Assembly: GCF_032050975.1 (NCBI RefSeq)
Contig: NZ_CP116967.1
Coordinates: 3,345,001-3,409,000 of the forward strand
Source of the DNA: Candidatus Nitrospira allomarina
GTDB lineage: Bacteria > Nitrospirota > Nitrospiria > Nitrospirales > UBA8639
Reading direction: 5' to 3'
Length of the DNA stretch: 64,000 nt
In this document: one piece after another, positions 1 to 64,000 of the stretch
How the letters are laid out: each line of letters starts with the position of its first letter
Numbering within the stretch: the first letter of the stretch is position 1
Made by a program: the position numbers and the translations under genes
Notes under the pieces: generated by a model
Databases searched by the model: none
What the model saw: the letters and a program-made list of their open reading frames with translations, nothing else
What the model was told of the DNA's origin: nothing

Positions 1-775
1 ACACCAATGAGGTGAGCAGACTATCAATACTTCCAAGGAGAGCCAACACCACCGCCCCCTCTACCATCACAAGAAATACACTGGTCTCCATATCAGGGAT
101 GATAAAAGACGGAAATCCTTCCGGAACATTTCCAATCACTGGTGCGTGAGGGAAAAAGAAATAGGCTCCCAGGGTGCCTGCACATAGGGCCAGAAGTTGG
201 GGTGGAATCACTTGACTCATTCGTACTGGTGTCAGATACATGATCGCAATCGTCAGGAGCCCCAGAATTGTCGCTTGAGGGAAAGGATTTGATAAAAATT
301 CCGGAATGGCTAACAGATTGGCATAAATTCCTTCCGATTTGGCTTCGAATCCAACAAGCGGTCCAACCTGCAAAATAAGAATAATGCATCCAATTCCGCT
401 CATGAACCCTGAAATCACCGGATAGGGAACAAGGGCAATATAATGCCCGAATCCGAGCAATCCGAACAGAATTTGTAACCCCCCACCCATGATCACCACG
501 GTAAATGCCAGGGCTGGATTGTCAGAGAATTGAACCAGAATTCCAGCCATCACAACCGTCATGGGACCGGTGGGGCCGGAACATTGCGCGGGGGTCCCTC
601 CGAATACGGATGCGAACAATCCGACAAGGATGGCGCCATAGAGTCCGGCAATTGCACCGGCCCCTGAGGCCACTCCAAAAGCGAGGGCTAATGGTAGTGC
701 GACCACAGCCGCCACCACGCCACCGTAGATATCTCCTCGAAGATTATTGAAATGCAATCCATGAATCATGCGCAT
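1..775 (-). CDS. SulP-family anion permease, 5' part only
   Basis: The reverse strand is open from the left edge to an ATG at 775 and encodes about 258 hydrophobic residues, the N-terminal membrane half of a SulP/SLC26 transporter. Near residue 60 it has a Gly-Pro-rich segment (GGTPAQCSGPTGPMTVV) that matches the conserved SulP substrate-site stretch. Several transmembrane helices follow. SulP proteins move sulfate, bicarbonate or other anions; the substrate cannot be read here, and any C-terminal STAS domain lies outside the window. ATG 775 has an AGGAG-like site about 11 nt upstream; an in-frame ATG at 769 is the alternative. Confidence 0.85.
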   Translation of the reverse strand, partial: MRMIHGLHFNNLRGDIYGGVVAAVVALPLALAFGVASGAGAIAGLYGAILVGLFASVFGGTPAQCSGPTGPMTVVMAGILVQFSDNPALAFTVVIMGGGLQILFGLLGFGHYIALVPYPVISGFMSGIGCIILILQVGPLVGFEAKSEGIYANLLAIPEFLSNPFPQATILGLLTIAIMYLTPVRMSQVIPPQLLALCAGTLGAYFFFPHAPVIGNVPEGFPSFIIPDMETSVFLVMVEGAVVLALLGSIDSLLTSLV

Positions 776-1094
776 CCTCTCTCTTACTCCTCTATGGATC
801 AAATCCCTCGATACGATTACGTTTGGCAAATCAGGCGACCTGCCTGCTCCCGTGTTTTATGTATGGGACGCATCGGAAAAGAAAATGACCATCGTCTTTG
901 CGATAGATTAGCCTTCACCGAGCCTGTTGCTTAGAAAATATTGGCAAAAATGGAAAAAAAGAGTTATGAGACTGAGTGTTGTGTTCTGACTGGATAAATT
1001 AACGGGAATACGGATGAAATGGCAGAGGGGAAAACCTGACAAGACCATACAAGGCTGATTGGGACATTGATCAATCAAGGGAAAAGGTGGGAGT
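776..1094. other. Intergenic, 319 bp
   Basis: This is the upstream region of the SulP gene and the downstream region of the response regulator, both on the minus strand. It must hold the SulP promoter. I see no convincing ORF, tRNA or strong hairpin in it. Confidence 0.5.
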
Positions 1095-1766
1095 CTAGAG
1101 AGGATTGCCGGACGTCAGCACACCACAGCTCAGAGCAAACTGCACAAGGTCGGCACGACTACGAAGACCGAGTTTTTCCATAACCCTTGCACGATACGTT
1201 TCAACCGACTTGACACTAATCCCCAATTGTTCAGCAATGTGCTGATTGGTAAACCCTTGTGCGACCAGGCCGAAAATCTCACGCTCTCTCGGACTGAGTT
1301 CTCCCAGCAATCCAGGGGCCCTCTCCGCAAGCCTTTTCTTGGGGGCACCGTGGAGATCCTGCCCCACCCCTTTCCCTACAGTCCAATCCACAAAGGTCTT
1401 TCCTTGGGCAACGGTACGGATCGCTGTCAACAATTCGGTGTCGGCCGCACTTTTCACGACATAACCCAAAGCGCCCGCAGCTAATGACCCGCGAACGTAG
1501 CCGCTTTCAGTGTGCATAGTCAGAACAAGAATATTTCCGGAAGGACAGCATTTTTTTAGTTCGCCGATTGTGTCCATATGCATATGACCCTGCATGGCCA
1601 GATCCATTAAGATGACATGAGGCAACAAATCTTGAACGGCCTCAATGGCGGAAGCGGCGCCTCCGGATTCACCAACGACTTCCATGTCCGGTTGTCCATT
1701 AATCAAGAGACGCAATCCCGATCGGAGGACTGCGTGATCATCGACGATAAAAATCCGAATGTTCAT
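1095..1766 (-). CDS. NarL/FixJ-type response regulator
   Basis: A 223-aa two-component regulator. An N-terminal receiver domain (about residues 1-120) carries the acidic pair near the N-terminus (IVDDH), the phospho-acceptor Asp55 in VILMDLAMQG and a conserved Lys near 105. A C-terminal LuxR-type helix-turn-helix (about 155-215) has the typical LSPREREIFGLVAQG and ISVKSVETYRARVMEKL segments. It overlaps the upstream kinase gene by 4 bp, so the two are a cognate, translationally coupled pair. The target genes are not evident; the SulP gene just downstream on the same strand is a possible one. Confidence 0.93.
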   Translation of the reverse strand: MNIRIFIVDDHAVLRSGLRLLINGQPDMEVVGESGGAASAIEAVQDLLPHVILMDLAMQGHMHMDTIGELKKCCPSGNILVLTMHTESGYVRGSLAAGALGYVVKSAADTELLTAIRTVAQGKTFVDWTVGKGVGQDLHGAPKKRLAERAPGLLGELSPREREIFGLVAQGFTNQHIAEQLGISVKSVETYRARVMEKLGLRSRADLVQFALSCGVLTSGNPL

Positions 1767-3661
1767 GTCCCCTCTCCTTTTAAGGGGATGTTGACATAGA
1801 TGGTGGTTCCCGTTCCGGCAGATGATTCAATGGAAATCGAACCATTGAGCAACAGGGTTCGCTCCCGCATCCCGTGCAGGCCAAGATGCGCCCCTGCCGC
1901 AGCCGTCCGAACAATCGCCTGCGCGTCAAATCCCTGACCATTATCTTCCACAATAAGTCGAATCTGTGCCGGATTTTGCTGTAGGAGTATTGACACGGTA
2001 GTGGCCTTGGCATATTTGCCGACATTTGTCAGCGCTTCCTGAACAATTCGATACAACGCGGTCTCCACTGCGGGAGCAAGCCGATCCTTACTTTGCCAGT
2101 TTTGCGCCACATCCACCTCTATGCCATAGGTCGAACTAAATTCGGCCCCATAGCGGGCGATGGCTTCCTCTAGTCCAAAATCATCCAGTACGCTTGGACG
2201 CAGACCTTTCGCCAGTCGCTGAACCTCCTGCAAGGTCGTACTCGTAATCTTTCGAAGATCATTCACCCGTGCTCCCATTCCATCTGAACGTGCCTCATCC
2301 TCAGCCGCACGCAGTCCAACCAGAAGAGAAGTCAGAGATTGGCCGATTTCATCATGTAATTCCCGACTGATTCGACGCCGCTCGTCTTCTTGAGCCGTCA
2401 TAATTTTGTCCAACAGATGGCTATGAAGCGCCTCAGCTTCTTGAAGCTTTTGGTAAGCCAAGGCATTTTGAATGGCAATAGAGGCCACCTGCGAAACCCC
2501 AATCATGGTTTGCTGATCAAAATGTGTAAAGCCACTGGCCTTCTCTTTGTTATGGACTTCAATACATCCCAAAAGCGTATCCTTGGCATCGAGAATTGGA
2601 ATGCTTAAGGCTGAATGAATATCAAAGGCTTGACGAAAGTCCTGCTCAATCTGTCTGTCCTCCTGCGCTTGATTCGTGAGATAGGCCGTCTTATGCAGGA
2701 GAAGCCAGCCTGGTAATCCCTGCCCCGCAGACCAGGAACGATGACAGAGTTTTATTATCCGACCTTGAATATATTTTTCACAAGTCAACGTTTCCCCCGA
2801 GGCCAACCCGGCAAATCCGGCATGGGCCTGAACCAGTTGAATGGCTTCTGTCACCAATTCGTCCAGGAGCGTTTCCAGCACGAAAGTGGAATTCAATTTT
2901 TCACTCAGACGAAGCAGGGCTCGAATAACATCTTCTTCCTGCTTTCGCTTGGTGAGATCTCCCATCACCGCGGCAAACCCCTGGAGTTGATCATGTTCAT
3001 CTCGTAAAACGGTGATGCCCACATGCCCCCAAAACCTCGACCCGTTTTTGCGGACCAACCATTCCTCCTTCATGACACTCCCCGAAACTCTAGCCTCAGT
3101 CAGAAAATTGGTTGGTTCGCCGGAGTCAATAGCTAAGGGGGCATATAACAGGCCATGAGGCCGCCCCAGAACCTCTCCCGTGGAATAGCCGAAAATATGT
3201 GCCGCACCGGCATTCCAACTGGCGACGTTCCCTTCCGGATCCAGCATCACAATTCCATAATCCTTGATGCTTTCGGCGACCAAACCAAATCGATCCTCAC
3301 TCGTTCGAAGCGCTTCCATCGCCCGCCGTCGTTGAAGCGCCAACAGGGTAATGCCCCAAATACCGGCGATACAAAAGGCTCTGTTGATAATGGGAAACCG
3401 GAATGGCCAACTCAATGATGAAGGTGCCCCATCCGAGGTGAATGTGAGGGCAAAACCGATGATCGTAAGAGCGGTGCATCCAATGGCCACAACATATACC
3501 ATCCTTCGTGGCAAACGTTGGGTCGCAAAGAACACCACCCCTGTGTACAACATTTCTTCCGCAAATCCTCGCGGGAGCAGGAGATCAAACGTGAAAACCC
3601 CACCAGCCAGGATAAGGGTTAAGAAAAAATCTTTGGGGTTGTATAATTTGCTTGAATACAT
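1763..3661 (-). CDS. Membrane PAS-GAF sensor histidine kinase (HisKA_3)
   Basis: A 632-aa kinase. Hydrophobic segments at about residues 13-30, 54-74 and 92-110 anchor it in the inner membrane. A PAS domain with PAC motif follows (about 120-240), then a GAF domain (about 260-405). A NarX/DegS-type dimerisation/phospho-acceptor domain has His436 in SRELHDEIGQSLTSLL, and an HATPase domain has its N box (VQEALTNVGKYA) and G box (VEDNGQGFDAQ). The HisKA_3 type normally pairs with LuxR-type regulators, which agrees with the gene it overlaps. The signal sensed is unknown; PAS or GAF could bind a small ligand or report redox state. Confidence 0.93.
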   Translation of the reverse strand: MYSSKLYNPKDFFLTLILAGGVFTFDLLLPRGFAEEMLYTGVVFFATQRLPRRMVYVVAIGCTALTIIGFALTFTSDGAPSSLSWPFRFPIINRAFCIAGIWGITLLALQRRRAMEALRTSEDRFGLVAESIKDYGIVMLDPEGNVASWNAGAAHIFGYSTGEVLGRPHGLLYAPLAIDSGEPTNFLTEARVSGSVMKEEWLVRKNGSRFWGHVGITVLRDEHDQLQGFAAVMGDLTKRKQEEDVIRALLRLSEKLNSTFVLETLLDELVTEAIQLVQAHAGFAGLASGETLTCEKYIQGRIIKLCHRSWSAGQGLPGWLLLHKTAYLTNQAQEDRQIEQDFRQAFDIHSALSIPILDAKDTLLGCIEVHNKEKASGFTHFDQQTMIGVSQVASIAIQNALAYQKLQEAEALHSHLLDKIMTAQEDERRRISRELHDEIGQSLTSLLVGLRAAEDEARSDGMGARVNDLRKITSTTLQEVQRLAKGLRPSVLDDFGLEEAIARYGAEFSSTYGIEVDVAQNWQSKDRLAPAVETALYRIVQEALTNVGKYAKATTVSILLQQNPAQIRLIVEDNGQGFDAQAIVRTAAAGAHLGLHGMRERTLLLNGSISIESSAGTGTTIYVNIPLKGEGT

Positions 3662-3721
3662 AAGGAGAAAAATCCGTTCTCCTCATTCATTGACGATTGC
3701 AGTAAATGCCTGAGTGGGAAT

Positions 3722-3895
3722 CTACCTGGTTCGTGGACGATCGATGGCACTACAGCAACCACACCAGGCGCAAATGATTTCGTAGAGTTGAACGATGCCC
3801 CATAACGTTGCGGGAATAATGATAACAAAGAGCGTGACGACGGCAAATAATCGCCATAGAGGATGTTTGGTTTTTGGTGGAAAAGGTTGCGACAT
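3722..3895 (-). CDS. Small single-pass membrane protein with C-terminal cysteines
   Basis: A 57-residue frame beginning MSQPFPPKTKHPLW, with a hydrophobic stretch of about 20 residues (LFAVVTLFVIIIPATLW) and then a Cys cluster (CAWCGCC). It starts 13 nt after the ribE stop on the same strand, which suggests cotranscription. No good ribosome-binding site precedes the ATG (the gap is T-rich), so expression could depend on coupling. A longer in-frame start at 3931 would overlap ribE and is less likely. No family is recognised. The one-helix topology and position after a flavin gene are the only clues. Confidence 0.45.
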   Translation of the reverse strand: MSQPFPPKTKHPLWRLFAVVTLFVIIIPATLWGIVQLYEIICAWCGCCSAIDRPRTR

Positions 3896-3908
3896 GGAAT
3901 GTAAAAAA

Positions 3909-4565
3909 CTAGAGCAGGCCACGTTTTTCAAGATAATCTCGATTGATCACCGTGGCGGGTTTTGGCGGGAGAGCCCCGCTTGCTTGCAACAAGCGTTCAA
4001 CATACTTTCCAATTAAGTCAGATTCCAAGTTGACCGTGTCCCCTATTTGTTTAAGGCCCATGGTGGTTACTTTGGCGGTATGGGGAATGATGGCTACGGC
4101 AATAGAACGATCCGACACGGCATTGATGGTTAAGCTAATTCCATCCACGGTAATTGAGCCTTTCGGCACACAATACCGGATAATGTCCTCTGGAGCTTCA
4201 ATGGTGAGTTGAATGGAATTTCCATCCTGTTGCCGAGCACGCAAGAGACCAATGCCATCGATATGGCCTGTGACCAGATGTCCCCCCATTCGGGCATTGA
4301 TTTTCATGGCACGCTCCAAATTGACCGGTGTCCCGACAGAAATGGTTCCTAACGTTGTGCAGTTCAATGTTTCGGTGGACACATCCACCGTAAAACCCGT
4401 GTCGCTCACGTGGCTTGCCGTCAAACAGGCACCGGCCACACTAATACTATCCCCCAGTTTGAGATCTTCTAAAGTCAGCGAAGCCAAAATGGAAAATTTT
4501 GCACCCGCTAACCCTTTATCGATTCCCTGAATCGCACCGATTTCTTCAACAATCCCGCTAAACAT
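3909..4565 (-). CDS. ribE: Riboflavin synthase, alpha subunit
   Basis: A 218-aa protein with the diagnostic start MFSGIVEEIGAI and two homologous lumazine-binding barrels (about 1-97 and 98-195). It converts two molecules of 6,7-dimethyl-8-ribityllumazine to riboflavin plus a pyrimidine by-product in the cytoplasm, the last step of vitamin B2 synthesis. The second barrel contains the GHIDGIG and SLTINAV motifs typical of the family. Length matches known riboflavin synthases. No other rib gene lies in the window, and I see no FMN riboswitch in the short upstream gap. Confidence 0.95.
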   Translation of the reverse strand: MFSGIVEEIGAIQGIDKGLAGAKFSILASLTLEDLKLGDSISVAGACLTASHVSDTGFTVDVSTETLNCTTLGTISVGTPVNLERAMKINARMGGHLVTGHIDGIGLLRARQQDGNSIQLTIEAPEDIIRYCVPKGSITVDGISLTINAVSDRSIAVAIIPHTAKVTTMGLKQIGDTVNLESDLIGKYVERLLQASGALPPKPATVINRDYLEKRGLL

Positions 4566-4580
4566 GTCCCACCTATTTGG

Positions 4581-4712
4581 TTATTGGATATCGCTGTCTT
4601 TTTTTAAGAGAACATTTTTCACGACCACGATAAAGACCACCACTAAGATCACGACCCCGATGGCCGCCACAATCCCGATGATGAGATCTCCGGTTCCCAT
4701 TTCTTCATTCAT
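4581..4712 (-). CDS. 43-aa single-helix membrane protein
   Basis: A short frame, below usual gene-calling size: MNEEMGTGDLIIGI followed by a continuous hydrophobic helix and a charged tail ending KKDSDIQ. A near-perfect Shine-Dalgarno (AAAGGAG) sits 9 nt upstream of the ATG, and the frame ends in TAA just before ribE. The N-out/C-in bias (acidic N-terminus, Lys-rich C-terminal side) fits an inner-membrane miniprotein. Its position between the MFS transporter gene and ribE, same strand, suggests a role as a small partner or regulator of a membrane protein, but nothing in the sequence names one. Confidence 0.72.
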   Translation of the reverse strand: MNEEMGTGDLIIGIVAAIGVVILVVVFIVVVKNVLLKKDSDIQ

Positions 4713-4750
4713 GGCGTTCGACTCCTTTGCCTTCCCTTCAGGAAAGGCCA

Positions 4751-5938
4751 TTATAGCACAACTGGTTTTTTGATCCCCATCATTGTGACACCAAAAAATG
4801 CCGCCGTCAGTAGTAAGAGGACCCCAATACTGAAAAACCCTCCTCCAAAACCTAAGGCATGAATGAGTACGCCGGCCAGGAGCGGTCCTCCTGCATGTCC
4901 GATATCCATAATGGTTCCCCGTAATCCCATCCCCGCTCCCAGATCTTTTCCTTCTGAATAATCAGCAACCAGGGCTGTGGTCGAAGACGTCACCACCGCT
5001 TCGCCAAAACCAAACGCTCCGGCGACCACTAATAAGAGAACATACCCCTGGATCTGGGGAATACACATGACCATGAGGCCACACAGGCAAAGCCCTCCAA
5101 AAATCAGCGGCTGCCTGGCCCCACGATCAGAAATTCTTCCCATCACCGGTTTGGCAATAAACGACGTCAACGCCTGCACTCCAAACAAAACTCCGATTTC
5201 GGCGGCGTTTAATCCGATGGTCAATCCATACAGCGGCAAAAATGCCATCAGCGTGCCGTTGCCCATCATCTTGGCAGCTTCCACGCTACTCGTAATGAGA
5301 ATGGGGGGAATCTGGCAGACTCGGCGGAGGCCTTCGCGCATCTCCTTCCATAGTGCCGGGACGGAATATTGGTGGACCCGCGAGAGTGTGGGTGTCTGAG
5401 GGATCAACCAGAAGAAGACCAAAGCTAACATCCCAAATAATCCGGCTAAAAGAAACGTGGGGGCAAATCCAAATTGATAGACAATACCCCCCCCAATCAT
5501 CGGACCAAGCAGGCCACCACCCTGGGTGGCCGAGGTGTACCAACCAAAAGCCTCCCCTCGCCGTTTCGCAAAGAGCTCTGCCACCATCGCTAAGGCCAGC
5601 GGCGTAAACATTGCGGTCGCTAATCCATGAAACAATCTGAGAATACCTAACGTCCAGAGATCCGAGGTAAGCGGATAAAGAAAAGGCGGAATTGCAAAGG
5701 CCAACACTCCTCCCAACATCAACCGTCTTCGATTGATCTGGTCGGAGAGCAATCCTATCGGAAGTTTGAGTGCGATGCCGGTTACTGTCGAGACAGCCAC
5801 CAAGAGGCCGACAAGAAATGGGCCGGCTCCAAGGCTTTCCACATACAAAGCCAAGGCCGGTCGACGCACCATGTCATAACTGACAAAACTACAAAAACCG
5901 ACGAGACAAAGACTGATAAATGTCTTCGAATCTTTCAT
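4751..5938 (-). CDS. Major facilitator superfamily transporter
   Basis: A 395-aa integral membrane protein with about 12 predicted helices in two related halves. The loop 2-3 signature of MFS drug/sugar efflux proteins is present (GLLSDQINRRRLMLGG, about residues 62-77), and the equivalent second-half loop reads GRISDRGARQPLIFGG. Length and motif layout fit the DHA/YajR-like efflux class. Substrate cannot be assigned. It is followed on the same strand by the 43-aa membrane protein and ribE. Confidence 0.88.
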   Translation of the reverse strand: MKDSKTFISLCLVGFCSFVSYDMVRRPALALYVESLGAGPFLVGLLVAVSTVTGIALKLPIGLLSDQINRRRLMLGGVLAFAIPPFLYPLTSDLWTLGILRLFHGLATAMFTPLALAMVAELFAKRRGEAFGWYTSATQGGGLLGPMIGGGIVYQFGFAPTFLLAGLFGMLALVFFWLIPQTPTLSRVHQYSVPALWKEMREGLRRVCQIPPILITSSVEAAKMMGNGTLMAFLPLYGLTIGLNAAEIGVLFGVQALTSFIAKPVMGRISDRGARQPLIFGGLCLCGLMVMCIPQIQGYVLLLVVAGAFGFGEAVVTSSTTALVADYSEGKDLGAGMGLRGTIMDIGHAGGPLLAGVLIHALGFGGGFFSIGVLLLLTAAFFGVTMMGIKKPVVL

Positions 5939-6093
5939 GCTAGAGACCAGACGAATAGGAGAGCCGGTGAGAGAAAACGGTCATTGCGAGATTCTGAGAA
6001 GGAAAACCAAAGTTGAAAAATCACATCTTACACGCAATGGACCTTAAGAAATTCATCGACCGCCTGATCAGCCGCCGATTGACCCAATACGCC

Positions 6094-6897
6094 TTATGGA
6101 GTCGATGGGGATACGAACGTCAGCTCGAGGGTCTCTTGCCCGCCGGAAATGAGCGTTATCTTGGCTTCCTGATAACCCAGAACCGGGTGCCAGGCCCCGA
6201 CCGTATGTGTGCCCGCAGGAATATCCGTCAATCGGAAAACCCCCTGATCGTCGGAAACCGTCACATATGGATTCGCAGTCAACAGAAGCCACCCTTCCAT
6301 AAACCTGTGTTGATCACATGTCCATTTGATAATGCTGCTACGCCGTGCGTTGAGTGGAAGAGTGGCCTCCCCATCCTTTCCTAAATTGGAAATATGAAAA
6401 AGCGGCAGACGGCCGTTGTCCAACATCTCCCACCCCCGGATCTGATGAAGAATGGGATCGCGCATGACCATCCGGAGATTTTGATCGGCCAAGGTACCGA
6501 TGACTCGTGGCACGAATTGACATCGGTCCACCGCCAGGATCGGCTCTTCTTTCGGGAAAGGTTTCCCACGGTCAACCTCTTGAAGAAAAACGACCACATC
6601 CGCCAAGTGCCGTTTGGAAGACACACGGACTTTCGGGATATTGATGAAACCTTTTTGGTCCGCAATAGTCTGACAGAATTCGGGGTGGCTTCCCATGGTG
6701 ACTTTATAGGTTTTGGGCGTTGGAATAGTTCCAGTAAATTTCATAACTCCACTGATCGACGCTCCACCGGGAACCTCCTCTTCCTGATAGGCACTCACCG
6801 TCCCTCCGCTCAGCGGAGCCCACAACATCACAGCCCCTAAGACCAGGGATAGGGCAGTATATTTTCGTTTCTGACTATTGACGCGATCCCACCCCAT
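6094..6897 (-). CDS. Exported protein with carboxypeptidase-regulatory-like C-terminal domain
   Basis: About 267 aa from the ATG at 6897, chosen because GAGGAG lies 9 nt upstream; the longer frame (6918) has no such site. A signal peptide (ALSLVLGAVMLWAPLSGGTVSA) directs export. The C-terminal part contains CDQHRFMEGW, NPYVTVSDDQGVFRL and IPAGTHTVGAWHP, the pattern of carboxypeptidase-regulatory-like/Ig-type folds of periplasmic proteins often found with cytochromes and cupredoxins. The Cys-His segment could bind metal, but this is not shown. Function unknown; it probably acts in the periplasm. Confidence 0.75.
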   Translation of the reverse strand: MGWDRVNSQKRKYTALSLVLGAVMLWAPLSGGTVSAYQEEEVPGGASISGVMKFTGTIPTPKTYKVTMGSHPEFCQTIADQKGFINIPKVRVSSKRHLADVVVFLQEVDRGKPFPKEEPILAVDRCQFVPRVIGTLADQNLRMVMRDPILHQIRGWEMLDNGRLPLFHISNLGKDGEATLPLNARRSSIIKWTCDQHRFMEGWLLLTANPYVTVSDDQGVFRLTDIPAGTHTVGAWHPVLGYQEAKITLISGGQETLELTFVSPSTP

Positions 6898-7581
6898 GAC
6901 ACACATCTCCTCGATCAAAATTGTCCTTAAGAGTTAGTTCGGACCACCGTTACCAGGGAAATGACTAAACTGGAAAGCAAAATCAACTCACAATTCAGAG
7001 AACAGTGAATATTCAGTTCCCGGTGGGCCTCATCTTCAATTCCTCAACATTTCGGCTTAGACCTACGGGGTGAAGAGTACCTCTGAAATGCTCCTGCTGA
7101 TTATGACATCAATACAAGCAATCTGACACGATATTTTTCAAAGAATTTTCTTTAGTGATTTCGACACTCCTTCTGTCACCATACCCTTCCCCATCGATTC
7201 ACTCAACGCAGTAGTGCCTTTGGAGATGTTAAAAGGAAGCATCCGTTGATTCATCCATACACCTTGAGACTCCTCACAAAAAACATCTTGCCGTTTTATA
7301 GGCCACGCTGGCAAGGGCAAGGCACTCTCATTCTTTCCAAAGGACAGCGAATAGTTATTCGGTATATTTTGGGTGATTCTCGTCATGCTTACGCAGAGAA
7401 CGACTTTGATTGGGACAAGGCACTCCGGTGTGTGTGGGGACATTTGGAAAGTAAAAAAGTAAAGAGGAAGGAAAATGCCTTGAGGGTCCGGAAACGGAGT
7501 GCCTCTTCCGAAATCTTCGGTGTTCGTATCCCAAGGATTCAAAAACCAACGTCTTTTAATGAATACTCCGAAAAAGCAGAA
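6898..7581. other. Intergenic, about 680 bp, no supported gene
   Basis: Two overlapping ORFs lie here (7138-7542 minus, 7246-7605 plus), but neither has a recognisable domain, and their compositions look like chance frames. The stretch lies upstream of the exported-protein gene (minus) and downstream of the STAS gene (minus). A remnant of decayed sequence is possible. Confidence 0.4.
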
Positions 7582-7929
7582 TTAGGAGGGAGAGACTGCA
7601 GATAGGGCGTCCTTTTCGGACTGGCACACTGAGATGAGTTCATGGATTTGGAGATTTTGAAGCAATTCCCCGACACATCCTTGTGGTTGAATCCAACTTA
7701 TCCTGCGACGTAATTCCTTGAATTGATAGGAGCACAACACCAGAAAACCTAATCCAGCACTATCCACAAATGTTAAGCCTTTGAGGTTAAGAATCAGATG
7801 CTCTTGTTCGGTATGGCAACATTGATTAATAATGGCCTTAACATGCCATCGGGAATGCATATCTAATCGACCATGAAAATCTACGACGGTGGCGCCTCGA
7901 ATTCCACGTATAATGACTTCAATGGCCAT
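7582..7929 (-). CDS. STAS-domain protein (anti-sigma-factor antagonist type)
   Basis: A 115-aa single STAS domain. The core beta strand and phosphorylatable-Ser region read LILNLKGLTFVDSAGLGFL, the DSxG motif in which Ser is phosphorylated in SpoIIAA-like proteins. The start at ATG 7929 (MAIEVIIRG) gives the usual STAS length. A longer start at 7995 would add 22 residues; neither has an ideal ribosome-binding site. Such proteins usually work in partner-switching with a serine kinase and sigma-factor regulator, but no kinase lies nearby. A second STAS protein is at 25549-25890. Confidence 0.85.
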   Translation of the reverse strand: MAIEVIIRGIRGATVVDFHGRLDMHSRWHVKAIINQCCHTEQEHLILNLKGLTFVDSAGLGFLVLCSYQFKELRRRISWIQPQGCVGELLQNLQIHELISVCQSEKDALSAVSPS

Positions 7930-8062
7930 AATCTTACGAAACCTTATCGGTCCAATATGCCAGACCTTAACGAACGTTTCTTCCTCGCGGCGCATCTTCC
8001 CCAACCCATAATAACGCCAAAGGCCTGGTTCCTTTTCTTTTATTCGACCTGTATCATATTAG

Positions 8063-8091
8063 TGTTTTCATCCACCGACTCCTGCTACAAT
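8063..8091 (+). promoter_or_regulatory. Candidate sigma70 promoter for the helicase pair, possibly leaderless
   Basis: TGTTTT at 8063-8068 and TACAAT at 8086-8091 are separated by 17 bp. Transcription would start near 8098, a few bases before the ATG at 8102. No Shine-Dalgarno precedes that ATG, so a leaderless mRNA is plausible. Confidence 0.35.
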
Positions 8092-8101
8092 TTCATTATC
8101 C

Positions 8102-9961
8102 ATGCCACCGGCCATTCATCCTGTTGATCTCATAGAAATACTCCGCCAGCATCGCTTGACTCCGGCGATTGTCTTTTTGACCTCCCGCCGGGCCTGCGAT
8201 GAGGCAATTGATACCTTTGCCCACAGTTCCGCCAGGATGTCGACTCAACGTTCGGAGGCTATTCGGGAGTTTCTGGAGAAATTCACCAAAAACTTCCCGA
8301 GTGTTGAGCATCACCCCTTAATTCCTGTCGTGCAGGAATTTGGAGTCGCCGCTCATCACGCGGGACATCTCCCTTCCTGGAAAATTGCGATTGAAGAACT
8401 CATGCGCCAGGGCTTGTTGGATGCAGTGTTTGCCACAACGACCTTGGCAGCGGGGGTCGACTTCCCGGCACGAACCGTCGTGATTACCCAATCCAGCGTA
8501 CGCAAATCACAGGATTTCACGGATCTGACCAACAGTGAAATTCAACAGTTGGCTGGCCGCGGTGGACGGCGAGGCAAAGATTTGGTGGGTGTGGTGGTCA
8601 TTACGCCCTCTCCTTACATTGACTTAAACATCCTTGGCAAAGGACTCACAGGCTATCCGGAACCGATCGACAGCCAATTTGTGGTGTCCTATCCCATGGT
8701 GCTAAATCTGCTCAAGGCCCATTCCCTGGATCAGATTGAGGGACTACTCGCAAAAAGCTTTGCGCAATTTCAGCTGAATCAACGATCAAGCATCCATCAA
8801 GATCATCTGGATCAGATCAAGGACCAATTAACACCCTATGGACCTCGGGAATGCGCCGATTGGATCACTCAGTGGAAAGGCTTTGATCTGGCCCGCCGCC
8901 GCAAAGCGCACCGACATCCTATTGTAACCAACGACACGCCATTCTTGACGGCCTGCCTGCCATTTCTGACTCCAGGGCGCCTCATCGGACTGCCAAAAGG
9001 TCCGGCGATTATTCTTCGTCAGTATCGAAGCCGTGGAACCTTTGCTCCAATGTTGTCTGTGATTCGGGCGAAAGGCACTCTGGGTGAGTGTCCTGCCCAT
9101 TCGGTCACTCAGGTCTACGACCGCCTCTTTGAGTTTCAGCCCTCTCGCACTATTCCCTGGTGTCAGCCTCAGGTGCTCGCTCAACTCAAGAAAGAGCTTT
9201 CCCAATTGCCTGCGCGTCTGCCCACCGTTCCGATTTTGCCGGAAACCCAGGAAACAGACGATCCGCTCCTTGCAGAAGTATTAACAGAGGAATTTCCCTG
9301 TCCCACCTGTCCCTCCCACCCGGCCTGCAAAAAAGACTTCCCCCTGGCGTCGAAACTTCGCCAGAAATCCCAGCAGTTGACCAAAACGATTCAAGCACTC
9401 CGTGATGGATTGTGGCACCGGTTTCAACAAAAAGCCGACGTACTCCATAAATTCGGATATATCACCGCCAATTCGCAACTCACGGCTGACGGGGAATGGG
9501 CTAGACTCATTCGGATTAACCATTCCCTACTCATCACAGAACTGATTCGTATGGAGGCCTTCTCAGGTATTGCTCCAGGATTGTTAGCGGGCGTGATGGC
9601 GAGTATATCCCATGATGATGATCGCCCAGGATCCTACATGCGCCTCCCGTCTGGACTGGCCTCCATGTTGACACAGGTGCGGGCGGTCGCTGATTCCTTG
9701 AGCCCGTATGAACCCCCGCCCTTGTTGCGCTCAGATGTCGCGGCACTGGTGGAAAGTTGGATCGGGAATCCCCAACTCACTTGGGCTTCACTGGTTCGTT
9801 CCACATCCATGGCCGAAGGGGATGTGTATCGCCTTTTAGCCAGAACCTTGGAATTTCTCTCTCAAATATATGGACTCAAGGTTACGCATCCCGGCTTGGC
9901 CGATACCGCCCACTCCGCGATGGTGACCATGCGCCGGGAAGTCCTGCAAGAACTTCCATAG
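8102..9961 (+). CDS. Ski2-type helicase, C-terminal half (RecA2 plus downstream domains)
   Basis: A 619-aa protein that starts where the second RecA domain of a Ski2/HelY-like helicase would start: motif IV region (PAIVFLTSRR, about 21-30), a conserved HHAGHLP segment (about 85), motif V (ATTTLAAGVDFPARTVV, about 111-127) and motif VI (QLAGRGGRRG, about 149-158). The winged-helix and helical-bundle regions and a Cys cluster (CPTCPSHPACKKDF, about 400-413) follow. No Walker A or DExH box is present in this gene. Both lie in the next gene (9984-11039), 22 nt downstream. The two products probably assemble into one ATPase acting on RNA or DNA, but the gene order is the reverse of the protein order. 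A frameshift cannot explain this. Confidence 0.85.
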   Translation: MPPAIHPVDLIEILRQHRLTPAIVFLTSRRACDEAIDTFAHSSARMSTQRSEAIREFLEKFTKNFPSVEHHPLIPVVQEFGVAAHHAGHLPSWKIAIEELMRQGLLDAVFATTTLAAGVDFPARTVVITQSSVRKSQDFTDLTNSEIQQLAGRGGRRGKDLVGVVVITPSPYIDLNILGKGLTGYPEPIDSQFVVSYPMVLNLLKAHSLDQIEGLLAKSFAQFQLNQRSSIHQDHLDQIKDQLTPYGPRECADWITQWKGFDLARRRKAHRHPIVTNDTPFLTACLPFLTPGRLIGLPKGPAIILRQYRSRGTFAPMLSVIRAKGTLGECPAHSVTQVYDRLFEFQPSRTIPWCQPQVLAQLKKELSQLPARLPTVPILPETQETDDPLLAEVLTEEFPCPTCPSHPACKKDFPLASKLRQKSQQLTKTIQALRDGLWHRFQQKADVLHKFGYITANSQLTADGEWARLIRINHSLLITELIRMEAFSGIAPGLLAGVMASISHDDDRPGSYMRLPSGLASMLTQVRAVADSLSPYEPPPLLRSDVAALVESWIGNPQLTWASLVRSTSMAEGDVYRLLARTLEFLSQIYGLKVTHPGLADTAHSAMVTMRREVLQELP

Positions 9962-9983
9962 CCACAGATGGGAACATACCGCC

Positions 9984-11039
9984 ATGCATCATGATGATCT
10001 CAAGCGCGAACTCCAAAGTTTACCGGTAAAGTATTTACATCACATGGCAAGAGGCCGCATCCATCGCCATTTTCGTCTCGGAAAACATCGACTTGTTGAA
10101 TTAATGCTGGCCTTACCAACGGACCAGATTCTGGCCATCGAAACCGAACTGCAGCAGATACTGACTACCCGCCAGGAACGCCTGGCCGCGCAAGAAGCCC
10201 GCGCCGCCGCACGCCCTCCAATTCCCGCTTCACCCTTTCAGGCAAAAAATCGTCCCAATAAGAGAAGGCCCACCTTCGGCCCTTTTCAGCCATCGATTAC
10301 GCTTAAGCAAATTCTGGAAGGAATTGGTGTTCCTGAGCCTCAACCCTTCGTTCCGGATCCCTGGCAAACCGAGGCGGTGGAACATCTGGCGCATTCAGAT
10401 GTCATTGTTAGCGCTCCGACGGGAAGCGGAAAAACCTATGTCGCCATTCAAGCGATCAGACAGGCCATGGCACTCAACCAAACGGTGATTTACACCTCTC
10501 CCCTAAAAGCGCTGTCAAATACAAAATTCATGGAATTCACCCAGCTTTTTGGACCGGATCAAGTCGGAATTTTAACCGGAGACCGGCGTGACAATGCTCA
10601 GGCCCCGCTCCTGGTCATGACGACCGAAATTTTGAGAAATTTATTTTATGATGCCGCCAGCGGGGAGATCGATTTACGGCTGCATACTCTGGGGTTGGTC
10701 ATTCTGGATGAATCCCAATATCTCGCCGATCCAGAACGGGGGGTGGTGTGGGAAGAAACCATTATTTTGTGTCCATCCCAAGCCCGGCTTCTTCTTCTCT
10801 CAGCATCTATCGGGAATCCTCAAGATTTGGCCGAATGGCTGCAAGCCATCAGGCCTATTCCATGCCATCTTATCCGCCATGCCAAACGATCCGTTCCGCT
10901 TCGAGGGCTGTATCTGCATCCTACCGGACAACTCGTTCCGCTTTTCAAAAACCAAGATATTCTCCAGGGTAAAGGTTTTACCTTTCATCCAGAAACAAAG
11001 CAGCTGTTCGCTGAATACGAAATTAAACCATTTCATTAA
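9984..11039 (+). CDS. Ski2-type DEAD/DEAH helicase, N-terminal half (RecA1)
   Basis: A 351-aa protein with a charged, Ala/Arg-rich N-terminal extension (1-120), then a complete RecA1 domain: Q-like motif near PWQTEA (about 126), Walker A APTGSGKT (144-151), motif Ia (TSPLKALSN), motif Ib (TTEILRN), Walker B DESQ (242-245) and motif III SAS (273-275). It ends about 40 residues after the LRGLYLHPTGQLVPLF segment, exactly in the linker before RecA2. The missing RecA2 half is encoded by the gene just upstream (8102-9961). The product could hydrolyse ATP only with that partner. DESQ in place of DEVH/DEAH is a mild deviation. Confidence 0.85.
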   Translation: MHHDDLKRELQSLPVKYLHHMARGRIHRHFRLGKHRLVELMLALPTDQILAIETELQQILTTRQERLAAQEARAAARPPIPASPFQAKNRPNKRRPTFGPFQPSITLKQILEGIGVPEPQPFVPDPWQTEAVEHLAHSDVIVSAPTGSGKTYVAIQAIRQAMALNQTVIYTSPLKALSNTKFMEFTQLFGPDQVGILTGDRRDNAQAPLLVMTTEILRNLFYDAASGEIDLRLHTLGLVILDESQYLADPERGVVWEETIILCPSQARLLLLSASIGNPQDLAEWLQAIRPIPCHLIRHAKRSVPLRGLYLHPTGQLVPLFKNQDILQGKGFTFHPETKQLFAEYEIKPFH

Positions 11040-11177
11040 TAATTTAATTCAGCCAAAAAGTATTCATTCGTCCTTAACTAATGCAGTACATTAATTTTTT
11101 AGCACAGACACCTGTGACAAAAAAACAACATATTGTGGCAATTAATATACGTTAAGGCCTTCAATATATTGTCAATA

Positions 11178-11195
11178 TTGCCATTTTACTGGCAA
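11178..11195. repeat. Short inverted repeat (TTGCCA-6-TGGCAA)
   Basis: TTGCCA, 6 nt (TTTTAC), TGGCAA, in an AT-rich 268-bp gap between the helicase pair and the lipoprotein gene. It could be an operator for the lipoprotein gene or a weak hairpin; nothing decides between them. Confidence 0.3.
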
Positions 11196-11307
11196 AAATT
11201 CACATTCCTGACAATTGTTTTTTAGCATAAATTTTGCGTACTTCCTATGGAGTTTATTAAAGTCGCATTTTTTGTGAAATATGAATTCTTAAGAAGTATT
11301 TAAAGTT

Positions 11308-11835
11308 ATGAACAACAAATATCATGTTTCAACACATATCAGGTATATCCTGGTGAGTTTACTTTCGATCACAGTTATAGGCTGTCAGAGTCTTCAGCCA
11401 AAATCCACTGGAGAACTGGCCATGGAAGATCAAGATTTTCTTGGAATTTGGGACGCCTATAACCACTGCGTGGATAGCTCTGATATTCAGCACATGCAAG
11501 CCAATCTTGACGTCTTAGCCTCTGCACCGAAACCGATCTCACTGGATGACTCTCCGATTCCCGTCCCCGCATTTCTGAAAAAATGGTCTACCGCGAGAGG
11601 TTCCCGTCTGGCTGTCGATCCACGAGCCATGGCTGCCTCCTGCTCAATTCATCTCGCAGAAGTCGCCCAATTATCCGCAGATTGGCCAACGGCACTGCGC
11701 ACATTTCAGGAAATCCTGAAAAATTACCCGGAGCCTCAATATGCCTTTTACGTCAGTAAAGCCAATCATGCGATGGAACAACTGACCACCGTTCGACCTG
11801 TGTCTCTTTCTTTCCAGGAAGCCCTGGTTGACTAG
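11308..11835 (+). CDS. Lipoprotein with a TPR-like C-terminal helical pair
   Basis: A 175-aa protein with a hydrophobic N-terminus and lipobox (TVIGC, Cys at about residue 26), so it is predicted to be lipid-anchored. The mature part has Cys residues that may pair (NHCVD, AASCSIH) and a helical repeat (AQLSADWPTALRTFQEILKN) resembling one TPR unit. No named family is recognised. It stands alone on the plus strand after an AT-rich spacer; TPR-like lipoproteins commonly scaffold envelope complexes. Confidence 0.7.
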   Translation: MNNKYHVSTHIRYILVSLLSITVIGCQSLQPKSTGELAMEDQDFLGIWDAYNHCVDSSDIQHMQANLDVLASAPKPISLDDSPIPVPAFLKKWSTARGSRLAVDPRAMAASCSIHLAEVAQLSADWPTALRTFQEILKNYPEPQYAFYVSKANHAMEQLTTVRPVSLSFQEALVD

Positions 11836-11979
11836 ACTCCTTTCCTCCCTATTTGTTTAATCAATATTTCAGATCTCCAGCCTGGCGTTTTTCGAACCAT
11901 CCTCTTTTGAGCCACCCTCATTCAGTACATCGCTGGCGTTTCCTGCGTGGGATCCTGAGTCAAAGAAAAACAGAAGAAA

Positions 11980-12330
11980 CTAGAGGAGTTGCTTGCTTTT
12001 GGGTTTATGGGGCTGGCAGACATCGCATTGGCACATGCGGCGCAGCGCCGTATAGGAATATAGCCCGGTATCATGCCCGTCACTCCATTTAAATCGGAAG
12101 GCATAGCGCCCAACCGGTTCTATATCCTGCAATAGTATGAGAAGTGGAATAGAGTCCGGCTTAAGACGCAACTCGCCGGTCCATTCGTCCGTACATGCCG
12201 CACAGGGGCAATGTTGTCGCAAATACCGAACCGGGTAGACCCCCTTATGCCCATCACTCCACGTAATGCCCAAGACCCCGTTATCCAGCCATTCCATATC
12301 CGTCGGTTCCAGTGATGCTTGAGAAGTCAT
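11980..12330 (-). CDS. DUF971 / GBBH-like N-terminal domain protein
   Basis: A 116-aa protein of the DUF971 family: VRYLRQHCPCAACTDEWTG (about residues 35-53) and YSYTALRRMCQCDVC (about 92-106) carry the conserved Arg and paired-Cys motifs, and SDGH appears twice. The family also forms the N-terminal domain of gamma-butyrobetaine hydroxylase. Stand-alone copies often occur with Fe-S or Mrp/ApbC genes. The cysteines suggest zinc or Fe-S binding. It follows recO on the same strand with a 26-nt gap, preceded by AAGGA. Confidence 0.85.
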   Translation of the reverse strand: MTSQASLEPTDMEWLDNGVLGITWSDGHKGVYPVRYLRQHCPCAACTDEWTGELRLKPDSIPLLILLQDIEPVGRYAFRFKWSDGHDTGLYSYTALRRMCQCDVCQPHKPKSKQLL

Positions 12331-12356
12331 ACCTGATTGTCCTTATGAATGGGGCA

Positions 12357-13106
12357 TTAGGAAACCCATTGTTCAAATGTGGGAAGAGCTTTTCCGACGA
12401 CTGCCTGGAAATAGGCTTCAATCGCCTCTTCCACCTCAATCCGGACGGTTCCGATCGCTTTCAATCGGGACAGACTGGCCATAGGTAGTCGTCGAGCTTG
12501 TTCAATAAACGCTAAACTGCCTTTAGAAATAGACAGTAACCGCCCTACACCCCGTTGACCACAACCGTGGCATACCATCCCCCCTAATCGAGGAGAAAAC
12601 CACTGAGGCATGTGAGGTGAGGCAATATTTCCGCATTCAGTACATCGATCAATTTGTGGACGAAAACCAGTATAGCCCAGCACATGAATTTGAAATAATA
12701 ATGTGGTGAGGGCCAGGTCTCTGTCAGGAAGCAAGTGTTCCAGGGCATATATCAGCGCTGAATACATTTCCGGATTCGGATCACGATCGGCCGTAATCAT
12801 CTCCACCATATGCACCATCTTGGCTGCGGCTGCCATCACACTTAAATCTTCTCGTAGAGCTTTAAAGTTTCTGACCAGATCAATTTGACTAATTTGCCCC
12901 AAAGCGTCAGGGGTTTTTTGGAATAGAGTGACATCAACAATCCCAAAAGGCTCAAGTACCCCACCGAATCGTGTCTTCATCCGGCGAGCGCCCCGAGCCG
13001 CGCCTCGAATTTTTCCTAAATCGGCGGAATACAGCGTGACAATTCTGTCCGCATCACCCCATCGCTGGCTTCGAATTATGACCGCGCGAGTTTTTAAGAG
13101 CGGCAT
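12357..13106 (-). CDS. recO: DNA repair protein RecO
   Basis: A 249-aa RecO. The N-terminal OB-fold begins with the family's typical opening (KTRAVIIRSQRWGDADRIVT), and a four-Cys zinc site follows in the C-terminal half (CTECG near 155-159 and CHGCG near 182-186). RecO loads RecA onto SSB-coated single strands together with RecR in gap repair. It lies downstream of era, the common bacterial order (era-recO). Confidence 0.93.
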   Translation of the reverse strand: MPLLKTRAVIIRSQRWGDADRIVTLYSADLGKIRGAARGARRMKTRFGGVLEPFGIVDVTLFQKTPDALGQISQIDLVRNFKALREDLSVMAAAAKMVHMVEMITADRDPNPEMYSALIYALEHLLPDRDLALTTLLFQIHVLGYTGFRPQIDRCTECGNIASPHMPQWFSPRLGGMVCHGCGQRGVGRLLSISKGSLAFIEQARRLPMASLSRLKAIGTVRIEVEEAIEAYFQAVVGKALPTFEQWVS

Positions 13107-13169
13107 GAGTAGTCTACATGTACGGTCTACAGGTCAGACATGAATACTGAGGTCATTACCAGGAATTTT

Positions 13170-14063
13170 TCATCCATATCCCAGCTCATTCAACACTTGA
13201 ACATTATCGCGCCAGCCTTCCTGCACCTTCACCCACATCCGAAGATAAATCTTCATGCCGAACAGTCGTTCCATATCTAACCGGGCACTTTGGCCAATCT
13301 CCTTGAGGCGCATGCCTTTTTTCCCGATCACAATCCCTTTTTGACTTGTTTTTTCGACAAGAATAACGGCTCGAATGGTCGTCAGACCTGGTTCTTCCTG
13401 AAATTCTTCGATCAAGACACCCACAGCATATGGTAATTCATCATATGTCTGAGCTAGAACTTTTTCACGAATGAGCTCCGCAGCCATATGGCGCATAGGC
13501 TGATTGGTCAAAAAATCTTCGTCATACATTAATTCCGAACATGAGGGCAGACACGCAAAGGTTAATTCCACTAGTTGCGGGATATTTACCCCGGTCTTGG
13601 CGGAAATGGGAATAATTTCTCTCCACGGAAACCATGTACGGTATTGATCAATAAGGGGGAGCAGCCTGGATTTGGCGACTGCATCGGCTTTATTTAATAA
13701 TAAAAATACCCCCTGAAATGGTCGCTCTTGATGAGACGACATGATCTGCTCCAGGACTTGTCTGTCCCCTGGACCCGGCAACACCTGACTGTCCACGATC
13801 ATATAGACCACATCGGATTGAGTCAGGGTCCCTAACGCCGATTCCACCATCTGTGTGTTCAGGCGATGGTGAGGCGTATGGAGGCCAGGGGTATCGATGA
13901 GAATGAGCTGACCTTCGGGGTAATGCCCGACCCCTAAAATCAGGTTTCGCGTTGTTTGTGGTTTATCGGAGACGATGGCAATCTTTTCGCGTACCAATGC
14001 GTTGAGCAACGTCGACTTGCCGACATTGGGTCGGCCGAGAATGGCTAATTGGCCTGATTTCAT
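13170..14063 (-). CDS. era: GTPase Era
   Basis: A 297-aa GTPase. G1 GRPNVGKS (10-17), G3 DTPG, G4 NKAD and the C-terminal KH domain with GKKGMRLKEIG are all present. Era binds the 3' end of 16S rRNA and helps mature the 30S subunit at the inner membrane. It lies between ftsB and recO on the same strand. No strong Shine-Dalgarno is seen before the ATG at 14063. Confidence 0.96.
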   Translation of the reverse strand: MKSGQLAILGRPNVGKSTLLNALVREKIAIVSDKPQTTRNLILGVGHYPEGQLILIDTPGLHTPHHRLNTQMVESALGTLTQSDVVYMIVDSQVLPGPGDRQVLEQIMSSHQERPFQGVFLLLNKADAVAKSRLLPLIDQYRTWFPWREIIPISAKTGVNIPQLVELTFACLPSCSELMYDEDFLTNQPMRHMAAELIREKVLAQTYDELPYAVGVLIEEFQEEPGLTTIRAVILVEKTSQKGIVIGKKGMRLKEIGQSARLDMERLFGMKIYLRMWVKVQEGWRDNVQVLNELGYG

Positions 14064-14151
14064 AGAAAAACTTTCAAGTATGGGAAAACCGACGAAACAG
14101 TAATGAATGAGTATGAAGGGTTATAGGGGTATGGCGCAAGAAGTCTTGCCG

Positions 14152-14505
14152 CTAAGGTCTGGCCGTAAACGAGGAAGGAACCGGCTCCACAAATTGATAT
14201 ACTACTTCTCCCTGCCGAACCATACCTAAACGATTTCGGGCTAGTTCTTCCAGTCGTTGCGGGTCCCGTTGAATACGGATGATATCTTCTTCGATCGAGG
14301 CATTGATGTCTTGTAATTGCTGGACTTGTTCCGTCAAATGCTGACGCGTTTCTCGCATATGAAAATATAAAGGCAATCCATCAGCATTAAAAAACATGGT
14401 CCCCGCGAGCACACTCATCATCAAAAAAGCCCCAACCATTGGAAGGCGCTCCAACAGATCATCCCCAAGCCCAGTGGACGCCCGTTTTTTATTATTAGGA
14501 CGCAT
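14152..14505 (-). CDS. ftsB: Septum formation initiator (FtsB/DivIC)
   Basis: A 117-aa protein: cytoplasmic Lys/Arg-rich start, one transmembrane helix (about residues 22-42), then a periplasmic coiled coil ending in the family motif DPQRLEELARNRLGMVRQGE. FtsB bridges FtsL and FtsQ in the divisome. It begins 9 nt after eno on the same strand, the eno-ftsB pairing known in many bacteria. Confidence 0.9.
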   Translation of the reverse strand: MRPNNKKRASTGLGDDLLERLPMVGAFLMMSVLAGTMFFNADGLPLYFHMRETRQHLTEQVQQLQDINASIEEDIIRIQRDPQRLEELARNRLGMVRQGEVVYQFVEPVPSSFTARP

Positions 14506-14514
14506 ATGAGAAAA

Positions 14515-15843
<1,329 letters not shown>

Positions 15844-15873
15844 TTAATCTTGTACTCTGAGATGAGTCTTAGA

Positions 15874-17304
15874 TCAAGATGCAAGATGCTGTTTTAATAG
15901 CGCATTGACCTTTCCAGGATTGGCTTTTCCCTGTGACGCCTTCATCACCTGGCCCACCAAAAAACCTAATACGGTTTCCTTCCCGCCACGATATTGCTCC
16001 ACTTGAGCAGAATGCTGGGCCAGCACCTCCTCTATCAGTTTTTCCAGGACACCCTCATCGGAAACCTGAACCAGCCCTTTCTCATTCACCAATTGTTCCG
16101 GAGTTTTCCCACTGGCATAAAATTCCGGGAAGAGATCTCTGGCAACTTTCAAGCTAATAGTCCCCTCTTCCACCAATTGTAAGAGTTCAACCAATTGTTC
16201 GGGACTTACCGGGGAAGATTCGGGACCGGTGTTAGCGGCCTTGAGCTCACGAAGTAATTCGCCCATGACCCAGTTGCTGACCGTTTTCGGATGGGGAAAG
16301 TGTTTCACGCAGGCCTCATAATAGTCGGCCAGGTTTTTTGAATCGGTCAGAAGCTTTGCATCGTACTCAGGGAGATGATATTCCGTCACGAATCGCTTCA
16401 TGCGGGCAGCCGGAAGTTCCGGAATAGTCTGACGCAACGATTCAACCCACTCCGCATCCACCCGGACGGAAAGTAAGTCCGGATCGGGAAAATATCGATA
16501 GTCATGAGCCTCTTCCTTGCTTCGCATGACAACCGTATGCCCTTTCTGAACATCCCACAGCCGAGTCTCCTGCCGGATCGTTTCGCCTTCCGTTAATGCC
16601 TCTGTCTGCCTGGTGATTTCAAAATCTAAGGCCTCTTTGGCAAAACGGAAGGAATTGATATTTTTCAATTCGACTTTGGTCCCAAGAGCCTCCTGCCCCC
16701 GTGGACGAAGAGACACATTCGGTTCACAACGAAAACTCCCCTGTTCCATGTTCCCATCACAGACATCCAGATAGACCAAAAGATCGTGAAGGGTTTTCAA
16801 ATAGGCATCAACCTCATCGGACGAATGCAAGTCAGGTTCGGTGACAATTTCTAATAACGGGGTCCCCGCTCGATTTAAATCGACACCACTGCCTTCCACA
16901 GGGACATCATGAACATTTTTCCCGGCATCCTCTTCCAAATGCGCTCGGCGGATGCGCACGCGTTTTGACTCCCCGTGGACGGAAATGTCCAGCCATCCTG
17001 GTCCGCAGATCGGCAAATCAAATTGCGAAATTTGATAGCCCTTCGGCAGATCAGGGTACAAGTAATTTTTTCGGGAGAATTGATTGGTCAGCATGATCTC
17101 GCAGTGAAGCGCGAGTCCGGTGCGTACGGCCATTTCCACCGCACGTCGATTGAGCACCGGCAAACTTCCAGGTAACCCCAGACAAGTTGGACACACCTGA
17201 GTATTCGGAGGAAGACCGAATGAGGTCGGACAGCCACAAAATAATTTTGTCTTCGTTTGGAGTTGGGCATGCACCTCAACTCCTATAACTGGTTCATAGG
17301 CCAT
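15874..17304 (-). CDS. gatB: Asp/Glu-tRNA amidotransferase subunit B
   Basis: A 476-aa GatB. It starts YEPVIGVEVHAQLQTKTKLF, has the CxC...CPTCLGLPG zinc/cradle segment and the KNINSFRFAK motif, and ends in a YqeY-like helical domain. With GatA and GatC it converts misacylated Glu-tRNA(Gln) and Asp-tRNA(Asn) to the amide forms. gatA and gatC lie upstream on the same strand, separated by two small membrane-protein genes and panD. Confidence 0.97.
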   Translation of the reverse strand: MAYEPVIGVEVHAQLQTKTKLFCGCPTSFGLPPNTQVCPTCLGLPGSLPVLNRRAVEMAVRTGLALHCEIMLTNQFSRKNYLYPDLPKGYQISQFDLPICGPGWLDISVHGESKRVRIRRAHLEEDAGKNVHDVPVEGSGVDLNRAGTPLLEIVTEPDLHSSDEVDAYLKTLHDLLVYLDVCDGNMEQGSFRCEPNVSLRPRGQEALGTKVELKNINSFRFAKEALDFEITRQTEALTEGETIRQETRLWDVQKGHTVVMRSKEEAHDYRYFPDPDLLSVRVDAEWVESLRQTIPELPAARMKRFVTEYHLPEYDAKLLTDSKNLADYYEACVKHFPHPKTVSNWVMGELLRELKAANTGPESSPVSPEQLVELLQLVEEGTISLKVARDLFPEFYASGKTPEQLVNEKGLVQVSDEGVLEKLIEEVLAQHSAQVEQYRGGKETVLGFLVGQVMKASQGKANPGKVNALLKQHLAS

Positions 17305-17346
17305 AACGCAGCAGAGCCACTCCTCTCGATTTCGTCTTTTTTTATC

Positions 17347-17661
17347 TTAATCCAGGGATTTCATTTCACGTTCACGGCGCATGGCATCCCGACCCGCATC
17401 TAAGGCTTCTCGCACGGCACAGGATATTTCTTCCACCAGTTCACGGCCACGACCAACGACATCTTCTACCGCATCAGTTGCCCGCTCCTTAATGTCTCGC
17501 AAATCTTCACCGGTTCGCCGGGCATAGCCCGTGATTCGTTCTCGGGAATCTCTTCCCGGCTGAGGAGCTAACATGATCGCCGTCACGGCTCCCAATAGCG
17601 CTCCACTTAAAAATGCCAACGCAACCGATCCTGCTGATGCACCTGAATGATTAGTTGCCAT
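17347..17661 (-). CDS. YtxH-domain membrane protein
   Basis: A 104-aa protein starting at ATG 17661, chosen because GGAGG lies 9 nt upstream. A Gly/Ala-rich helix (VALAFLSGALLGAVTAIMLAP) is followed by PGRDSRERI and a long amphipathic, charged helix, the YtxH family layout. These proteins are linked to envelope stress in other bacteria; a direct function is not established. It overlaps the upstream DUF948 gene by 11 bp, so the two are coupled. Confidence 0.85.
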   Translation of the reverse strand: MATNHSGASAGSVALAFLSGALLGAVTAIMLAPQPGRDSRERITGYARRTGEDLRDIKERATDAVEDVVGRGRELVEEISCAVREALDAGRDAMRREREMKSLD

Positions 17662-18058
17662 AGGATGGCCCTCCTTTTTGTTCTTTATGTACACGTTTTC
17701 TCATAGTCGAACTGGCTGCTTTGAGTCCGGCAAGTAAACTGGAAACGCCCACAGCAAGGGCACCCCCTTTCCCGCGAACGGTCTGATGAACATGATTTAC
17801 GGTTTCCCCCACCTCTCCAACTGCATTCAAGAAAATGGTGGCCCGATCCATGCCAAGCCGGGCTTGATCGGTTAACGCTAAAATGTTTTCGTTGGTCCCC
17901 TTGACGTCTTTCAATAATCCCGGCAATTCATGGTTCAGGCGAATCAACAAGCGTTCTGATTGCCCAACGGTGCGTTTCACTTGAAGAATCATGGGGACCA
18001 GATAACCCACCAAGACCACAAAGGCCACGGCAATGATGATCGCTGCCAAATCCACCAT
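17651..18058 (-). CDS. DUF948 membrane protein
   Basis: A 135-aa protein with an N-terminal transmembrane helix (AAIIIAVAFVVLVGYLVPMIL), then a helical region with the DUF948 pattern (VKRTVGQSERLLIRLNHELP). DUF948 proteins commonly pair with YtxH proteins, as here. It starts 14 nt after gatA and probably belongs to the same transcript. Confidence 0.85.
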   Translation of the reverse strand: MVDLAAIIIAVAFVVLVGYLVPMILQVKRTVGQSERLLIRLNHELPGLLKDVKGTNENILALTDQARLGMDRATIFLNAVGEVGETVNHVHQTVRGKGGALAVGVSSLLAGLKAASSTMRKRVHKEQKGGPSYGN

Positions 18059-18072
18059 ACCTCGCTATCCTT

Positions 18073-19545
18073 TCATGACCGAATCACAGGTCGTTTCATT
18101 CGCCAGTCCGTGGCTTGTTCATAGGCATAGGCCGCACGCAGGACCATGGCTTCTTCAAATGGACGCCCCATCAGTTGTAATCCGATAGGAAGTCCCATTT
18201 TACTCATCCCACAGGGAACCGACATCGCTGGAAGTCCGGACAAACTCGCAGGAATCGTATAAATGTCGGACAAATACATCTGCAGGGGATCGTCCAATCG
18301 CTCTCCTAATTGAAAGGCCGGCGTCGGCATGACCGGACTCACCAACAGATCGACTTCCTGGAACACGGCATCAAATTCCTGTTGAATCAATGAGCGAACG
18401 GCTTGAGCTTTCCCATAATACGCCTCGTAATACCCCGCACTCAGGGCATAGGTTCCCAACATGATACGCCGTTTCACTTCAGGGCCAAACCCTTGCGACC
18501 GAGTGTTCCGATACATCTCTGCCAATTCCTGGGATTCCTTGGCACGAAACCCAAACCTGACCCCATCATAGCGAGCCAAGTTAGAGCTGGCCTCTGCCGT
18601 GGCAATGAGGTAATAGGTCGCTATGGCCCGTTCAGTGGAAGGCAACGTTACTTCTTGAATGGTGCCGCCTAGCTCCTGCATCACCTGTATGGCATCTTGA
18701 ACCTTCTCGGAGACTTCAGAATCAAGACCCTCGGCAAAATATTCCCGCGGCACTCCGATAATGAGTTTTTTGATGTCTTTCTTTTTCACGGCTTTGGTGA
18801 AATCCGGGCAGTCACGATTAGCGGAAGTCGAATCCATGGGGTCAAATCCGGCAATGGCATTCAGCAGGATAGCGGCATCAGTCACGGTTTTGGTAATAGG
18901 ACCGATTTGATCCAAAGATGAGGCAAAGGCAACTAATCCAAAGCGAGACACTCGCCCATAGGTTGGCTTTAACCCAACCACCCCGCAACAAGCGGCCGGT
19001 TGCCGAATCGACCCTCCGGTATCGGAACCTAATGCCGCCACACATTCATCGGCGGCCACCGCAGCCGCCGATCCTCCACTGGATCCTCCCGGAATATACT
19101 TTTGATTCCACGGATTCCTGGACGGCCCGAACGCTGAATGTTCCGTGGACGACCCCATGGCAAATTCATCCAGATTGGTTTTGCCCAGAATCAAGGGTTG
19201 GTGAGTTCGAAGACGGTCCATCACTGAGGCGTCATAGGGAGGAACAAAGTTTTCCAACATTCGAGATCCACAAGTCGTCCGGATCCCTTCTGTACAAATA
19301 TTATCTTTAATGCCCAATGGCATGCCCATGAGGGGCTGTGTTTTTCTCCAGGCTTTCAGCCCATCATCAATCGCTTTGGCTTGATGGAGCAGCGTCTCTT
19401 TGGGTGTCAAGGTAATATAGGCTTTGATTTTGGGCTCTACCTGGTTGAGCCGCAGCAAATAAGATCTGGCAATATCCACAGCACTAATCTCGCCAGCGGT
19501 GAATTTACTCTGAAGCTCTTTTAGCGTAAGTTTAAATAGAGACAT
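18073..19545 (-). CDS. gatA: Asp/Glu-tRNA amidotransferase subunit A
   Basis: A 490-aa amidase-signature protein. The Ser-cisSer-Lys catalytic triad region is visible: [17 protein letters not shown] carries the Lys, and [13 protein letters not shown] and [16 protein letters not shown] carry the two Ser. It releases ammonia from glutamine for the GatB kinase site. Full family length, with gatC and gatB in the same run. Confidence 0.97.
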
Positions 19546-19632
19546 ACAAGCCCGATTCTGGGATTAGTGGGTAAAAAGGAAATGGAAAGAAAAAGACCTT
19601 CAACCGGAGCAACCCGTTCACACGGGAATTGG

Positions 19633-19980
19633 TTACTTTACTTTATTCTGGTGATCGACTTGGATAATTTGAGGGACGTGCCGTTTGGCTTCTTCGTCAT
19701 TAAATAATTCATAACAAAAAATAATGACCTTATCGCCAATCACTCCCAACCGGGCTGTGGGACCATTTAAAATGATCTCTCCCTTCCCCCGGGTACCCGG
19801 AAGCGCGTAAGTCGAAAACCGCTCTCCGTTATTCAGATTGGATACCATCACCGCTTCATAGGACATTATACCCGCTCTCTCCATCAGATCTTCGTCAATC
19901 GTTAAACTACCCTCATACTCCAGACTGGAACCGGTGACGGTCGCTCGGTGAATTTTACATCGTAACAGTTGTCGATACAT
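19633..19980 (-). CDS. panD: Aspartate 1-decarboxylase
   Basis: A 115-aa PanD proenzyme. The self-cleavage site Gly24-Ser25 is intact in EYEGSLTID; cleavage makes the pyruvoyl cofactor on Ser25. Other family marks are HRATVTG near the N-terminus, YALPGTRGKGEIILNG and GAAR-like TARLGVIGD. It makes beta-alanine for pantothenate and CoA. It lies between gatC and gatA, an uncommon place for it; coaD for the same pathway is 2 kb away on the other strand. Confidence 0.95.
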   Translation of the reverse strand: MYRQLLRCKIHRATVTGSSLEYEGSLTIDEDLMERAGIMSYEAVMVSNLNNGERFSTYALPGTRGKGEIILNGPTARLGVIGDKVIIFCYELFNDEEAKRHVPQIIQVDHQNKVK

Positions 19981-20041
19981 ATTAAATTCCTATTTTCCTT
20001 GTCCTACTTAAGCCGAGCGTTCTCAGTGAATCGCGTGGGCT

Positions 20042-20335
20042 CTATTTTCCTAAAATATTCGGGACGACAAAAAATCCATTATGTGACTCTGGGGCATTGG
20101 CCAGCGCCTTCTCCACAGACAAACATTCGTGTGGGCTATCCTCACGGAACACCGGTTCCTCATGCGCGACAGAAGCCGTGAGAGGGACGCCCTCCGTTGA
20201 TACCCCTTGCAATTGGTCCACATACGATAAAATATGATTCAATTGGTCCGCGAACATGGGTTTTTCCGCTTCCGTTAACTCTAAGCGGGCTAATTGGGCG
20301 ACATGTTCGACTTCTTTTTGAGTAATGGTGGCCAT
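20042..20335 (-). CDS. gatC: Asp/Glu-tRNA amidotransferase subunit C
   Basis: A 97-aa GatC: ITQKEVEHVAQLARLELTE at the N-terminus and ILSYVDQLQGVSTEGVPLT are diagnostic. It wraps and stabilises the GatA-GatB interface. It is the first gene of the gatC-panD-gatA-DUF948-YtxH-gatB-eno run on this strand. Confidence 0.95.
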   Translation of the reverse strand: MATITQKEVEHVAQLARLELTEAEKPMFADQLNHILSYVDQLQGVSTEGVPLTASVAHEEPVFREDSPHECLSVEKALANAPESHNGFFVVPNILGK

Positions 20336-20511
20336 ATCTGATCCTTATGAAAGCAGGAATTAAAAAACATGCGGACACTGCAAGCGGAAAGCACATACCA
20401 CCACGTATTTTTACCATGAATTTCTCATGAAAAGCTACTCAGAACAAAGGATTGAATCAGCGGTGGGAAATAGGCGAGATCAAGAAAATCTAGAAAAAGA
20501 AGCTGAGGCAA

Positions 20512-21258
20512 TCAATGGTCAACAATGGGCGTTGAGGAAAGAAGAAAGCCTTCGTCCGCAAAACTCACATAGCGCCCATCTCCAATAACAATATGATCCA
20601 ATACCCGGATACCCAAAATTTCCCCTGCTGCCATAAGTCGACGGGTTAAGGCATGATCCTCCTCGCTGGGATGAGGGTCACCACTTGGATGATTGTGGAC
20701 AAAGATAACTGCCGCCGCAGATTCTCGTACGGCCAGATTGAACACTTCCCGTGGATGGACAATACTGACGGTCAAACTTCCCTCGGAAATGGTAACATCC
20801 CGGATAAGGCCGTGTTTGGCATCTAACAACAGTGCTTTAAAGACCTCATGCCGAAGATCTCGCAACAGAGGGTAGTAGTGTTGATAAATATCGTGGCTAT
20901 GATGAATCCGTAATCCCGCAGTTAACGGAACCGCCAATGCCCGCTTTCCCAACTCAACGGCTGCGAGAATCTGGGCGGCCTTTGCAGGACCAATACCTGG
21001 AACAACACACAGTTCCTGCAGGCTTCGATTGGCCAGACCCCGGAGCCCCTTAAGCCGAGTGAGAAGGTCCAATGCCACATCCACTGCCGAGGAATCCGGT
21101 CGACCAATTCGTAGAAGGATGGCCACCAGTTGAGCATCTGATAAACCCTGAGCGCCATTGTTCAGAAGGAGTTCGCGAGGGCGTTCCTTCTCAGGCCAGG
21201 ATTGGATGCCTTTCTTGAGTTGTGGGTCATTCATACTCAAAAGACCAGGGTATGCCAT
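20512..21258 (-). CDS. radC: RadC/JAB-domain protein
   Basis: A 248-aa RadC. The N-terminal helix-hairpin-helix part has ERPRELLLNNGAQGLSDAQL and VVPGIGPAKAAQI. The C-terminal JAMM metal site is intact (HNHPSGDPHPSEED). Its biochemical role is unsettled despite the name. The start is uncertain: ATG 21258 or ATG 21234 (MNDPQLKKG), neither with a clear ribosome-binding site. Confidence 0.93.
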   Translation of the reverse strand: MAYPGLLSMNDPQLKKGIQSWPEKERPRELLLNNGAQGLSDAQLVAILLRIGRPDSSAVDVALDLLTRLKGLRGLANRSLQELCVVPGIGPAKAAQILAAVELGKRALAVPLTAGLRIHHSHDIYQHYYPLLRDLRHEVFKALLLDAKHGLIRDVTISEGSLTVSIVHPREVFNLAVRESAAAVIFVHNHPSGDPHPSEEDHALTRRLMAAGEILGIRVLDHIVIGDGRYVSFADEGFLLSSTPIVDH

Positions 21259-21372
21259 ACGAGCGTGGGTTGAACTATACGCAGCAATTTTTCACCCCGT
21301 CAAAAACGATTCCTCCCATTCTGTCATTGAGATTGTTGAGGTTTCCGGAAGTATGATATCGTCCACTTGCAT

Positions 21373-21969
21373 ATGAAACCATCTTCTATCCGGATCGTTG
21401 CAGGGCAATTTAAAGGTCGAACAATCCCTACACTTCCTGGGCGAACCACCCGTCCGACCTCCCAACGAGCAAGAGAAGCGTTATTTTCTATTTTAGGTGG
21501 CCAGATTCAGGATGCCACCGTGGCTGACCTTTTCGCCGGGACAGGGGCGGTGGGACTGGAAGCCTTAAGCCGTGGAGCCACGAAGGCACTCTTTGTTGAG
21601 CAAAATCCATTGGCCGGAACCAGTATTCAGCAGATGCTTACTCAACTGAAAGTCGCCGTCTCAAGCCAGGTTCTCATTGAGGATGTGTCACTCGCCATAC
21701 AAAATTCAATTTTGGTAGGATGGCGTCCGTTTGACATGATATTCATGGACCCGCCTTACCGGCTCCCGAATGTTCAACAGATCTTGCATTATTTAGAAGA
21801 AGCGGACGTTATGGCCCCGACCGGCCGAATCATTTATGAACATTTTCATAAAACCACTCCTCCAATTCCCCTTGGGAAATGGTCGCTTATTCGAACCGTT
21901 CGCTATGGGGATACGGCGTTGACGTTTTACCGGCCCATTCCTCAGACCCCAAAAGATCTTGACCAATGA
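21373..21969 (+). CDS. rsmD: 16S rRNA (guanine966-N2)-methyltransferase
   Basis: A 198-aa protein with the family opening RIVAGQFKGRTI, the PTSQRAREALFSIL segment, SAM-binding motif DLFAGTGAVGLEALSRGA and the N6/N2-methylase motif DPPY (MDPPYRLP). It methylates G966 of 16S rRNA. It overlaps coaD by 4 bp (ATGA), the classic rsmD-coaD pairing. The ATG at 21373 is preferred to the upstream TTG. Confidence 0.94.
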   Translation: MKPSSIRIVAGQFKGRTIPTLPGRTTRPTSQRAREALFSILGGQIQDATVADLFAGTGAVGLEALSRGATKALFVEQNPLAGTSIQQMLTQLKVAVSSQVLIEDVSLAIQNSILVGWRPFDMIFMDPPYRLPNVQQILHYLEEADVMAPTGRIIYEHFHKTTPPIPLGKWSLIRTVRYGDTALTFYRPIPQTPKDLDQ

Positions 21970-22454
21970 CCATTGGCATATATCCAGGAACATTTGATCC
22001 TATTACCCGAGGCCATACGGATGTCATTGCTCGAAGCCTCAGGCTTGTCGAGCAGGTGATCGTCGCCGTGGCCCCCAACCCTCGAAAAGCCCCTTTGTTT
22101 GACTTGGACGAACGAGTCCAATTGGCCAAAATCGCCACAAGCGACCTCAAGGGTGTCACGGTTGAACCATTCGACGGTTTACTGGTGAACTACGTCAGGA
22201 AACGCGGGGCTTTAGCTATTATTCGTGGACTAAGAGCCGTGTCAGATTTCGAACATGAATTTCAAATGGCCCTGCTGAATCGAAAACTTGACTCTAGTCT
22301 GGAAACCGTCTTTCTGATGTCGAGTGAGGAATTTTCGTATCTCACCTCCAGCATGGTCAAAGAGGTCGCCTCGGTTGGCGGTCCCCTCCACCATTTCCTT
22401 CATCCCGAGGTTGCCGATTGGCTCCAGGGTCGATTACGGAGAAATGCCAAATGA
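21966..22454 (+). CDS. coaD: Phosphopantetheine adenylyltransferase
   Basis: A 162-aa CoaD. The nucleotidyltransferase signature GTFDPITRGH is near the N-terminus, and the C-terminal SSSMVKEVASVGG-like segment (TSSMVKEVASVGG) is typical. It forms dephospho-CoA from 4'-phosphopantetheine and ATP. It is coupled to rsmD upstream and to the aminotransferase downstream by ATGA overlaps. Confidence 0.95.
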   Translation: MTIGIYPGTFDPITRGHTDVIARSLRLVEQVIVAVAPNPRKAPLFDLDERVQLAKIATSDLKGVTVEPFDGLLVNYVRKRGALAIIRGLRAVSDFEHEFQMALLNRKLDSSLETVFLMSSEEFSYLTSSMVKEVASVGGPLHHFLHPEVADWLQGRLRRNAK

Positions 22455-23644
22455 ACCTTGCCTCGCGAACGACCCGCATTACCCCCTCCCCCACCTTGCA
22501 ACTCTCCGCAACGGTGAAAGCCCTGATCGCGCAAGGGCAGCAGGTCTTCGACTTTACTGCAGGAGAACCTTCCCTGGATTCTCCTGAAGAGGCCAAAGAG
22601 GCCGCCTTTCAAGCCATTCGCTCCGGCTTCACCAAGTATACGGCCGTCACCGGTATTGATGATTTAAAAGAGGCCATCATTGAAAAATTTCAGCGTGATC
22701 AGGGGTTGACCTACTCAAAATCGCAAATCCTGGTATCGTGTGGAGCCAAACACACCTTATTTAATCTTGCATTGGCATTGTTTGAGGCCGGAGATGAAGT
22801 GATTATTCCCGCACCCTATTGGGTCTCCTATCCTGAACAAATCCTTGTGGCAGACGCCAAGCCCGTCATTCTCCCGACTTCCGAGTCGTCCGGCTATGCC
22901 ATTGACGTGAAGGCGCTGGAATCGGTAGTCAGTGACCGCACGAAGGCGATCATTCTGAATTCTCCGTGTAATCCGACCGGGAGCATGTATGATCGGAAAA
23001 CTTTGGAAGGTATTGCGCAGATAGCGCTCCAACATGATCTGCTCATCATTTCTGATGAAATTTACGAAAAGATGGTTTACGACCGCCACCAACACTATAG
23101 TATCGCATCACTTGGAACAGACATTGCCAAGAACACCATCATTGTGAATGGGGTGTCAAAAACCTATTCCATGACGGGATGGCGGATTGGCTATGCCGCC
23201 GGCCCCGAGACGTTGATCAAAGCCATGGGTGACATCCAAAGCCAAAGCACCTCAAACCCCAGCTCTATCTCCCAAAAAGCAGCGATTGGAGCCATCCGGG
23301 GGGCAGATGCGTTTATTGAACATATGGTGAAAGAGTTGGATATGCGACGAACGGCCATTGTCGAAGGGTTAAATCGGATCCCGGGTATTCACTGTCCTAT
23401 GCCTGCAGGCGCATTCTATGCTTTCCCGAGCGTTGCTCAACTCCTGGGCCGTCGGTTTAAGGGAGAATCCTTATCCACGCCGTTGGCTTTTGCCAATTTT
23501 TTTCTTAAAGAGGCCCAAGTGGCGTGCGTTCCTGGTGAACCGTTTGGCAGTCCCACGCATCTGCGGTTTTCCTATACCGGAACTTTGGAGGTCATTGAAG
23601 AAGGCTTACAACACCTTACCGAGGCCGTAGCTAAACTTGAATAG
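22451..23644 (+). CDS. Class I aspartate/aromatic aminotransferase
   Basis: A 397-aa PLP enzyme from ATG 22451, which overlaps the coaD stop by 4 bp. The cofactor Lys is in NGVSKTYSMTGWRIGY, with the SPCNPTGSMY and SDEIYE motifs and a C-terminal Arg in LRFSYTG binding the substrate carboxylate. Closest in type to the thermophilic AspB/AspC group, so aspartate-oxaloacetate transamination is the likely reaction; prephenate or aromatic substrates are also possible. Confidence 0.93.
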   Translation: MNLASRTTRITPSPTLQLSATVKALIAQGQQVFDFTAGEPSLDSPEEAKEAAFQAIRSGFTKYTAVTGIDDLKEAIIEKFQRDQGLTYSKSQILVSCGAKHTLFNLALALFEAGDEVIIPAPYWVSYPEQILVADAKPVILPTSESSGYAIDVKALESVVSDRTKAIILNSPCNPTGSMYDRKTLEGIAQIALQHDLLIISDEIYEKMVYDRHQHYSIASLGTDIAKNTIIVNGVSKTYSMTGWRIGYAAGPETLIKAMGDIQSQSTSNPSSISQKAAIGAIRGADAFIEHMVKELDMRRTAIVEGLNRIPGIHCPMPAGAFYAFPSVAQLLGRRFKGESLSTPLAFANFFLKEAQVACVPGEPFGSPTHLRFSYTGTLEVIEEGLQHLTEAVAKLE

Positions 23645-23727
23645 CCTATTTCCCCCTGTCCAGAGTTTCATTTTTTTCCATTCGGGTACCACCAAACCTT
23701 GACCTGAACAGAATCAGCCTTATCTTT

Positions 23728-23733
23728 TATAAT
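23728..23733 (+). promoter_or_regulatory. Candidate -10 box (TATAAT)
   Basis: A perfect TATAAT 51 bp before the FmdB-like start. No strong -35 hexamer sits at the ideal distance, so the call rests on the -10 alone. Confidence 0.3.
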
Positions 23734-23783
23734 CGTATGGTTACAAAACCCTTTAATTGACGTCTACTCTCTGGAGGTACCCC

Positions 23784-24227
23784 GTGCCCATTTATGAATA
23801 TCAATGCACCGGTAGCGGTGAGCGATTTGAAATTCAACAAAAAATGTCAGACCCTCCTATTCAAACCTGCGATCAATTATCCTGTGGTTGTGGCAAAGCT
23901 GAACCTGTCACAAAAGTGATCTCAGCTCCGGCCATCATGTTCAAGGGATCGGGATGGTATGTCACGGACTACTCGGACAAACTCAAAGCGCCCGAGAGTA
24001 AATCAGAGAACAAAGGGAAACCGGCTGACACCAGCACAAGCGAATCCAAAACAGACAATAAGACCGGTTCGACCGGCTCTGATAGTGGGTCCAGTTCAAC
24101 GACCCCCACATCCGCCCCGTCCGCTGGGTCTACGGGATCAGGTGCGGCTTCGGGATCAGGAACATCGTCAAGTTCCAGTGCCTCCACTAGATCCGTGGCT
24201 TCTTCTTCATCTAGCAGTAAGTCCTAA
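23784..24227 (+). CDS. FmdB-like zinc-ribbon protein with Ser/Thr/Gly-rich tail
   Basis: A 147-aa protein from GTG 23784, which has GGAGG about 6 nt upstream. The first 65 residues follow the FmdB/CxxC zinc-ribbon pattern (PIYEYQC, then QTCDQLSCGCGKAEPVTKVIS and FKGSGWYVTDY). The first CxxC knuckle is degenerate: CTGSG has one Cys where the family has CxxCG. Residues about 70-147 are low-complexity Ser/Thr/Gly. The family's role is poorly known. Confidence 0.82.
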   Translation: MPIYEYQCTGSGERFEIQQKMSDPPIQTCDQLSCGCGKAEPVTKVISAPAIMFKGSGWYVTDYSDKLKAPESKSENKGKPADTSTSESKTDNKTGSTGSDSGSSSTTPTSAPSAGSTGSGAASGSGTSSSSSASTRSVASSSSSSKS

Positions 24228-24602
24228 CTCAGATACACTGGCCGGGGTACCTATACAATACATCCAACCATAAACGAATTCCTGTCCCCACGATAACCCG
24301 GCCCCAAAATTAGCCCTGAATCATCAGGCCAGCCAAACATATGTACCCATCTGACCAAGTCATCAGTTCCTCGCAACAAGTCTATAACCGACCTTCTCCT
24401 CTTGAGCTAAAATCATTTCCTCTCTCGGCAACAAGAGATATTAGAGCCTTTTGCAACAGCAATGCTGTTTATCCACAAGGATTTGTGACTCTTGACAGCT
24501 TCGCCTACCGTCGTTACTCTCATCAGGTTTACCAGTAATTTCAGCCTCTTCGGCATCTCAGGCCGAATGGAGGGTCATCCTTTAATCGCTAGAGGGAAAA
24601 GC

Positions 24603-25184
24603 ATGAAGAAGATGTGTGTGAATGGTTTGACAAAAATTGTTGGGGTCCTATTCATCACCGGCATCTGTATCCTGAGTGTGGCTTCGGCACAGCACGCCCT
24701 TGCCGCTGGAAAAGATTCCTTCCGCGTCGGTGTCCTTGATCCTCAGACCGTAATTGAAAAGTCAAAAGCGGGAAGTCGGGCCTTGGCGGCTTTAAAGGAA
24801 CATGCCCAGGCCAGAGAAACCGTGATGAAAAACGATCAAAAGGAATTAGAGAGTCTTCAGGAAGAACTCAAAGCCGCAGAGTCCAACTCCAAGCTGAGTG
24901 AGGAGGAGCAAAAACGCAAACAAGAACGGTTTGCACAAAAATATCAAGCCTGGCAAAAACAGGGTCAGGATTTTCAAAATGAACTCGGTCAAAAGCAAAA
25001 AGATCTGGTTCAGGAATATATGAAGAAAATCGAAGAAGCCACAAGTGCCGTCGCCGCACGCCATGGCTTTGATGTGGTCATTGATAAAGGTAGTGAAAAT
25101 ACTTTAAAAATTGTGCTCTACAATAGAGATGGGTTAGATCTCACAAATGAAGTCGTAAAGGAATTTGACCGTCGATTCAAATAG
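24603..25184 (+). CDS. OmpH/Skp-family periplasmic chaperone
   Basis: A 193-aa protein from ATG 24603 with GAGGG upstream. A signal peptide (GVLFITGICILSVASAQHALA) is followed by RVGVLDPQTVIEKSKAG, the family's N-terminal beta strand, a long charged coiled-coil arm (about residues 70-150) and a C-terminal FDVVIDKGSENTLKIVLY strand. Skp-type trimers hold outer-membrane proteins in the periplasm. It is monocistronic, ending in the terminator at 25217-25249. Confidence 0.9.
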   Translation: MKKMCVNGLTKIVGVLFITGICILSVASAQHALAAGKDSFRVGVLDPQTVIEKSKAGSRALAALKEHAQARETVMKNDQKELESLQEELKAAESNSKLSEEEQKRKQERFAQKYQAWQKQGQDFQNELGQKQKDLVQEYMKKIEEATSAVAARHGFDVVIDKGSENTLKIVLYNRDGLDLTNEVVKEFDRRFK

Positions 25185-25216
25185 CCGTCGATTCATAGCA
25201 AGATATTAAAATTTCT

Positions 25217-25249
25217 CCCCTGTGGGTCAAACTCACAGGGGATTTTTTT
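25217..25249 (+). terminator. Rho-independent terminator of the OmpH/Skp-like gene
   Basis: CCCCTGTGGGT, loop CAA, ACTCACAGGGG (11-bp stem with one G-T pair), followed directly by a run of seven T. It lies 32 nt after the stop codon. Confidence 0.9.
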
Positions 25250-25548
25250 ATCCTCTCCACTTCATATTGTGAGGATAGAAATCTCGGGTGTTTAACAATC
25301 AATAAATCATTCTACAACCCTCAGATTGGAAATGAGTCAAACCATATCATTCAGCCATGGTTTGGACCACAAAATTTTCGGTCTGCGACAGGCTCGAAGT
25401 ACCCAGTGGTGGACTTCCCAATCCGTTTGTCCTTAACCCGTGGAATTATGAAAGGGATGAACGAAAGAATCCCTGGCAAGTACTGCTTTAGAAATACAGG
25501 AGGCTGGATTAACAATACCGGAAAGAAGAAAGAAAGAAGAAACAGTAG
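25250..25548. other. Intergenic, about 300 bp
   Basis: It lies between convergent genes. Only a weak imperfect hairpin (AAACCAT...ATGGTTT near 25338-25362) is seen; no gene. Confidence 0.4.
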
Positions 25549-25890
25549 TTAGCGCCCGCCGCCTCCGACAGCCTCTTCCTCGGACTGATAGATGGGAATC
25601 ACCTGAGGCAGGTTAGCATATTCAAGCAACTCTCTTACATGGGATTGAGGGCTCACAATACTCAATCGAATGCGATCGGGCTTCATCCGATGGTACCAAA
25701 GAAACATCTGCCCCAATCCCATCGAGTCAATCCAGGTAATGTTTGAGAAATTAAGAATAATATGATGACATCCTATCTCCTGAGCACCCAAAATAGCCAC
25801 TTCGAGCCCAAGCTTAGAGTCATAATCAAAACGACCGGATAACTCAAGAACTTTTGTATCCTGGCGAACATGTTCCCTGACAGTCAGCAT
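25549..25890 (-). CDS. STAS-domain protein, second copy
   Basis: A 113-aa single STAS domain starting MLTVREHVRQDTKVLELSG at ATG 25890, with GAGGA 9 nt upstream. The phospho-acceptor region reads ITWIDSMGLGQMFLW, so the Ser of the anti-anti-sigma motif is kept (DSMG). It ends in an acidic then Gly-rich tail. Its layout resembles the STAS protein at 7582-7929, including the C-terminal YQSEEEA/CQSEKDA block, so the two are paralogs. No cognate kinase or phosphatase is nearby. Confidence 0.85.
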   Translation of the reverse strand: MLTVREHVRQDTKVLELSGRFDYDSKLGLEVAILGAQEIGCHHIILNFSNITWIDSMGLGQMFLWYHRMKPDRIRLSIVSPQSHVRELLEYANLPQVIPIYQSEEEAVGGGGR

Positions 25891-26069
25891 TCCAGACGTT
25901 CCTCTTATTGCCCTTTTCGGCAATCACACAGTAAAAATTTAAGATCTCAGAAGAAAACAAAATAATCAGATCCCCAACTGACATGGAGTGATACAAAGTT
26001 TCGCACTCAACCCTTCCAGATATTGTTTTCTATTCCACAACATCCCTTTGATTACGGTAGTCTCAAATG

Positions 26070-26090
26070 CCTGCCCCCTTGAAGGGCAGG
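26070..26090. repeat. Stem-loop CCTGCCC / GGGCAGG
   Basis: A 7-bp perfect stem with a 7-nt loop (CCTTGAA), followed on the plus strand by ATTTTTCC. It could be a weak terminator, or an end hairpin of an IS200/IS605-type element; hairpins of this shape are usual at such ends. No transposase is present. Confidence 0.45.
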
Positions 26091-26355
26091 ATTTTTCCTC
26101 CATTCTCTTCTGTATGATCTGGACATTTGAAGATACCGAAAGAGAACTCTTCAGCTTATTAACCGTATTTTGGGATAACCCCATCAAAAGTTGGCAGCAT
26201 AGTTGGACCAACCCGTTTGGCTCCATGGGAAGATTTTGAATGATTTTGGGAACACACTGCCGGAATCATTCTGGTGGGGAACCGAGGCGTGAACGACAAT
26301 GACCATATTCATATAACTCCCCTTTTTACCCTTCCTAGGGATCTAATGACGGGGT

Positions 26356-26371
26356 AAGGACGAGAGTCCTT
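26356..26371. repeat. Stem-loop AAGGAC-GAGA-GTCCTT
   Basis: A 6-bp perfect stem closed by a GNRA-type tetraloop (GAGA as read on the plus strand), about 60 nt beyond the GH31 stop codon. It may stabilise the 3' end of that mRNA, though it lacks a T run. Confidence 0.4.
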
Positions 26372-26431
26372 GATCGTGGCGGAGTGGGGGCAGGGAGGGC
26401 TTCTTGGAGATAAGGATTATGCCTTTTAGCA

Positions 26432-28615
26432 TCAGAGCAACTCGAGGGTGATGATCGTGTCCTTGTTAACGGGATAATCCCTGACATGCCTTGAGCCATC
26501 ACTCGGGAAAATATGAACTTTACCGCCATAACTATTACCTGGTATCGATAGGGTGACTTTGTTACCAGATATTTTGGCATTTATTGTCTTAAGTTTGTTG
26601 GTATCGCCGGCGTCCATAACAGTAAAAGTGGTATTTGCGCTGGCGTTTCGCTGGGGGTAATAGAAAATATCCAGATGGGGAGTCGCTTGGTTCCAGGTCC
26701 TGTCATTCGCCTTATAGATATTTCCTTTGACTAGCAAACTGTTGGCCTTCACAAAAATGGGCACATGCTCTCTCGCCACTTCTACCTCGAGCCATTGTTT
26801 TCCGGAATGATTAGAGCCGTTGTAGTAATCAATCCAGTTTCCCTCCGGCAGATATACTTTTCGAATGGGTTCTTGATTATAAATAGGTGCTACCAATAAC
26901 GAGGGCCCAAACTGGTACTGGTCCCAGATGGCATAGGTTTGTTCGTCATCGGGATAAATGCCCGCAAGCGGTTTCATCAAGGTTCCCTGCTCGGCTGCGG
27001 TATTAAGCAGCGAATAAATATAAGGCATCAACCCCATGCGCTCTTCAAAAACGTGGCGATACAAGCCTTGAAATGACTCCGAGTACCGCCAGGGGGCCCG
27101 ATCTGTACCGCGACCACTGGCGCCATCCAGCTTTACCTCAAAAAAACCAGTCCATAGGCCAAATTGAATCCATCGCAGATAAAGGTCTTCACTGATTAAG
27201 CCAGTATTGCCGGTAAACCCTCCGGCATCCGTACCCCAATTGGGGAACCCCAGATAACTGGCGCGGATGGCATTGGCCATATTGCTGCGCAAGCCCTCCC
27301 AATTTGTCCTGACATCCCCTGCCCAGATCGCACTCAAATACGGCTGCGTGCCATGTACCGCCGCACGGGCAAAATTAAACTGGTCTTCGCCCCAGTAATC
27401 GGCCAGCGCCTCATGGGTATGCTTGGCATAGAGCCAAATGAATTTACTGCGCCGCTCCAGAATCGGCGTGCCGTCGTACCAGCTTTCGTCATAGGGAAAG
27501 TTCTCATCCGCCCGATCCATTTTATGGCCCTGCACGCCCACTTTGTACTGGAGGTCGGTTAAGCGCCGCGAAAATTCCTTGACAGCCTGAGGGTTGCTGA
27601 GATCAAAGTACCCTTTATACCCTGCCATGCGCCCCGGAAAATTCTGTTCGCCAAACGTCATCGGCGCAATCCAGGTCATTAAATTAATGTGGTAGTCCTC
27701 ATGTAATACTTTTATCCACTCCTGAGGGTTGGAAAAGCCGCTACCAAAATTCATTTCTGACCAACCATGTGCACCATCACTATAGGGGCGATCGACAAAC
27801 AACCCCGTGAAGGGGATTTTCATCTCAGTGAAGCGTCTCGTGTCATCAAGAACATCCTGCTTACCTCGCTTGTGAACGTCACGCCAGATCACGGGACCGG
27901 TACTCCAAAGCGGAACCTGTTTGGGTGCACCAATGAGCTGATAATAGTTGACCAATCCATGATCCAACGTTGGTGCATCAAGAATATGCCAATTGAACTG
28001 TGTGGCAGCGTGGTATAACTCGGTCCGACCGTTCATCGCAAACTGATAACGGCCTTCAGCGAACGTATTAAAAAAGCTCACATACCCTTTAGTACTAAAG
28101 AACATTGGCGAAACAGCGGTGGCATAGTCGGAACGAAACCGGTTGTGTTCTGCGATCGCATTGACATCCTGCACCAACCCCCTCAAATCCGGAGATTTTT
28201 GATTATAAGGCTCGGTGGTTTGTTTCACCCCAAACATATGTCCGCCGAGGTCTTCCATGAAAATATTGACATGGGAAAACCAGTCAGCATCACTGGAAAA
28301 ATGCAATCCTGCCTGATCAGCCTTAATATCAATGATGACTGTTGAATCGTAAATGGATTCTATCTCTTCATCGCTATCTACATCACGGTACATCAGTTGG
28401 AGGCGATAGAAACTGTTACTTTTCCTATTGAGCTGGACATCATCCCAGGAGTGAAAATCCAGCATGATATCTTGAATCACCATGATGGGCTGTTGATCCC
28501 GGAACACCACCAATACGTTGTCCTTTTGCTCAATCGTTAACGGTATAGGGCCGGCAGCACAGGCGAGATTGCCAATCAATAACACAAACAAGATAACCTG
28601 AAAAAACTTAAACAT
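26432..28615 (-). CDS. Glycoside hydrolase family 31 (alpha-glucosidase/xylosidase type)
   Basis: A 727-aa exported protein. A signal peptide (FFQVILFVLLIGNLACA) is followed by an N-terminal beta domain, the GH31 TIM barrel and C-terminal beta domains. The expected nucleophile is Asp367 in HKMDRADE and the acid/base Asp434 in IWAGDVRTNWEGL, both at family positions; GFPNWGTDAGGF is also typical. It would hydrolyse alpha-linked glucosyl or xylosyl units in the periplasm. GGAGAGAA precedes the ATG. It stands alone among hairpins and mobile-element debris, which suggests acquisition by transfer; substrate is not predictable. Confidence 0.92.
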   Translation of the reverse strand: MFKFFQVILFVLLIGNLACAAGPIPLTIEQKDNVLVVFRDQQPIMVIQDIMLDFHSWDDVQLNRKSNSFYRLQLMYRDVDSDEEIESIYDSTVIIDIKADQAGLHFSSDADWFSHVNIFMEDLGGHMFGVKQTTEPYNQKSPDLRGLVQDVNAIAEHNRFRSDYATAVSPMFFSTKGYVSFFNTFAEGRYQFAMNGRTELYHAATQFNWHILDAPTLDHGLVNYYQLIGAPKQVPLWSTGPVIWRDVHKRGKQDVLDDTRRFTEMKIPFTGLFVDRPYSDGAHGWSEMNFGSGFSNPQEWIKVLHEDYHINLMTWIAPMTFGEQNFPGRMAGYKGYFDLSNPQAVKEFSRRLTDLQYKVGVQGHKMDRADENFPYDESWYDGTPILERRSKFIWLYAKHTHEALADYWGEDQFNFARAAVHGTQPYLSAIWAGDVRTNWEGLRSNMANAIRASYLGFPNWGTDAGGFTGNTGLISEDLYLRWIQFGLWTGFFEVKLDGASGRGTDRAPWRYSESFQGLYRHVFEERMGLMPYIYSLLNTAAEQGTLMKPLAGIYPDDEQTYAIWDQYQFGPSLLVAPIYNQEPIRKVYLPEGNWIDYYNGSNHSGKQWLEVEVAREHVPIFVKANSLLVKGNIYKANDRTWNQATPHLDIFYYPQRNASANTTFTVMDAGDTNKLKTINAKISGNKVTLSIPGNSYGGKVHIFPSDGSRHVRDYPVNKDTIITLELL

Positions 28616-28752
28616 TTCTCTCCGACAAAGTATTGTGATCTATTCCTAAAGCCTCCTCGGCTTTCAAATGCGGCAACCTTAATCACTTGGTTTGAAAATC
28701 TAACATCCGCTGTTGAAATACAGGAAAGGAAGCTGCCAAACCCGAGGGAAAT

Positions 28753-28953
28753 GGCCTGAGGATTAAGGCCTGGCACTATGGTCAACGTGAAGTGGGATAC
28801 TCACCACTTCAATCTCTGACGGAAACGGTATGCTGGTTGACTGCAGGGCGGACCAAAAGGGGAGTAAAGTTTCCCGCCCTTTGGGCGGGGAACTTTACTA
28901 ATGAGGGGGAGATTGAACGCAAGGTAGGTAAACTGAGTAACCTGCCTCTTGCG
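28753..28953 (+). ncRNA. Cluster of stem-loops: candidate structured RNA or transposon-end relic
   Basis: Four helices occur in 200 nt. GGCCT/AGGCC (28753-28770). An outer GTCAAC/GTTGAC pair (28781-28786 with 28836-28841) encloses TGAAGTGG/CCACTTCA (28788-28811). A 17-bp stem with one wobble (28863-28899, loop TTT). A 12-bp stem with a 2-nt bulge (28918-28953). The same strand also keeps one frame open to a TAG at 28981, so a coding relic is possible. IS605-type TnpB genes carry a structured RNA over their 3' end, which would fit both facts; I do not recognise TnpB motifs. Strand is a guess. Confidence 0.4.
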
Positions 28954-29154
28954 GTCGGTCGCCTAAATGAGATGGGTTGCTAGATGCGAGGACAATTGCG
29001 GAAGACAACAGAATTGCCCTCTACTCAATTCAATCCAAGAGCCAAATCCGAAAATCTGACATCATTCCCTATTCACCAATAAACTTAAAAACACAATAAT
29101 CCCAAGAGGTACTCCAAATAATATTTATCCAAAGAAAAGAACACGGGCATTCCC

Positions 29155-29676
29155 TCATTCCTCCGGTTTCGACCAACGGCGCTTCACATCCCAATATAAA
29201 TACCAAGTTGCCCAAATGGAGAAAACCACTAACAGAATACCTGCAATTATATCTAGTGAATCCATCGGCTCTGCAGCCGTAGAATGCATCGTTCCGTATG
29301 GTTCGGGCAAGTCGCCCTGTTCGATATGCGCAATGGCCTCAGCTGAAAGGGGAATGATCCGATTGATAGACTCGATGCGGAAAATATAGCTGTCACCATA
29401 TCCCCATGGTGCGCCAGCAACGCGCAGGGGGACCAAACGACCATTTGCCTGCCAATGTACCTGGCGCAACTCAAGCCACCCGTCCCGCACGAGATCACTT
29501 GTCACGTCATCAAAAACGGATTTCGCAAGCAACCCAGCGGGATTATCATTTTCTGGGCCCCGTTGAAAGGAGATGCTAACCCAGATGTCGTTGGTTGCTG
29601 GATCGACATTTGAATATGCTGAAGAACACTCGACGAAAAACCCCACCAAAATGGCCAAAACCATGATTGCCTTCAT
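29155..29676 (-). CDS. Exported protein with C-terminal membrane helix, unknown function
   Basis: A 173-aa protein with AAGGAG 5 nt before its ATG. A signal peptide (MVLAILVGFFVECSSAYS) is followed by a beta-rich middle part (IWVSISFQRGPEN, WLELRQVHWQANGRLVPL) and, near the C-terminus, a transmembrane helix (IIAGILLVVFSIWATWYLYW) and a short basic tail (DVKRRWSKPEE). The tail would be cytoplasmic if the signal peptide is cleaved. No family recognised. It is flanked by the hairpin cluster and by mobile-element remnants. Confidence 0.7.
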   Translation of the reverse strand: MKAIMVLAILVGFFVECSSAYSNVDPATNDIWVSISFQRGPENDNPAGLLAKSVFDDVTSDLVRDGWLELRQVHWQANGRLVPLRVAGAPWGYGDSYIFRIESINRIIPLSAEAIAHIEQGDLPEPYGTMHSTAAEPMDSLDIIAGILLVVFSIWATWYLYWDVKRRWSKPEE

Positions 29677-29984
29677 GATGTCTCCTTGCCAAACCTTGAT
29701 GGCTATACTTCATCCATTATCAACGGAGGCACTTGAGTATTGTGGGTCAGGATCACACGGCAAACTCCCTGTCAGCGAGACTTGGAATTCGGCTTTCATC
29801 ACTCGCCCTTTGCATGAGCAGCCGATTCTCTCTTCGGTCATTATTACTGCAAGATAAGAGATGTGAAGGAATACGCAGAAACGGATAGCATCAACGAAAA
29901 AGGCCGGGACATTGCCCAGCCTCTTCCGCCTATTTACTCTTTAACAATGGAGCGACAGGTGTGTGCGAGCCTGTCTGTTTACAT

Positions 29985-30236
29985 CTAACCAGTTTCACCG
30001 AGAGAATTCGAATTCTCAAAAACGGATTTTTTAGACTGTGAATCAATCTGCAAGCCCTCAAATGCAGTTGGGGGAGTCGTACCTGGGATTGTTTTGACCA
30101 GAGTACTAACGGGAGGGGCTTCCATCTCTTCGGGATCAAATGGCTCCAAAAGTCCACCGAGGTAAATTGTGTTAGGAGCTGGCGTAGGAAACGTGTATTT
30201 TCTATGCTCAGTCTGTGGGATTAAAGTTCTTGAAAC
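29985..30236 (-). pseudogene. C-terminal fragment of an unknown protein
   Basis: An 84-codon stop-to-stop frame with protein-like composition and no good start (TPAPNTIYLGGLLEPFDPEE, then PPVSTLVKTIPGTTPPTAFE). It ends in TAG at 29985-29987. It is cut at about the point where the IS1595-type fragment starts, so it may be the 3' end of a gene interrupted by that element. It contains a perfect 16-bp palindrome (30002-30017). It could be a chance frame. Confidence 0.35.
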
Positions 30237-30394
30237 TCAGGCATTATCAGTCGAATCGGCTCCTTGAACACTTTGTGGCAGGGCTGTCTGCTCGCACGGC
30301 TGCAGATTTTGTCGGATTGAACCGTCGAACGGCCATTCACTTTTACAATCGGCTAGCCGAGCCTTTTTTCGTCGGGCCTTTGAAACAGTCCTGA
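30224..30394 (+). pseudogene. IS1595-family (ISXO2-like) transposase N-terminal fragment
   Basis: In this frame the sequence reads KFLKLRHYQSNRLLEHFVAG and LSARTAADFVGLNRRTAIHF, the N-terminal helix-turn-helix region typical of IS1595/ISXO2 transposases. It runs only to about 30362, where the sequence switches to an integrase in another frame; the rest (DDE domain) is missing. Confidence 0.65.
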
Positions 30395-30657
30395 AGAAGG
30401 CCGGTATTCAGGATGCCTCTTGGCACAGGCTACGACACACCACCGCCTCCCGGTTAGTCATGGCGGGTGTGACCGTCAAGGAAGTGCTGGGACATCGCAA
30501 TATCCAAACCACTCTGCGGTATGCGCACCTAGCTCCTAGCCACATTCAGGACGCAATGGAGAAGGGGAGTTTAGCGAATTTGGGACTAGGGACTGGGAGT
30601 AAAACTGGGATGGGTCGGATGAAGGACAGGAGAAAGAGACACAAGTTGTTGATTTAA
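30361..30657 (+). pseudogene. Tyrosine recombinase (integrase) C-terminal fragment
   Basis: A 99-codon open stretch encoding only the catalytic end of a phage/island integrase: HRLRHTTASRLV (His-x-x-Arg box), VKEVLGHRNIQTTLRYAH (His and the Tyr nucleophile). The N-terminal DNA-binding part and first catalytic Arg are absent, replaced by the IS1595 fragment. It ends 1 nt before the 3' end of tRNA-Arg, a usual island insertion site, so this is probably the relic of an integrated element. Confidence 0.7.
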
Positions 30658-30658
30658 T

Positions 30659-30735
30659 TGGTGCGCCCGGCAGGAATCGAACCTGCGACCCCCGGCTTAG
30701 AAGGCCGGTGCTCTATCCAACTGAGCTACGGGCGC
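30659..30735 (-). tRNA. tRNA-Arg (anticodon UCU)
   Basis: A complete cloverleaf: acceptor GCGCCCG/CGGGCGC, D arm GCTC/GAGC, anticodon stem CCGGC/GCCGG with loop CTTCTAA (anticodon TCT), T arm GCAGG/CCTGC with TTCGATT, discriminator A and encoded CCA. It reads AGA/AGG codons. Confidence 0.97.
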
Positions 30736-31091
30736 ACGATAGGAAAATCGCATAGTTAGGGAGTTTGAGTCAACGACCCGGCAGCCGGGGATGCCAATTG
30801 TTGCATCCGTCATTTCAGCCCAGAAAATCAAAACCAAAAAACCATAGTTTTTGAGTGAGGTTATCATTTGCTCTGTTGAAACGAAGCAATTCCAAACTCT
30901 TAACAACCCTGTCCAGGAAACAGGGGGAAGTCCAAATAAATCCGTTTAGATCGTCAAAAAAGGTGAAAAACGAAAACGGTTCACCTCTAAACTTTCCGAT
31001 TTTTACACAACTTGCTTAAGATGAAGTTCGTGCATATTGCGTATATAGGATATTCGGATCCAACCGATAGGGTGAGCTATCGGAGGTGGAT
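30736..31091. other. Intergenic, about 356 bp
   Basis: The upstream region of tRNA-Arg (minus) and of the lipoprotein gene (plus), so both promoters should be here. No gene is seen. Confidence 0.4.
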
Positions 31092-31559
31092 ATGCGAAAT
31101 AATTGTACCCTCGGGGTTGTAGGTTTCTGTTTACTCCTTGGTGCCTGCGCTTCGCAGCATTCGCCCAATAACAACGTTGATGAACAGGTGGACCTCTATC
31201 TCAGCACACTGGACGATAAGCATTTCGTCTGGTGCGAATTAGATCTGGAGCAATGTCGACGTGACTTTGAGGCATGGAAACTTACCACACAAGGTCTCAG
31301 TCTAATTAAGGAATTCGAACGGGAGAATACTGGTCAACCGGACAATACTCAGCACTTGCCGAATGTCTTTCGTACGCGATTTGTGGAGGAAGGCCAGTTA
31401 GGGGAGGAAATGGTAGACCAAGACGGCAAGGGGCAGAGCTTCGATCGGGATCCGAAGGGTTTGGGAAGATCCTATTGGACTACCGATCAAAATGGAAATC
31501 CCAGACAGGAAGGCATGAGTATGACTCCGAAAATTCATGGTCCCCAATCCATGCGCTGA
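31092..31559 (+). CDS. Small lipoprotein, unknown function
   Basis: A 155-aa protein from ATG 31092, with GGAGG 5 nt upstream; an in-frame GTG at 31086 lies inside that site. The signal peptide ends in the lipobox LLGAC (Cys about residue 19). The mature part is acidic, with CELDLEQCRRDFEAWKL (a Cys pair seven apart), and the C-terminal third is Gly/Asp/Asn-rich (DQDGKGQSFDRDPKG). No family recognised. Confidence 0.7.
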   Translation: MRNNCTLGVVGFCLLLGACASQHSPNNNVDEQVDLYLSTLDDKHFVWCELDLEQCRRDFEAWKLTTQGLSLIKEFERENTGQPDNTQHLPNVFRTRFVEEGQLGEEMVDQDGKGQSFDRDPKGLGRSYWTTDQNGNPRQEGMSMTPKIHGPQSMR

Positions 31560-31844
31560 TACCCTTGAGGAGCCGGTTAACCTCACCATTCGGTTCAGAT
31601 CCCTTCGCTTGATCCCCACAACTCCCTGACTATCGAACCGACTTTCCCTTCTTTTAAAATCAAAATTTACATTAAACCTTGCTATTCACTCGAAAGAAAA
31701 TTCTTAATTCAAACTGTAAAAATTTACTTCTGGAAAGTTTTAATTATTTGCGCTAACGACGATCACGTATTGAGGCCTCTCAACTTTGATTCCAAGAGGT
31801 TTCACAGGGGAAAATGATGACAACGATTGGTCTCATCCAAGAAC

Positions 31845-32636
31845 CTATTCCCCAACGCGAACCAGCATGCCGCGATCTTTACAGATATTAAAGGTGTGGT
31901 AGAACCATGCCACGATGATCACAAGAAAACCAAAATTGAGGCCCGTGGCCCAAAGCAAATGAGTCACCGGCACATTTCCTGTGGTGAGGACCGCACGCAT
32001 TCCTTCAAAAATATGCGCAGGAGGAACCATCCAGGCAATGGATTGCAGGACAGGAGGAAGGACTTCAATCGGGTAAAACACACAGGAGATGGGTTGGAAA
32101 AGGAAGACCATACCCCAGGCTAGCACTTCGGCCTGCTGCCCAAAGCGCATAATGATTGAGGTGGTGAGCACGCCAATGATCCAGCCGGATACTACCAGAT
32201 TGAGAACAAACGGGAGCAAGGAAAGGCCCATCTGGAGAATGTCGTATGAATAAAAGACCCAGGCGAAAAGCATCATCAACCCGCCCACGGCAGTGACCTT
32301 CAGCACACTCATGGTCATGGTGGCAACGAGATATTCTCCGACCGTTAACGGACTGGCAAACAGGTTCATCAGATTTCGAGCCCACATTTCTTCCAAAAAT
32401 GAGACCGCAATGCCCTGCTGCGCACGAAACAACACATCCCAGAGGATCAGCGCCCCAAGAAAAAATGAGAGGGCGCCATGCAGCGACATCCCAACTTTTT
32501 CCAAATAAATCGTGATAAATCCCCACACCACGAGATCTAGAAACGGCCAATAAAAAATCTCCAGCAACCGGGCAAAGCTTCGCTTGTAGAGATACATATG
32601 ACGCGATAATAATGCCAGGATACGCCCGAGACTCAT
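31845..32636 (-). CDS. ABC-2 type transporter permease
   Basis: A 263-aa membrane protein with six hydrophobic segments and the ABC-2 fold pattern (WARNLMNLFASPLTVGEYL, then FQPISCVFYPIEVLP near residue 180-195). It overlaps the ATPase gene by 4 bp. Together they form an exporter or assembly transporter; the substrate is unknown. Being last in the moeA-mobB-cytochrome run, a link to maturation or export for that cytochrome system is possible but unproven. Confidence 0.92.
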   Translation of the reverse strand: MSLGRILALLSRHMYLYKRSFARLLEIFYWPFLDLVVWGFITIYLEKVGMSLHGALSFFLGALILWDVLFRAQQGIAVSFLEEMWARNLMNLFASPLTVGEYLVATMTMSVLKVTAVGGLMMLFAWVFYSYDILQMGLSLLPFVLNLVVSGWIIGVLTTSIIMRFGQQAEVLAWGMVFLFQPISCVFYPIEVLPPVLQSIAWMVPPAHIFEGMRAVLTTGNVPVTHLLWATGLNFGFLVIIVAWFYHTFNICKDRGMLVRVGE

Positions 32637-33388
32637 GGCCCGTTTTGTTCTCTCGCCAGTTTCAAAAAGACCTCTTCCAGATCCCGTTGAGCGTAGCGTT
32701 GAATGATTTCGGTGGCGGTACCTTCCGCCACAATTTTGCCCCGTTGCAGGAAGATGATGCGATCGGACATCTCCTCCATCTCCCGCATGTTGTGTGAGGT
32801 ATAGAGAATACTCAAGCCTTCCGAGCGTTGGTATTCTTTCAGAAACGATTTAATTTTATTGACGATATCAGGATCCAAACTGGCGGTGGGTTCATCAAGA
32901 AACAGCACCTTGGGTTCGGTCATAATGGCTTTGGCGAGGGTGAGCCTCGACATTTGACCGGAAGAGAGTTTTCTCGTCAGTCGGTGCCGAATGTCCTCCA
33001 TCTCCAACTTTTTGACAATATCATCAATGCGCTGCTGGATATGCTTGAGTTCATAGAGCCTCGCGATGACCTTGAGATTTTCCTCTACCGTTAAGGAAAA
33101 CGGCATGGAAATGTATGTGGAGGAAAAATTCACCTGCTTCAGAATGGTTTCCCGGTGTGTGGCCAGATCCAGTCCAAACATGTGAATGGTGCCGACCGTC
33201 GGCGTGATCAGCCCTAACAACATATGGATGGTGGTGGTTTTGCCGGCGCCATTCGGCCCAAGGAGCCCGAGGATTTCACCTTTTTTGATGTCGAAAGAAA
33301 TATTATCGACGGCTGTAAAGCCCTGAAACCGCTTGGTGAGGTTTCGAACTGCAACGACAGGGGAATTCATGGAATCTGAGGCAGGCAT
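32633..33388 (-). CDS. ABC transporter ATPase
   Basis: A 251-aa nucleotide-binding protein: Walker A GPNGAGKTT (about 44-52), signature LSSGQMSRL, Walker B VLFLDEPTASLDP and the switch His in YTSHNMREME. It starts in a TAATG overlap with the cytochrome stop codon and overlaps the permease start by 4 bp, so the three genes are coupled. Confidence 0.95.
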   Translation of the reverse strand: MPASDSMNSPVVAVRNLTKRFQGFTAVDNISFDIKKGEILGLLGPNGAGKTTTIHMLLGLITPTVGTIHMFGLDLATHRETILKQVNFSSTYISMPFSLTVEENLKVIARLYELKHIQQRIDDIVKKLEMEDIRHRLTRKLSSGQMSRLTLAKAIMTEPKVLFLDEPTASLDPDIVNKIKSFLKEYQRSEGLSILYTSHNMREMEEMSDRIIFLQRGKIVAEGTATEIIQRYAQRDLEEVFLKLAREQNGP

Positions 33389-34086
33389 TAAAACAAAAAC
33401 CCACCGATTTTATCGGGCAGGTGACAGGTTTCACAGCGCTTGCTCAGCACCTCACCCTCGTAACGTTGTTCCCCATCATGACAACGAAGACAATCGGCCA
33501 TGTTCGCTTTCCAGAGAACCGAGTCTTTTGGATGAGCCGGCTCATGTGGTTGATCATCGAGTTTGACATGCCCCCGCGGAATCACAATAGGATACGTTTT
33601 AATTGGCGCTCCATGCACGACCCGCCCGTGGCAGGTCGTACACCCCTCCCCTTTACCGCGTTTCTCAAAGGCCTCCATGTGTTCCCGATGATTCATGATC
33701 AGCCCGACATCTTTGACCGGAGCGGGCAAATCCCGCACAGAGACTTCCGTCACCCGCAAGATGGCTCGATGACAACTGATACACACAGAAGAAGACACAT
33801 GGGATTCAAGATTATGCGATTCGGTCGGGGTTCCGAAAAATGTGATCGCAACGTCTTCAATTCCGGCCAAGACTTTATCCTGAATAAACCCGGAGACGCC
33901 TGGACGCACGTGGCAATCGACGCAAGTGACATCTTTATGACTGGATTGTATCCAGGAATCGTAGGAGGGTCTGATGGTATGACAACTCGCACAGAAGGTA
34001 GGCTGATTGGTCAGCGGGATAGCCGCGGCCCCTCCTAAGGCCAGCACCAGGAGTGTGGCCGCAATGAGGGTCAAACCTTTTCCCAT
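33388..34086 (-). CDS. Six-heme NapC/NirT-like cytochrome c
   Basis: A 232-aa membrane-anchored cytochrome. After one N-terminal helix (LTLIAATLLVLALGGAAA) come six CxxCH heme sites: CASCH, CVDCH, CISCH, CTTCH, CLRCH and CETCH. The first two sites and the helix follow the NapC/NrfH pattern of quinol-oxidising anchors; NapC and NrfH have four hemes, so this is an extended form. It would move electrons between the quinone pool and periplasmic partners. It sits 5 nt after mobB and is coupled to an ABC transporter. Confidence 0.9.
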   Translation of the reverse strand: MGKGLTLIAATLLVLALGGAAAIPLTNQPTFCASCHTIRPSYDSWIQSSHKDVTCVDCHVRPGVSGFIQDKVLAGIEDVAITFFGTPTESHNLESHVSSSVCISCHRAILRVTEVSVRDLPAPVKDVGLIMNHREHMEAFEKRGKGEGCTTCHGRVVHGAPIKTYPIVIPRGHVKLDDQPHEPAHPKDSVLWKANMADCLRCHDGEQRYEGEVLSKRCETCHLPDKIGGFLF

Positions 34087-34091
34087 GAACG

Positions 34092-34595
34092 TTACGAATC
34101 CCTTTGAAGGGGAAACTTTTTCATGATCAGTTGCGCCAGCCCTTGGACGTCATCCCGATCAAACCAGGGAGCCGAGCATTCAATGCGTTTCATAGAAGCC
34201 ACCGCCAATAAACCATCTAACGAGACATCCACTTCCTGTAGCTGCTCGCGCACGACGATTACTTTCGGAAACCCCTGGCTTTTCCAGCCTTCGGCAATAA
34301 TTAAATCGATTTCTCCATTGATGAATCGGTCACGGACTTGGTCGACAGGAAGTTCTTCCGGAACATCCGCAAACATGGCCAGGCTCCCCTTTGATAAGAC
34401 AATGACCGTACTGGCCCCTGCGCGTTTGTGGCGCCAACTGTCTTTGCCTTCAGTATCCAGATCGAACCCGTGCCCGGCATGCTTGATCGTGGCCACTCGA
34501 TAACCCGCGTGAGTCAGCTCCGGAATGAGCCGTTCAATCAAGGTCGTTTTGCCACTGTTGGAGCGGCCAACAAAACCCAAAATGGGAGGTGTCAT
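34092..34595 (-). CDS. mobB: Molybdopterin-guanine dinucleotide biosynthesis adapter MobB
   Basis: A 167-aa P-loop GTPase: Walker A GRSNSGKTTLIERL (about 10-23), KHAGHGFDLDTEGKDSWRH, the MobB signature, and DLIIAEGWK. It assists attachment of GMP to molybdopterin. It sits 81 nt after moeA. Confidence 0.93.
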   Translation of the reverse strand: MTPPILGFVGRSNSGKTTLIERLIPELTHAGYRVATIKHAGHGFDLDTEGKDSWRHKRAGASTVIVLSKGSLAMFADVPEELPVDQVRDRFINGEIDLIIAEGWKSQGFPKVIVVREQLQEVDVSLDGLLAVASMKRIECSAPWFDRDDVQGLAQLIMKKFPLQRDS

Positions 34596-34676
34596 GATGA
34601 AGCCTGTACTCCCTTCTATGAGGTCGAATTATGCCAAATAGACAGCGTGACCGATGAAAAATTTATCGTATGTCTT

Positions 34677-35906
34677 TTAAAAATTCCGTGATAATAATTG
34701 GACGTTCACCAAATCGCCCGGCTTTAGAGATTCGACCTCTTCCGGTACATCAATGAATCCATTCGCTTTCACCATTGAGGTGAGGATGCCGGACCCCTGA
34801 CCCCCAGTTGTCCTGACCGTGAGGACGCCGTTTTCCTGTTGAAGAATGCCGCGGAGGAAATGCCGCCGGTCCGTATGTTTGGAGAACGTTTCCTGGAAAA
34901 GGGCCTTCACAACGGGCCGTTCCCACTTTCGATGGCCGCCCATTTTTAACATGGCCGGTCGCACGAGTTGGTCAAAGGTCACCATCGAAGAAACGGGATT
35001 CCCCGGCAAGCCAAACGCCAACTTCCCTTGGATTTTCCCAAAGGCTACCGGCTGTCCGGGGCGAATCGCTAATTTCCAGAAATTCATGTCTGCCCCGAGT
35101 TCGGCAAACACCGGCTTGGTAAAATCATAATCTCCCATAGAGACTCCCCCCGATAAGACCAAAATATCACAGGTGAGCCCCTGTCGGATTTTGTCTTTTA
35201 AGGAATCAGGGTTGTCTTTGGCAATTCCCAAGAGGACAGGGATTCCGCCCGACTCCTGAACCGCAGCCGCAATACCATAGCTGTTGGAATTGACGATTTT
35301 ATGCTCATTAAATGATTCATCCAGATCCGCCAACTCATCCCCTGTAGAAAGAATGGCCACTCGAGGACGCTGCGACACAAGGACAAAAGATTTGGCCAGA
35401 ATGGCCAACATGCCGATCTCCCCGGAACGCAGTTGCGTCCCTTTCGGAATGATGCACTCTCCTTCTGTAACATCTTCCCCTTTTGGTCTGATGTTGGAAC
35501 CCTGACCGGCTTCAATCTTCATGATACGAACCTTCGTCCCTGAAGGCTCCGTGTATTCCACCCGCACAACGGTATCTGCTCCGGCCGGCATGGGGGCTCC
35601 GGTCATGATCCGAATCGCTTCCCCTGGACCAACGGCTTTCGTGGCCACGGCCCCTGCCGCGACATCTTCCACAATGTGTAATTCGGGAATGCGAGTGATG
35701 GCATAGTCCTGCTTAATGTCGGCCCACCGTACCGCAAAGCCATCCATCGCCGAATTGTCCCATGGAGGATTGGATCGTGGGGCGAGAATGTCTTCTCCCA
35801 AAATCCTCCCGAGGGAATCAAGGAGCCCGATTTTTTCACAGCCCAAGGGATGTGCCGCATCCAGGACAGTTTGTTGGGCAGAAGTTAAGGAAGTAAGCTG
35901 ATCCAT
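34677..35906 (-). CDS. moeA: Molybdopterin molybdenumtransferase MoeA
   Basis: A 409-aa MoeA. Typical segments are NSAMDGFAVR, the MoCF domain motif LSGGVSMGDYDF and LPGNPVSSMVTF, and a C-terminal beta domain. It inserts molybdate into adenylylated molybdopterin. With moaB, mobB and mrp nearby on the same strand it marks a molybdenum-cofactor supply block. Confidence 0.95.
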   Translation of the reverse strand: MDQLTSLTSAQQTVLDAAHPLGCEKIGLLDSLGRILGEDILAPRSNPPWDNSAMDGFAVRWADIKQDYAITRIPELHIVEDVAAGAVATKAVGPGEAIRIMTGAPMPAGADTVVRVEYTEPSGTKVRIMKIEAGQGSNIRPKGEDVTEGECIIPKGTQLRSGEIGMLAILAKSFVLVSQRPRVAILSTGDELADLDESFNEHKIVNSNSYGIAAAVQESGGIPVLLGIAKDNPDSLKDKIRQGLTCDILVLSGGVSMGDYDFTKPVFAELGADMNFWKLAIRPGQPVAFGKIQGKLAFGLPGNPVSSMVTFDQLVRPAMLKMGGHRKWERPVVKALFQETFSKHTDRRHFLRGILQQENGVLTVRTTGGQGSGILTSMVKANGFIDVPEEVESLKPGDLVNVQLLSRNF

Positions 35907-36121
35907 GTGTCTTGCCTAATCATGCGGAAGGTTGAAGTGGTTCTCTGAAGACAGCGACACCCTACTCAGAGTCCCGCCAGGAGCACACAACATATATGTT
36001 TGTTCATTTCATTACGGCCGCCAATACACATTCAATCCTTGAATATCCAGCCATCCCCTCCCTTCCAAACAAATAGTCAGATGGATCGGAGAACACAGCG
36101 CAACCCGCTCTCGGCGACCTG

Positions 36122-37087
36122 TCAGGCCTTTTTGAATGGAGCCGGCCTGGCCGACACCTTCACCAGCGAGTCTTTCTTTTTACAGAACTCCTCGACTTTG
36201 TTCGCAATGCCGTGGATGGCGTCAGCCGTGGGAAGATCCGAATGAAACAACGCATAGGGCTCGCCACGATCACATTGGAGAACCATTTCCGGATCCAGTG
36301 GCACACGCCCAAGGAAGGGAACGCCCATGTCTGCGGCCGAGGCTTCACCCCCACCCTTTCTAAACAACTCAATGGATTGGTGGCAATGGGGGCAATCTAA
36401 CCCGCTCATGTTTTCCACAATCCCAATGATGGGAAGCTCACTATCCCTCGCGAAGGTGACCGACTTTCGGGAATCTAACAGGGCCACTTCCTGTGGAGTG
36501 GACACAATGACGCAACCCGTGACATCACCGATCAGATCAATCGTCGTTACCGATTCATTCCCGGTCCCGGGCGGCAGGTCAATCAGCAGAAAATTAAGAT
36601 CTTGCCATTCCACTCCACCTAACAATTGATTGATGAATTCAAACTTATACGCATCCCGCCAGATAATGGGATCATCCGAATTTTGTAAAAGAAATGACAT
36701 GGAGGCGATCTTCAGATTATAGGCTTGATGCGGGATAATTCCGCCGCCTGTACTGATTTTGAGTTTTTGGCCTTCGGCTCCCACCATTTTGGGAATATTG
36801 GGGCCATGAATATCCATGTCGCATATTCCCACTTCATAGCCTTTGAGGGCCAAACTAATGGCAAGATTGGTGGTCATCGTGCTTTTTCCCACCCCGCCCT
36901 TATTGCTCATGACCAATATTTTGTAATCAATGCGCTCCATGCGCTTTCCGACCAGCCAGCGGCTATGTCCTTCGCGGTCCTTTTGGCAGGTTTCGGTTTC
37001 ATCACAAATGGCACACGCCCACATATAGGTACAGACATCCCCACCCGAACTCGAGGATGGTTGAATCATATTCAGTTCAGTTGCCAT
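36122..37087 (-). CDS. mrp: Mrp/NBP35-type Fe-S carrier ATPase
   Basis: A 321-aa P-loop ATPase from ATG 37087, with GGAGGG just upstream. Deviant Walker A SNKGGVGKST, IDLPPGTGNE and DMDIHGPNIPK are diagnostic. An N-terminal Cys cluster (CTYMWACAICDETETC) resembles the ferredoxin-like site of eukaryotic NBP35 rather than most bacterial Mrp. A C-terminal CPHC pair completes the bridging cluster site. It would deliver Fe-S clusters to target proteins, plausibly respiratory Mo/Fe-S enzymes. Confidence 0.9.
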   Translation of the reverse strand: MATELNMIQPSSSSGGDVCTYMWACAICDETETCQKDREGHSRWLVGKRMERIDYKILVMSNKGGVGKSTMTTNLAISLALKGYEVGICDMDIHGPNIPKMVGAEGQKLKISTGGGIIPHQAYNLKIASMSFLLQNSDDPIIWRDAYKFEFINQLLGGVEWQDLNFLLIDLPPGTGNESVTTIDLIGDVTGCVIVSTPQEVALLDSRKSVTFARDSELPIIGIVENMSGLDCPHCHQSIELFRKGGGEASAADMGVPFLGRVPLDPEMVLQCDRGEPYALFHSDLPTADAIHGIANKVEEFCKKKDSLVKVSARPAPFKKA

Positions 37088-37151
37088 GAATCCCTCCACA
37101 TACGTCCACTACGATGATAGTTTGGATAATATAAATTCGGCCACACATGTG

Positions 37152-37634
37152 TCATGACGTGGCCATACTTCCCATTTTCTCCACCATATGCTCTAACAGC
37201 GGTAGAACGATATTTAAATTTTCCTGCACGCCGTTTATGCTTCCGGGCAAATTCAGAATCAGTGTGGTCCCCTTAATTCCAGCCGTTCCGCGTGAAAGCA
37301 TGGCAGTTCTGACTTTTTTAAGACTTTCAGCCCTCATGGCTTCTCCAATACCGGGAATCTCTTTTTCAATCACGTCCCTGGTTGCCTCTGGCGCCCAATC
37401 GGTTGGCCGCACACCCGTTCCCCCAAGAGTCAAAATGATATGAGGGGCGGTCGTCTCACAGATTGCGTCCAATTGGCGGGAAATGGCCTGACGATCATCC
37501 GCCACGACATCATAGGATAAAAGGGTTAATTGGTGGTTCGTCAAGATCCTTTCCAATGGTTTCCGATTCTCATCAGGTTTTTGGCCTGACTGTATTTTGC
37601 TGCTGATTAACACCACAGCCACCCGTATCATCAC
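37152..37634 (-). CDS. moaB: Molybdenum cofactor biosynthesis protein MoaB/MogA
   Basis: A 160-aa MoCF-domain protein: ILTLGGTGVRPTDWAPEAT and LILNLPGSINGVQENL are the two conserved loops that bind molybdopterin. It adenylylates molybdopterin before MoeA inserts Mo. It lies between tatC and mrp. MoaB versus MogA cannot be settled from sequence alone. Confidence 0.93.
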   Translation of the reverse strand: MMIRVAVVLISSKIQSGQKPDENRKPLERILTNHQLTLLSYDVVADDRQAISRQLDAICETTAPHIILTLGGTGVRPTDWAPEATRDVIEKEIPGIGEAMRAESLKKVRTAMLSRGTAGIKGTTLILNLPGSINGVQENLNIVLPLLEHMVEKMGSMATS

Positions 37635-37655
37635 ATGCCTCTGCTGGTTTTCATA

Positions 37656-38612
37656 TTACCGCGGACCTGAATCCGGAACGTCGACATATTCCTCATCCCC
37701 ACCAGACCCGGCTCCCACTGGCTGTGGGGCTAATGGAGGACGCCGAACTGCCGGCGGGCCAGAGACCGGAGCGGATGTCCCAGCGTCCTCACTCTCTGGA
37801 GTTTTCTTCTTGCCAAAGACTTGGGCGCTGATAATACCCACTTCATAAAAGAAATACATCGGAATGGCCATAATACATTGATTGAATGGATCAGGCGTGG
37901 GCGTAAGAATAGCCGCGAAGAGAAAGGATCCCAGAAAGGCCCATTTCCGGTATTTTCGTAATACAGGAGCATCCACCCATCCTAATTTCGCCATCAAGGT
38001 CAACGCGAGGGGAACTTCAAAAATCAGTCCAAAGACCAACATGAACCACAGAATAAAACCCACATAATTGGCAATAGAAATTTGTGCAATAAATCCCGAA
38101 GCCAACCCATAGGAAATCAAAAAATGCAACGCGAAGGGCAATACGACAAAAAAGCAGAAGGTCAATCCCAAATAAAAAGCCACTGTGCTAATGGCGGTAA
38201 AAGGTCCGACGAACCGTCGTTCCTGGGCATGTAATCCTGGAAGAACAAATTGCCAGATTTCCCACAACCAGTGAGGAGTCGACAAAACAACTGCACATAA
38301 TCCGGCCACTTTCACATTTTGCCATAAGGCTTCAGCCGGGGAGAGAAAAACAAAGGGAATTTTTGGCAAATCCGATGGCATCCATTCCCATGAATCTAAA
38401 ATGAAATAATTTTGCAGAGGGATCCGTAGCCAGGACACCAGCGTATCCGCATAAAAAAATGTCCCGACAAAAACACAGGCCATAACAATGACCGCACGGG
38501 TAAGTCGCCATTGGAACTCATGCAAATGCTCCATGACGGGCATTTTTTTGTCTTCCAATGGCTTAAAGACTTTCTCTTCAAACCAGGAACCAATTTTGCT
38601 TTGTTTAGCCAT
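37656..38612 (-). CDS. tatC: Twin-arginine translocase subunit TatC
   Basis: A 318-aa protein from ATG 38612 with AGGA 5 nt upstream. Six helices; the N-terminal MPVMEHLHEFQWRLTRA carries the conserved signal-peptide binding Glu, and FGLIFEVPLALTLMAKLG is typical. A Pro/Gly-rich, acidic C-terminal tail (about 60 residues) is an extension. Tat exports folded, cofactor-bearing enzymes, matching the molybdenum genes beside it. No tatA/B is in the window. Confidence 0.95.
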   Translation of the reverse strand: MAKQSKIGSWFEEKVFKPLEDKKMPVMEHLHEFQWRLTRAVIVMACVFVGTFFYADTLVSWLRIPLQNYFILDSWEWMPSDLPKIPFVFLSPAEALWQNVKVAGLCAVVLSTPHWLWEIWQFVLPGLHAQERRFVGPFTAISTVAFYLGLTFCFFVVLPFALHFLISYGLASGFIAQISIANYVGFILWFMLVFGLIFEVPLALTLMAKLGWVDAPVLRKYRKWAFLGSFLFAAILTPTPDPFNQCIMAIPMYFFYEVGIISAQVFGKKKTPESEDAGTSAPVSGPPAVRRPPLAPQPVGAGSGGDEEYVDVPDSGPR

Positions 38613-38635
38613 GTAAGTCCTGCGCCACAAAATCC

Positions 38636-38661
38636 GAGGGGGGCTCAGAGTCGCCCCCCTC
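38636..38661 (-). terminator. Strong GC hairpin between degP and tatC
   Basis: A 9-bp perfect stem (GAGGGGGGC / GCCCCCCTC) with an 8-nt loop, in the 61-bp gap between the degP stop and the tatC start. On the minus strand it is followed only by GGATTTTG, so it may be a leaky terminator or an mRNA-stabilising structure rather than a full stop. Confidence 0.55.
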
Positions 38662-38673
38662 AGTACCTATCCC

Positions 38674-40197
38674 TTATTGAGGATTCACTGCGATAAACAG
38701 ATTATTGCCGCGCCGGTTGACCAATAAAACGGCTAACTCATCTTTGGCAATTTTGGACGCAACCTGCTTGAAGTCGTCAATCGTTTTCACACTTTGGCGA
38801 CTCACTTCTTGAATGACGTCACCAACCTGAATACCCGCAGCCTCAACGGCGCTGCCTGATTCAACTTTTGAGACGACCACACCTTTGATTTGTTCAGGAA
38901 TATTGAATTCACTCCGGCTTTCCCCACTAATTGGGGCGACGGTCATTCCCGACAATACGTTATCCAGTTTGGCCATAGCCGGAGCTTTCTCTTCTTCTAC
39001 CGGCCCAGTTTTTGCCAGTGCTTGATCGGATGGCCGTTCCCCCAGTTCCAAGGTCAGCAGGGTCTCTTTGCCCTCGCGTAACACTTTAATTTCTTTTTTC
39101 TTTCCAACCTTTGTCCGGGCAACGATATTACGAAGATGGTTGACATCCTTGACGGCTTCACCTCCATATTCAAGGATTACATCACCCCGTTGAAGTCCGG
39201 CCTTTGCGGAAGGGCCATCTTCATGTACTTCACTAATCAATACCCCACCCTGTCGACCTTCAGGTAATTGGAATGATTGCGCTAAGGCCGGCGTTAATTC
39301 CTGAATGGCCACTCCCATCCATCCTCTAACCACCTTCCCTGTTTCGATCAGGCTTGCGGCGATATCCTTGGCAATACTGACTGCGATCGCAAATCCCACG
39401 CCTTCGGAACCACCCGTTCTGGAAAAGATGGCCGTATTGATTCCGATAAGCTCCCCTTTCATATTCACCAGGGCTCCACCGGAATTTCCCGGGTTAATCG
39501 CGGCATCCGTTTGAATGAAGTCTTCATATTCGGTGATACCGACACTACCACGGCCGAGGGCACTGATAATTCCCAACGACACGGTATTGCGTAATCCGAA
39601 GGGACTCCCGAGGGCTAACACCACATCTCCAACTCGAAGGGATTCATATTCTCCCCAGGCCACTGAAGGAAGCGGGCCATTTTCAAGTTTGACTTTAATG
39701 ACTGCCAGGTCGGTCTTCGGATCAGTCCCGACAACCGTTGCTGACATCTCTCGTCCATCATGAAAAGACACCTTGATATCACTCGCATCTTCCACGACGT
39801 GGTTATTTGTCAGAATATATCCGCGAGAATCAATAATCACTCCGGACCCGGCACTCATACCTGGAGGTCCACCGGGACCACCACCGGGAGGTCCACCGCC
39901 AGGGGGTCCTCCGCCGGGAGGCCCACCAAAAGGTCCCGGGGGTAAGCCTCTAGATGGTCCACCCCCACCAGTCACGGCCACATTGACAACCGCCGGACCT
40001 ACTTTTTCAACAATTTCTGAGAAACCTTCAATGAACGCTCCGGGTATAGCCGCTTGCGTTTGAGCGGGGACCAACCACCCATTTCCAAAAAATCCACCGA
40101 CCATTCCCAATCCTACAAATAGGACAAGGAAACCCCATGGGGGGGCAATTCGAAACGGCCTGGCAGTGCCAGCAAACAACCGTGACATGTGCATCAT
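38674..40197 (-). CDS. degP: HtrA/DegP-type periplasmic serine protease
   Basis: A 507-aa protease, AGGAG 6 nt before the ATG. An N-terminal membrane segment (WGFLVLFVGLGMVGGFFG) is followed by a protease domain with the triad His133 (TNNHVVED), Asp163 (KTDLAVIKV) and Ser239 (NPGNSGGAL), then two PDZ domains (about 285-375 and 410-500). A Gly/Pro-rich insert (about 84-113, repeats of GGPP) precedes the protease core and is not standard. Envelope quality control is the likely role. It heads the degP-tatC-moaB-mrp run. Confidence 0.93.
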   Translation of the reverse strand: MMHMSRLFAGTARPFRIAPPWGFLVLFVGLGMVGGFFGNGWLVPAQTQAAIPGAFIEGFSEIVEKVGPAVVNVAVTGGGGPSRGLPPGPFGGPPGGGPPGGGPPGGGPGGPPGMSAGSGVIIDSRGYILTNNHVVEDASDIKVSFHDGREMSATVVGTDPKTDLAVIKVKLENGPLPSVAWGEYESLRVGDVVLALGSPFGLRNTVSLGIISALGRGSVGITEYEDFIQTDAAINPGNSGGALVNMKGELIGINTAIFSRTGGSEGVGFAIAVSIAKDIAASLIETGKVVRGWMGVAIQELTPALAQSFQLPEGRQGGVLISEVHEDGPSAKAGLQRGDVILEYGGEAVKDVNHLRNIVARTKVGKKKEIKVLREGKETLLTLELGERPSDQALAKTGPVEEEKAPAMAKLDNVLSGMTVAPISGESRSEFNIPEQIKGVVVSKVESGSAVEAAGIQVGDVIQEVSRQSVKTIDDFKQVASKIAKDELAVLLVNRRGNNLFIAVNPQ

Positions 40198-40612
40198 CCC
40201 GATCTCCTGTTCAAAAAATGTAATAGAAACGGAGTGAATAGGAAAATTTCTATCTCACAACCCTGGGCGTTCTCAAGAAATTCCCCAAGACAAATCGCCT
40301 CACTTCGTATAACCGTTTGATTCTACAATAATTGTTTTCCCACGTTCAAAGTCAAATCCCTAGTTTTTTACTGCATCCGTAAGGGCGAGTGACCAACAGA
40401 GCATCATTCATTTTGTCAAGACGTCCGTATCTTAAAAAGAAAAGACGCTCCTGGAAGACATAAACTTCTTCAGAACCGGCTGTTTGTATTGAGAAGGACT
40501 GAACACTGCGTCATTCTCACAAGCGTAAAGCCCATGAAAATACTGCAGGAATATTAGACGGAGCAAGGAAGTTGGGATCGAATGAAGAAAGATTACATTA
40601 AGGCAGGAGGCA
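40198..40612. other. Intergenic, 415 bp
   Basis: The upstream region of degP. No ORF, RNA gene or strong inverted repeat was recognised; a degP promoter should lie here. Confidence 0.4.
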
Positions 40613-40969
40613 TTACTCGGTAATATCCAAGAGGGAGCCCAATACTTTCCCCTGAATTCTCATGCTAGCCATGTTGGCTCCTGTGAGATTCACCGCTTGC
40701 AGATTGGAAATAATTTCTTCGCCGAGATCCACATTAGATCCTTCGCGAAGACTGAACAAATTACCACTAGAGAGATATTGAGAACCGGGGCGTTCATCCA
40801 TTTGCAACGTAACCCTCACTCCACCACCAGCTGACGATTCTTCTGGAAGAGCACGGATTCGTTTAAAACTTTCTGTTTGGGCATTGGCAATATTGTGCGC
40901 GCCGACGCCGAGCATTCTTCCCCCAGCTTGAATTCCAGAAAGAGCAGAGGCCATACCGGCAATCATCAT
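40613..40969 (-). CDS. Orphan flagellar-rod (FlgC/FlgB-like) protein
   Basis: A 118-aa protein with AAAGGAG 5 nt before the ATG. The N-terminus SALSGIQAGGRMLGVGAHNI matches the rod/hook N-terminal motif, and the C-terminus VDLGEEIISNLQAVNLTGAN matches the matching C-terminal helix. The middle is very short, shorter than FlgC (about 135-150). No other flagellar gene is in the window, so it may be a detached rod gene or a repurposed axial-fold protein. Confidence 0.75.
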   Translation of the reverse strand: MMIAGMASALSGIQAGGRMLGVGAHNIANAQTESFKRIRALPEESSAGGGVRVTLQMDERPGSQYLSSGNLFSLREGSNVDLGEEIISNLQAVNLTGANMASMRIQGKVLGSLLDITE

Positions 40970-41144
40970 GACTTCTCCTTTGATTCGAGAGGCTACTCAC
41001 ATTCGTCTGTACACGTTCACGTTATCGACTAAAGTCTCAAAACCTTTCCTGACAAGATGGGAGAGGTTTCACAACACCCAGGGGCTAAAGATACATTTAC
41101 CGTGAAGATTTGATTTATTGAATATTCATAGAAATTGCTGAAGA

Positions 41145-41172
41145 TTGACCGTATTTTTTGCTATGGTGCTAT
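41145..41172 (+). promoter_or_regulatory. Candidate promoter of the alcohol dehydrogenase gene
   Basis: TTGACC at 41145-41150 and, 16 bp on, TGCTAT at 41167-41172 preceded by TGG (extended -10). The start codon at 41209 has a strong AAAGGAGG site. Confidence 0.35.
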
Positions 41173-41208
41173 CAGGCCATTCCCTAAGGTATTTTAAAAA
41201 GGAGGCAT

Positions 41209-42162
41209 ATGCGGGGGCTTGTTCTTCATCAGAAGCTTCACCTTCAAACCGACCTACCCCTTCCCCCGCGTCCACATGGGGAAGCCAGGATCAGGGTAAT
41301 CCAAGCTGGAATCTGCTCGACCGATATTCAGCTACTCAAAGGCTATATGGCCTTTCAAGGTGTCTTGGGGCATGAATTTGTTGGGATAGTCGATGAGGCC
41401 CCCGATAAAGAATTGATTGGAAAGCGGGTCGTCGGAGAGATCAATGCCGCCTGTCGCACTTGTGAAACCTGTGCCAACGGCCATCCCACGCATTGCCCTC
41501 ATCGCACCACATTAGGCATCCAGGGTCGGGATGGGGCCTTTGCGGATTATCTTACTCTGCCAGTTGAAAATCTTTTTGTCGTGCCTGACTCCATTTCCGA
41601 TGATCAGGCCGTCTTTATTGAACCCTTAGCCGCCGCCTGTGAAATTCCCCAATTAATCTCGATCAAGCCAACAGATCGGGTGGTCGTCATCGGAGATGGC
41701 AAGTTGGGAATACTGTGCGCACAAATTCTTGGGCTTTCAGGATGTGCCGTGACCCTATTGGGCCGTCATTCGGACCAGGACACCTGGCTCACCCACATGG
41801 GCATCAAGGTGACCTCGCACCCGGCTGATATTTCTCCAGGCGCAGATATCATTGTGGAAGCCACCGGAAGCCCAGGAGGGTTTTCCACGGCCATGCAACT
41901 AATTCGACCCAGAGGTACACTTGTGCTCAAATCCACGTATCATGGAAACCTGTCTTTAAATATGGCGGCTTTGGTCATTCAGGAAATATCCTTAATTGGA
42001 TCTCGTTGCGGCCCTTTCCCTCCGGCCATCCGCCTATTAGAATCGAACTACATCCGGGTCGACCCCCTTATCCATGCTCGCTATGCACTGCTGGATGGCG
42101 TTCGGGCCATGGAAAAAGCCTCACAGAGTGGGGTTCGCAAAGTGATACTCCATATGACGTAA
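41209..42162 (+). CDS. Zinc-dependent alcohol dehydrogenase (MDR family)
   Basis: A 317-aa medium-chain dehydrogenase. Catalytic zinc ligands fit ICSTD (Cys38) and GHEF, and the structural zinc loop is CRTCETCANGHPTHC. The Rossmann segment reads VVVIGDGKLGILCAQILG. At 317 residues it is shorter than the usual 340-350. AAAGGAGG lies 5 nt upstream. The substrate, and NAD versus NADP use, cannot be fixed; it stands alone on the plus strand. Confidence 0.92.
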   Translation: MRGLVLHQKLHLQTDLPLPPRPHGEARIRVIQAGICSTDIQLLKGYMAFQGVLGHEFVGIVDEAPDKELIGKRVVGEINAACRTCETCANGHPTHCPHRTTLGIQGRDGAFADYLTLPVENLFVVPDSISDDQAVFIEPLAAACEIPQLISIKPTDRVVVIGDGKLGILCAQILGLSGCAVTLLGRHSDQDTWLTHMGIKVTSHPADISPGADIIVEATGSPGGFSTAMQLIRPRGTLVLKSTYHGNLSLNMAALVIQEISLIGSRCGPFPPAIRLLESNYIRVDPLIHARYALLDGVRAMEKASQSGVRKVILHMT

Positions 42163-42489
42163 TATAGACTGTTTCAAATACCGTTTGAGCAACACTCCCC
42201 CCTTGCTTGATCGTTACCCCAAGCCCTTGGCTAACGTCCAAAATCAGTTCGTTTAAGCGGTGAATTGGCATTTTCGTAGCGGATTAGTCTTTATATTTCT
42301 GAAAGGCTAAATGTACCCTCACGTGACGTGGAGGGATCATCCCCTCCACGTTACGCCTTACGACATATGGCAGAAAGCGCCTTTTCTCGGCTCAAAATCG
42401 ACTCGTTTTAAGCCCAGACATTCGACACAATCCTCTTTACTGAAATTTAAAACAAATACTTCAGCATTCGGTTGTCTGCCGTCTGTTAC
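42163..42489. other. Intergenic, 327 bp, between convergent genes
   Basis: No gene; it holds the long hairpin at 42322-42355. Confidence 0.4.
42322..42355. terminator. Long hairpin between convergent genes
   Basis: A 14-bp stem (one G-T pair) with a 6-nt loop (ATCATC): CGTGACGTGGAGGG pairs with CCCTCCACGTTACG. Placed between the ends of the convergent dehydrogenase and di-heme genes, it could stop both transcripts, but there is no T run. A REP-like element is the alternative. Confidence 0.45.
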
Positions 42490-44793
42490 TTACTTCCGCA
42501 CATTAGGAGAACACACGGCGTCGACAGGTGCGTTTCCTACATTTTGTTGATTTATACCCAAGAACGATCCAAGAGGTGATAAACCTAATGGGCTTCGTCC
42601 CCCTGATCCAACAGCCGGAATCTCGATTACGTCGCCATTTCTCCGACCATTATCGGCAATAGTTAAACTGGGATGATCAAACGGTTTCTGTTCATAGACA
42701 ACCGTTTCATCGTTAAGGGAAACTAAAAATCTCACGAGTTGCCGTTTTTCTGGATCGGTTAATTCCAAGGATTGAATATCCGGATCAAGATCACGCAAGT
42801 TGGGTTGGCAAAAATTTCCTCCATTATCATAGAACTCCACGACTTGCTTGAGCGTGGCTGCCGCACCATTATGAAAGTAAGGCCCAGTCAAATCAACCAT
42901 TCGCAGTCCCGGAGTTTTAAACGCCCCATCAACCGCGACTCTTTGGAAGGATGGGAGCAGGGGTTCTCTAAAATCACAGATTCCATTCCGGTTTCGAGTC
43001 TCGCATACACTTTCTCCGTCCTCGCTGACAGCTGGAATTCTATCGCCCCCAAGAATACGAAAAGGAATTTTCATAATACCCTGCTCCTGAAATAATCGTT
43101 GACGGGAAGAGGACAAGGGAGTTCCCAACGGACCTTTGCCACCCCGACTGATATCTTGGAACGTCGGTGTGACGCCAATGTTGTAAAACCCGTTGTCATA
43201 GATGGCATGTTTATTGTCACCCATGATCATGGGTTCGATCAGGTTATTTGGCAGACCATTATTCTTTGCCTGCGCATTGCGCACGGAGGCATTGGTGAAT
43301 TCAGGTCCACCGTGGCAATTTATGCATCGCCCTTTATCAACAAATACATTCAGGCCGCGAAGCTCCGGCTCCCCGAACCCTTCATTGAATGTTCCCGTGC
43401 GCATCCAACGATCGAACCACGTGTCGTCAGAAATCAATGTTTGTTCATAGGCCTGGATAGCCAAAGGAAGAAACAGTGAAGCATTCGCCTCGATGAGTCT
43501 GAACCGCTGACTTCGAGGTTCCCTCGTAAGTGGTTCTTCATTCTCCGTGTCAGGTGTCACTTCATTGACCCCTTCCTCATCTTCCGTTTCCCTTCCGACA
43601 GCAGGCACCCCAGCTGGAGCGAGCCGGACCAAGGGGCGAGCCGGCTGAATGATTTGAACGTCGGCGTCGGTATAGATCACTCTGAATCCGGGAGCACGCC
43701 AGAATTTCTCCTTAAATGCTTCTCGAATTAGATCCTGGTAGGTTTTGCGGACTCCAGGGTTGGGAAAGTTGGAGATATCTGAGAGCACGCTATCGTCAAG
43801 AGCCACAACCTGCTGTCCCAAAGGAACCAGGAACTCACCATTCCGTTTCCGGAATAACCTTTTCCCCACCTCAGGCCAACTACGTGCGTTCTCCATTTCG
43901 GGCACTCCACACGACATCTCAAAATCTGATAATGGTGGACCGGCCGCCTGACTAGCCAAGCTGGAGAACGGAATATCTATTCGTTTTTTGATAATGCCCC
44001 TACCGTTAAATTCCAAGATCCTGGCTGAGGGATCCTGCACCCCAAACGGATTATTCCCATTAAAGAATGAATTGGCGCGACCATCCCAAAACGAGAAAAA
44101 AGACGTGAGGAAGGCATTCACCACCGTTGGGGTATGCCTTGGTTCGACTCGCCTCACCTTTCCACCATTGCCAGCCTGGAATACCGGATCATCGAAGTCC
44201 CTGCATTGATCATGGGGATTGGCAGGTATTGCCCGCCGAAATTCCGAGCGGAGCACACCTTGGGAGGAAGCCACATCATTGCTATTAGCCGGATTCGTCA
44301 CGTCATTGAGAACTCGAACGAACGGAAAGTCAGAAAATCTCAAGGTCTGATTAGGTTGCCGGGTTTGAAATGTGGTGTCGGGATCACCTGCAGCATTGTG
44401 AAAACCAATTATTTCGCCCTCATTCATATCCCGAACTCTCGTAAGGTTCGGATTAACGGCATTGCGACTCCGAGAATCCGCTCCAGCATGGAAATGGCAA
44501 CTGGCACAAGCTTGACCGGGCTCTCCGGCTCTTCCCCCGGATCCAAATTGTTGATCCCAGAAGGCGATTTTGCCAAGTTGCAACAGGGCTTTTCGGGCGG
44601 CAGAACCTGGATTCAAAAACTCATTCAAGTTTGGTCCGCGAATATCCCTTTTAGCTTTTCTTAAATCTTCCAAACCATGGGTCCGAGCATCACTAGGATT
44701 GTCAATTGGTAAGATGGGCACCAGTTCCTTGGCATGAACACTGGAAACCAGCCCCAACATACACGATATAATAAATATTTGTAGGCTCGACAT
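42490..44793 (-). CDS. MauG/cytochrome-c-peroxidase-like di-heme protein, enlarged
   Basis: A 767-aa exported protein, AAGGAG before the ATG and a signal peptide (IFIISCMLGLVSSVHA). Two heme sites: CASCH (96-100) and CINCH (about residue 495). The segment FKTPGLRMVDLTGPYFHNGA is typical of the peroxidase/MauG C-terminal domain. Di-heme peroxidases are about 330-400 aa, so a large insertion lies between the hemes, including a Glu/Pro/Asp-rich stretch near residues 400-430. The role is periplasmic redox chemistry, either peroxide reduction or oxidation of a partner. Confidence 0.88.
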   Translation of the reverse strand: MSSLQIFIISCMLGLVSSVHAKELVPILPIDNPSDARTHGLEDLRKAKRDIRGPNLNEFLNPGSAARKALLQLGKIAFWDQQFGSGGRAGEPGQACASCHFHAGADSRSRNAVNPNLTRVRDMNEGEIIGFHNAAGDPDTTFQTRQPNQTLRFSDFPFVRVLNDVTNPANSNDVASSQGVLRSEFRRAIPANPHDQCRDFDDPVFQAGNGGKVRRVEPRHTPTVVNAFLTSFFSFWDGRANSFFNGNNPFGVQDPSARILEFNGRGIIKKRIDIPFSSLASQAAGPPLSDFEMSCGVPEMENARSWPEVGKRLFRKRNGEFLVPLGQQVVALDDSVLSDISNFPNPGVRKTYQDLIREAFKEKFWRAPGFRVIYTDADVQIIQPARPLVRLAPAGVPAVGRETEDEEGVNEVTPDTENEEPLTREPRSQRFRLIEANASLFLPLAIQAYEQTLISDDTWFDRWMRTGTFNEGFGEPELRGLNVFVDKGRCINCHGGPEFTNASVRNAQAKNNGLPNNLIEPMIMGDNKHAIYDNGFYNIGVTPTFQDISRGGKGPLGTPLSSSRQRLFQEQGIMKIPFRILGGDRIPAVSEDGESVCETRNRNGICDFREPLLPSFQRVAVDGAFKTPGLRMVDLTGPYFHNGAAATLKQVVEFYDNGGNFCQPNLRDLDPDIQSLELTDPEKRQLVRFLVSLNDETVVYEQKPFDHPSLTIADNGRRNGDVIEIPAVGSGGRSPLGLSPLGSFLGINQQNVGNAPVDAVCSPNVRK

Positions 44794-44924
44794 ATTATCT
44801 CCTTAGACAAAGTCGATCCTGACCATAGGCCTATAACCGTGGACATCGCACAGTCATCCTGTCTGTGGTTAATCCCCTGGCGCAGTACCGAGTCCATCCT
44901 ATATTCCAAAAATTATTTTCTAGT

Positions 44925-44982
44925 CTCATCAGATTTTCTATTTGAATAAATGTATATATGATGAAAAAATGAATCTGATGAG
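44925..44982. repeat. 11-bp perfect inverted repeat, 36-bp spacer
   Basis: CTCATCAGATT at 44925-44935 and AATCTGATGAG at 44972-44982, in an AT-rich stretch about 130 bp before the di-heme gene. It may be a binding site for a dimeric regulator or the base of a hairpin. Confidence 0.4.
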
Positions 44983-45363
44983 TAGTGAATGACATTACCT
45001 GGCTCTACAGGGTGATCCAAATTGGGGGGGGGCGGTTTTTGGGAAAATGCCGATGGGAAAAGCTCCAGCCTATAAAGCTGGCTGCATCTGAAGAAATACA
45101 ATAATGGTAGGTTGAAGGAGGGGGATCCGGCACACCACACTCTTTTTTAGTGTTTCATATTTTCTCTTTCATTGCGAAAACGATGATAGTGGAACTTCAC
45201 AATAACTACAAGACTTTTCTTAGTGGTTGCTCAATAGCAGAGAAGGATTTGATCGAGGGCATCAACACGGATGGTCCTACCTCTCGAATGGTTTGAGATT
45301 CAGTGGCAGGCGATTGTGTGGGGATACCTCCCGCAAACAGGTTGAATCGGATCTTAGTGTACC

Positions 45364-45386
45364 AAAAATTTTCTCAGAAAATTTTT
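45364..45386. repeat. 11-bp perfect palindrome with 1-nt centre
   Basis: AAAAATTTTCT, C, AGAAAATTTTT. It could serve as an operator or an AT-rich hairpin; no gene lies immediately beside it. Confidence 0.45.
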
Positions 45387-45831
45387 CGGACTCAACATTA
45401 TTAAATACGCCGCAGTGCACCATTAGTATCCTCGTGCATTTAAGAATATTGTGCCCAAAAATACCACACCGTCGAGGCATAAGAACCCTCCGGTTTTTAT
45501 GTATGCCGGTAATGGATCCTTACACGGTAGGTCTTCACCAGGCCCCTCCTGAAATGATAAACTCCATCGTTTTCCCATATGACTGAAAGCTCTTTCTCTG
45601 GATACGTGGATTAATACAATGGCATTTGTCTGAAACCCCATTAAGCTGGTATAAAGACACCCTGATTCAGGTCTCTTGTAAACCAATGACTCACTTCAAT
45701 GCAGCATGGGTAAAGAGCATAGGTGGTCGGGAAACTCTGCTATCGAAGTATGGGCCGGGAAACTGAAAAAAGAAAAGGTGACCGCAGATTGGTGGACACG
45801 TTTTGGCAGAACCATCGCACCAATAGCTTAA

Positions 45832-45907
45832 GCTGGCGTAGCTCAATCGGTAGAGCAGCGGTTTTGTAAACCGCAGGTCGGAGGTTCGATTCCTCTCGCC
45901 AGCTCCA
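45832..45907 (+). tRNA. tRNA-Thr (anticodon UGU)
   Basis: Cloverleaf with acceptor GCTGGCG/CGCCAGC, D arm GCTC/GAGC, anticodon stem GCGGT/ACCGC with loop TTTGTAA (anticodon TGT), T arm GGAGG/CCTCT with TTCGATT, discriminator T and encoded CCA. It reads ACA. Confidence 0.97.
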
Positions 45908-46408
45908 TACAACACCTGGAAATGCGCAGTTTCGGCAGAACCCAAACCTAAAACTCTCAAGAAAGCCCTCACGGACGGTTTTTATCAATTCAATTCGTCC
46001 TCTCCAACCCTTCCAGCCGTCTTCACCCCGAATTTATTTTTTTAAAGCATTCTCGTACACAGGAATCATCTCTCACATAATGGGTTTTGAACGTCATGAT
46101 ACAAGGCCTATTTATCCTTCACAAATTTACGTATTCATCCGATTGTCCAAATTCACCCCACCAGCCCTTCTGACATTCTTCTTGAATTTTTACATTCAGA
46201 AAAATTGCTTTTGTTCAGGGAGTTATCTGTTAAAATAACTTGACATGACGATAGGTGGGTCTCGCAAGCAAATGTTAAAGGACTCATTCCGTCATGATGG
46301 GAGAAAGGCCCTATCCTTTAACAGGACGAACAGTCACAGAATAATGAGGAATATTCACAATAGGCTACCCATCTCTCATTGCATGTGTATGCTCAGATCG
46401 CGCACCCA
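45908..46408. other. Intergenic, about 500 bp
   Basis: AT-rich sequence after tRNA-Thr and before the FGE-fold gene. A TTGACA at about 46240 has no good -10 partner. No gene is seen. Confidence 0.35.
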
Positions 46409-47458
46409 ATGAACGACGATAAGCAAACAACCCTGCCCGCGGAAAAATCTTCCACCACACCCTTGGCTGATCACACAAAGTCTGAAAGCCTCAGACGACA
46501 ATCGGTCCCTGGCAAGCCATCCTCTAAGACGCGAACACCCAGCCTGATTTCGGCGGAAACTTCACATGCAGAAACCGTGTCCATGCTGAAAAAACAGTAT
46601 CAACTTGCACAGCGACAGAAACGATGGATAAAACGAGCAGGGCTCATGGGGGTCATTATTATTCTATTGGGTGGGTTTGGCACTTGGTTGGCAGGGGAGA
46701 ATAAGGCTTTTAAAATGGCCATCCTAAGAGTCGTCGCTCCGGTAGTGAGCATCCATCTGGATCCCGAAATGGTTTCAATACCTGCCGGGACATTTCAACA
46801 GGGAGATAGCTGGGAAGAGAGTACGTCAAGCGAACTCCCGTTACGAGAGGTCCACATCAAAAAATTTGCTCTGGGGCGATTTGAGGTCACCTTCGAAGAA
46901 TATGACCGGTTCGCCATATCGACGGGTCGGCCGCTTCCGGGAGATGAGGGATGGGGACGCGAAAAGCATCCGGTCATCAATGTCTCCTGGAAAGATGCCG
47001 TGGACTATGCAAGGTGGTTATCCCAGGAAACCGGTCATCGCTATCGACTTCCCACAGAGTCTGAGTGGGAATATGCAGCCAGAAATATGGGAAAAGGCGA
47101 AATTTGGGCGGGAACCTCAGAACAGGAACAGCTTTCGGCATATGCCTGGTTCAACACAAACAGCAATGGAAGAACTCAACCGGTTGGAACCCAACAACCC
47201 AACGGCCTCGGCCTTCATGACCTGAGCGGGAATGTTTGGGAGTGGGTCCAGGATTGCTGGCACGACGATTATCAGCATGCCCCGACAAATGGGTCGGCTT
47301 GGCTAGAGGCGAATGACGGAATGTGCGGCACACGGGTGAGGCGAGGTGGTGGCTGGACTAACGCTCCAATGTCTTTGCGTTCTTCGTTTCGTAATGGGTA
47401 CAGCGCCGACTCGCGGAGCATCCAAATTGGATTTCGCCTCGCGCAGGACGTCACGTAG
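46409..47458 (+). CDS. Membrane-anchored FGE/SUMF1-fold protein lacking the catalytic cysteines
   Basis: A 349-aa protein from ATG 46409 (a TTG at 46379 would add 10 residues). A Ser/Thr/Lys-rich cytoplasmic part (1-70) is followed by one transmembrane helix (about 77-95) and a C-terminal FGE-sulfatase domain (about 118-345) with FEVTFEEYDRF, RLPTESEWEYAARN, LHDLSGNVWEWV and RRGGGWTN. True formylglycine-generating enzymes have two catalytic Cys in the last part; here that part reads LRSSFRNGYSADSRSIQIGF, with none. So it is a C-type-lectin-like binding or scaffold domain, not a sulfatase-activating enzyme. Confidence 0.85.
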   Translation: MNDDKQTTLPAEKSSTTPLADHTKSESLRRQSVPGKPSSKTRTPSLISAETSHAETVSMLKKQYQLAQRQKRWIKRAGLMGVIIILLGGFGTWLAGENKAFKMAILRVVAPVVSIHLDPEMVSIPAGTFQQGDSWEESTSSELPLREVHIKKFALGRFEVTFEEYDRFAISTGRPLPGDEGWGREKHPVINVSWKDAVDYARWLSQETGHRYRLPTESEWEYAARNMGKGEIWAGTSEQEQLSAYAWFNTNSNGRTQPVGTQQPNGLGLHDLSGNVWEWVQDCWHDDYQHAPTNGSAWLEANDGMCGTRVRRGGGWTNAPMSLRSSFRNGYSADSRSIQIGFRLAQDVT

Positions 47459-47557
47459 TATAGCCACCTTCCAATTGCCTTTTCCCTCTGTCCTCTTCCT
47501 TTTTCCCATAACATGCCTCAAAAGGACAGCAGCAGCAAAGTGTGGCGATTTAATTCT

Positions 47558-48832
47558 TTAGAACGTTGCTCCAACGCCTAACGTCCAGACCGCATCCGGA
47601 CGGAGCCCTTCATTTTTATTGAGCGGAAGCTGGACGGCTGCCTGAACCAGAGTGTTGGGAAGTGGGGCCCATTTTAGGCCGGGAGCCAAATCGACGATGT
47701 CCTTTCCACTGTTATCCTTATCGTCCAATTCGTGACGGCCCAGGAGGTCGAGAGAGAAAGCAAAGACCGGAATAGGGGCAATATCAAATCCTGCTACATA
47801 GGTAAAAAGATTTAGTTCTGATTTGTTGTTGACGAGCACGAAGCCCGTATTCACATGAGGACCAATCATGCCGATCGGGGATGAGTAATATTTAGAAGCC
47901 ACAGCCAATCCCTCAAATCTGAATTCTCCAACTCCCATGAAGTTATCCTCGTTTCCCGTGGGAAAAGAAACGCCTCCGCGTACTCCCAAATCAGGTAAAA
48001 TCTCATGATTTTTCAGAAAGTTATATTTGGTTCGAAGAAGAACGTCTCCGATCCCGGTTTTATCCGCAGAAGAACTGTCTCTTGAAGGGTCCCCCGTACC
48101 GGGTGCCGTCCCATCGATCACGTATATACCACTGCAATTACCCCCTTGCGTACAAGGGACCCCGTTTGCATCAAGCATGGTCGCCTTCGCCTTTGCCTTG
48201 ATCTTGTTATTAATGAGAGGAACAAGAAGATTGATGTCCCAATTATCCGTGATGCCATATGTGCCGAAAAATCCCACAAAATTGGTAATCACTTTGACAT
48301 CCAGGTTAATTTGTAATAGCTCATCTAACCCTGGGGAACCCGCCGGAGTTCCCGGCCCGGCGGTGGGAGAGACATCTTCACTGAGAGAAGACAGCTTTTG
48401 GCCATTATATTTTTTGTAATTGGCGTTAGACCAAACGACCTGGAAATCAAATCGCCCTTTCCCAAGCGTGTCGGCTCGTTCCGCAAAGAGTGGACCGAGA
48501 CTTTTGGTGACTTCAACAGGAACTCCCCGCTCAACATCAAACCGATACGCCGCCACGGTAGAGTTCACTGCGAACTGCCCCGTTTGAGCCCCAATGCCAT
48601 TGGTTAGTTCATTAAATGAATTGAACACCGCATTGCCAAAATCATTCGACCGATTGCCTGCAAATCTAGGATCTGTTTGAAACCCATTTCCCCCATAAAG
48701 ATCAGGAATCACATTCTTTAAATCTTTGGCTTGGGTGACAGATTGACTGCTGACGAGCAGTGCCAACACAAGGAAACAGGCCAATCGCTGAATTCGCCTA
48801 CATACCAGGTTCTGCATGAGCCAATAAGTCAT
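47558..48832 (-). CDS. Outer-membrane beta-barrel channel-like protein
   Basis: A 424-aa protein with GAGGA 6 nt before its ATG and a signal peptide (LACFLVLALLVSSQSVTQA). The mature part alternates hydrophobic and polar beta strands and ends VWTLGVGATF with a C-terminal Phe, the outer-membrane insertion signal. NDFGNAVFNSFNELTNGIG and the barrel layout recall the 'transporter' family linked to aromatic-degradation (MetA-pathway) porins. Substrate unknown. Confidence 0.8.
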   Translation of the reverse strand: MTYWLMQNLVCRRIQRLACFLVLALLVSSQSVTQAKDLKNVIPDLYGGNGFQTDPRFAGNRSNDFGNAVFNSFNELTNGIGAQTGQFAVNSTVAAYRFDVERGVPVEVTKSLGPLFAERADTLGKGRFDFQVVWSNANYKKYNGQKLSSLSEDVSPTAGPGTPAGSPGLDELLQINLDVKVITNFVGFFGTYGITDNWDINLLVPLINNKIKAKAKATMLDANGVPCTQGGNCSGIYVIDGTAPGTGDPSRDSSSADKTGIGDVLLRTKYNFLKNHEILPDLGVRGGVSFPTGNEDNFMGVGEFRFEGLAVASKYYSSPIGMIGPHVNTGFVLVNNKSELNLFTYVAGFDIAPIPVFAFSLDLLGRHELDDKDNSGKDIVDLAPGLKWAPLPNTLVQAAVQLPLNKNEGLRPDAVWTLGVGATF

Positions 48833-49385
48833 TATTTTTCCTCATGTAATTGGAATAAACAAAAAAGATTTCCCAAAAATTTACACACACCGAGTTTGGC
48901 GCGATGGTCCAAGCGCAATTCTCGACTTTAACTATGGGTTTGGGGGATGGTACGCTCAACACCACAGGTCCGAAAAATGGTGTTAATCACGCCCTTCTTC
49001 AGCTTTAGTGGCTATCAGATGGAATCATATTCAAAAACGTGATGCTGATGACGAAGAAAACCAGGCGATCCTATAAACTCTTTCTCATGAAGTCAATCCA
49101 TATTTTCCAGAGGGATCGCCTGCACCTACACCCCACTCAGGCATAGGCCCCCAAAATAGGAAAATGGACCGACAGGCTTCAAGAAGGACCGTCTCTTTAT
49201 CTTCAAGTCGTATGCAAGGCCAACAATGGCATCTCCAAGGCAAGACCCAGTAAACTGGTCTCACAAACACGCCGTCCGGGATCAACACCATGTTTAATAC
49301 ACGTTCGTTCAATCGTTGCCGTACATATAGGACCTAACCAAACGAAAAAAAAAGGTCAAAGACGAAATGCCGATGAATTAAGAAA
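48833..49385. other. Intergenic, about 550 bp
   Basis: It lies between divergent genes and must hold both promoters. A 75-codon minus ORF (49085-49312) has no domain and is not credited. Confidence 0.4.
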
Positions 49386-52300
49386 ATGGCCCTGGCTTAT
49401 TTTCTTCCGAGAATTTTCATGAGTAAAATTGATATAGGCCACAGGAGCACGTGTACGGTGTCCGATTGCATTCTACATCACCCCATCCAGACAAAAGGAT
49501 CCTTTCACTCTCCCGGGGTCTTGCTGCTCTCTTTCTTGTTATGCAGTTTGACCGCGTTGTTCTTTCCTAACCAGGCCCACGCAGATACCTCCAGTAATAC
49601 CGTGAACGGAAAAGTTCCTGCCCAATATATAGCCGAGTCCCAGGGAAAATCCTGGGCCGTCATCATAGGAATTGATAAATATCTGAATCTCGCCGGCCTG
49701 GCCTATGCGGTCGATGATGCGAAATCGGTGGCACGCATGCTGGGACGTCAAGGATTTACAGTCACATCACTCTACAACACTCAAGCCACCAAACAAGCGA
49801 TCCTTCAGGAGTTGCGCCACAACCTTGTTACGCAAGTACAAAAAAATGATCGAGTGCTAATCTTTTTTGCGGGCCATATTGGAGAAACCCCCGGCAAGGA
49901 AAAGCAGCAACCCGTTGGCTATATGATGCCCGTCGATACCGAACCGGGCCTTCTTGCGGAAACCGCAATCAGTGTGGACCTTCTTCGTGAACTTTCCGAA
50001 TCACTTCCGGCAAAACAGGTTTTATTTCTCATTGACATTTGTTATGGAGGCATTGCCGGTCGCAGTCAGCGTTCGTTCCCCCCCATGACCAGTAATTATC
50101 TGAAGATGATTGCCAGTGAACCTGCGCGCCAATTGATTACCGCAGGAGGAACCGGGCAACAAGCCTTAGCCGGACCGAAGTGGAAACATAGCGTGTTTAC
50201 TTATTATCTTCTGGAAGGCATCGGAAAGGGAAAGGGTGACCTGAACGGCGATGGGATCATTCCCACATCCGAACTCTTCGCCTTTCTCGATGAGCACGTG
50301 CAATCGGCTGCTCTCACCCATAAACATGTGCAACGACCGGAAATGTGGGGGTTGACTGCGGATAAAGGAGAATTTGTCTTTATTCCCGAAAAATCCTCCT
50401 CCAACCCTCAAGTCGCCAACACCCCCAATCGTCAAGGAAAAGAGAGCAATCCGGCAGCTGGAACCGTCGAGACCATTGTCGGGCTCTTAAAGAGTTTTGG
50501 AAATCCCTTGGATATTTTCAACAACGTTCCATCTGGAAAGAGCGATCAGGCTGATAAACAAAAAACGGTAGAAGAAGAAGCTGCCGCGCTTGAGGCAGAG
50601 CGGGAAAAATTTGAATTGCAGGCTCTTCAATCTTTAAAGGAGCAACGGCAGCGGGAGAAGGATCTTCAAGCGCAACTGGCTGAAGCCCAACGTCTGGCTG
50701 CGGAGGAGGAACGCCGGCGGGTCGCCGCGGAACAGGCCCGCCAGGAACAAGAAGCCCTCTTAGCCGAACAACAAGCCGCCTTAAAAGCCGAACAAGCCCG
50801 GGTGGCCGCCGAAGAGGAGCACCGCAGACAAGTCTTGGCGGAACAAGAGCAAACTCGTCTGGCGCAACTGGCCGAAGCCCAGCGCCTGGCTGCGGAGGAA
50901 GAACGCCGGCGGGTCGCTGCGGAACAGGCCCGCCAGGAACAAGAAGCCCTCTTAGCCGAACAACAAGCCGCCTTAAAAGCCGAACAAGCCCGAGTGGCCG
51001 CCGAAGAGAAACAACGCCAGCTGGCCTTAGCGCAACTGGCCGAAGCCCAGCGCCTGGCTGCAGAGGAAGAACGCCGGCGGGTCGCTGCGGAACAGGCCCG
51101 CCAGGAACAAGAAGCCCTCTTAGCGGAACAGCTAGCCGCGTTAAAAGCCCAACAAGCCCGGGTGGCCGCCGAAGAGAAACAACGCCAGCTGGCCTTAGCG
51201 CAACTGGCCGAAGCCCAGCGCCTGGCTGCAGAGGAAGAACGCCGGCGGGTCGCCGCGGAACAGGCCCGCCAGGAACAAGAAGCCCTCTTAGTGCAACAAC
51301 AAGCCGCCTTAAAAGCCCAACAAGCCAAGCTCGCCGCAGAGGAAGAGCGACGCAAGCAACTCTTGGCACAACAAGAACGGGAATTTCAAACGCAACTGGC
51401 CATAGTTCAGCGAATGGTAGCCGAAGAAGAGCGGCGACGAGTGGAAGCCGAAAAGGCCCGACTCGCGGCCGAGGAGCAAAAACGCAAACAACTCTTGGCG
51501 GAACGGGAACTGACGCGTCAAACTCAACTCGCTGAAGCTCGCCGAATGGCCGAGGAACAGGCCAGAATTGAAGCCGAGGAACAGCGCCGCAAGGAAGCCT
51601 TGGCCAAACAGGAACTCACCCGCCAAATCCAACTCGCTGAAGCTCGCCGAATGGCCGAGGAACAGGCCAGAATTGAAGCCGAGGAACAGCGCCGCAAGGA
51701 AGCCTTGGCCAAACAGGAACTCACCCGCCAAATCCAACTCGCTGAAGCTCGACGGGTGGCCGAGGAACAGGCCAGAATTGAAGCCGAGGAACAGCGCCGC
51801 AAGGAAGCCTTGGCCAAACAGGAACTCACCCGCCAAACCCAACTCGCTGAAGCTCGCCGGGTGGCCGAGGAACAGACTCGCATCAAGCAAGAGGCCGCCA
51901 TGAAAGCCGAACAAGCCCGACTCGCGGCCCTGGAAGAAGAGCGGGAACAAGTTGCCCGCCTGAAGCAAGAGGCCGCCCTGAAAGCCGAAAAGGCCCGACT
52001 TGCCGCAGAAGAGCATCAACGCCAGCAGGCCGAGGAAGCGCGGCGCCTGGCTAATTTGGAAGAAGAGCGACGACGAATCGCCGCAGAACGTGAACGTAAG
52101 GAATTAGAGGCGAAGGTTGCGCAACCACAAATTATTGTCCCGAATGGTGGAAATGATCCGGCAGGGCCTTCTTCTGGAAGCTCGCCAACCCCTGCGACCA
52201 TTTCCGCATCTACGCCTTCTCCCCCATCCCCCCCGGCAATTGAACCCTCCTCGAACGAGAATTCAGGGTTTTTCGGATTTTTTAAGAATATGTTCCAAAA

Positions 52301-53213
52301 TGACTCTAGCTCACAACCAGCGGCAACCGATCAACCAAATGCATCTCAACCGGAACCCATTCTTGAAGCACGGCTCCATCAACAGGATTTAACTGGTGCG
52401 GTGGAGTCCGCCCTATCAGGAAAAGATGACGTCCCCATGATCTTGATTCCCGCCGGTGAATTTAGGATGGGAAGCACTGAGGATCAAATTTCCAGTCTCA
52501 TAAAAGACTTTGAAGGAGTCCAGTTCAATGCCTTTCAAGCAGAGATTCCTCAACGCCAGATTACCCTTAAAGCCTATTATATTGATCAATATGAGGTCAG
52601 CTATCACCACTATCGTGCATTTCTTGAATCGACAGGTCGGGCAGCCCCTGCGTTCTGGGAGAATGAACGATTTCACAAACCGGATCATCCGGTCCTCGGA
52701 GTAACCTGGTATGACGCAACGGCCTACTGCACCTGGGCTGGCAAACGCCTTCCTACCGAGGCGGAATGGGAATACGCCGCCAGGGGACCTCAAGGTTATG
52801 CCTATCCTTGGGGGAACTCATGGGATCCTCAACGAACCAATACGGCAAGTTATTGGGCCGGCAAAAACTTTTCATCGATGGCGAAATGGGGTGAATGGAT
52901 GCAAACCGCTTTGGATCGGGGAAAAGCCGGCCCGTTAGAAGTTGGCACATTCTCGAATGGAGTGAGTCCATTTGGAATTCATGACATGGCGGGAAATGTA
53001 TCCGAGTGGGTCTTCGATTGGTATACACCATACGAGAACCAACCGACCCTCATCCATAATCCCAACGGGGCGGACTCCGGAACCATGAAAGTGCATCGTG
53101 GAGGATCTTGGAGTGTGAGTTCGATTTTTGCCCGATCAACCTATCGGGCGCGAGAAAATCCTGAAAAGAGAAGTCCCTACATTGGAATGCGATGCGCCAA
53201 GTCCTCTCAATAA
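49386..53213 (+). CDS. Exported caspase-like protease fused by a repeat coiled coil to an FGE-fold domain
   Basis: A 1275-aa protein. A late signal segment (VLLLSFLLCSLTALFF, 45-60, cleavage after NQAHA) precedes a peptidase C14 domain (about 85-335) with catalytic His164 (FFAGHIGE) and Cys219 (LIDICYGG). Then comes a Glu/Ala/Gln/Arg coiled coil (about 390-915) of near-identical repeats, a Ser/Pro linker (about 920-960) and an FGE domain (about 1013-1270). FGE motifs: RLPTEAEWEYAARGP, IHDMAGNVSEWVFDW, VHRGGSWSV. The Cys pair of true FGE is missing here too. An alternative start is ATG 49419. It may be a surface-tethered protease with a lectin-like head. Confidence 0.88.
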   Translation: MALAYFLPRIFMSKIDIGHRSTCTVSDCILHHPIQTKGSFHSPGVLLLSFLLCSLTALFFPNQAHADTSSNTVNGKVPAQYIAESQGKSWAVIIGIDKYLNLAGLAYAVDDAKSVARMLGRQGFTVTSLYNTQATKQAILQELRHNLVTQVQKNDRVLIFFAGHIGETPGKEKQQPVGYMMPVDTEPGLLAETAISVDLLRELSESLPAKQVLFLIDICYGGIAGRSQRSFPPMTSNYLKMIASEPARQLITAGGTGQQALAGPKWKHSVFTYYLLEGIGKGKGDLNGDGIIPTSELFAFLDEHVQSAALTHKHVQRPEMWGLTADKGEFVFIPEKSSSNPQVANTPNRQGKESNPAAGTVETIVGLLKSFGNPLDIFNNVPSGKSDQADKQKTVEEEAAALEAEREKFELQALQSLKEQRQREKDLQAQLAEAQRLAAEEERRRVAAEQARQEQEALLAEQQAALKAEQARVAAEEEHRRQVLAEQEQTRLAQLAEAQRLAAEEERRRVAAEQARQEQEALLAEQQAALKAEQARVAAEEKQRQLALAQLAEAQRLAAEEERRRVAAEQARQEQEALLAEQLAALKAQQARVAAEEKQRQLALAQLAEAQRLAAEEERRRVAAEQARQEQEALLVQQQAALKAQQAKLAAEEERRKQLLAQQEREFQTQLAIVQRMVAEEERRRVEAEKARLAAEEQKRKQLLAERELTRQTQLAEARRMAEEQARIEAEEQRRKEALAKQELTRQIQLAEARRMAEEQARIEAEEQRRKEALAKQELTRQIQLAEARRVAEEQARIEAEEQRRKEALAKQELTRQTQLAEARRVAEEQTRIKQEAAMKAEQARLAALEEEREQVARLKQEAALKAEKARLAAEEHQRQQAEEARRLANLEEERRRIAAERERKELEAKVAQPQIIVPNGGNDPAGPSSGSSPTPATISASTPSPPSPPAIEPSSNENSGFFGFFKNMFQNDSSSQPAATDQPNASQPEPILEARLHQQDLTGAVESALSGKDDVPMILIPAGEFRMGSTEDQISSLIKDFEGVQFNAFQAEIPQRQITLKAYYIDQYEVSYHHYRAFLESTGRAAPAFWENERFHKPDHPVLGVTWYDATAYCTWAGKRLPTEAEWEYAARGPQGYAYPWGNSWDPQRTNTASYWAGKNFSSMAKWGEWMQTALDRGKAGPLEVGTFSNGVSPFGIHDMAGNVSEWVFDWYTPYENQPTLIHNPNGADSGTMKVHRGGSWSVSSIFARSTYRARENPEKRSPYIGMRCAKSSQ
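50676..51870 (+). repeat. Two tandem DNA repeat arrays inside the coiled coil
   Basis: Array 1 (about 50676-51345) has four copies of a 160-190 bp unit encoding QLAEAQRLAAEEERRRVAAE plus a variable tail. Array 2 (about 51525-51870) has a 105-bp unit (35 aa, starting QLAEARRMAEEQARIEAEEQ) in over three copies. The near-identity of copies implies recent amplification and would let copy number change by recombination. Confidence 0.85.
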
Positions 53214-53311
53214 TTTCTTCAATCCATCCCCTGATCTCACTTCACAGGCCATACCTGAAGGGCCTTTGGGACTGAGGTAGACCGACAGCGCTCCCCCTCG
53301 GCAAACAGGAC

Positions 53312-56125
53312 CTACTGAATCTCCCAATCTGTGGAGGTTGAGCCTGGGAACCCCACGGCGGAAATCGTCAATCCATTCATCAGCCACACCGCTACCGTCC
53401 CATTCCGGCTATTACGCCAAATGACATCCGTCCTGCCATCGCCATTCACATCCCGCGCCTCTGACATTTGCCAGACAGCCGGGACCCCACCCGGAAACCC
53501 TGAGGCGGCAGTGGTGGTGCCGTTCATTAACCAGATGGCGGTACTGCCGTCCGTCGTATTACGCCAAATCAGGTCCGCCTTCCCATCGCCATTCACATCC
53601 CCCACACCTGTGACCTTAAAGGCCGTGGATGCGCTTCCAGGAAAACCCACGGCCGTCACCGACAACCCGTTCATCAGCCATACAGCCACTCCCCCACTGT
53701 TGTCGTTGCGCCAGATGACATCGGCCTTATTATCCCCATTCACATCGCCCACCCCAGTGATCTGCCAGGCTTCCGGCACTCCTCCCGGAAATCCTGAGGC
53801 GGCAATGGTGGTGCCGTTCATTAACCAGATGGCGGTACTACCATCAGTGGTATTGCGCCAAATCAGGTCCGCCTTCCCATCGCCATTCACATCGCCCACG
53901 CCCATGATCTCAAAAGCCAGCGAGGCACTACCTGGAAACCCCGTGGAAACAATCGTTAATCCGTCCATCAGCCACACGGCCACTGCCCCACTGGTGCGGT
54001 TGCGCCAGATGACATCGGCCTTGTTATCCCCATTCACATCGCCCACCCCCGCGATTTGCCAGGCCATCGGCACTCCACCGGGAAAGCCTGAGGCCGCAAT
54101 CGTCGTTCCATCCATCAACCAGATTGCTGTGTTGCCATTAAAATTGTTCCGCCAAACCAGATCAGCTTTGCCATTGGCATCGAGATCTCCCAAGGCCGGG
54201 GCGGTCCTGAGTGGGACCAAGGCCAAGGCTGTCGTCACAAAAAAGTCCGGGCCTGTGAGTGCAATCGCAGTTCTGGTTTTATTGTTCACATGGATGGTTT
54301 CAAACAGCATATTCTTGGTAAATCCTGGGGTCACCTTATGCTGACCGGAAAAATGATACAGGAGGTCAGGCGACGATCCTACCCCAATTGTCTCACTTTC
54401 CCGAAAATTTGGTTGTCCGGCCACGGCTCCAGCCGAGACATTCAGGAATTCCGTCGTAGCTCCGGTCGTTTTATTGACCGTATAAATCCGTGCTGGAAAT
54501 ACCGTCGCCCCTCCAGGCACCGGTCGATTGTCCGTAATCGCATAAAGAATCCCGGCCGCATCAAACGCCAGGTCCATGAAGTTTCCTAGAAGTTTGGCCT
54601 TTTGGGTAGCCACGCCCGTTCTGGGATTAATGGTCACTAACCGGCGGGCACTATTCACTTCTGACGTCACGACAAGCAAGCCCCAGAGCAGACCGGTCCC
54701 AGGCTCTGTAGCCAACCCCCGTCCCCCCTCTAATGATTCGCCCGTCGATAAGGACAGAGGGATTGTGGCCAGAGTGTCCCCGGTCTCGGGATTGAGCCGA
54801 TACAGATTTGGCCGGGTTCCGGACTGTTGCGCAAGCGTCAGTTCTTCCACGGAGTAGAGCGTGGACCCCACAAACGCCAAACCATGGGTGCGGTGGTTCA
54901 GATCCGCAATTTTGGTTACGACTCCATCAGTGCGAATTCGGTAGAGGCTATTCACAAGCGGTCCGGTTCTGGGATCATTTTGTACGCCCATGAGAAAAAC
55001 CGGCGGTCCGGAGGAAATGACCAGGGCCACCGCACTTCCCGGACTCACCTTTATTCCTGCCACGGGTGTTTGATGTATAACGGTACCGCTGGGCACTGTT
55101 TCGCTATTGGCGGTCGTCACGGTTCCCGCCGTTAAGCCGGCTGCGATCAAAGCCGTTTGAGCGCTGCTCTGCGTCAAGCCCACGACATTGGGTACGGTCG
55201 TTCCCAGCGATACCACCAACGCAACCGCACTTCCAGGGTTCGCAGTTGTGCCACCCCCCGGGTTTTGACTGATAACTCTACCGGCCGCGACGGTGGCGCT
55301 ATTGGCCATGGTCACGGTTCCAATGGTTAAGCCGGCAGAGGTCAGGGCTTTTTGGGCGTCAGCTTGCGTGCGTCCAACAACATTCGGGACTTGTGTCCCT
55401 CGGGACACGACCAGGGCCACAGCACTTTTCGCCGCCACCTTTTTTCCTGCTACCGGATTTTGACTAATTACCTTTCCCGGTGCCACGGTGGTACTAATGG
55501 CTGTCGTGACTGCACCGACCGTCAAACCAGCCGTGGTAATCGCCGATTGAGCGGCCGCCTGCGTCATGCCCACCACATTCGGGACTGTGCTACCTAGTGA
55601 TACCACCAGGTCCACCGGACTCCCAAATGCCACATTGGTTCCCGCCGTGGGGTTTTGACTGATAACCTTGCCTTCCGCCACAGTCGCGCTATTGGCCGTT
55701 GTCACACTCCCGACGATTAATCCTGCTTTGGTCAGATCCTTTTGGGCGTCAGCTTGCTTTCGACCGACGATGTCGGGGACTGCCACTCCAGACACCACCA
55801 GATCAACCTTCGTCCCTCGGACGACATTAATTCCTGCTGCGGGATTTTGAATGATGACGGTGCCCGGCGGGACGGTGACAGTATTAGCCGAGGTGACTTT
55901 TCCCACCCTCAAATTGGCTTTGATAATATCCGCCTCCGCCTGAGTCTGTGAGCTGCCCACGACATTGGGGACTTGGACGGCTCTTGCCGTCTCAGGGAAA
56001 ACACAGGTAAGGAAGAGCAGGCTTCCTAGGACGACTAGCTGGAAAACCAGGAACATGAGGCCTCGATGGGGTCCCTTGTGTGTGCGGTTCAAGATCTGCT
56101 GATGCTGAACTTTCATTGCGTCCAT
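53312..56125 (-). CDS. Exported PASTA(5)-propeller-VCBS(6) protein, paralog A
   Basis: A 937-aa protein with GGAG 10 nt before its ATG. A signal peptide (MFLVFQLVVLGSLLFLTCVF, ending ETARA) precedes five PASTA repeats (about 50-375, each opening VPNVVG-like and ending LVVS). A conserved middle domain (about 380-635) follows, with LMGVQNDPRTGPLVNSLYRI and NFMDLAFDAAGILYAITDN, probably a beta-propeller. Six modules (about 640-937) each carry a D-x-N-G-D-x-K-x-D calcium loop and WRN. The chain ends DWEIQ. PASTA repeats bind peptidoglycan in kinases and PBPs; here no kinase is attached. Tandem with 56270-59491 and 59794-63570. Confidence 0.9.
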   Translation of the reverse strand: MDAMKVQHQQILNRTHKGPHRGLMFLVFQLVVLGSLLFLTCVFPETARAVQVPNVVGSSQTQAEADIIKANLRVGKVTSANTVTVPPGTVIIQNPAAGINVVRGTKVDLVVSGVAVPDIVGRKQADAQKDLTKAGLIVGSVTTANSATVAEGKVISQNPTAGTNVAFGSPVDLVVSLGSTVPNVVGMTQAAAQSAITTAGLTVGAVTTAISTTVAPGKVISQNPVAGKKVAAKSAVALVVSRGTQVPNVVGRTQADAQKALTSAGLTIGTVTMANSATVAAGRVISQNPGGGTTANPGSAVALVVSLGTTVPNVVGLTQSSAQTALIAAGLTAGTVTTANSETVPSGTVIHQTPVAGIKVSPGSAVALVISSGPPVFLMGVQNDPRTGPLVNSLYRIRTDGVVTKIADLNHRTHGLAFVGSTLYSVEELTLAQQSGTRPNLYRLNPETGDTLATIPLSLSTGESLEGGRGLATEPGTGLLWGLLVVTSEVNSARRLVTINPRTGVATQKAKLLGNFMDLAFDAAGILYAITDNRPVPGGATVFPARIYTVNKTTGATTEFLNVSAGAVAGQPNFRESETIGVGSSPDLLYHFSGQHKVTPGFTKNMLFETIHVNNKTRTAIALTGPDFFVTTALALVPLRTAPALGDLDANGKADLVWRNNFNGNTAIWLMDGTTIAASGFPGGVPMAWQIAGVGDVNGDNKADVIWRNRTSGAVAVWLMDGLTIVSTGFPGSASLAFEIMGVGDVNGDGKADLIWRNTTDGSTAIWLMNGTTIAASGFPGGVPEAWQITGVGDVNGDNKADVIWRNDNSGGVAVWLMNGLSVTAVGFPGSASTAFKVTGVGDVNGDGKADLIWRNTTDGSTAIWLMNGTTTAASGFPGGVPAVWQMSEARDVNGDGRTDVIWRNSRNGTVAVWLMNGLTISAVGFPGSTSTDWEIQ

Positions 56126-56269
56126 GTAGTGTAAACTCCATTCAGCAACAATTGACTAACCATAGGACAGAACAGGGGTTTGAATCCATACTCTGGCTCC
56201 GGTGCCCCTTCTTTCGAATGGTTCTCCTCCTTTTTATTGGGGCAGGAGTGGATATGCCGCAACCAATGC

Positions 56270-59200
56270 CTACTGAATCTCCCAGTCGGAGGGTGCAGAG
56301 CCAGGGAACCCCACGCTTGAAATCGATGCTCCATTCATCAGCCAGACGGCCACGGTCCCGCTCCGCCCATTACGCCAGATGACATCCGATTTGCCATCGC
56401 CATTGATATCGCCGACTTGAGCAATCTGCCATGCCAGGGGTACTCCGCCAGGAAAACCGGGGGCGGCAATGGTGGTCCCATTCATCAACCAGATGGCGGT
56501 ACTGCCGTCAGTCGTATTGCGCCAGACCAGGTCGGCTTTGCCATCCCCATTTACATCGCCGACACCGGCAATCTCAAATGCCGTGGAGGCACTGCCGGGA
56601 AAACCGACTCCCGTGATACCTAATCCGTTCATCAGCCACACGGCCACGGTGCCGCTCGCACCATTGCGCCAGATGACATCCGCCTTACTATCCCCATTCA
56701 CATCGCCCACACCCGCGATTTGCCAGCCCACCGGCACACCCCCCGGAAAACCGGGAGCAGCGATTTTCGTGCCATTCATCAGCCAGATGGCGGTACTGCC
56801 ATCGGTCCTGTTGCGCCAGACCAGGTCGGCTTTACCATCCCCGTTGACATCGCCCACGCCGGAAATCTCAAACGCCAGCGACGCGCTTCCGGGAAAACCC
56901 ACGGACGTTACCGACACTCCATTCATCAGCCACACGGCTACGGTGCCACTTGTACCATTGCGCCAGATGACATCCCCCTTCCCGTCTCCATTCACATCGC
57001 CCACACCCGCAATCCGCCAGGCCGCGGGCACCCCGCCCGGGAATCCCGTAGCTGCGATTGTCGTTCCATTCATCAACCAGATGGCCGTGCTGCCATCTTG
57101 GGTGTTTTGCCAGATCAAATCGGTCGTGCCGGACGCATCCAGATCGGCCAAAGCCGGAGTACCTGTACCCGTATTCGTATTGGTGGGTGGCACCAACGTC
57201 AAGGCCGTCGTGACAAAAAAGTCCGGGCCCGAGAGCGCAATGGCTTTTCTGGCCTTCGTGGTACGATGAATCTGCTCAAACAAAATATTCTTGGTAAATC
57301 CAGAGGTCACCTTATGTTGACCGGAGAGATGATACAGGAGGTCAGGCGACGACCCTACCCCTATGGTTTCACTCTCCCGGAAATTGGGTTGCCCCGCTAC
57401 GGCACCGGCCGAGACATCCAGAAATTCCGTCGTGGCCCCCGTCGTTTTATTCACCGTATAAATTCGTGCCGGAGCTACAGCCCCACCGGATGGTCGGTTA
57501 TCCGTGATGGCATAAAGCGTCCCGGCCGTATCAAACGCCAGATCCATGAAGTTTCCAAACAGTTTGGCCTTTTGCGTGGCGACGCCGGTCGTCGGATTGA
57601 TCGTGACTAACCGGCGGAAAGTATTCACCTCGGAGGTCACCACGAGTAACCCCCACAGCTGGTTGGTTCCGGGCTCCGTGGCCAGACCCCGTCCTCCTTC
57701 TAAGGATTCCCCTGTCGATAAGGACAGGCTGATCGTGGCCAGCGTGGCCCCGGTGGTGGGATTGAGCCGATACAAATTCGGTGGAGTCCCCGCTTGTTTG
57801 GCAAGCGTCAGCTCTTCTACGGAATACAAGTTGGACCCGACATAAGCCAAGCCATGAGTACGGTGCGTGAGATCTCCAATTTTAGACACCACCCCATCGG
57901 TACGAAGGCGATAAAGGCTATTCACCAACGGCCCGGTCTTGGGGTCATTTTGCACCCCCATGAGCAGAACCGGTGGACCGGAGGAGATGACCAAACCGAC
58001 GCCACTACCTGGTGAAACATTCGTCCCCGCAGTAGGGTTTTGACTGATCACATTACCCGAAGGCACCGTGTCGCTAAAGACTGACGTCACGTTACCGACC
58101 GTCAAGCCTACACCCGCAATGGCAGCTTGTGCCGCAGCTTGCGATTTATTGACCACATTGGGCACGGCCGTTCCCACCGATACTACTAGAGCGACCGCAC
58201 TGCCTGGGGCTACATTAGATCCCGCTGTGGGATTTTGACTGATGACGTTTCCGATGGCCACCGTCTGACTGTTGGCCGATGTCACCGTCCCAACTTTCAG
58301 CCCTGCCGTGCTCAGAGCTGTTTGAGCGCTACTTTTTGAACTCCCGACGACATCGGGCACCTTTGCCCCAAGGGACACAACCAGGGCCACCGCACTGCCT
58401 GCCTCCACTTTTGCCCCTGCAGCCGGATTCTGACTTATAACCTTGCCCACGGCCACACTGGAACTATTGGCCTTGGTCACCCTTCCCACAGTCAGACTGG
58501 CTGAGGTAATCTCCGTTTGCGCCGCCGTTTGCGTCAGGCCCACCACATTCGGCACCACCACCCCCGAGGACACCACCAACGTCACAGCACTACCTGGAGC
58601 TACATTGGTCCCGGCCTCCGGCGATTGACTGATGACCGTGCCGGCCGGCACGGTCGTACTGTTCGCCGTGGTCACCGTCCCCACGGTCAAACCCGAACTG
58701 GAAATAGCTGATTCCGCCGCGGACTGGGTCAATCCGACCACATTGGGCACCTTCGCTCCCAGGGACACGACAAGGGCCACCGCACTGCCAGGAGGCACAT
58801 TACTCCCCGCTACCGGCGTTTGACTGATGACCCTTCCCGCCGGCACCGTGGCACTATTGGTTGTCGTCCCTGTTCCCACCGTGAGACCAGCTGCAGTAAT
58901 GGCGGTTTCCGCTGCGGCTTTGGTCAACCCCACCAGGTCCGGCACCGCGGTACCCAGGGAAATCACTAGTGTTACGGGATTACCCGGTAACACATTGGTA
59001 CCCGCAGCGGGGGTTTGACTGATAACATTGCCGATGGGCACCGTGGCACTATTGGCTGTCGTCCCTGTCCCCACCGTGAGATTTGCTGCTGTAATGGCGG
59101 TTTCCGCCGCCGCCTGCGCCGACCCCACGACATTTGGCACCGTCACTCCAGATATCACGAGATCCACTCGACTGCCCGGTACCACATTGATTCCGGCTGC

Positions 59201-59491
59201 CGGATTCTGACTAATCACTTCGCCGATGGGCACCGTGGCACTATTGACGGGTGTCACAACCCCCACAGACAATTCCGAGCTAATAATAGCGGCCTCTGCT
59301 GTTGCTTGTGGGCTTCCGACCACATTGGGGACCTCTACGGCACCTGCCGTTCCCGGTAAACCACAGATGAGAAATAGCAGGCACACAAGAAAGCCGAACG
59401 GTAAAAGAATCGAGGCATGATCTTTTTGCAATTTCTGACAGGTAAAATTCAACATCGTTTCGTTCTGATGCAGAACTTTCATAAGGTTCAT
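56270..59491 (-). CDS. Exported PASTA(7)-propeller-VCBS(6) protein, paralog B
   Basis: A 1073-aa paralog from ATG 59491, with GGAG 8 nt upstream; a TTG further up is less likely. The order is signal peptide (ILLPFGFLVCLLFLICGLPG, ending TAGA), seven PASTA repeats (about 50-500), the propeller-like middle domain (about 510-765) and six calcium-loop modules (about 770-1073) ending DWEIQ. The region around its start (TTGCTGAATGGAGT) is shared with paralog A, so the duplication took in the ribosome-binding site. Confidence 0.9.
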   Translation of the reverse strand: MNLMKVLHQNETMLNFTCQKLQKDHASILLPFGFLVCLLFLICGLPGTAGAVEVPNVVGSPQATAEAAIISSELSVGVVTPVNSATVPIGEVISQNPAAGINVVPGSRVDLVISGVTVPNVVGSAQAAAETAITAANLTVGTGTTANSATVPIGNVISQTPAAGTNVLPGNPVTLVISLGTAVPDLVGLTKAAAETAITAAGLTVGTGTTTNSATVPAGRVISQTPVAGSNVPPGSAVALVVSLGAKVPNVVGLTQSAAESAISSSGLTVGTVTTANSTTVPAGTVISQSPEAGTNVAPGSAVTLVVSSGVVVPNVVGLTQTAAQTEITSASLTVGRVTKANSSSVAVGKVISQNPAAGAKVEAGSAVALVVSLGAKVPDVVGSSKSSAQTALSTAGLKVGTVTSANSQTVAIGNVISQNPTAGSNVAPGSAVALVVSVGTAVPNVVNKSQAAAQAAIAGVGLTVGNVTSVFSDTVPSGNVISQNPTAGTNVSPGSGVGLVISSGPPVLLMGVQNDPKTGPLVNSLYRLRTDGVVSKIGDLTHRTHGLAYVGSNLYSVEELTLAKQAGTPPNLYRLNPTTGATLATISLSLSTGESLEGGRGLATEPGTNQLWGLLVVTSEVNTFRRLVTINPTTGVATQKAKLFGNFMDLAFDTAGTLYAITDNRPSGGAVAPARIYTVNKTTGATTEFLDVSAGAVAGQPNFRESETIGVGSSPDLLYHLSGQHKVTSGFTKNILFEQIHRTTKARKAIALSGPDFFVTTALTLVPPTNTNTGTGTPALADLDASGTTDLIWQNTQDGSTAIWLMNGTTIAATGFPGGVPAAWRIAGVGDVNGDGKGDVIWRNGTSGTVAVWLMNGVSVTSVGFPGSASLAFEISGVGDVNGDGKADLVWRNRTDGSTAIWLMNGTKIAAPGFPGGVPVGWQIAGVGDVNGDSKADVIWRNGASGTVAVWLMNGLGITGVGFPGSASTAFEIAGVGDVNGDGKADLVWRNTTDGSTAIWLMNGTTIAAPGFPGGVPLAWQIAQVGDINGDGKSDVIWRNGRSGTVAVWLMNGASISSVGFPGSAPSDWEIQ

Positions 59492-59793
59492 ATCGTTGAC
59501 TCCATTCAGCAAGAATCAGCTGCCCAGTCCACAGCGCCCCAGGCTCGCCCTGGTTACACCCGCTACCTGCACGCCTGACCCATGAATTGCCGTTGCTTTT
59601 TTCGGTGAAATGAAAGAAAAGGGCTTCGTTGTCTCTGCAATGGGGGAGGGTTGGTCGTGTTGAATATCAGATGGGTGAAAGCTTTCTGATCAGGAACACG
59701 GAAAAAATAAAACCCACTATAACATGGGAGGGTTGACGCGTTCCATCCTTGGCAGGTTGGCCTGCTGAATCCCCATCCGACCGGAATTTTTAT
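59492..59793. other. Spacer between paralogs B and C, 302 bp
   Basis: The upstream region of paralog B. No gene and no clear terminator are visible. The corresponding spacers of the other paralogs are about 140 bp. Confidence 0.4.
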
Positions 59794-62700
59794 CTACTGA
59801 ATCTCCCAGACTGAGGAAGCCGAACCGGGGAATCCCACGGCCGAAATTGACAATCCGTTCATCAGCCAGACGGCCACTGTTCCACTCGGGTCATTGCGCC
59901 AAATGACATCCGCCTTGCCATCCCCATTCACATCACCGACTTGAGAAATTTTCCACGCTAAGGGTACCCCCCCAGGAAAACCGGGGGAAGCAATCGTGGT
60001 CCCATTCATTAACCAGATGGCCGTGCTGCCATCGCTCTGATTGCGCCAGACCAGATCGGCTTTGCCATCCCCATTCACATCGCCCACGCCCGCAATCTCA
60101 AATGCCGTCGATGCACTACCGGGAAAGCCGACCCCCGTGATAGTTAACCCGTTCATCAGCCAGACGGCTACGGTCCCGGTGGTATTGCGCCAGATGATAT
60201 CGGCTTTGCCATCCCCATTCACATCGCCCACCCCCGCAATTTGCCAGGCCAAAGACAATCCGCCAGGAAACCCGGAAGAAGCAATGGTGGTCCCATTCAT
60301 CAGCCAGATCGCGGTGCTACCATCGGTCTGGTTGCGCCAAACCAGGTCGGCTTTGCCATCCCCATTCACATCGCCCACGCCGGCAATCTCAAACGCCGTT
60401 GATGTACTTCCGGGAAAGCCCACGGATGTCACTGAAACCCCGTTCATTAACCACACGGCCAACGTGCCGGTAGCCTTCCGCCAAATGACATCCGCTTTGC
60501 CATCGCCGTTCAGATCGCCTACACCCGCGATCTGCCAAGACAGCGGCACCCCGCCTGGAAAACCGGAGGCCGCGATTCTCGATCCGTTCATCAACCAGAT
60601 CGCAGTGCTGCCATCAGTCGTATTCCGCCAAACCAGGTCGGTTGTACCGGACGCATCCAGATCCGCCAAGGCCGGAAGCTTTGGACTCATGGGTGGCACC
60701 AACGTCAAGGCTGTCGTCACAAAAAAGTCCGGGCCCGTGATCGAAATTGGCGTTCTGGCTTTATTGTTCAGATTGATCGTTTCAAACAGAATATTTTTAG
60801 TAAATCCTGACGTCACCTTATGCTGCCCGGAAAGATGATACAGCAGATTAGATGAAGTCCCCACCCCAATCGTTTCACTTTCTCGAAAGTTCGGTTGTCC
60901 CGCTACGGCCCCGGCCGAGACATTCAGAAATTCCGTCGTGGCCCCCGTCGTCTTATTCACCGTATAAATTCGGGCCGGAGCCACCCCTCCGCCGGAAACC
61001 GGTCGGTTATCCGTGATCGCGTAAAGCGTCCCGGCGGCATCAAAGGCCAGATCCATAAAGTTTCCAAACAATTTGGCTTTTTGGGTGGCCAGGCCCGTTG
61101 TCGGATTAATGGTCACTAACCGGCGGGCATTGTTCACTTCGGACGTTACCACGAGCAACCCCCACAACTGATTGGTCCCAGGCTCCATAGCCAACCCTCG
61201 TCCGCCCTCTAAGGATTCACTCGTGGATAATGATAGGGAGATTGTTTCCAGCGTGGCCCCGGTATCCGGATTGAGCCGATACATCTTCGGGGGGGTCCCA
61301 GCCTGTTGCGCAAGCGTCAGCTCTTCCACGGAATACAGATTGGACCCGACAAAGGCCAAGCCATGGGTGCGATGCGTGAGATCTCCAATTTTGGTCACCA
61401 CACCATCGGTGCGAAGCCGGTAGAGGCTATTCACCAGCGGCCCGGTCTTGGGATCATTTTGCACCCCCATGAGAAAAGCCGGCGGTCCGGAGGAAATCTC
61501 CAGAGCCACCCCACTGCCCGGATCCACCTTCGTCCCCGCCGTGGGATTTTGACTAATCACGGTTCCGAGAGGAACGGTGTCGCTAAAAACCGCCGTCACC
61601 GTCCCTACGGTAAGGCCCGCCGTGATCAAAGCCGTTTGAGCAACACTCTGCGTCAAGCCCACGACATCGGGTACCTGAGCCCCTAGCGATAACACCAGGG
61701 CCACCGCACTCCCAGGCGCCACATTATTTCCTGCTGTCGGATTTTGACTGATGACCGCGCCAATCGCCACGGTTGGACTCGTGGCAGTCGTCACTGTCCC
61801 CACCGTCAAACCCGCCGTGGTAATCGCGGATTGCGCCGCCGCCTGAGTTAAACCGACCACATTCGGCACTGCGGCGCCCAGGGAGACGACAATATTCACT
61901 GCACTGTCCGCCGTTACGCTCGTGCCTGACGCAGGAGTTTGGCTGATCACTCTCCCAATGGGCACCGACTTACTATTTGCCGAGGTTACCGTGCCCACTG
62001 TCAAACCAGCCGTAGTAATCGCCGATTGCGCCGCCGCCTGAGTTAAACCGACCACATTCGGCACCACCGGCCCCAGCGACACCACCAACGCCACGGCACT
62101 ACCTGGTGCCACATTGCTCCCGGCCCCTGGATTCTGACTGATGACATTTCCTGCGGAGACTGTCGCACTGGCGGCAGTCGTCACCGCCCCCACTGTTAAT
62201 CCGACATTCGTAATTGCCGTCTGGGCGGCAGCTTGCGCCAAGCCCACGACATTCGGCACCGCAGTACCCAGGGAAACGACAATGTTCACCGCACTGCCCG
62301 CTGTAATACTCGTGCCTGGTGCGGGAGTTTGACTAATGACCCTCCCGATGGGCACCGACTGGCTATTTGCCGAGGTCACCGTGCCCACTGTCAGGCCGGC
62401 ATTGGAAATCGCCGTTTGCGCAGCCGACTGTGTCAAGCCCACCACATTGGGCACTGCCGGCCCCGTCGACACCACCAGGTTCACCGCACTGCCTGGCGCG
62501 ACATTGCTCCCGGCCCCTGGATTCTGACTGATGACATTCCCAGTCGGTACCGATGGATGACTGGCTGTCGTGATGGCCCCTACCGTCAAACCGGCATTGG
62601 TAATCGCCGTTTGGGCAGCCGACTGGGTCAAGCCCACCACATTCGGCACCGCGGTTCCCAGGGACACCACGAAAGCCACGGCACTCCCCGGCTCCACATT

Positions 62701-63570
62701 GCCCCCTGCCACGGGGTTCTGACTGATGACGAGCCCAATAGGCACGGTCGCACTATTTGCGGACGTTACGGTCCCCACCGTGAGACCCGCATTGGTAATG
62801 GCGGTTTGGGCATTGCCCTGCGTGAACCCCACGACATCCGGCACCGACGCGCCCAGAGACACCAATAAGGCTACGGTACTGCCCGCCCCTACATTTGTCC
62901 CCGCCGCCGGATTCTGACTGATGACGTTTCCAATAGGCACGGTCGCACTATTCGCGGACGTCACCGTCCCTACCGCAAGGTTGGCACTGGTAATCGCCGA
63001 TTGCGCCGTGCCTTGGGGCAACCCCACGACATTTGGCACCGCGATACCCAGAGAGACCACGAAGGCCACCGCATTACCCTGAAAAACATTGGTCCCCGCC
63101 GCCGGATTCTGACTGATGACGTTTCCAATAGGCACGGTCGCACTATTCGCGGACGTTACGGTCCCCACCGTGAGATCCGCATTGGTAATGGTGGTTTGGG
63201 CCGCCGCCTGTGCCAATCCCACCACATTCGGCACCGCCACACCAGAAATCACGAGGTCCACCGGAGTGCCCGGTACCACATTGATCCCACCTGCCGGATC
63301 TTGGTTGACGACGTGGCCAAGAGGCACACCACCATCAATGACCGCCGTCACAACTCCCACAGTAAGACCGACGTTTACAATTTCTGATTCTGCTGTAGCC
63401 TGGGGGTTCCCGATAACATTTGGAACTTCTATGGCTCTTGCTGTTGCTGGAAAGATAAAGTTGAGGAAAACGAGGCTTACGAGAACCAGCAGCCACAGAT
63501 AGATCAACCTGTGACCTCTTGGCAACTTCTGGTGGGTTAGATTCAACCCGTTCAGGTGCTGAACCTTCAT
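59794..63570 (-). CDS. Exported PASTA(10)-propeller-VCBS(6) protein, paralog C
   Basis: A 1258-aa paralog from ATG 63570 (a GTG at 63603 would add 11 residues). The order is signal peptide (LIYLWLLVLVSLVFLNFIFP, ending ATARA), ten PASTA repeats (about 48-700), the middle domain (about 705-960) and six calcium-loop modules (about 965-1258) ending VWEIQ. PASTA units 6 and 8 and units 5 and 7 are nearly identical to each other, which suggests expansion by copying two-repeat blocks. Confidence 0.9.
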   Translation of the reverse strand: MKVQHLNGLNLTHQKLPRGHRLIYLWLLVLVSLVFLNFIFPATARAIEVPNVIGNPQATAESEIVNVGLTVGVVTAVIDGGVPLGHVVNQDPAGGINVVPGTPVDLVISGVAVPNVVGLAQAAAQTTITNADLTVGTVTSANSATVPIGNVISQNPAAGTNVFQGNAVAFVVSLGIAVPNVVGLPQGTAQSAITSANLAVGTVTSANSATVPIGNVISQNPAAGTNVGAGSTVALLVSLGASVPDVVGFTQGNAQTAITNAGLTVGTVTSANSATVPIGLVISQNPVAGGNVEPGSAVAFVVSLGTAVPNVVGLTQSAAQTAITNAGLTVGAITTASHPSVPTGNVISQNPGAGSNVAPGSAVNLVVSTGPAVPNVVGLTQSAAQTAISNAGLTVGTVTSANSQSVPIGRVISQTPAPGTSITAGSAVNIVVSLGTAVPNVVGLAQAAAQTAITNVGLTVGAVTTAASATVSAGNVISQNPGAGSNVAPGSAVALVVSLGPVVPNVVGLTQAAAQSAITTAGLTVGTVTSANSKSVPIGRVISQTPASGTSVTADSAVNIVVSLGAAVPNVVGLTQAAAQSAITTAGLTVGTVTTATSPTVAIGAVISQNPTAGNNVAPGSAVALVLSLGAQVPDVVGLTQSVAQTALITAGLTVGTVTAVFSDTVPLGTVISQNPTAGTKVDPGSGVALEISSGPPAFLMGVQNDPKTGPLVNSLYRLRTDGVVTKIGDLTHRTHGLAFVGSNLYSVEELTLAQQAGTPPKMYRLNPDTGATLETISLSLSTSESLEGGRGLAMEPGTNQLWGLLVVTSEVNNARRLVTINPTTGLATQKAKLFGNFMDLAFDAAGTLYAITDNRPVSGGGVAPARIYTVNKTTGATTEFLNVSAGAVAGQPNFRESETIGVGTSSNLLYHLSGQHKVTSGFTKNILFETINLNNKARTPISITGPDFFVTTALTLVPPMSPKLPALADLDASGTTDLVWRNTTDGSTAIWLMNGSRIAASGFPGGVPLSWQIAGVGDLNGDGKADVIWRKATGTLAVWLMNGVSVTSVGFPGSTSTAFEIAGVGDVNGDGKADLVWRNQTDGSTAIWLMNGTTIASSGFPGGLSLAWQIAGVGDVNGDGKADIIWRNTTGTVAVWLMNGLTITGVGFPGSASTAFEIAGVGDVNGDGKADLVWRNQSDGSTAIWLMNGTTIASPGFPGGVPLAWKISQVGDVNGDGKADVIWRNDPSGTVAVWLMNGLSISAVGFPGSASSVWEIQ

Positions 63571-63710
63571 CACATCCCCGGAGGACTCGGTCGTGGAATA
63601 CACTACGTGGCCGAAAGATATCTGATTATGAGCATAAGAGAAATGAAATGTAAGCTAAAATGTCAAAGTATGAGAAACTATGCCTATAAGCCAATCAGCT
63701 CGAATCCCTG

Positions 63711-64000
63711 CTACTGAATTTCCCAATCGGAGGGGGCGGAACCCGGGAAACCGACGGTCGAGATTGATAATCCATTCATCAACCAGATCGCCACTATGGC
63801 ACTTTTATCATTGCGCCAGATGACATCGGCATTACCATCTCCGTTCACGTCGCCGACTTGAGAAATTTGCCACGCGACGGGCACGCCCCCCGGAAAGCCG
63901 GCCGTCGTAATGGTGGTTCCATTCATTAACCAAATCGCGGTACTGCCATTACTCTGATTGCGCCAGATTAAGTCCGTCTTTCCATCGCCGTTCACATCGC
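63711..64000 (-). CDS. Fourth paralog, 3' end only
   Basis: The last 96 codons before the window edge read two calcium-loop modules of the same family (GDGKTDLIWRN and VGDVNGDGNADVIWRN) and end DWEIQ. The gene continues to the right. It lies 140 bp upstream of paralog C, same strand, so at least four copies stand in tandem. Confidence 0.9.
   Translation of the reverse strand, partial: DVNGDGKTDLIWRNQSNGSTAIWLMNGTTITTAGFPGGVPVAWQISQVGDVNGDGNADVIWRNDKSAIVAIWLMNGLSISTVGFPGSAPSDWEIQ

Follow-up and report, generated by a model that had tools for sequence, protein, structure and literature searches.

A Ski2-like helicase divided between two genes in reversed order across a bacterial order

A Ski2-like helicase that is one protein in relatives is here two proteins, with the gene for the rear half placed first, and this arrangement has been kept by a whole bacterial order. 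The two genes lie in the 64,000-nucleotide stretch of DNA that was analysed (the window). From the conserved motifs and a tethered AlphaFold model, we infer that their products very likely form a single RNA helicase of the Ski2-like (Mtr4/HelY) type, an obligate heterodimer in which the ATPase site is composite. Since a whole bacterial order has kept the arrangement, it is probable that one ATP site is shared between the two proteins. The pair is a likely case of a natural heterodimeric SF2 helicase, fixed across the order, in which the ATP site would form in trans between a RecA1 and a RecA2 protein.

It is commonly assumed that an SF1 or SF2 helicase needs its two RecA domains on a single polypeptide, since the cleft between the domains opens and closes during the ATP cycle. 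With a motor made of separate proteins and kept across an order, one can ask directly whether a covalent linker is needed, how the subunits hold together during the cycle and whether their pairing is regulated. If the proposed reading is true, control over subunit pairing perhaps gives the cell a switch for the motor. The pair also offers an example from nature on which split, inducible helicases could be modelled, and its gene fission with reversal of gene order can be traced.

Gene layout, domains and motifs

Both genes of the window are on the same strand, and the C-half gene precedes the N-half gene. The C-half gene starts just ahead of RecA2 and ends with the DSHCT domain, the N-half gene stops just past RecA1, inside the RecA1-RecA2 linker, and each half lacks the RecA domain of the other. 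Jointly they amount to a full helicase of the Ski2/Mtr4/HelY type, with the break at the RecA1-RecA2 boundary. A sequence-only reading had described the locus as a Ski2-type helicase split at this point, with the C half first and 22 nt between the genes, and its coordinates, motif order and boundaries agreed with the open reading frames (ORFs), motif positions and Pfam matches. The features are as follows.

8102..9961, + strand: C-half subunit gene, 619 aa (ORF; Pfam Helicase_C and DSHCT); parts in order: RecA2, winged-helix/ratchet region, barrel-like insertion with a Cys cluster, DSHCT
8165..8206, + strand: motif IV region AIVFLTSRRACDEA (FLTSRRACDEA), invariant or near-invariant in 95 split relatives
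8429..8473, + strand: motif V FATTTLAAGVDFPAR, with ATTTLAAGVDFPAR inside this range, invariant in 95 of 95 split relatives
8543..8575, + strand: motif VI QQLAGRGGRRG, with the GR and RR arginines in 95 of 95
9293..9328, + strand: Cys cluster FPCPTCPSHPAC, its three cysteines invariant in 95 of 95
9473..9946, + strand: DSHCT domain (PF08148, residues 458-615, E 3.1e-20, over the cut-off)
9962..9983, no strand: intergenic gap of 22 nt (from the sequence); the frames of the two genes are offset by one base
9984..11039, + strand: N-half subunit gene, 351 aa (ORF; Pfam DEAD); parts in order: SAP-like domain, disordered linker, RecA1, linker stub
9984..10211, + strand: SAP-like N-terminal helical domain of the N-half (AlphaFold pLDDT 84)
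10413..10436, + strand: Walker A / motif I APTGSGKT, with PTGSGKT invariant in 94 of 94
10707..10718, + strand: motif II DESQ, in 94 of 94 split members
10800..10808, + strand: motif III SAS, in 94 of 94 split members
10914..11036, + strand: conserved C-tail of the N-half, HPE-K-LF-EYEE (from conservation; in the alignment the single-chain sister has a shorter linker that does not reach it)

The genome, a single contig of 4.55 Mb, contains each half as a single copy, and the C-half is its only DSHCT protein. The sequence-only reading had reckoned with a separate intact helicase gene that would match both halves. The genome holds no such single-chain copy, which rules out a hidden full-length paralogue. 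In a scan for promoters and terminators, promoter-like matches were at background level and terminator-like matches slightly above it.

Members of this subfamily typically carry DExH as motif II and SAT as motif III, whereas the split members carry DESQ and SAS throughout. The comparison covered 78 single-chain proteins: all have DExH as motif II (DECH, DEVH or DEIH) and 77 have SAT as motif III. DESQ was found in none of the single-chain relatives examined. With DExH and, one exception aside, SAT in the single-chain proteins, we regard DESQ and SAS as traits of the split clade. Because they differ from the usual residues, they may alter catalysis in the split helicase. As a conserved variation, they also leave the placement in the subfamily to rest on trees and domains. 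Both DESQ and the GRGGRRG form of motif VI had been noted as deviations from the sequence alone; the former proved to be fixed, but the latter was rejected as a special motif, as 76 of 95 split relatives carry the ordinary GRAGRRG.

The N-terminal domain of the N-half was present in the split form only, being missing from the single-chain relatives compared. It had no match in Pfam. Its modelled fold is suggestive of a SAP domain: the top fold matches were SAP domains (2rno, Z 6.7, rmsd 2.4 over 65) and the N-terminus of Rho, although these matches are weak (Z < 8).

Conservation and selection within the order

Our sample comprised 296 genomes of the phylum, 99 of which belong to the order of the window. 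Relatives of the C-half were detected in 97 genomes of this sample and relatives of the N-half in 95, and both halves were present in 94 of the 99 genomes of the order. Where both genes fell on one fetched stretch (92 genomes), the C-half was followed by the N-half on the same strand in 91, which bears out the expectation of the sequence-only reading that relatives would share the reversed two-gene order. Chance falls far short of explaining an arrangement that recurs in about 94 genomes. In these 91 genomes the gap ranged from -4 to 182 nt (median 84), ten pairs overlapping by up to 4 nt. A fused pair was found in none of the 92 genomes, and all three relative frames were used.

The exception among the 92 was G187, in which 7.2 kb separates the two genes, both of them intact; the inserted DNA (L066; G187:C15, 20154-27349) contains a 1862-aa ORF and other sequence. 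In G193 (G193:C35 18003-43287), about 25 kb, in which there are apparently polysaccharide genes, lies between the halves and both genes are likewise intact. Apparent polysaccharide or nucleotide-sugar genes were seen downstream of the C-half in G193 and in G151:C5. Five genomes of the order were without the full pair. Three of these cases are contig-end cuts (G036 and G235 with the C-half only, G216 with the N-half only). The fourth, G151 (99% complete, 30 contigs), contains the C-half, and its N-half was not found within 46 kb or anywhere in the genome at E 1e-3. The fifth, G105, a member of the order with a 2.0-Mb genome (99% complete), is without either half. The flanks differ by family: in one family, DUF971, recO and era lie downstream and an MFS-type gene upstream, while in another glgC and def are found upstream; among the loci compared with longer flanks, the helicase pair were the sole genes common to all.

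Both halves are under strong purifying selection. The median dN/dS was 0.05 for the C-half and 0.063 for the N-half, and the share of invariant columns was 44% in RecA1 and 48% in RecA2, against 8% in the N-terminal extension. Each protein carries half an ATP site, yet the core catalytic residues are essentially invariant: the Walker A core, DESQ, SAS, motif V and the motif VI arginines were conserved throughout the 94-95 relatives. The distance matrices of the two halves were correlated at 0.94, a value that shared phylogeny alone could give.

These data bear on whether the locus could be a pseudogene, or an ordinary helicase gene distorted by a frameshift or by faulty assembly. Nothing speaks for this except the unusual order itself. 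A frameshift or sequencing error cannot produce a reversed order, as the sequence-only reading had argued, and the same order recurs in about 94 independent assemblies at a dN/dS of about 0.05; a pseudogene or assembly artefact is therefore ruled out, its probability being negligible. Loss or disabled copies in close relatives, which that reading had held to count against a functional pair, are at odds with the presence of the pair in 94 of 99 genomes under such selection.

Another possibility is that the two halves end up in one chain, through read-through, frameshifting, or RNA or protein trans-splicing. Genes separated by a single in-frame stop codon, as in G243, G202 and G081, would fit this. 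However, the gap and the frame vary freely among relatives, G187 and G193 tolerate insertions of 7 and 25 kb, each gene has its own start and stop, and no intein-like sequence was apparent by eye at the C-terminus of the N-half or the N-terminus of the C-half. The variable frame and gaps rule out a programmed fusion, and joining by any of these routes is highly improbable.

The halves might instead act separately, each pairing with other helicases or binding nucleic acid without ATP hydrolysis. The C-half without an N-half in G151 and the distances of 7 kb (G187) and 25 kb (G193) are in line with this. On the other hand, both halves retain all catalytic motifs, which are meaningful only jointly, the genes are neighbours in 91 of 92 genomes, and no second DSHCT helicase is encoded in the genome of the window. 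We consider separate action unlikely, and favour two subunits of one helicase, as the sequence-only reading had inferred.

Origin from a single-chain helicase

Of 80 relatives recovered in a genome scan, 77 are single chains with the normal domain order, and the remaining three are broken or cut. In Methylomirabilota and samples of three further phyla, nearly all matches have long open frames; a short match in G460 (L238) is of the same kind as L235-L237 and is cut by a contig end. The proteins L235, L236 and L237 (genomes G459, G462 and G458, from the phylum of G395) are the closest to the split pair and are single-chain with normal order. The split clade grouped with them in the trees of RecA1 (0.996), RecA2 (0.992), the whole C-half (0.998) and all columns (1.0). 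Because the separate RecA1 and RecA2 trees give the same single-chain sister, and because this sister has the normal order, we conclude from the trees that both halves descend from one gene and that the split and the reversed order are derived.

An assembly of the halves from two different helicases, instead of one split gene, could be suspected from the long stem in both half-trees. It is very unlikely given the sister group common to both trees, with which the pair also shares the motif V sequence ATTTLAAG and an LEG-G-PEP stretch before RecA1. Under descent from one gene, a cut through the interdomain linker of a single-chain, normal-order gene would have taken place on the stem of the order, and the two parts would have come to lie in reversed order. 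The reversal may have come about by tandem duplication and subsequent loss of the outer halves, or by fission and rearrangement. Remnants of lost halves were not detected above background within the window.

Two further helicases were noted. G185, a member of the class outside the order, encodes a single-chain, normal-order Ski2-like helicase of 718 aa with DECH (L062:4939-7095); the other genomes of the class outside the order that this search listed have none. It is possibly a transfer or contamination, and the trees reject it as sister of the split clade. G183 encodes a different Ski2-like helicase of 911 aa (L063:4814-7549), the C-terminus of which resembles a winged-helix response-regulator DNA-binding domain.

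Proposed two-subunit helicase and known systems

In the proposed mechanism, the 351-aa subunit would supply RecA1 and bind ATP through Walker A, DESQ and SAS, and the 619-aa subunit would supply RecA2 with the motif VI arginines, as well as the winged-helix, ratchet and DSHCT portions. Hydrolysis of ATP would be confined to the interface between the subunits; the motif VI arginines would have to reach the ATP held by the other subunit. Gripping of nucleic acid or subunit docking are candidate roles for two parts of the small subunit that single-chain relatives lack, its SAP-like domain and its conserved C-tail.

The model of the pair was built from the natural in-frame read-through of the G243 genes, with TGA read as W solely as a tether and an alignment made of blocks of split and single-chain halves. 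It was confident as a whole, with a pLDDT of 88.2 and a pTM of 0.77. As we estimate a pTM ceiling of about 0.66 for a model with RecA1 unplaced against the C-half, this value suggests that RecA1 is docked on the C-half in the tethered model, although the tether itself could favour the contact. The modelled C-half matched Mtr4 (2xgj_B) with Z 23 and an rmsd of 2.6 over 395 residues, and the modelled RecA1 matched Brr2, Hel308 and Pol theta with Z about 18.5.

Judged by descent and domain content, the pair is a split derivative of the Ski2/Mtr4/HelY subfamily. The DSHCT domain typical of the subfamily is present at the C-terminus, and RecA1 with motifs I-III and RecA2 with motifs IV-VI are found in the pair, in neither protein alone. 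The single chain with RecA1 before RecA2 is replaced by two reversed genes in about 94 genomes. The best sequence matches in the PDB for both halves were the eukaryotic exosome helicases Mtr4/Dob1 and Ski2 (RecA1 5e-42, RecA2 5e-36), which the C-half also resembles by fold; these are single chains in normal order, and no exosome cofactor is known for the split pair. The sister proteins L235-L237 differ from the pair in being one chain in normal order, with DEAH and SAT, and in lacking the SAP-like domain and a 170-aa insertion. Hel308 belongs to the same superfamily and has matching motifs, but it is a single chain and its similarity to the split pair is far weaker than that of Mtr4/Ski2. A partial literature search, covering few subscription journals, found no published split Ski2 helicase.

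HelY, compared here by description, is likewise a bacterial Ski2-like helicase with a DSHCT domain. It is one chain, whereas the split pair has two chains, a reversed gene order, DESQ and SAS, and the SAP-like extension. HelY of Mycobacterium smegmatis is described, in the part of PMC8931766 that cites Uson et al. 2015, as an RNA-activated ATPase and 3'-5' RNA helicase. By analogy, the split helicase is predicted to be an RNA-activated ATPase that would move 3'-5' along RNA. The DSHCT profile also matched proteins of Corynebacterium glutamicum and Synechococcus elongatus.
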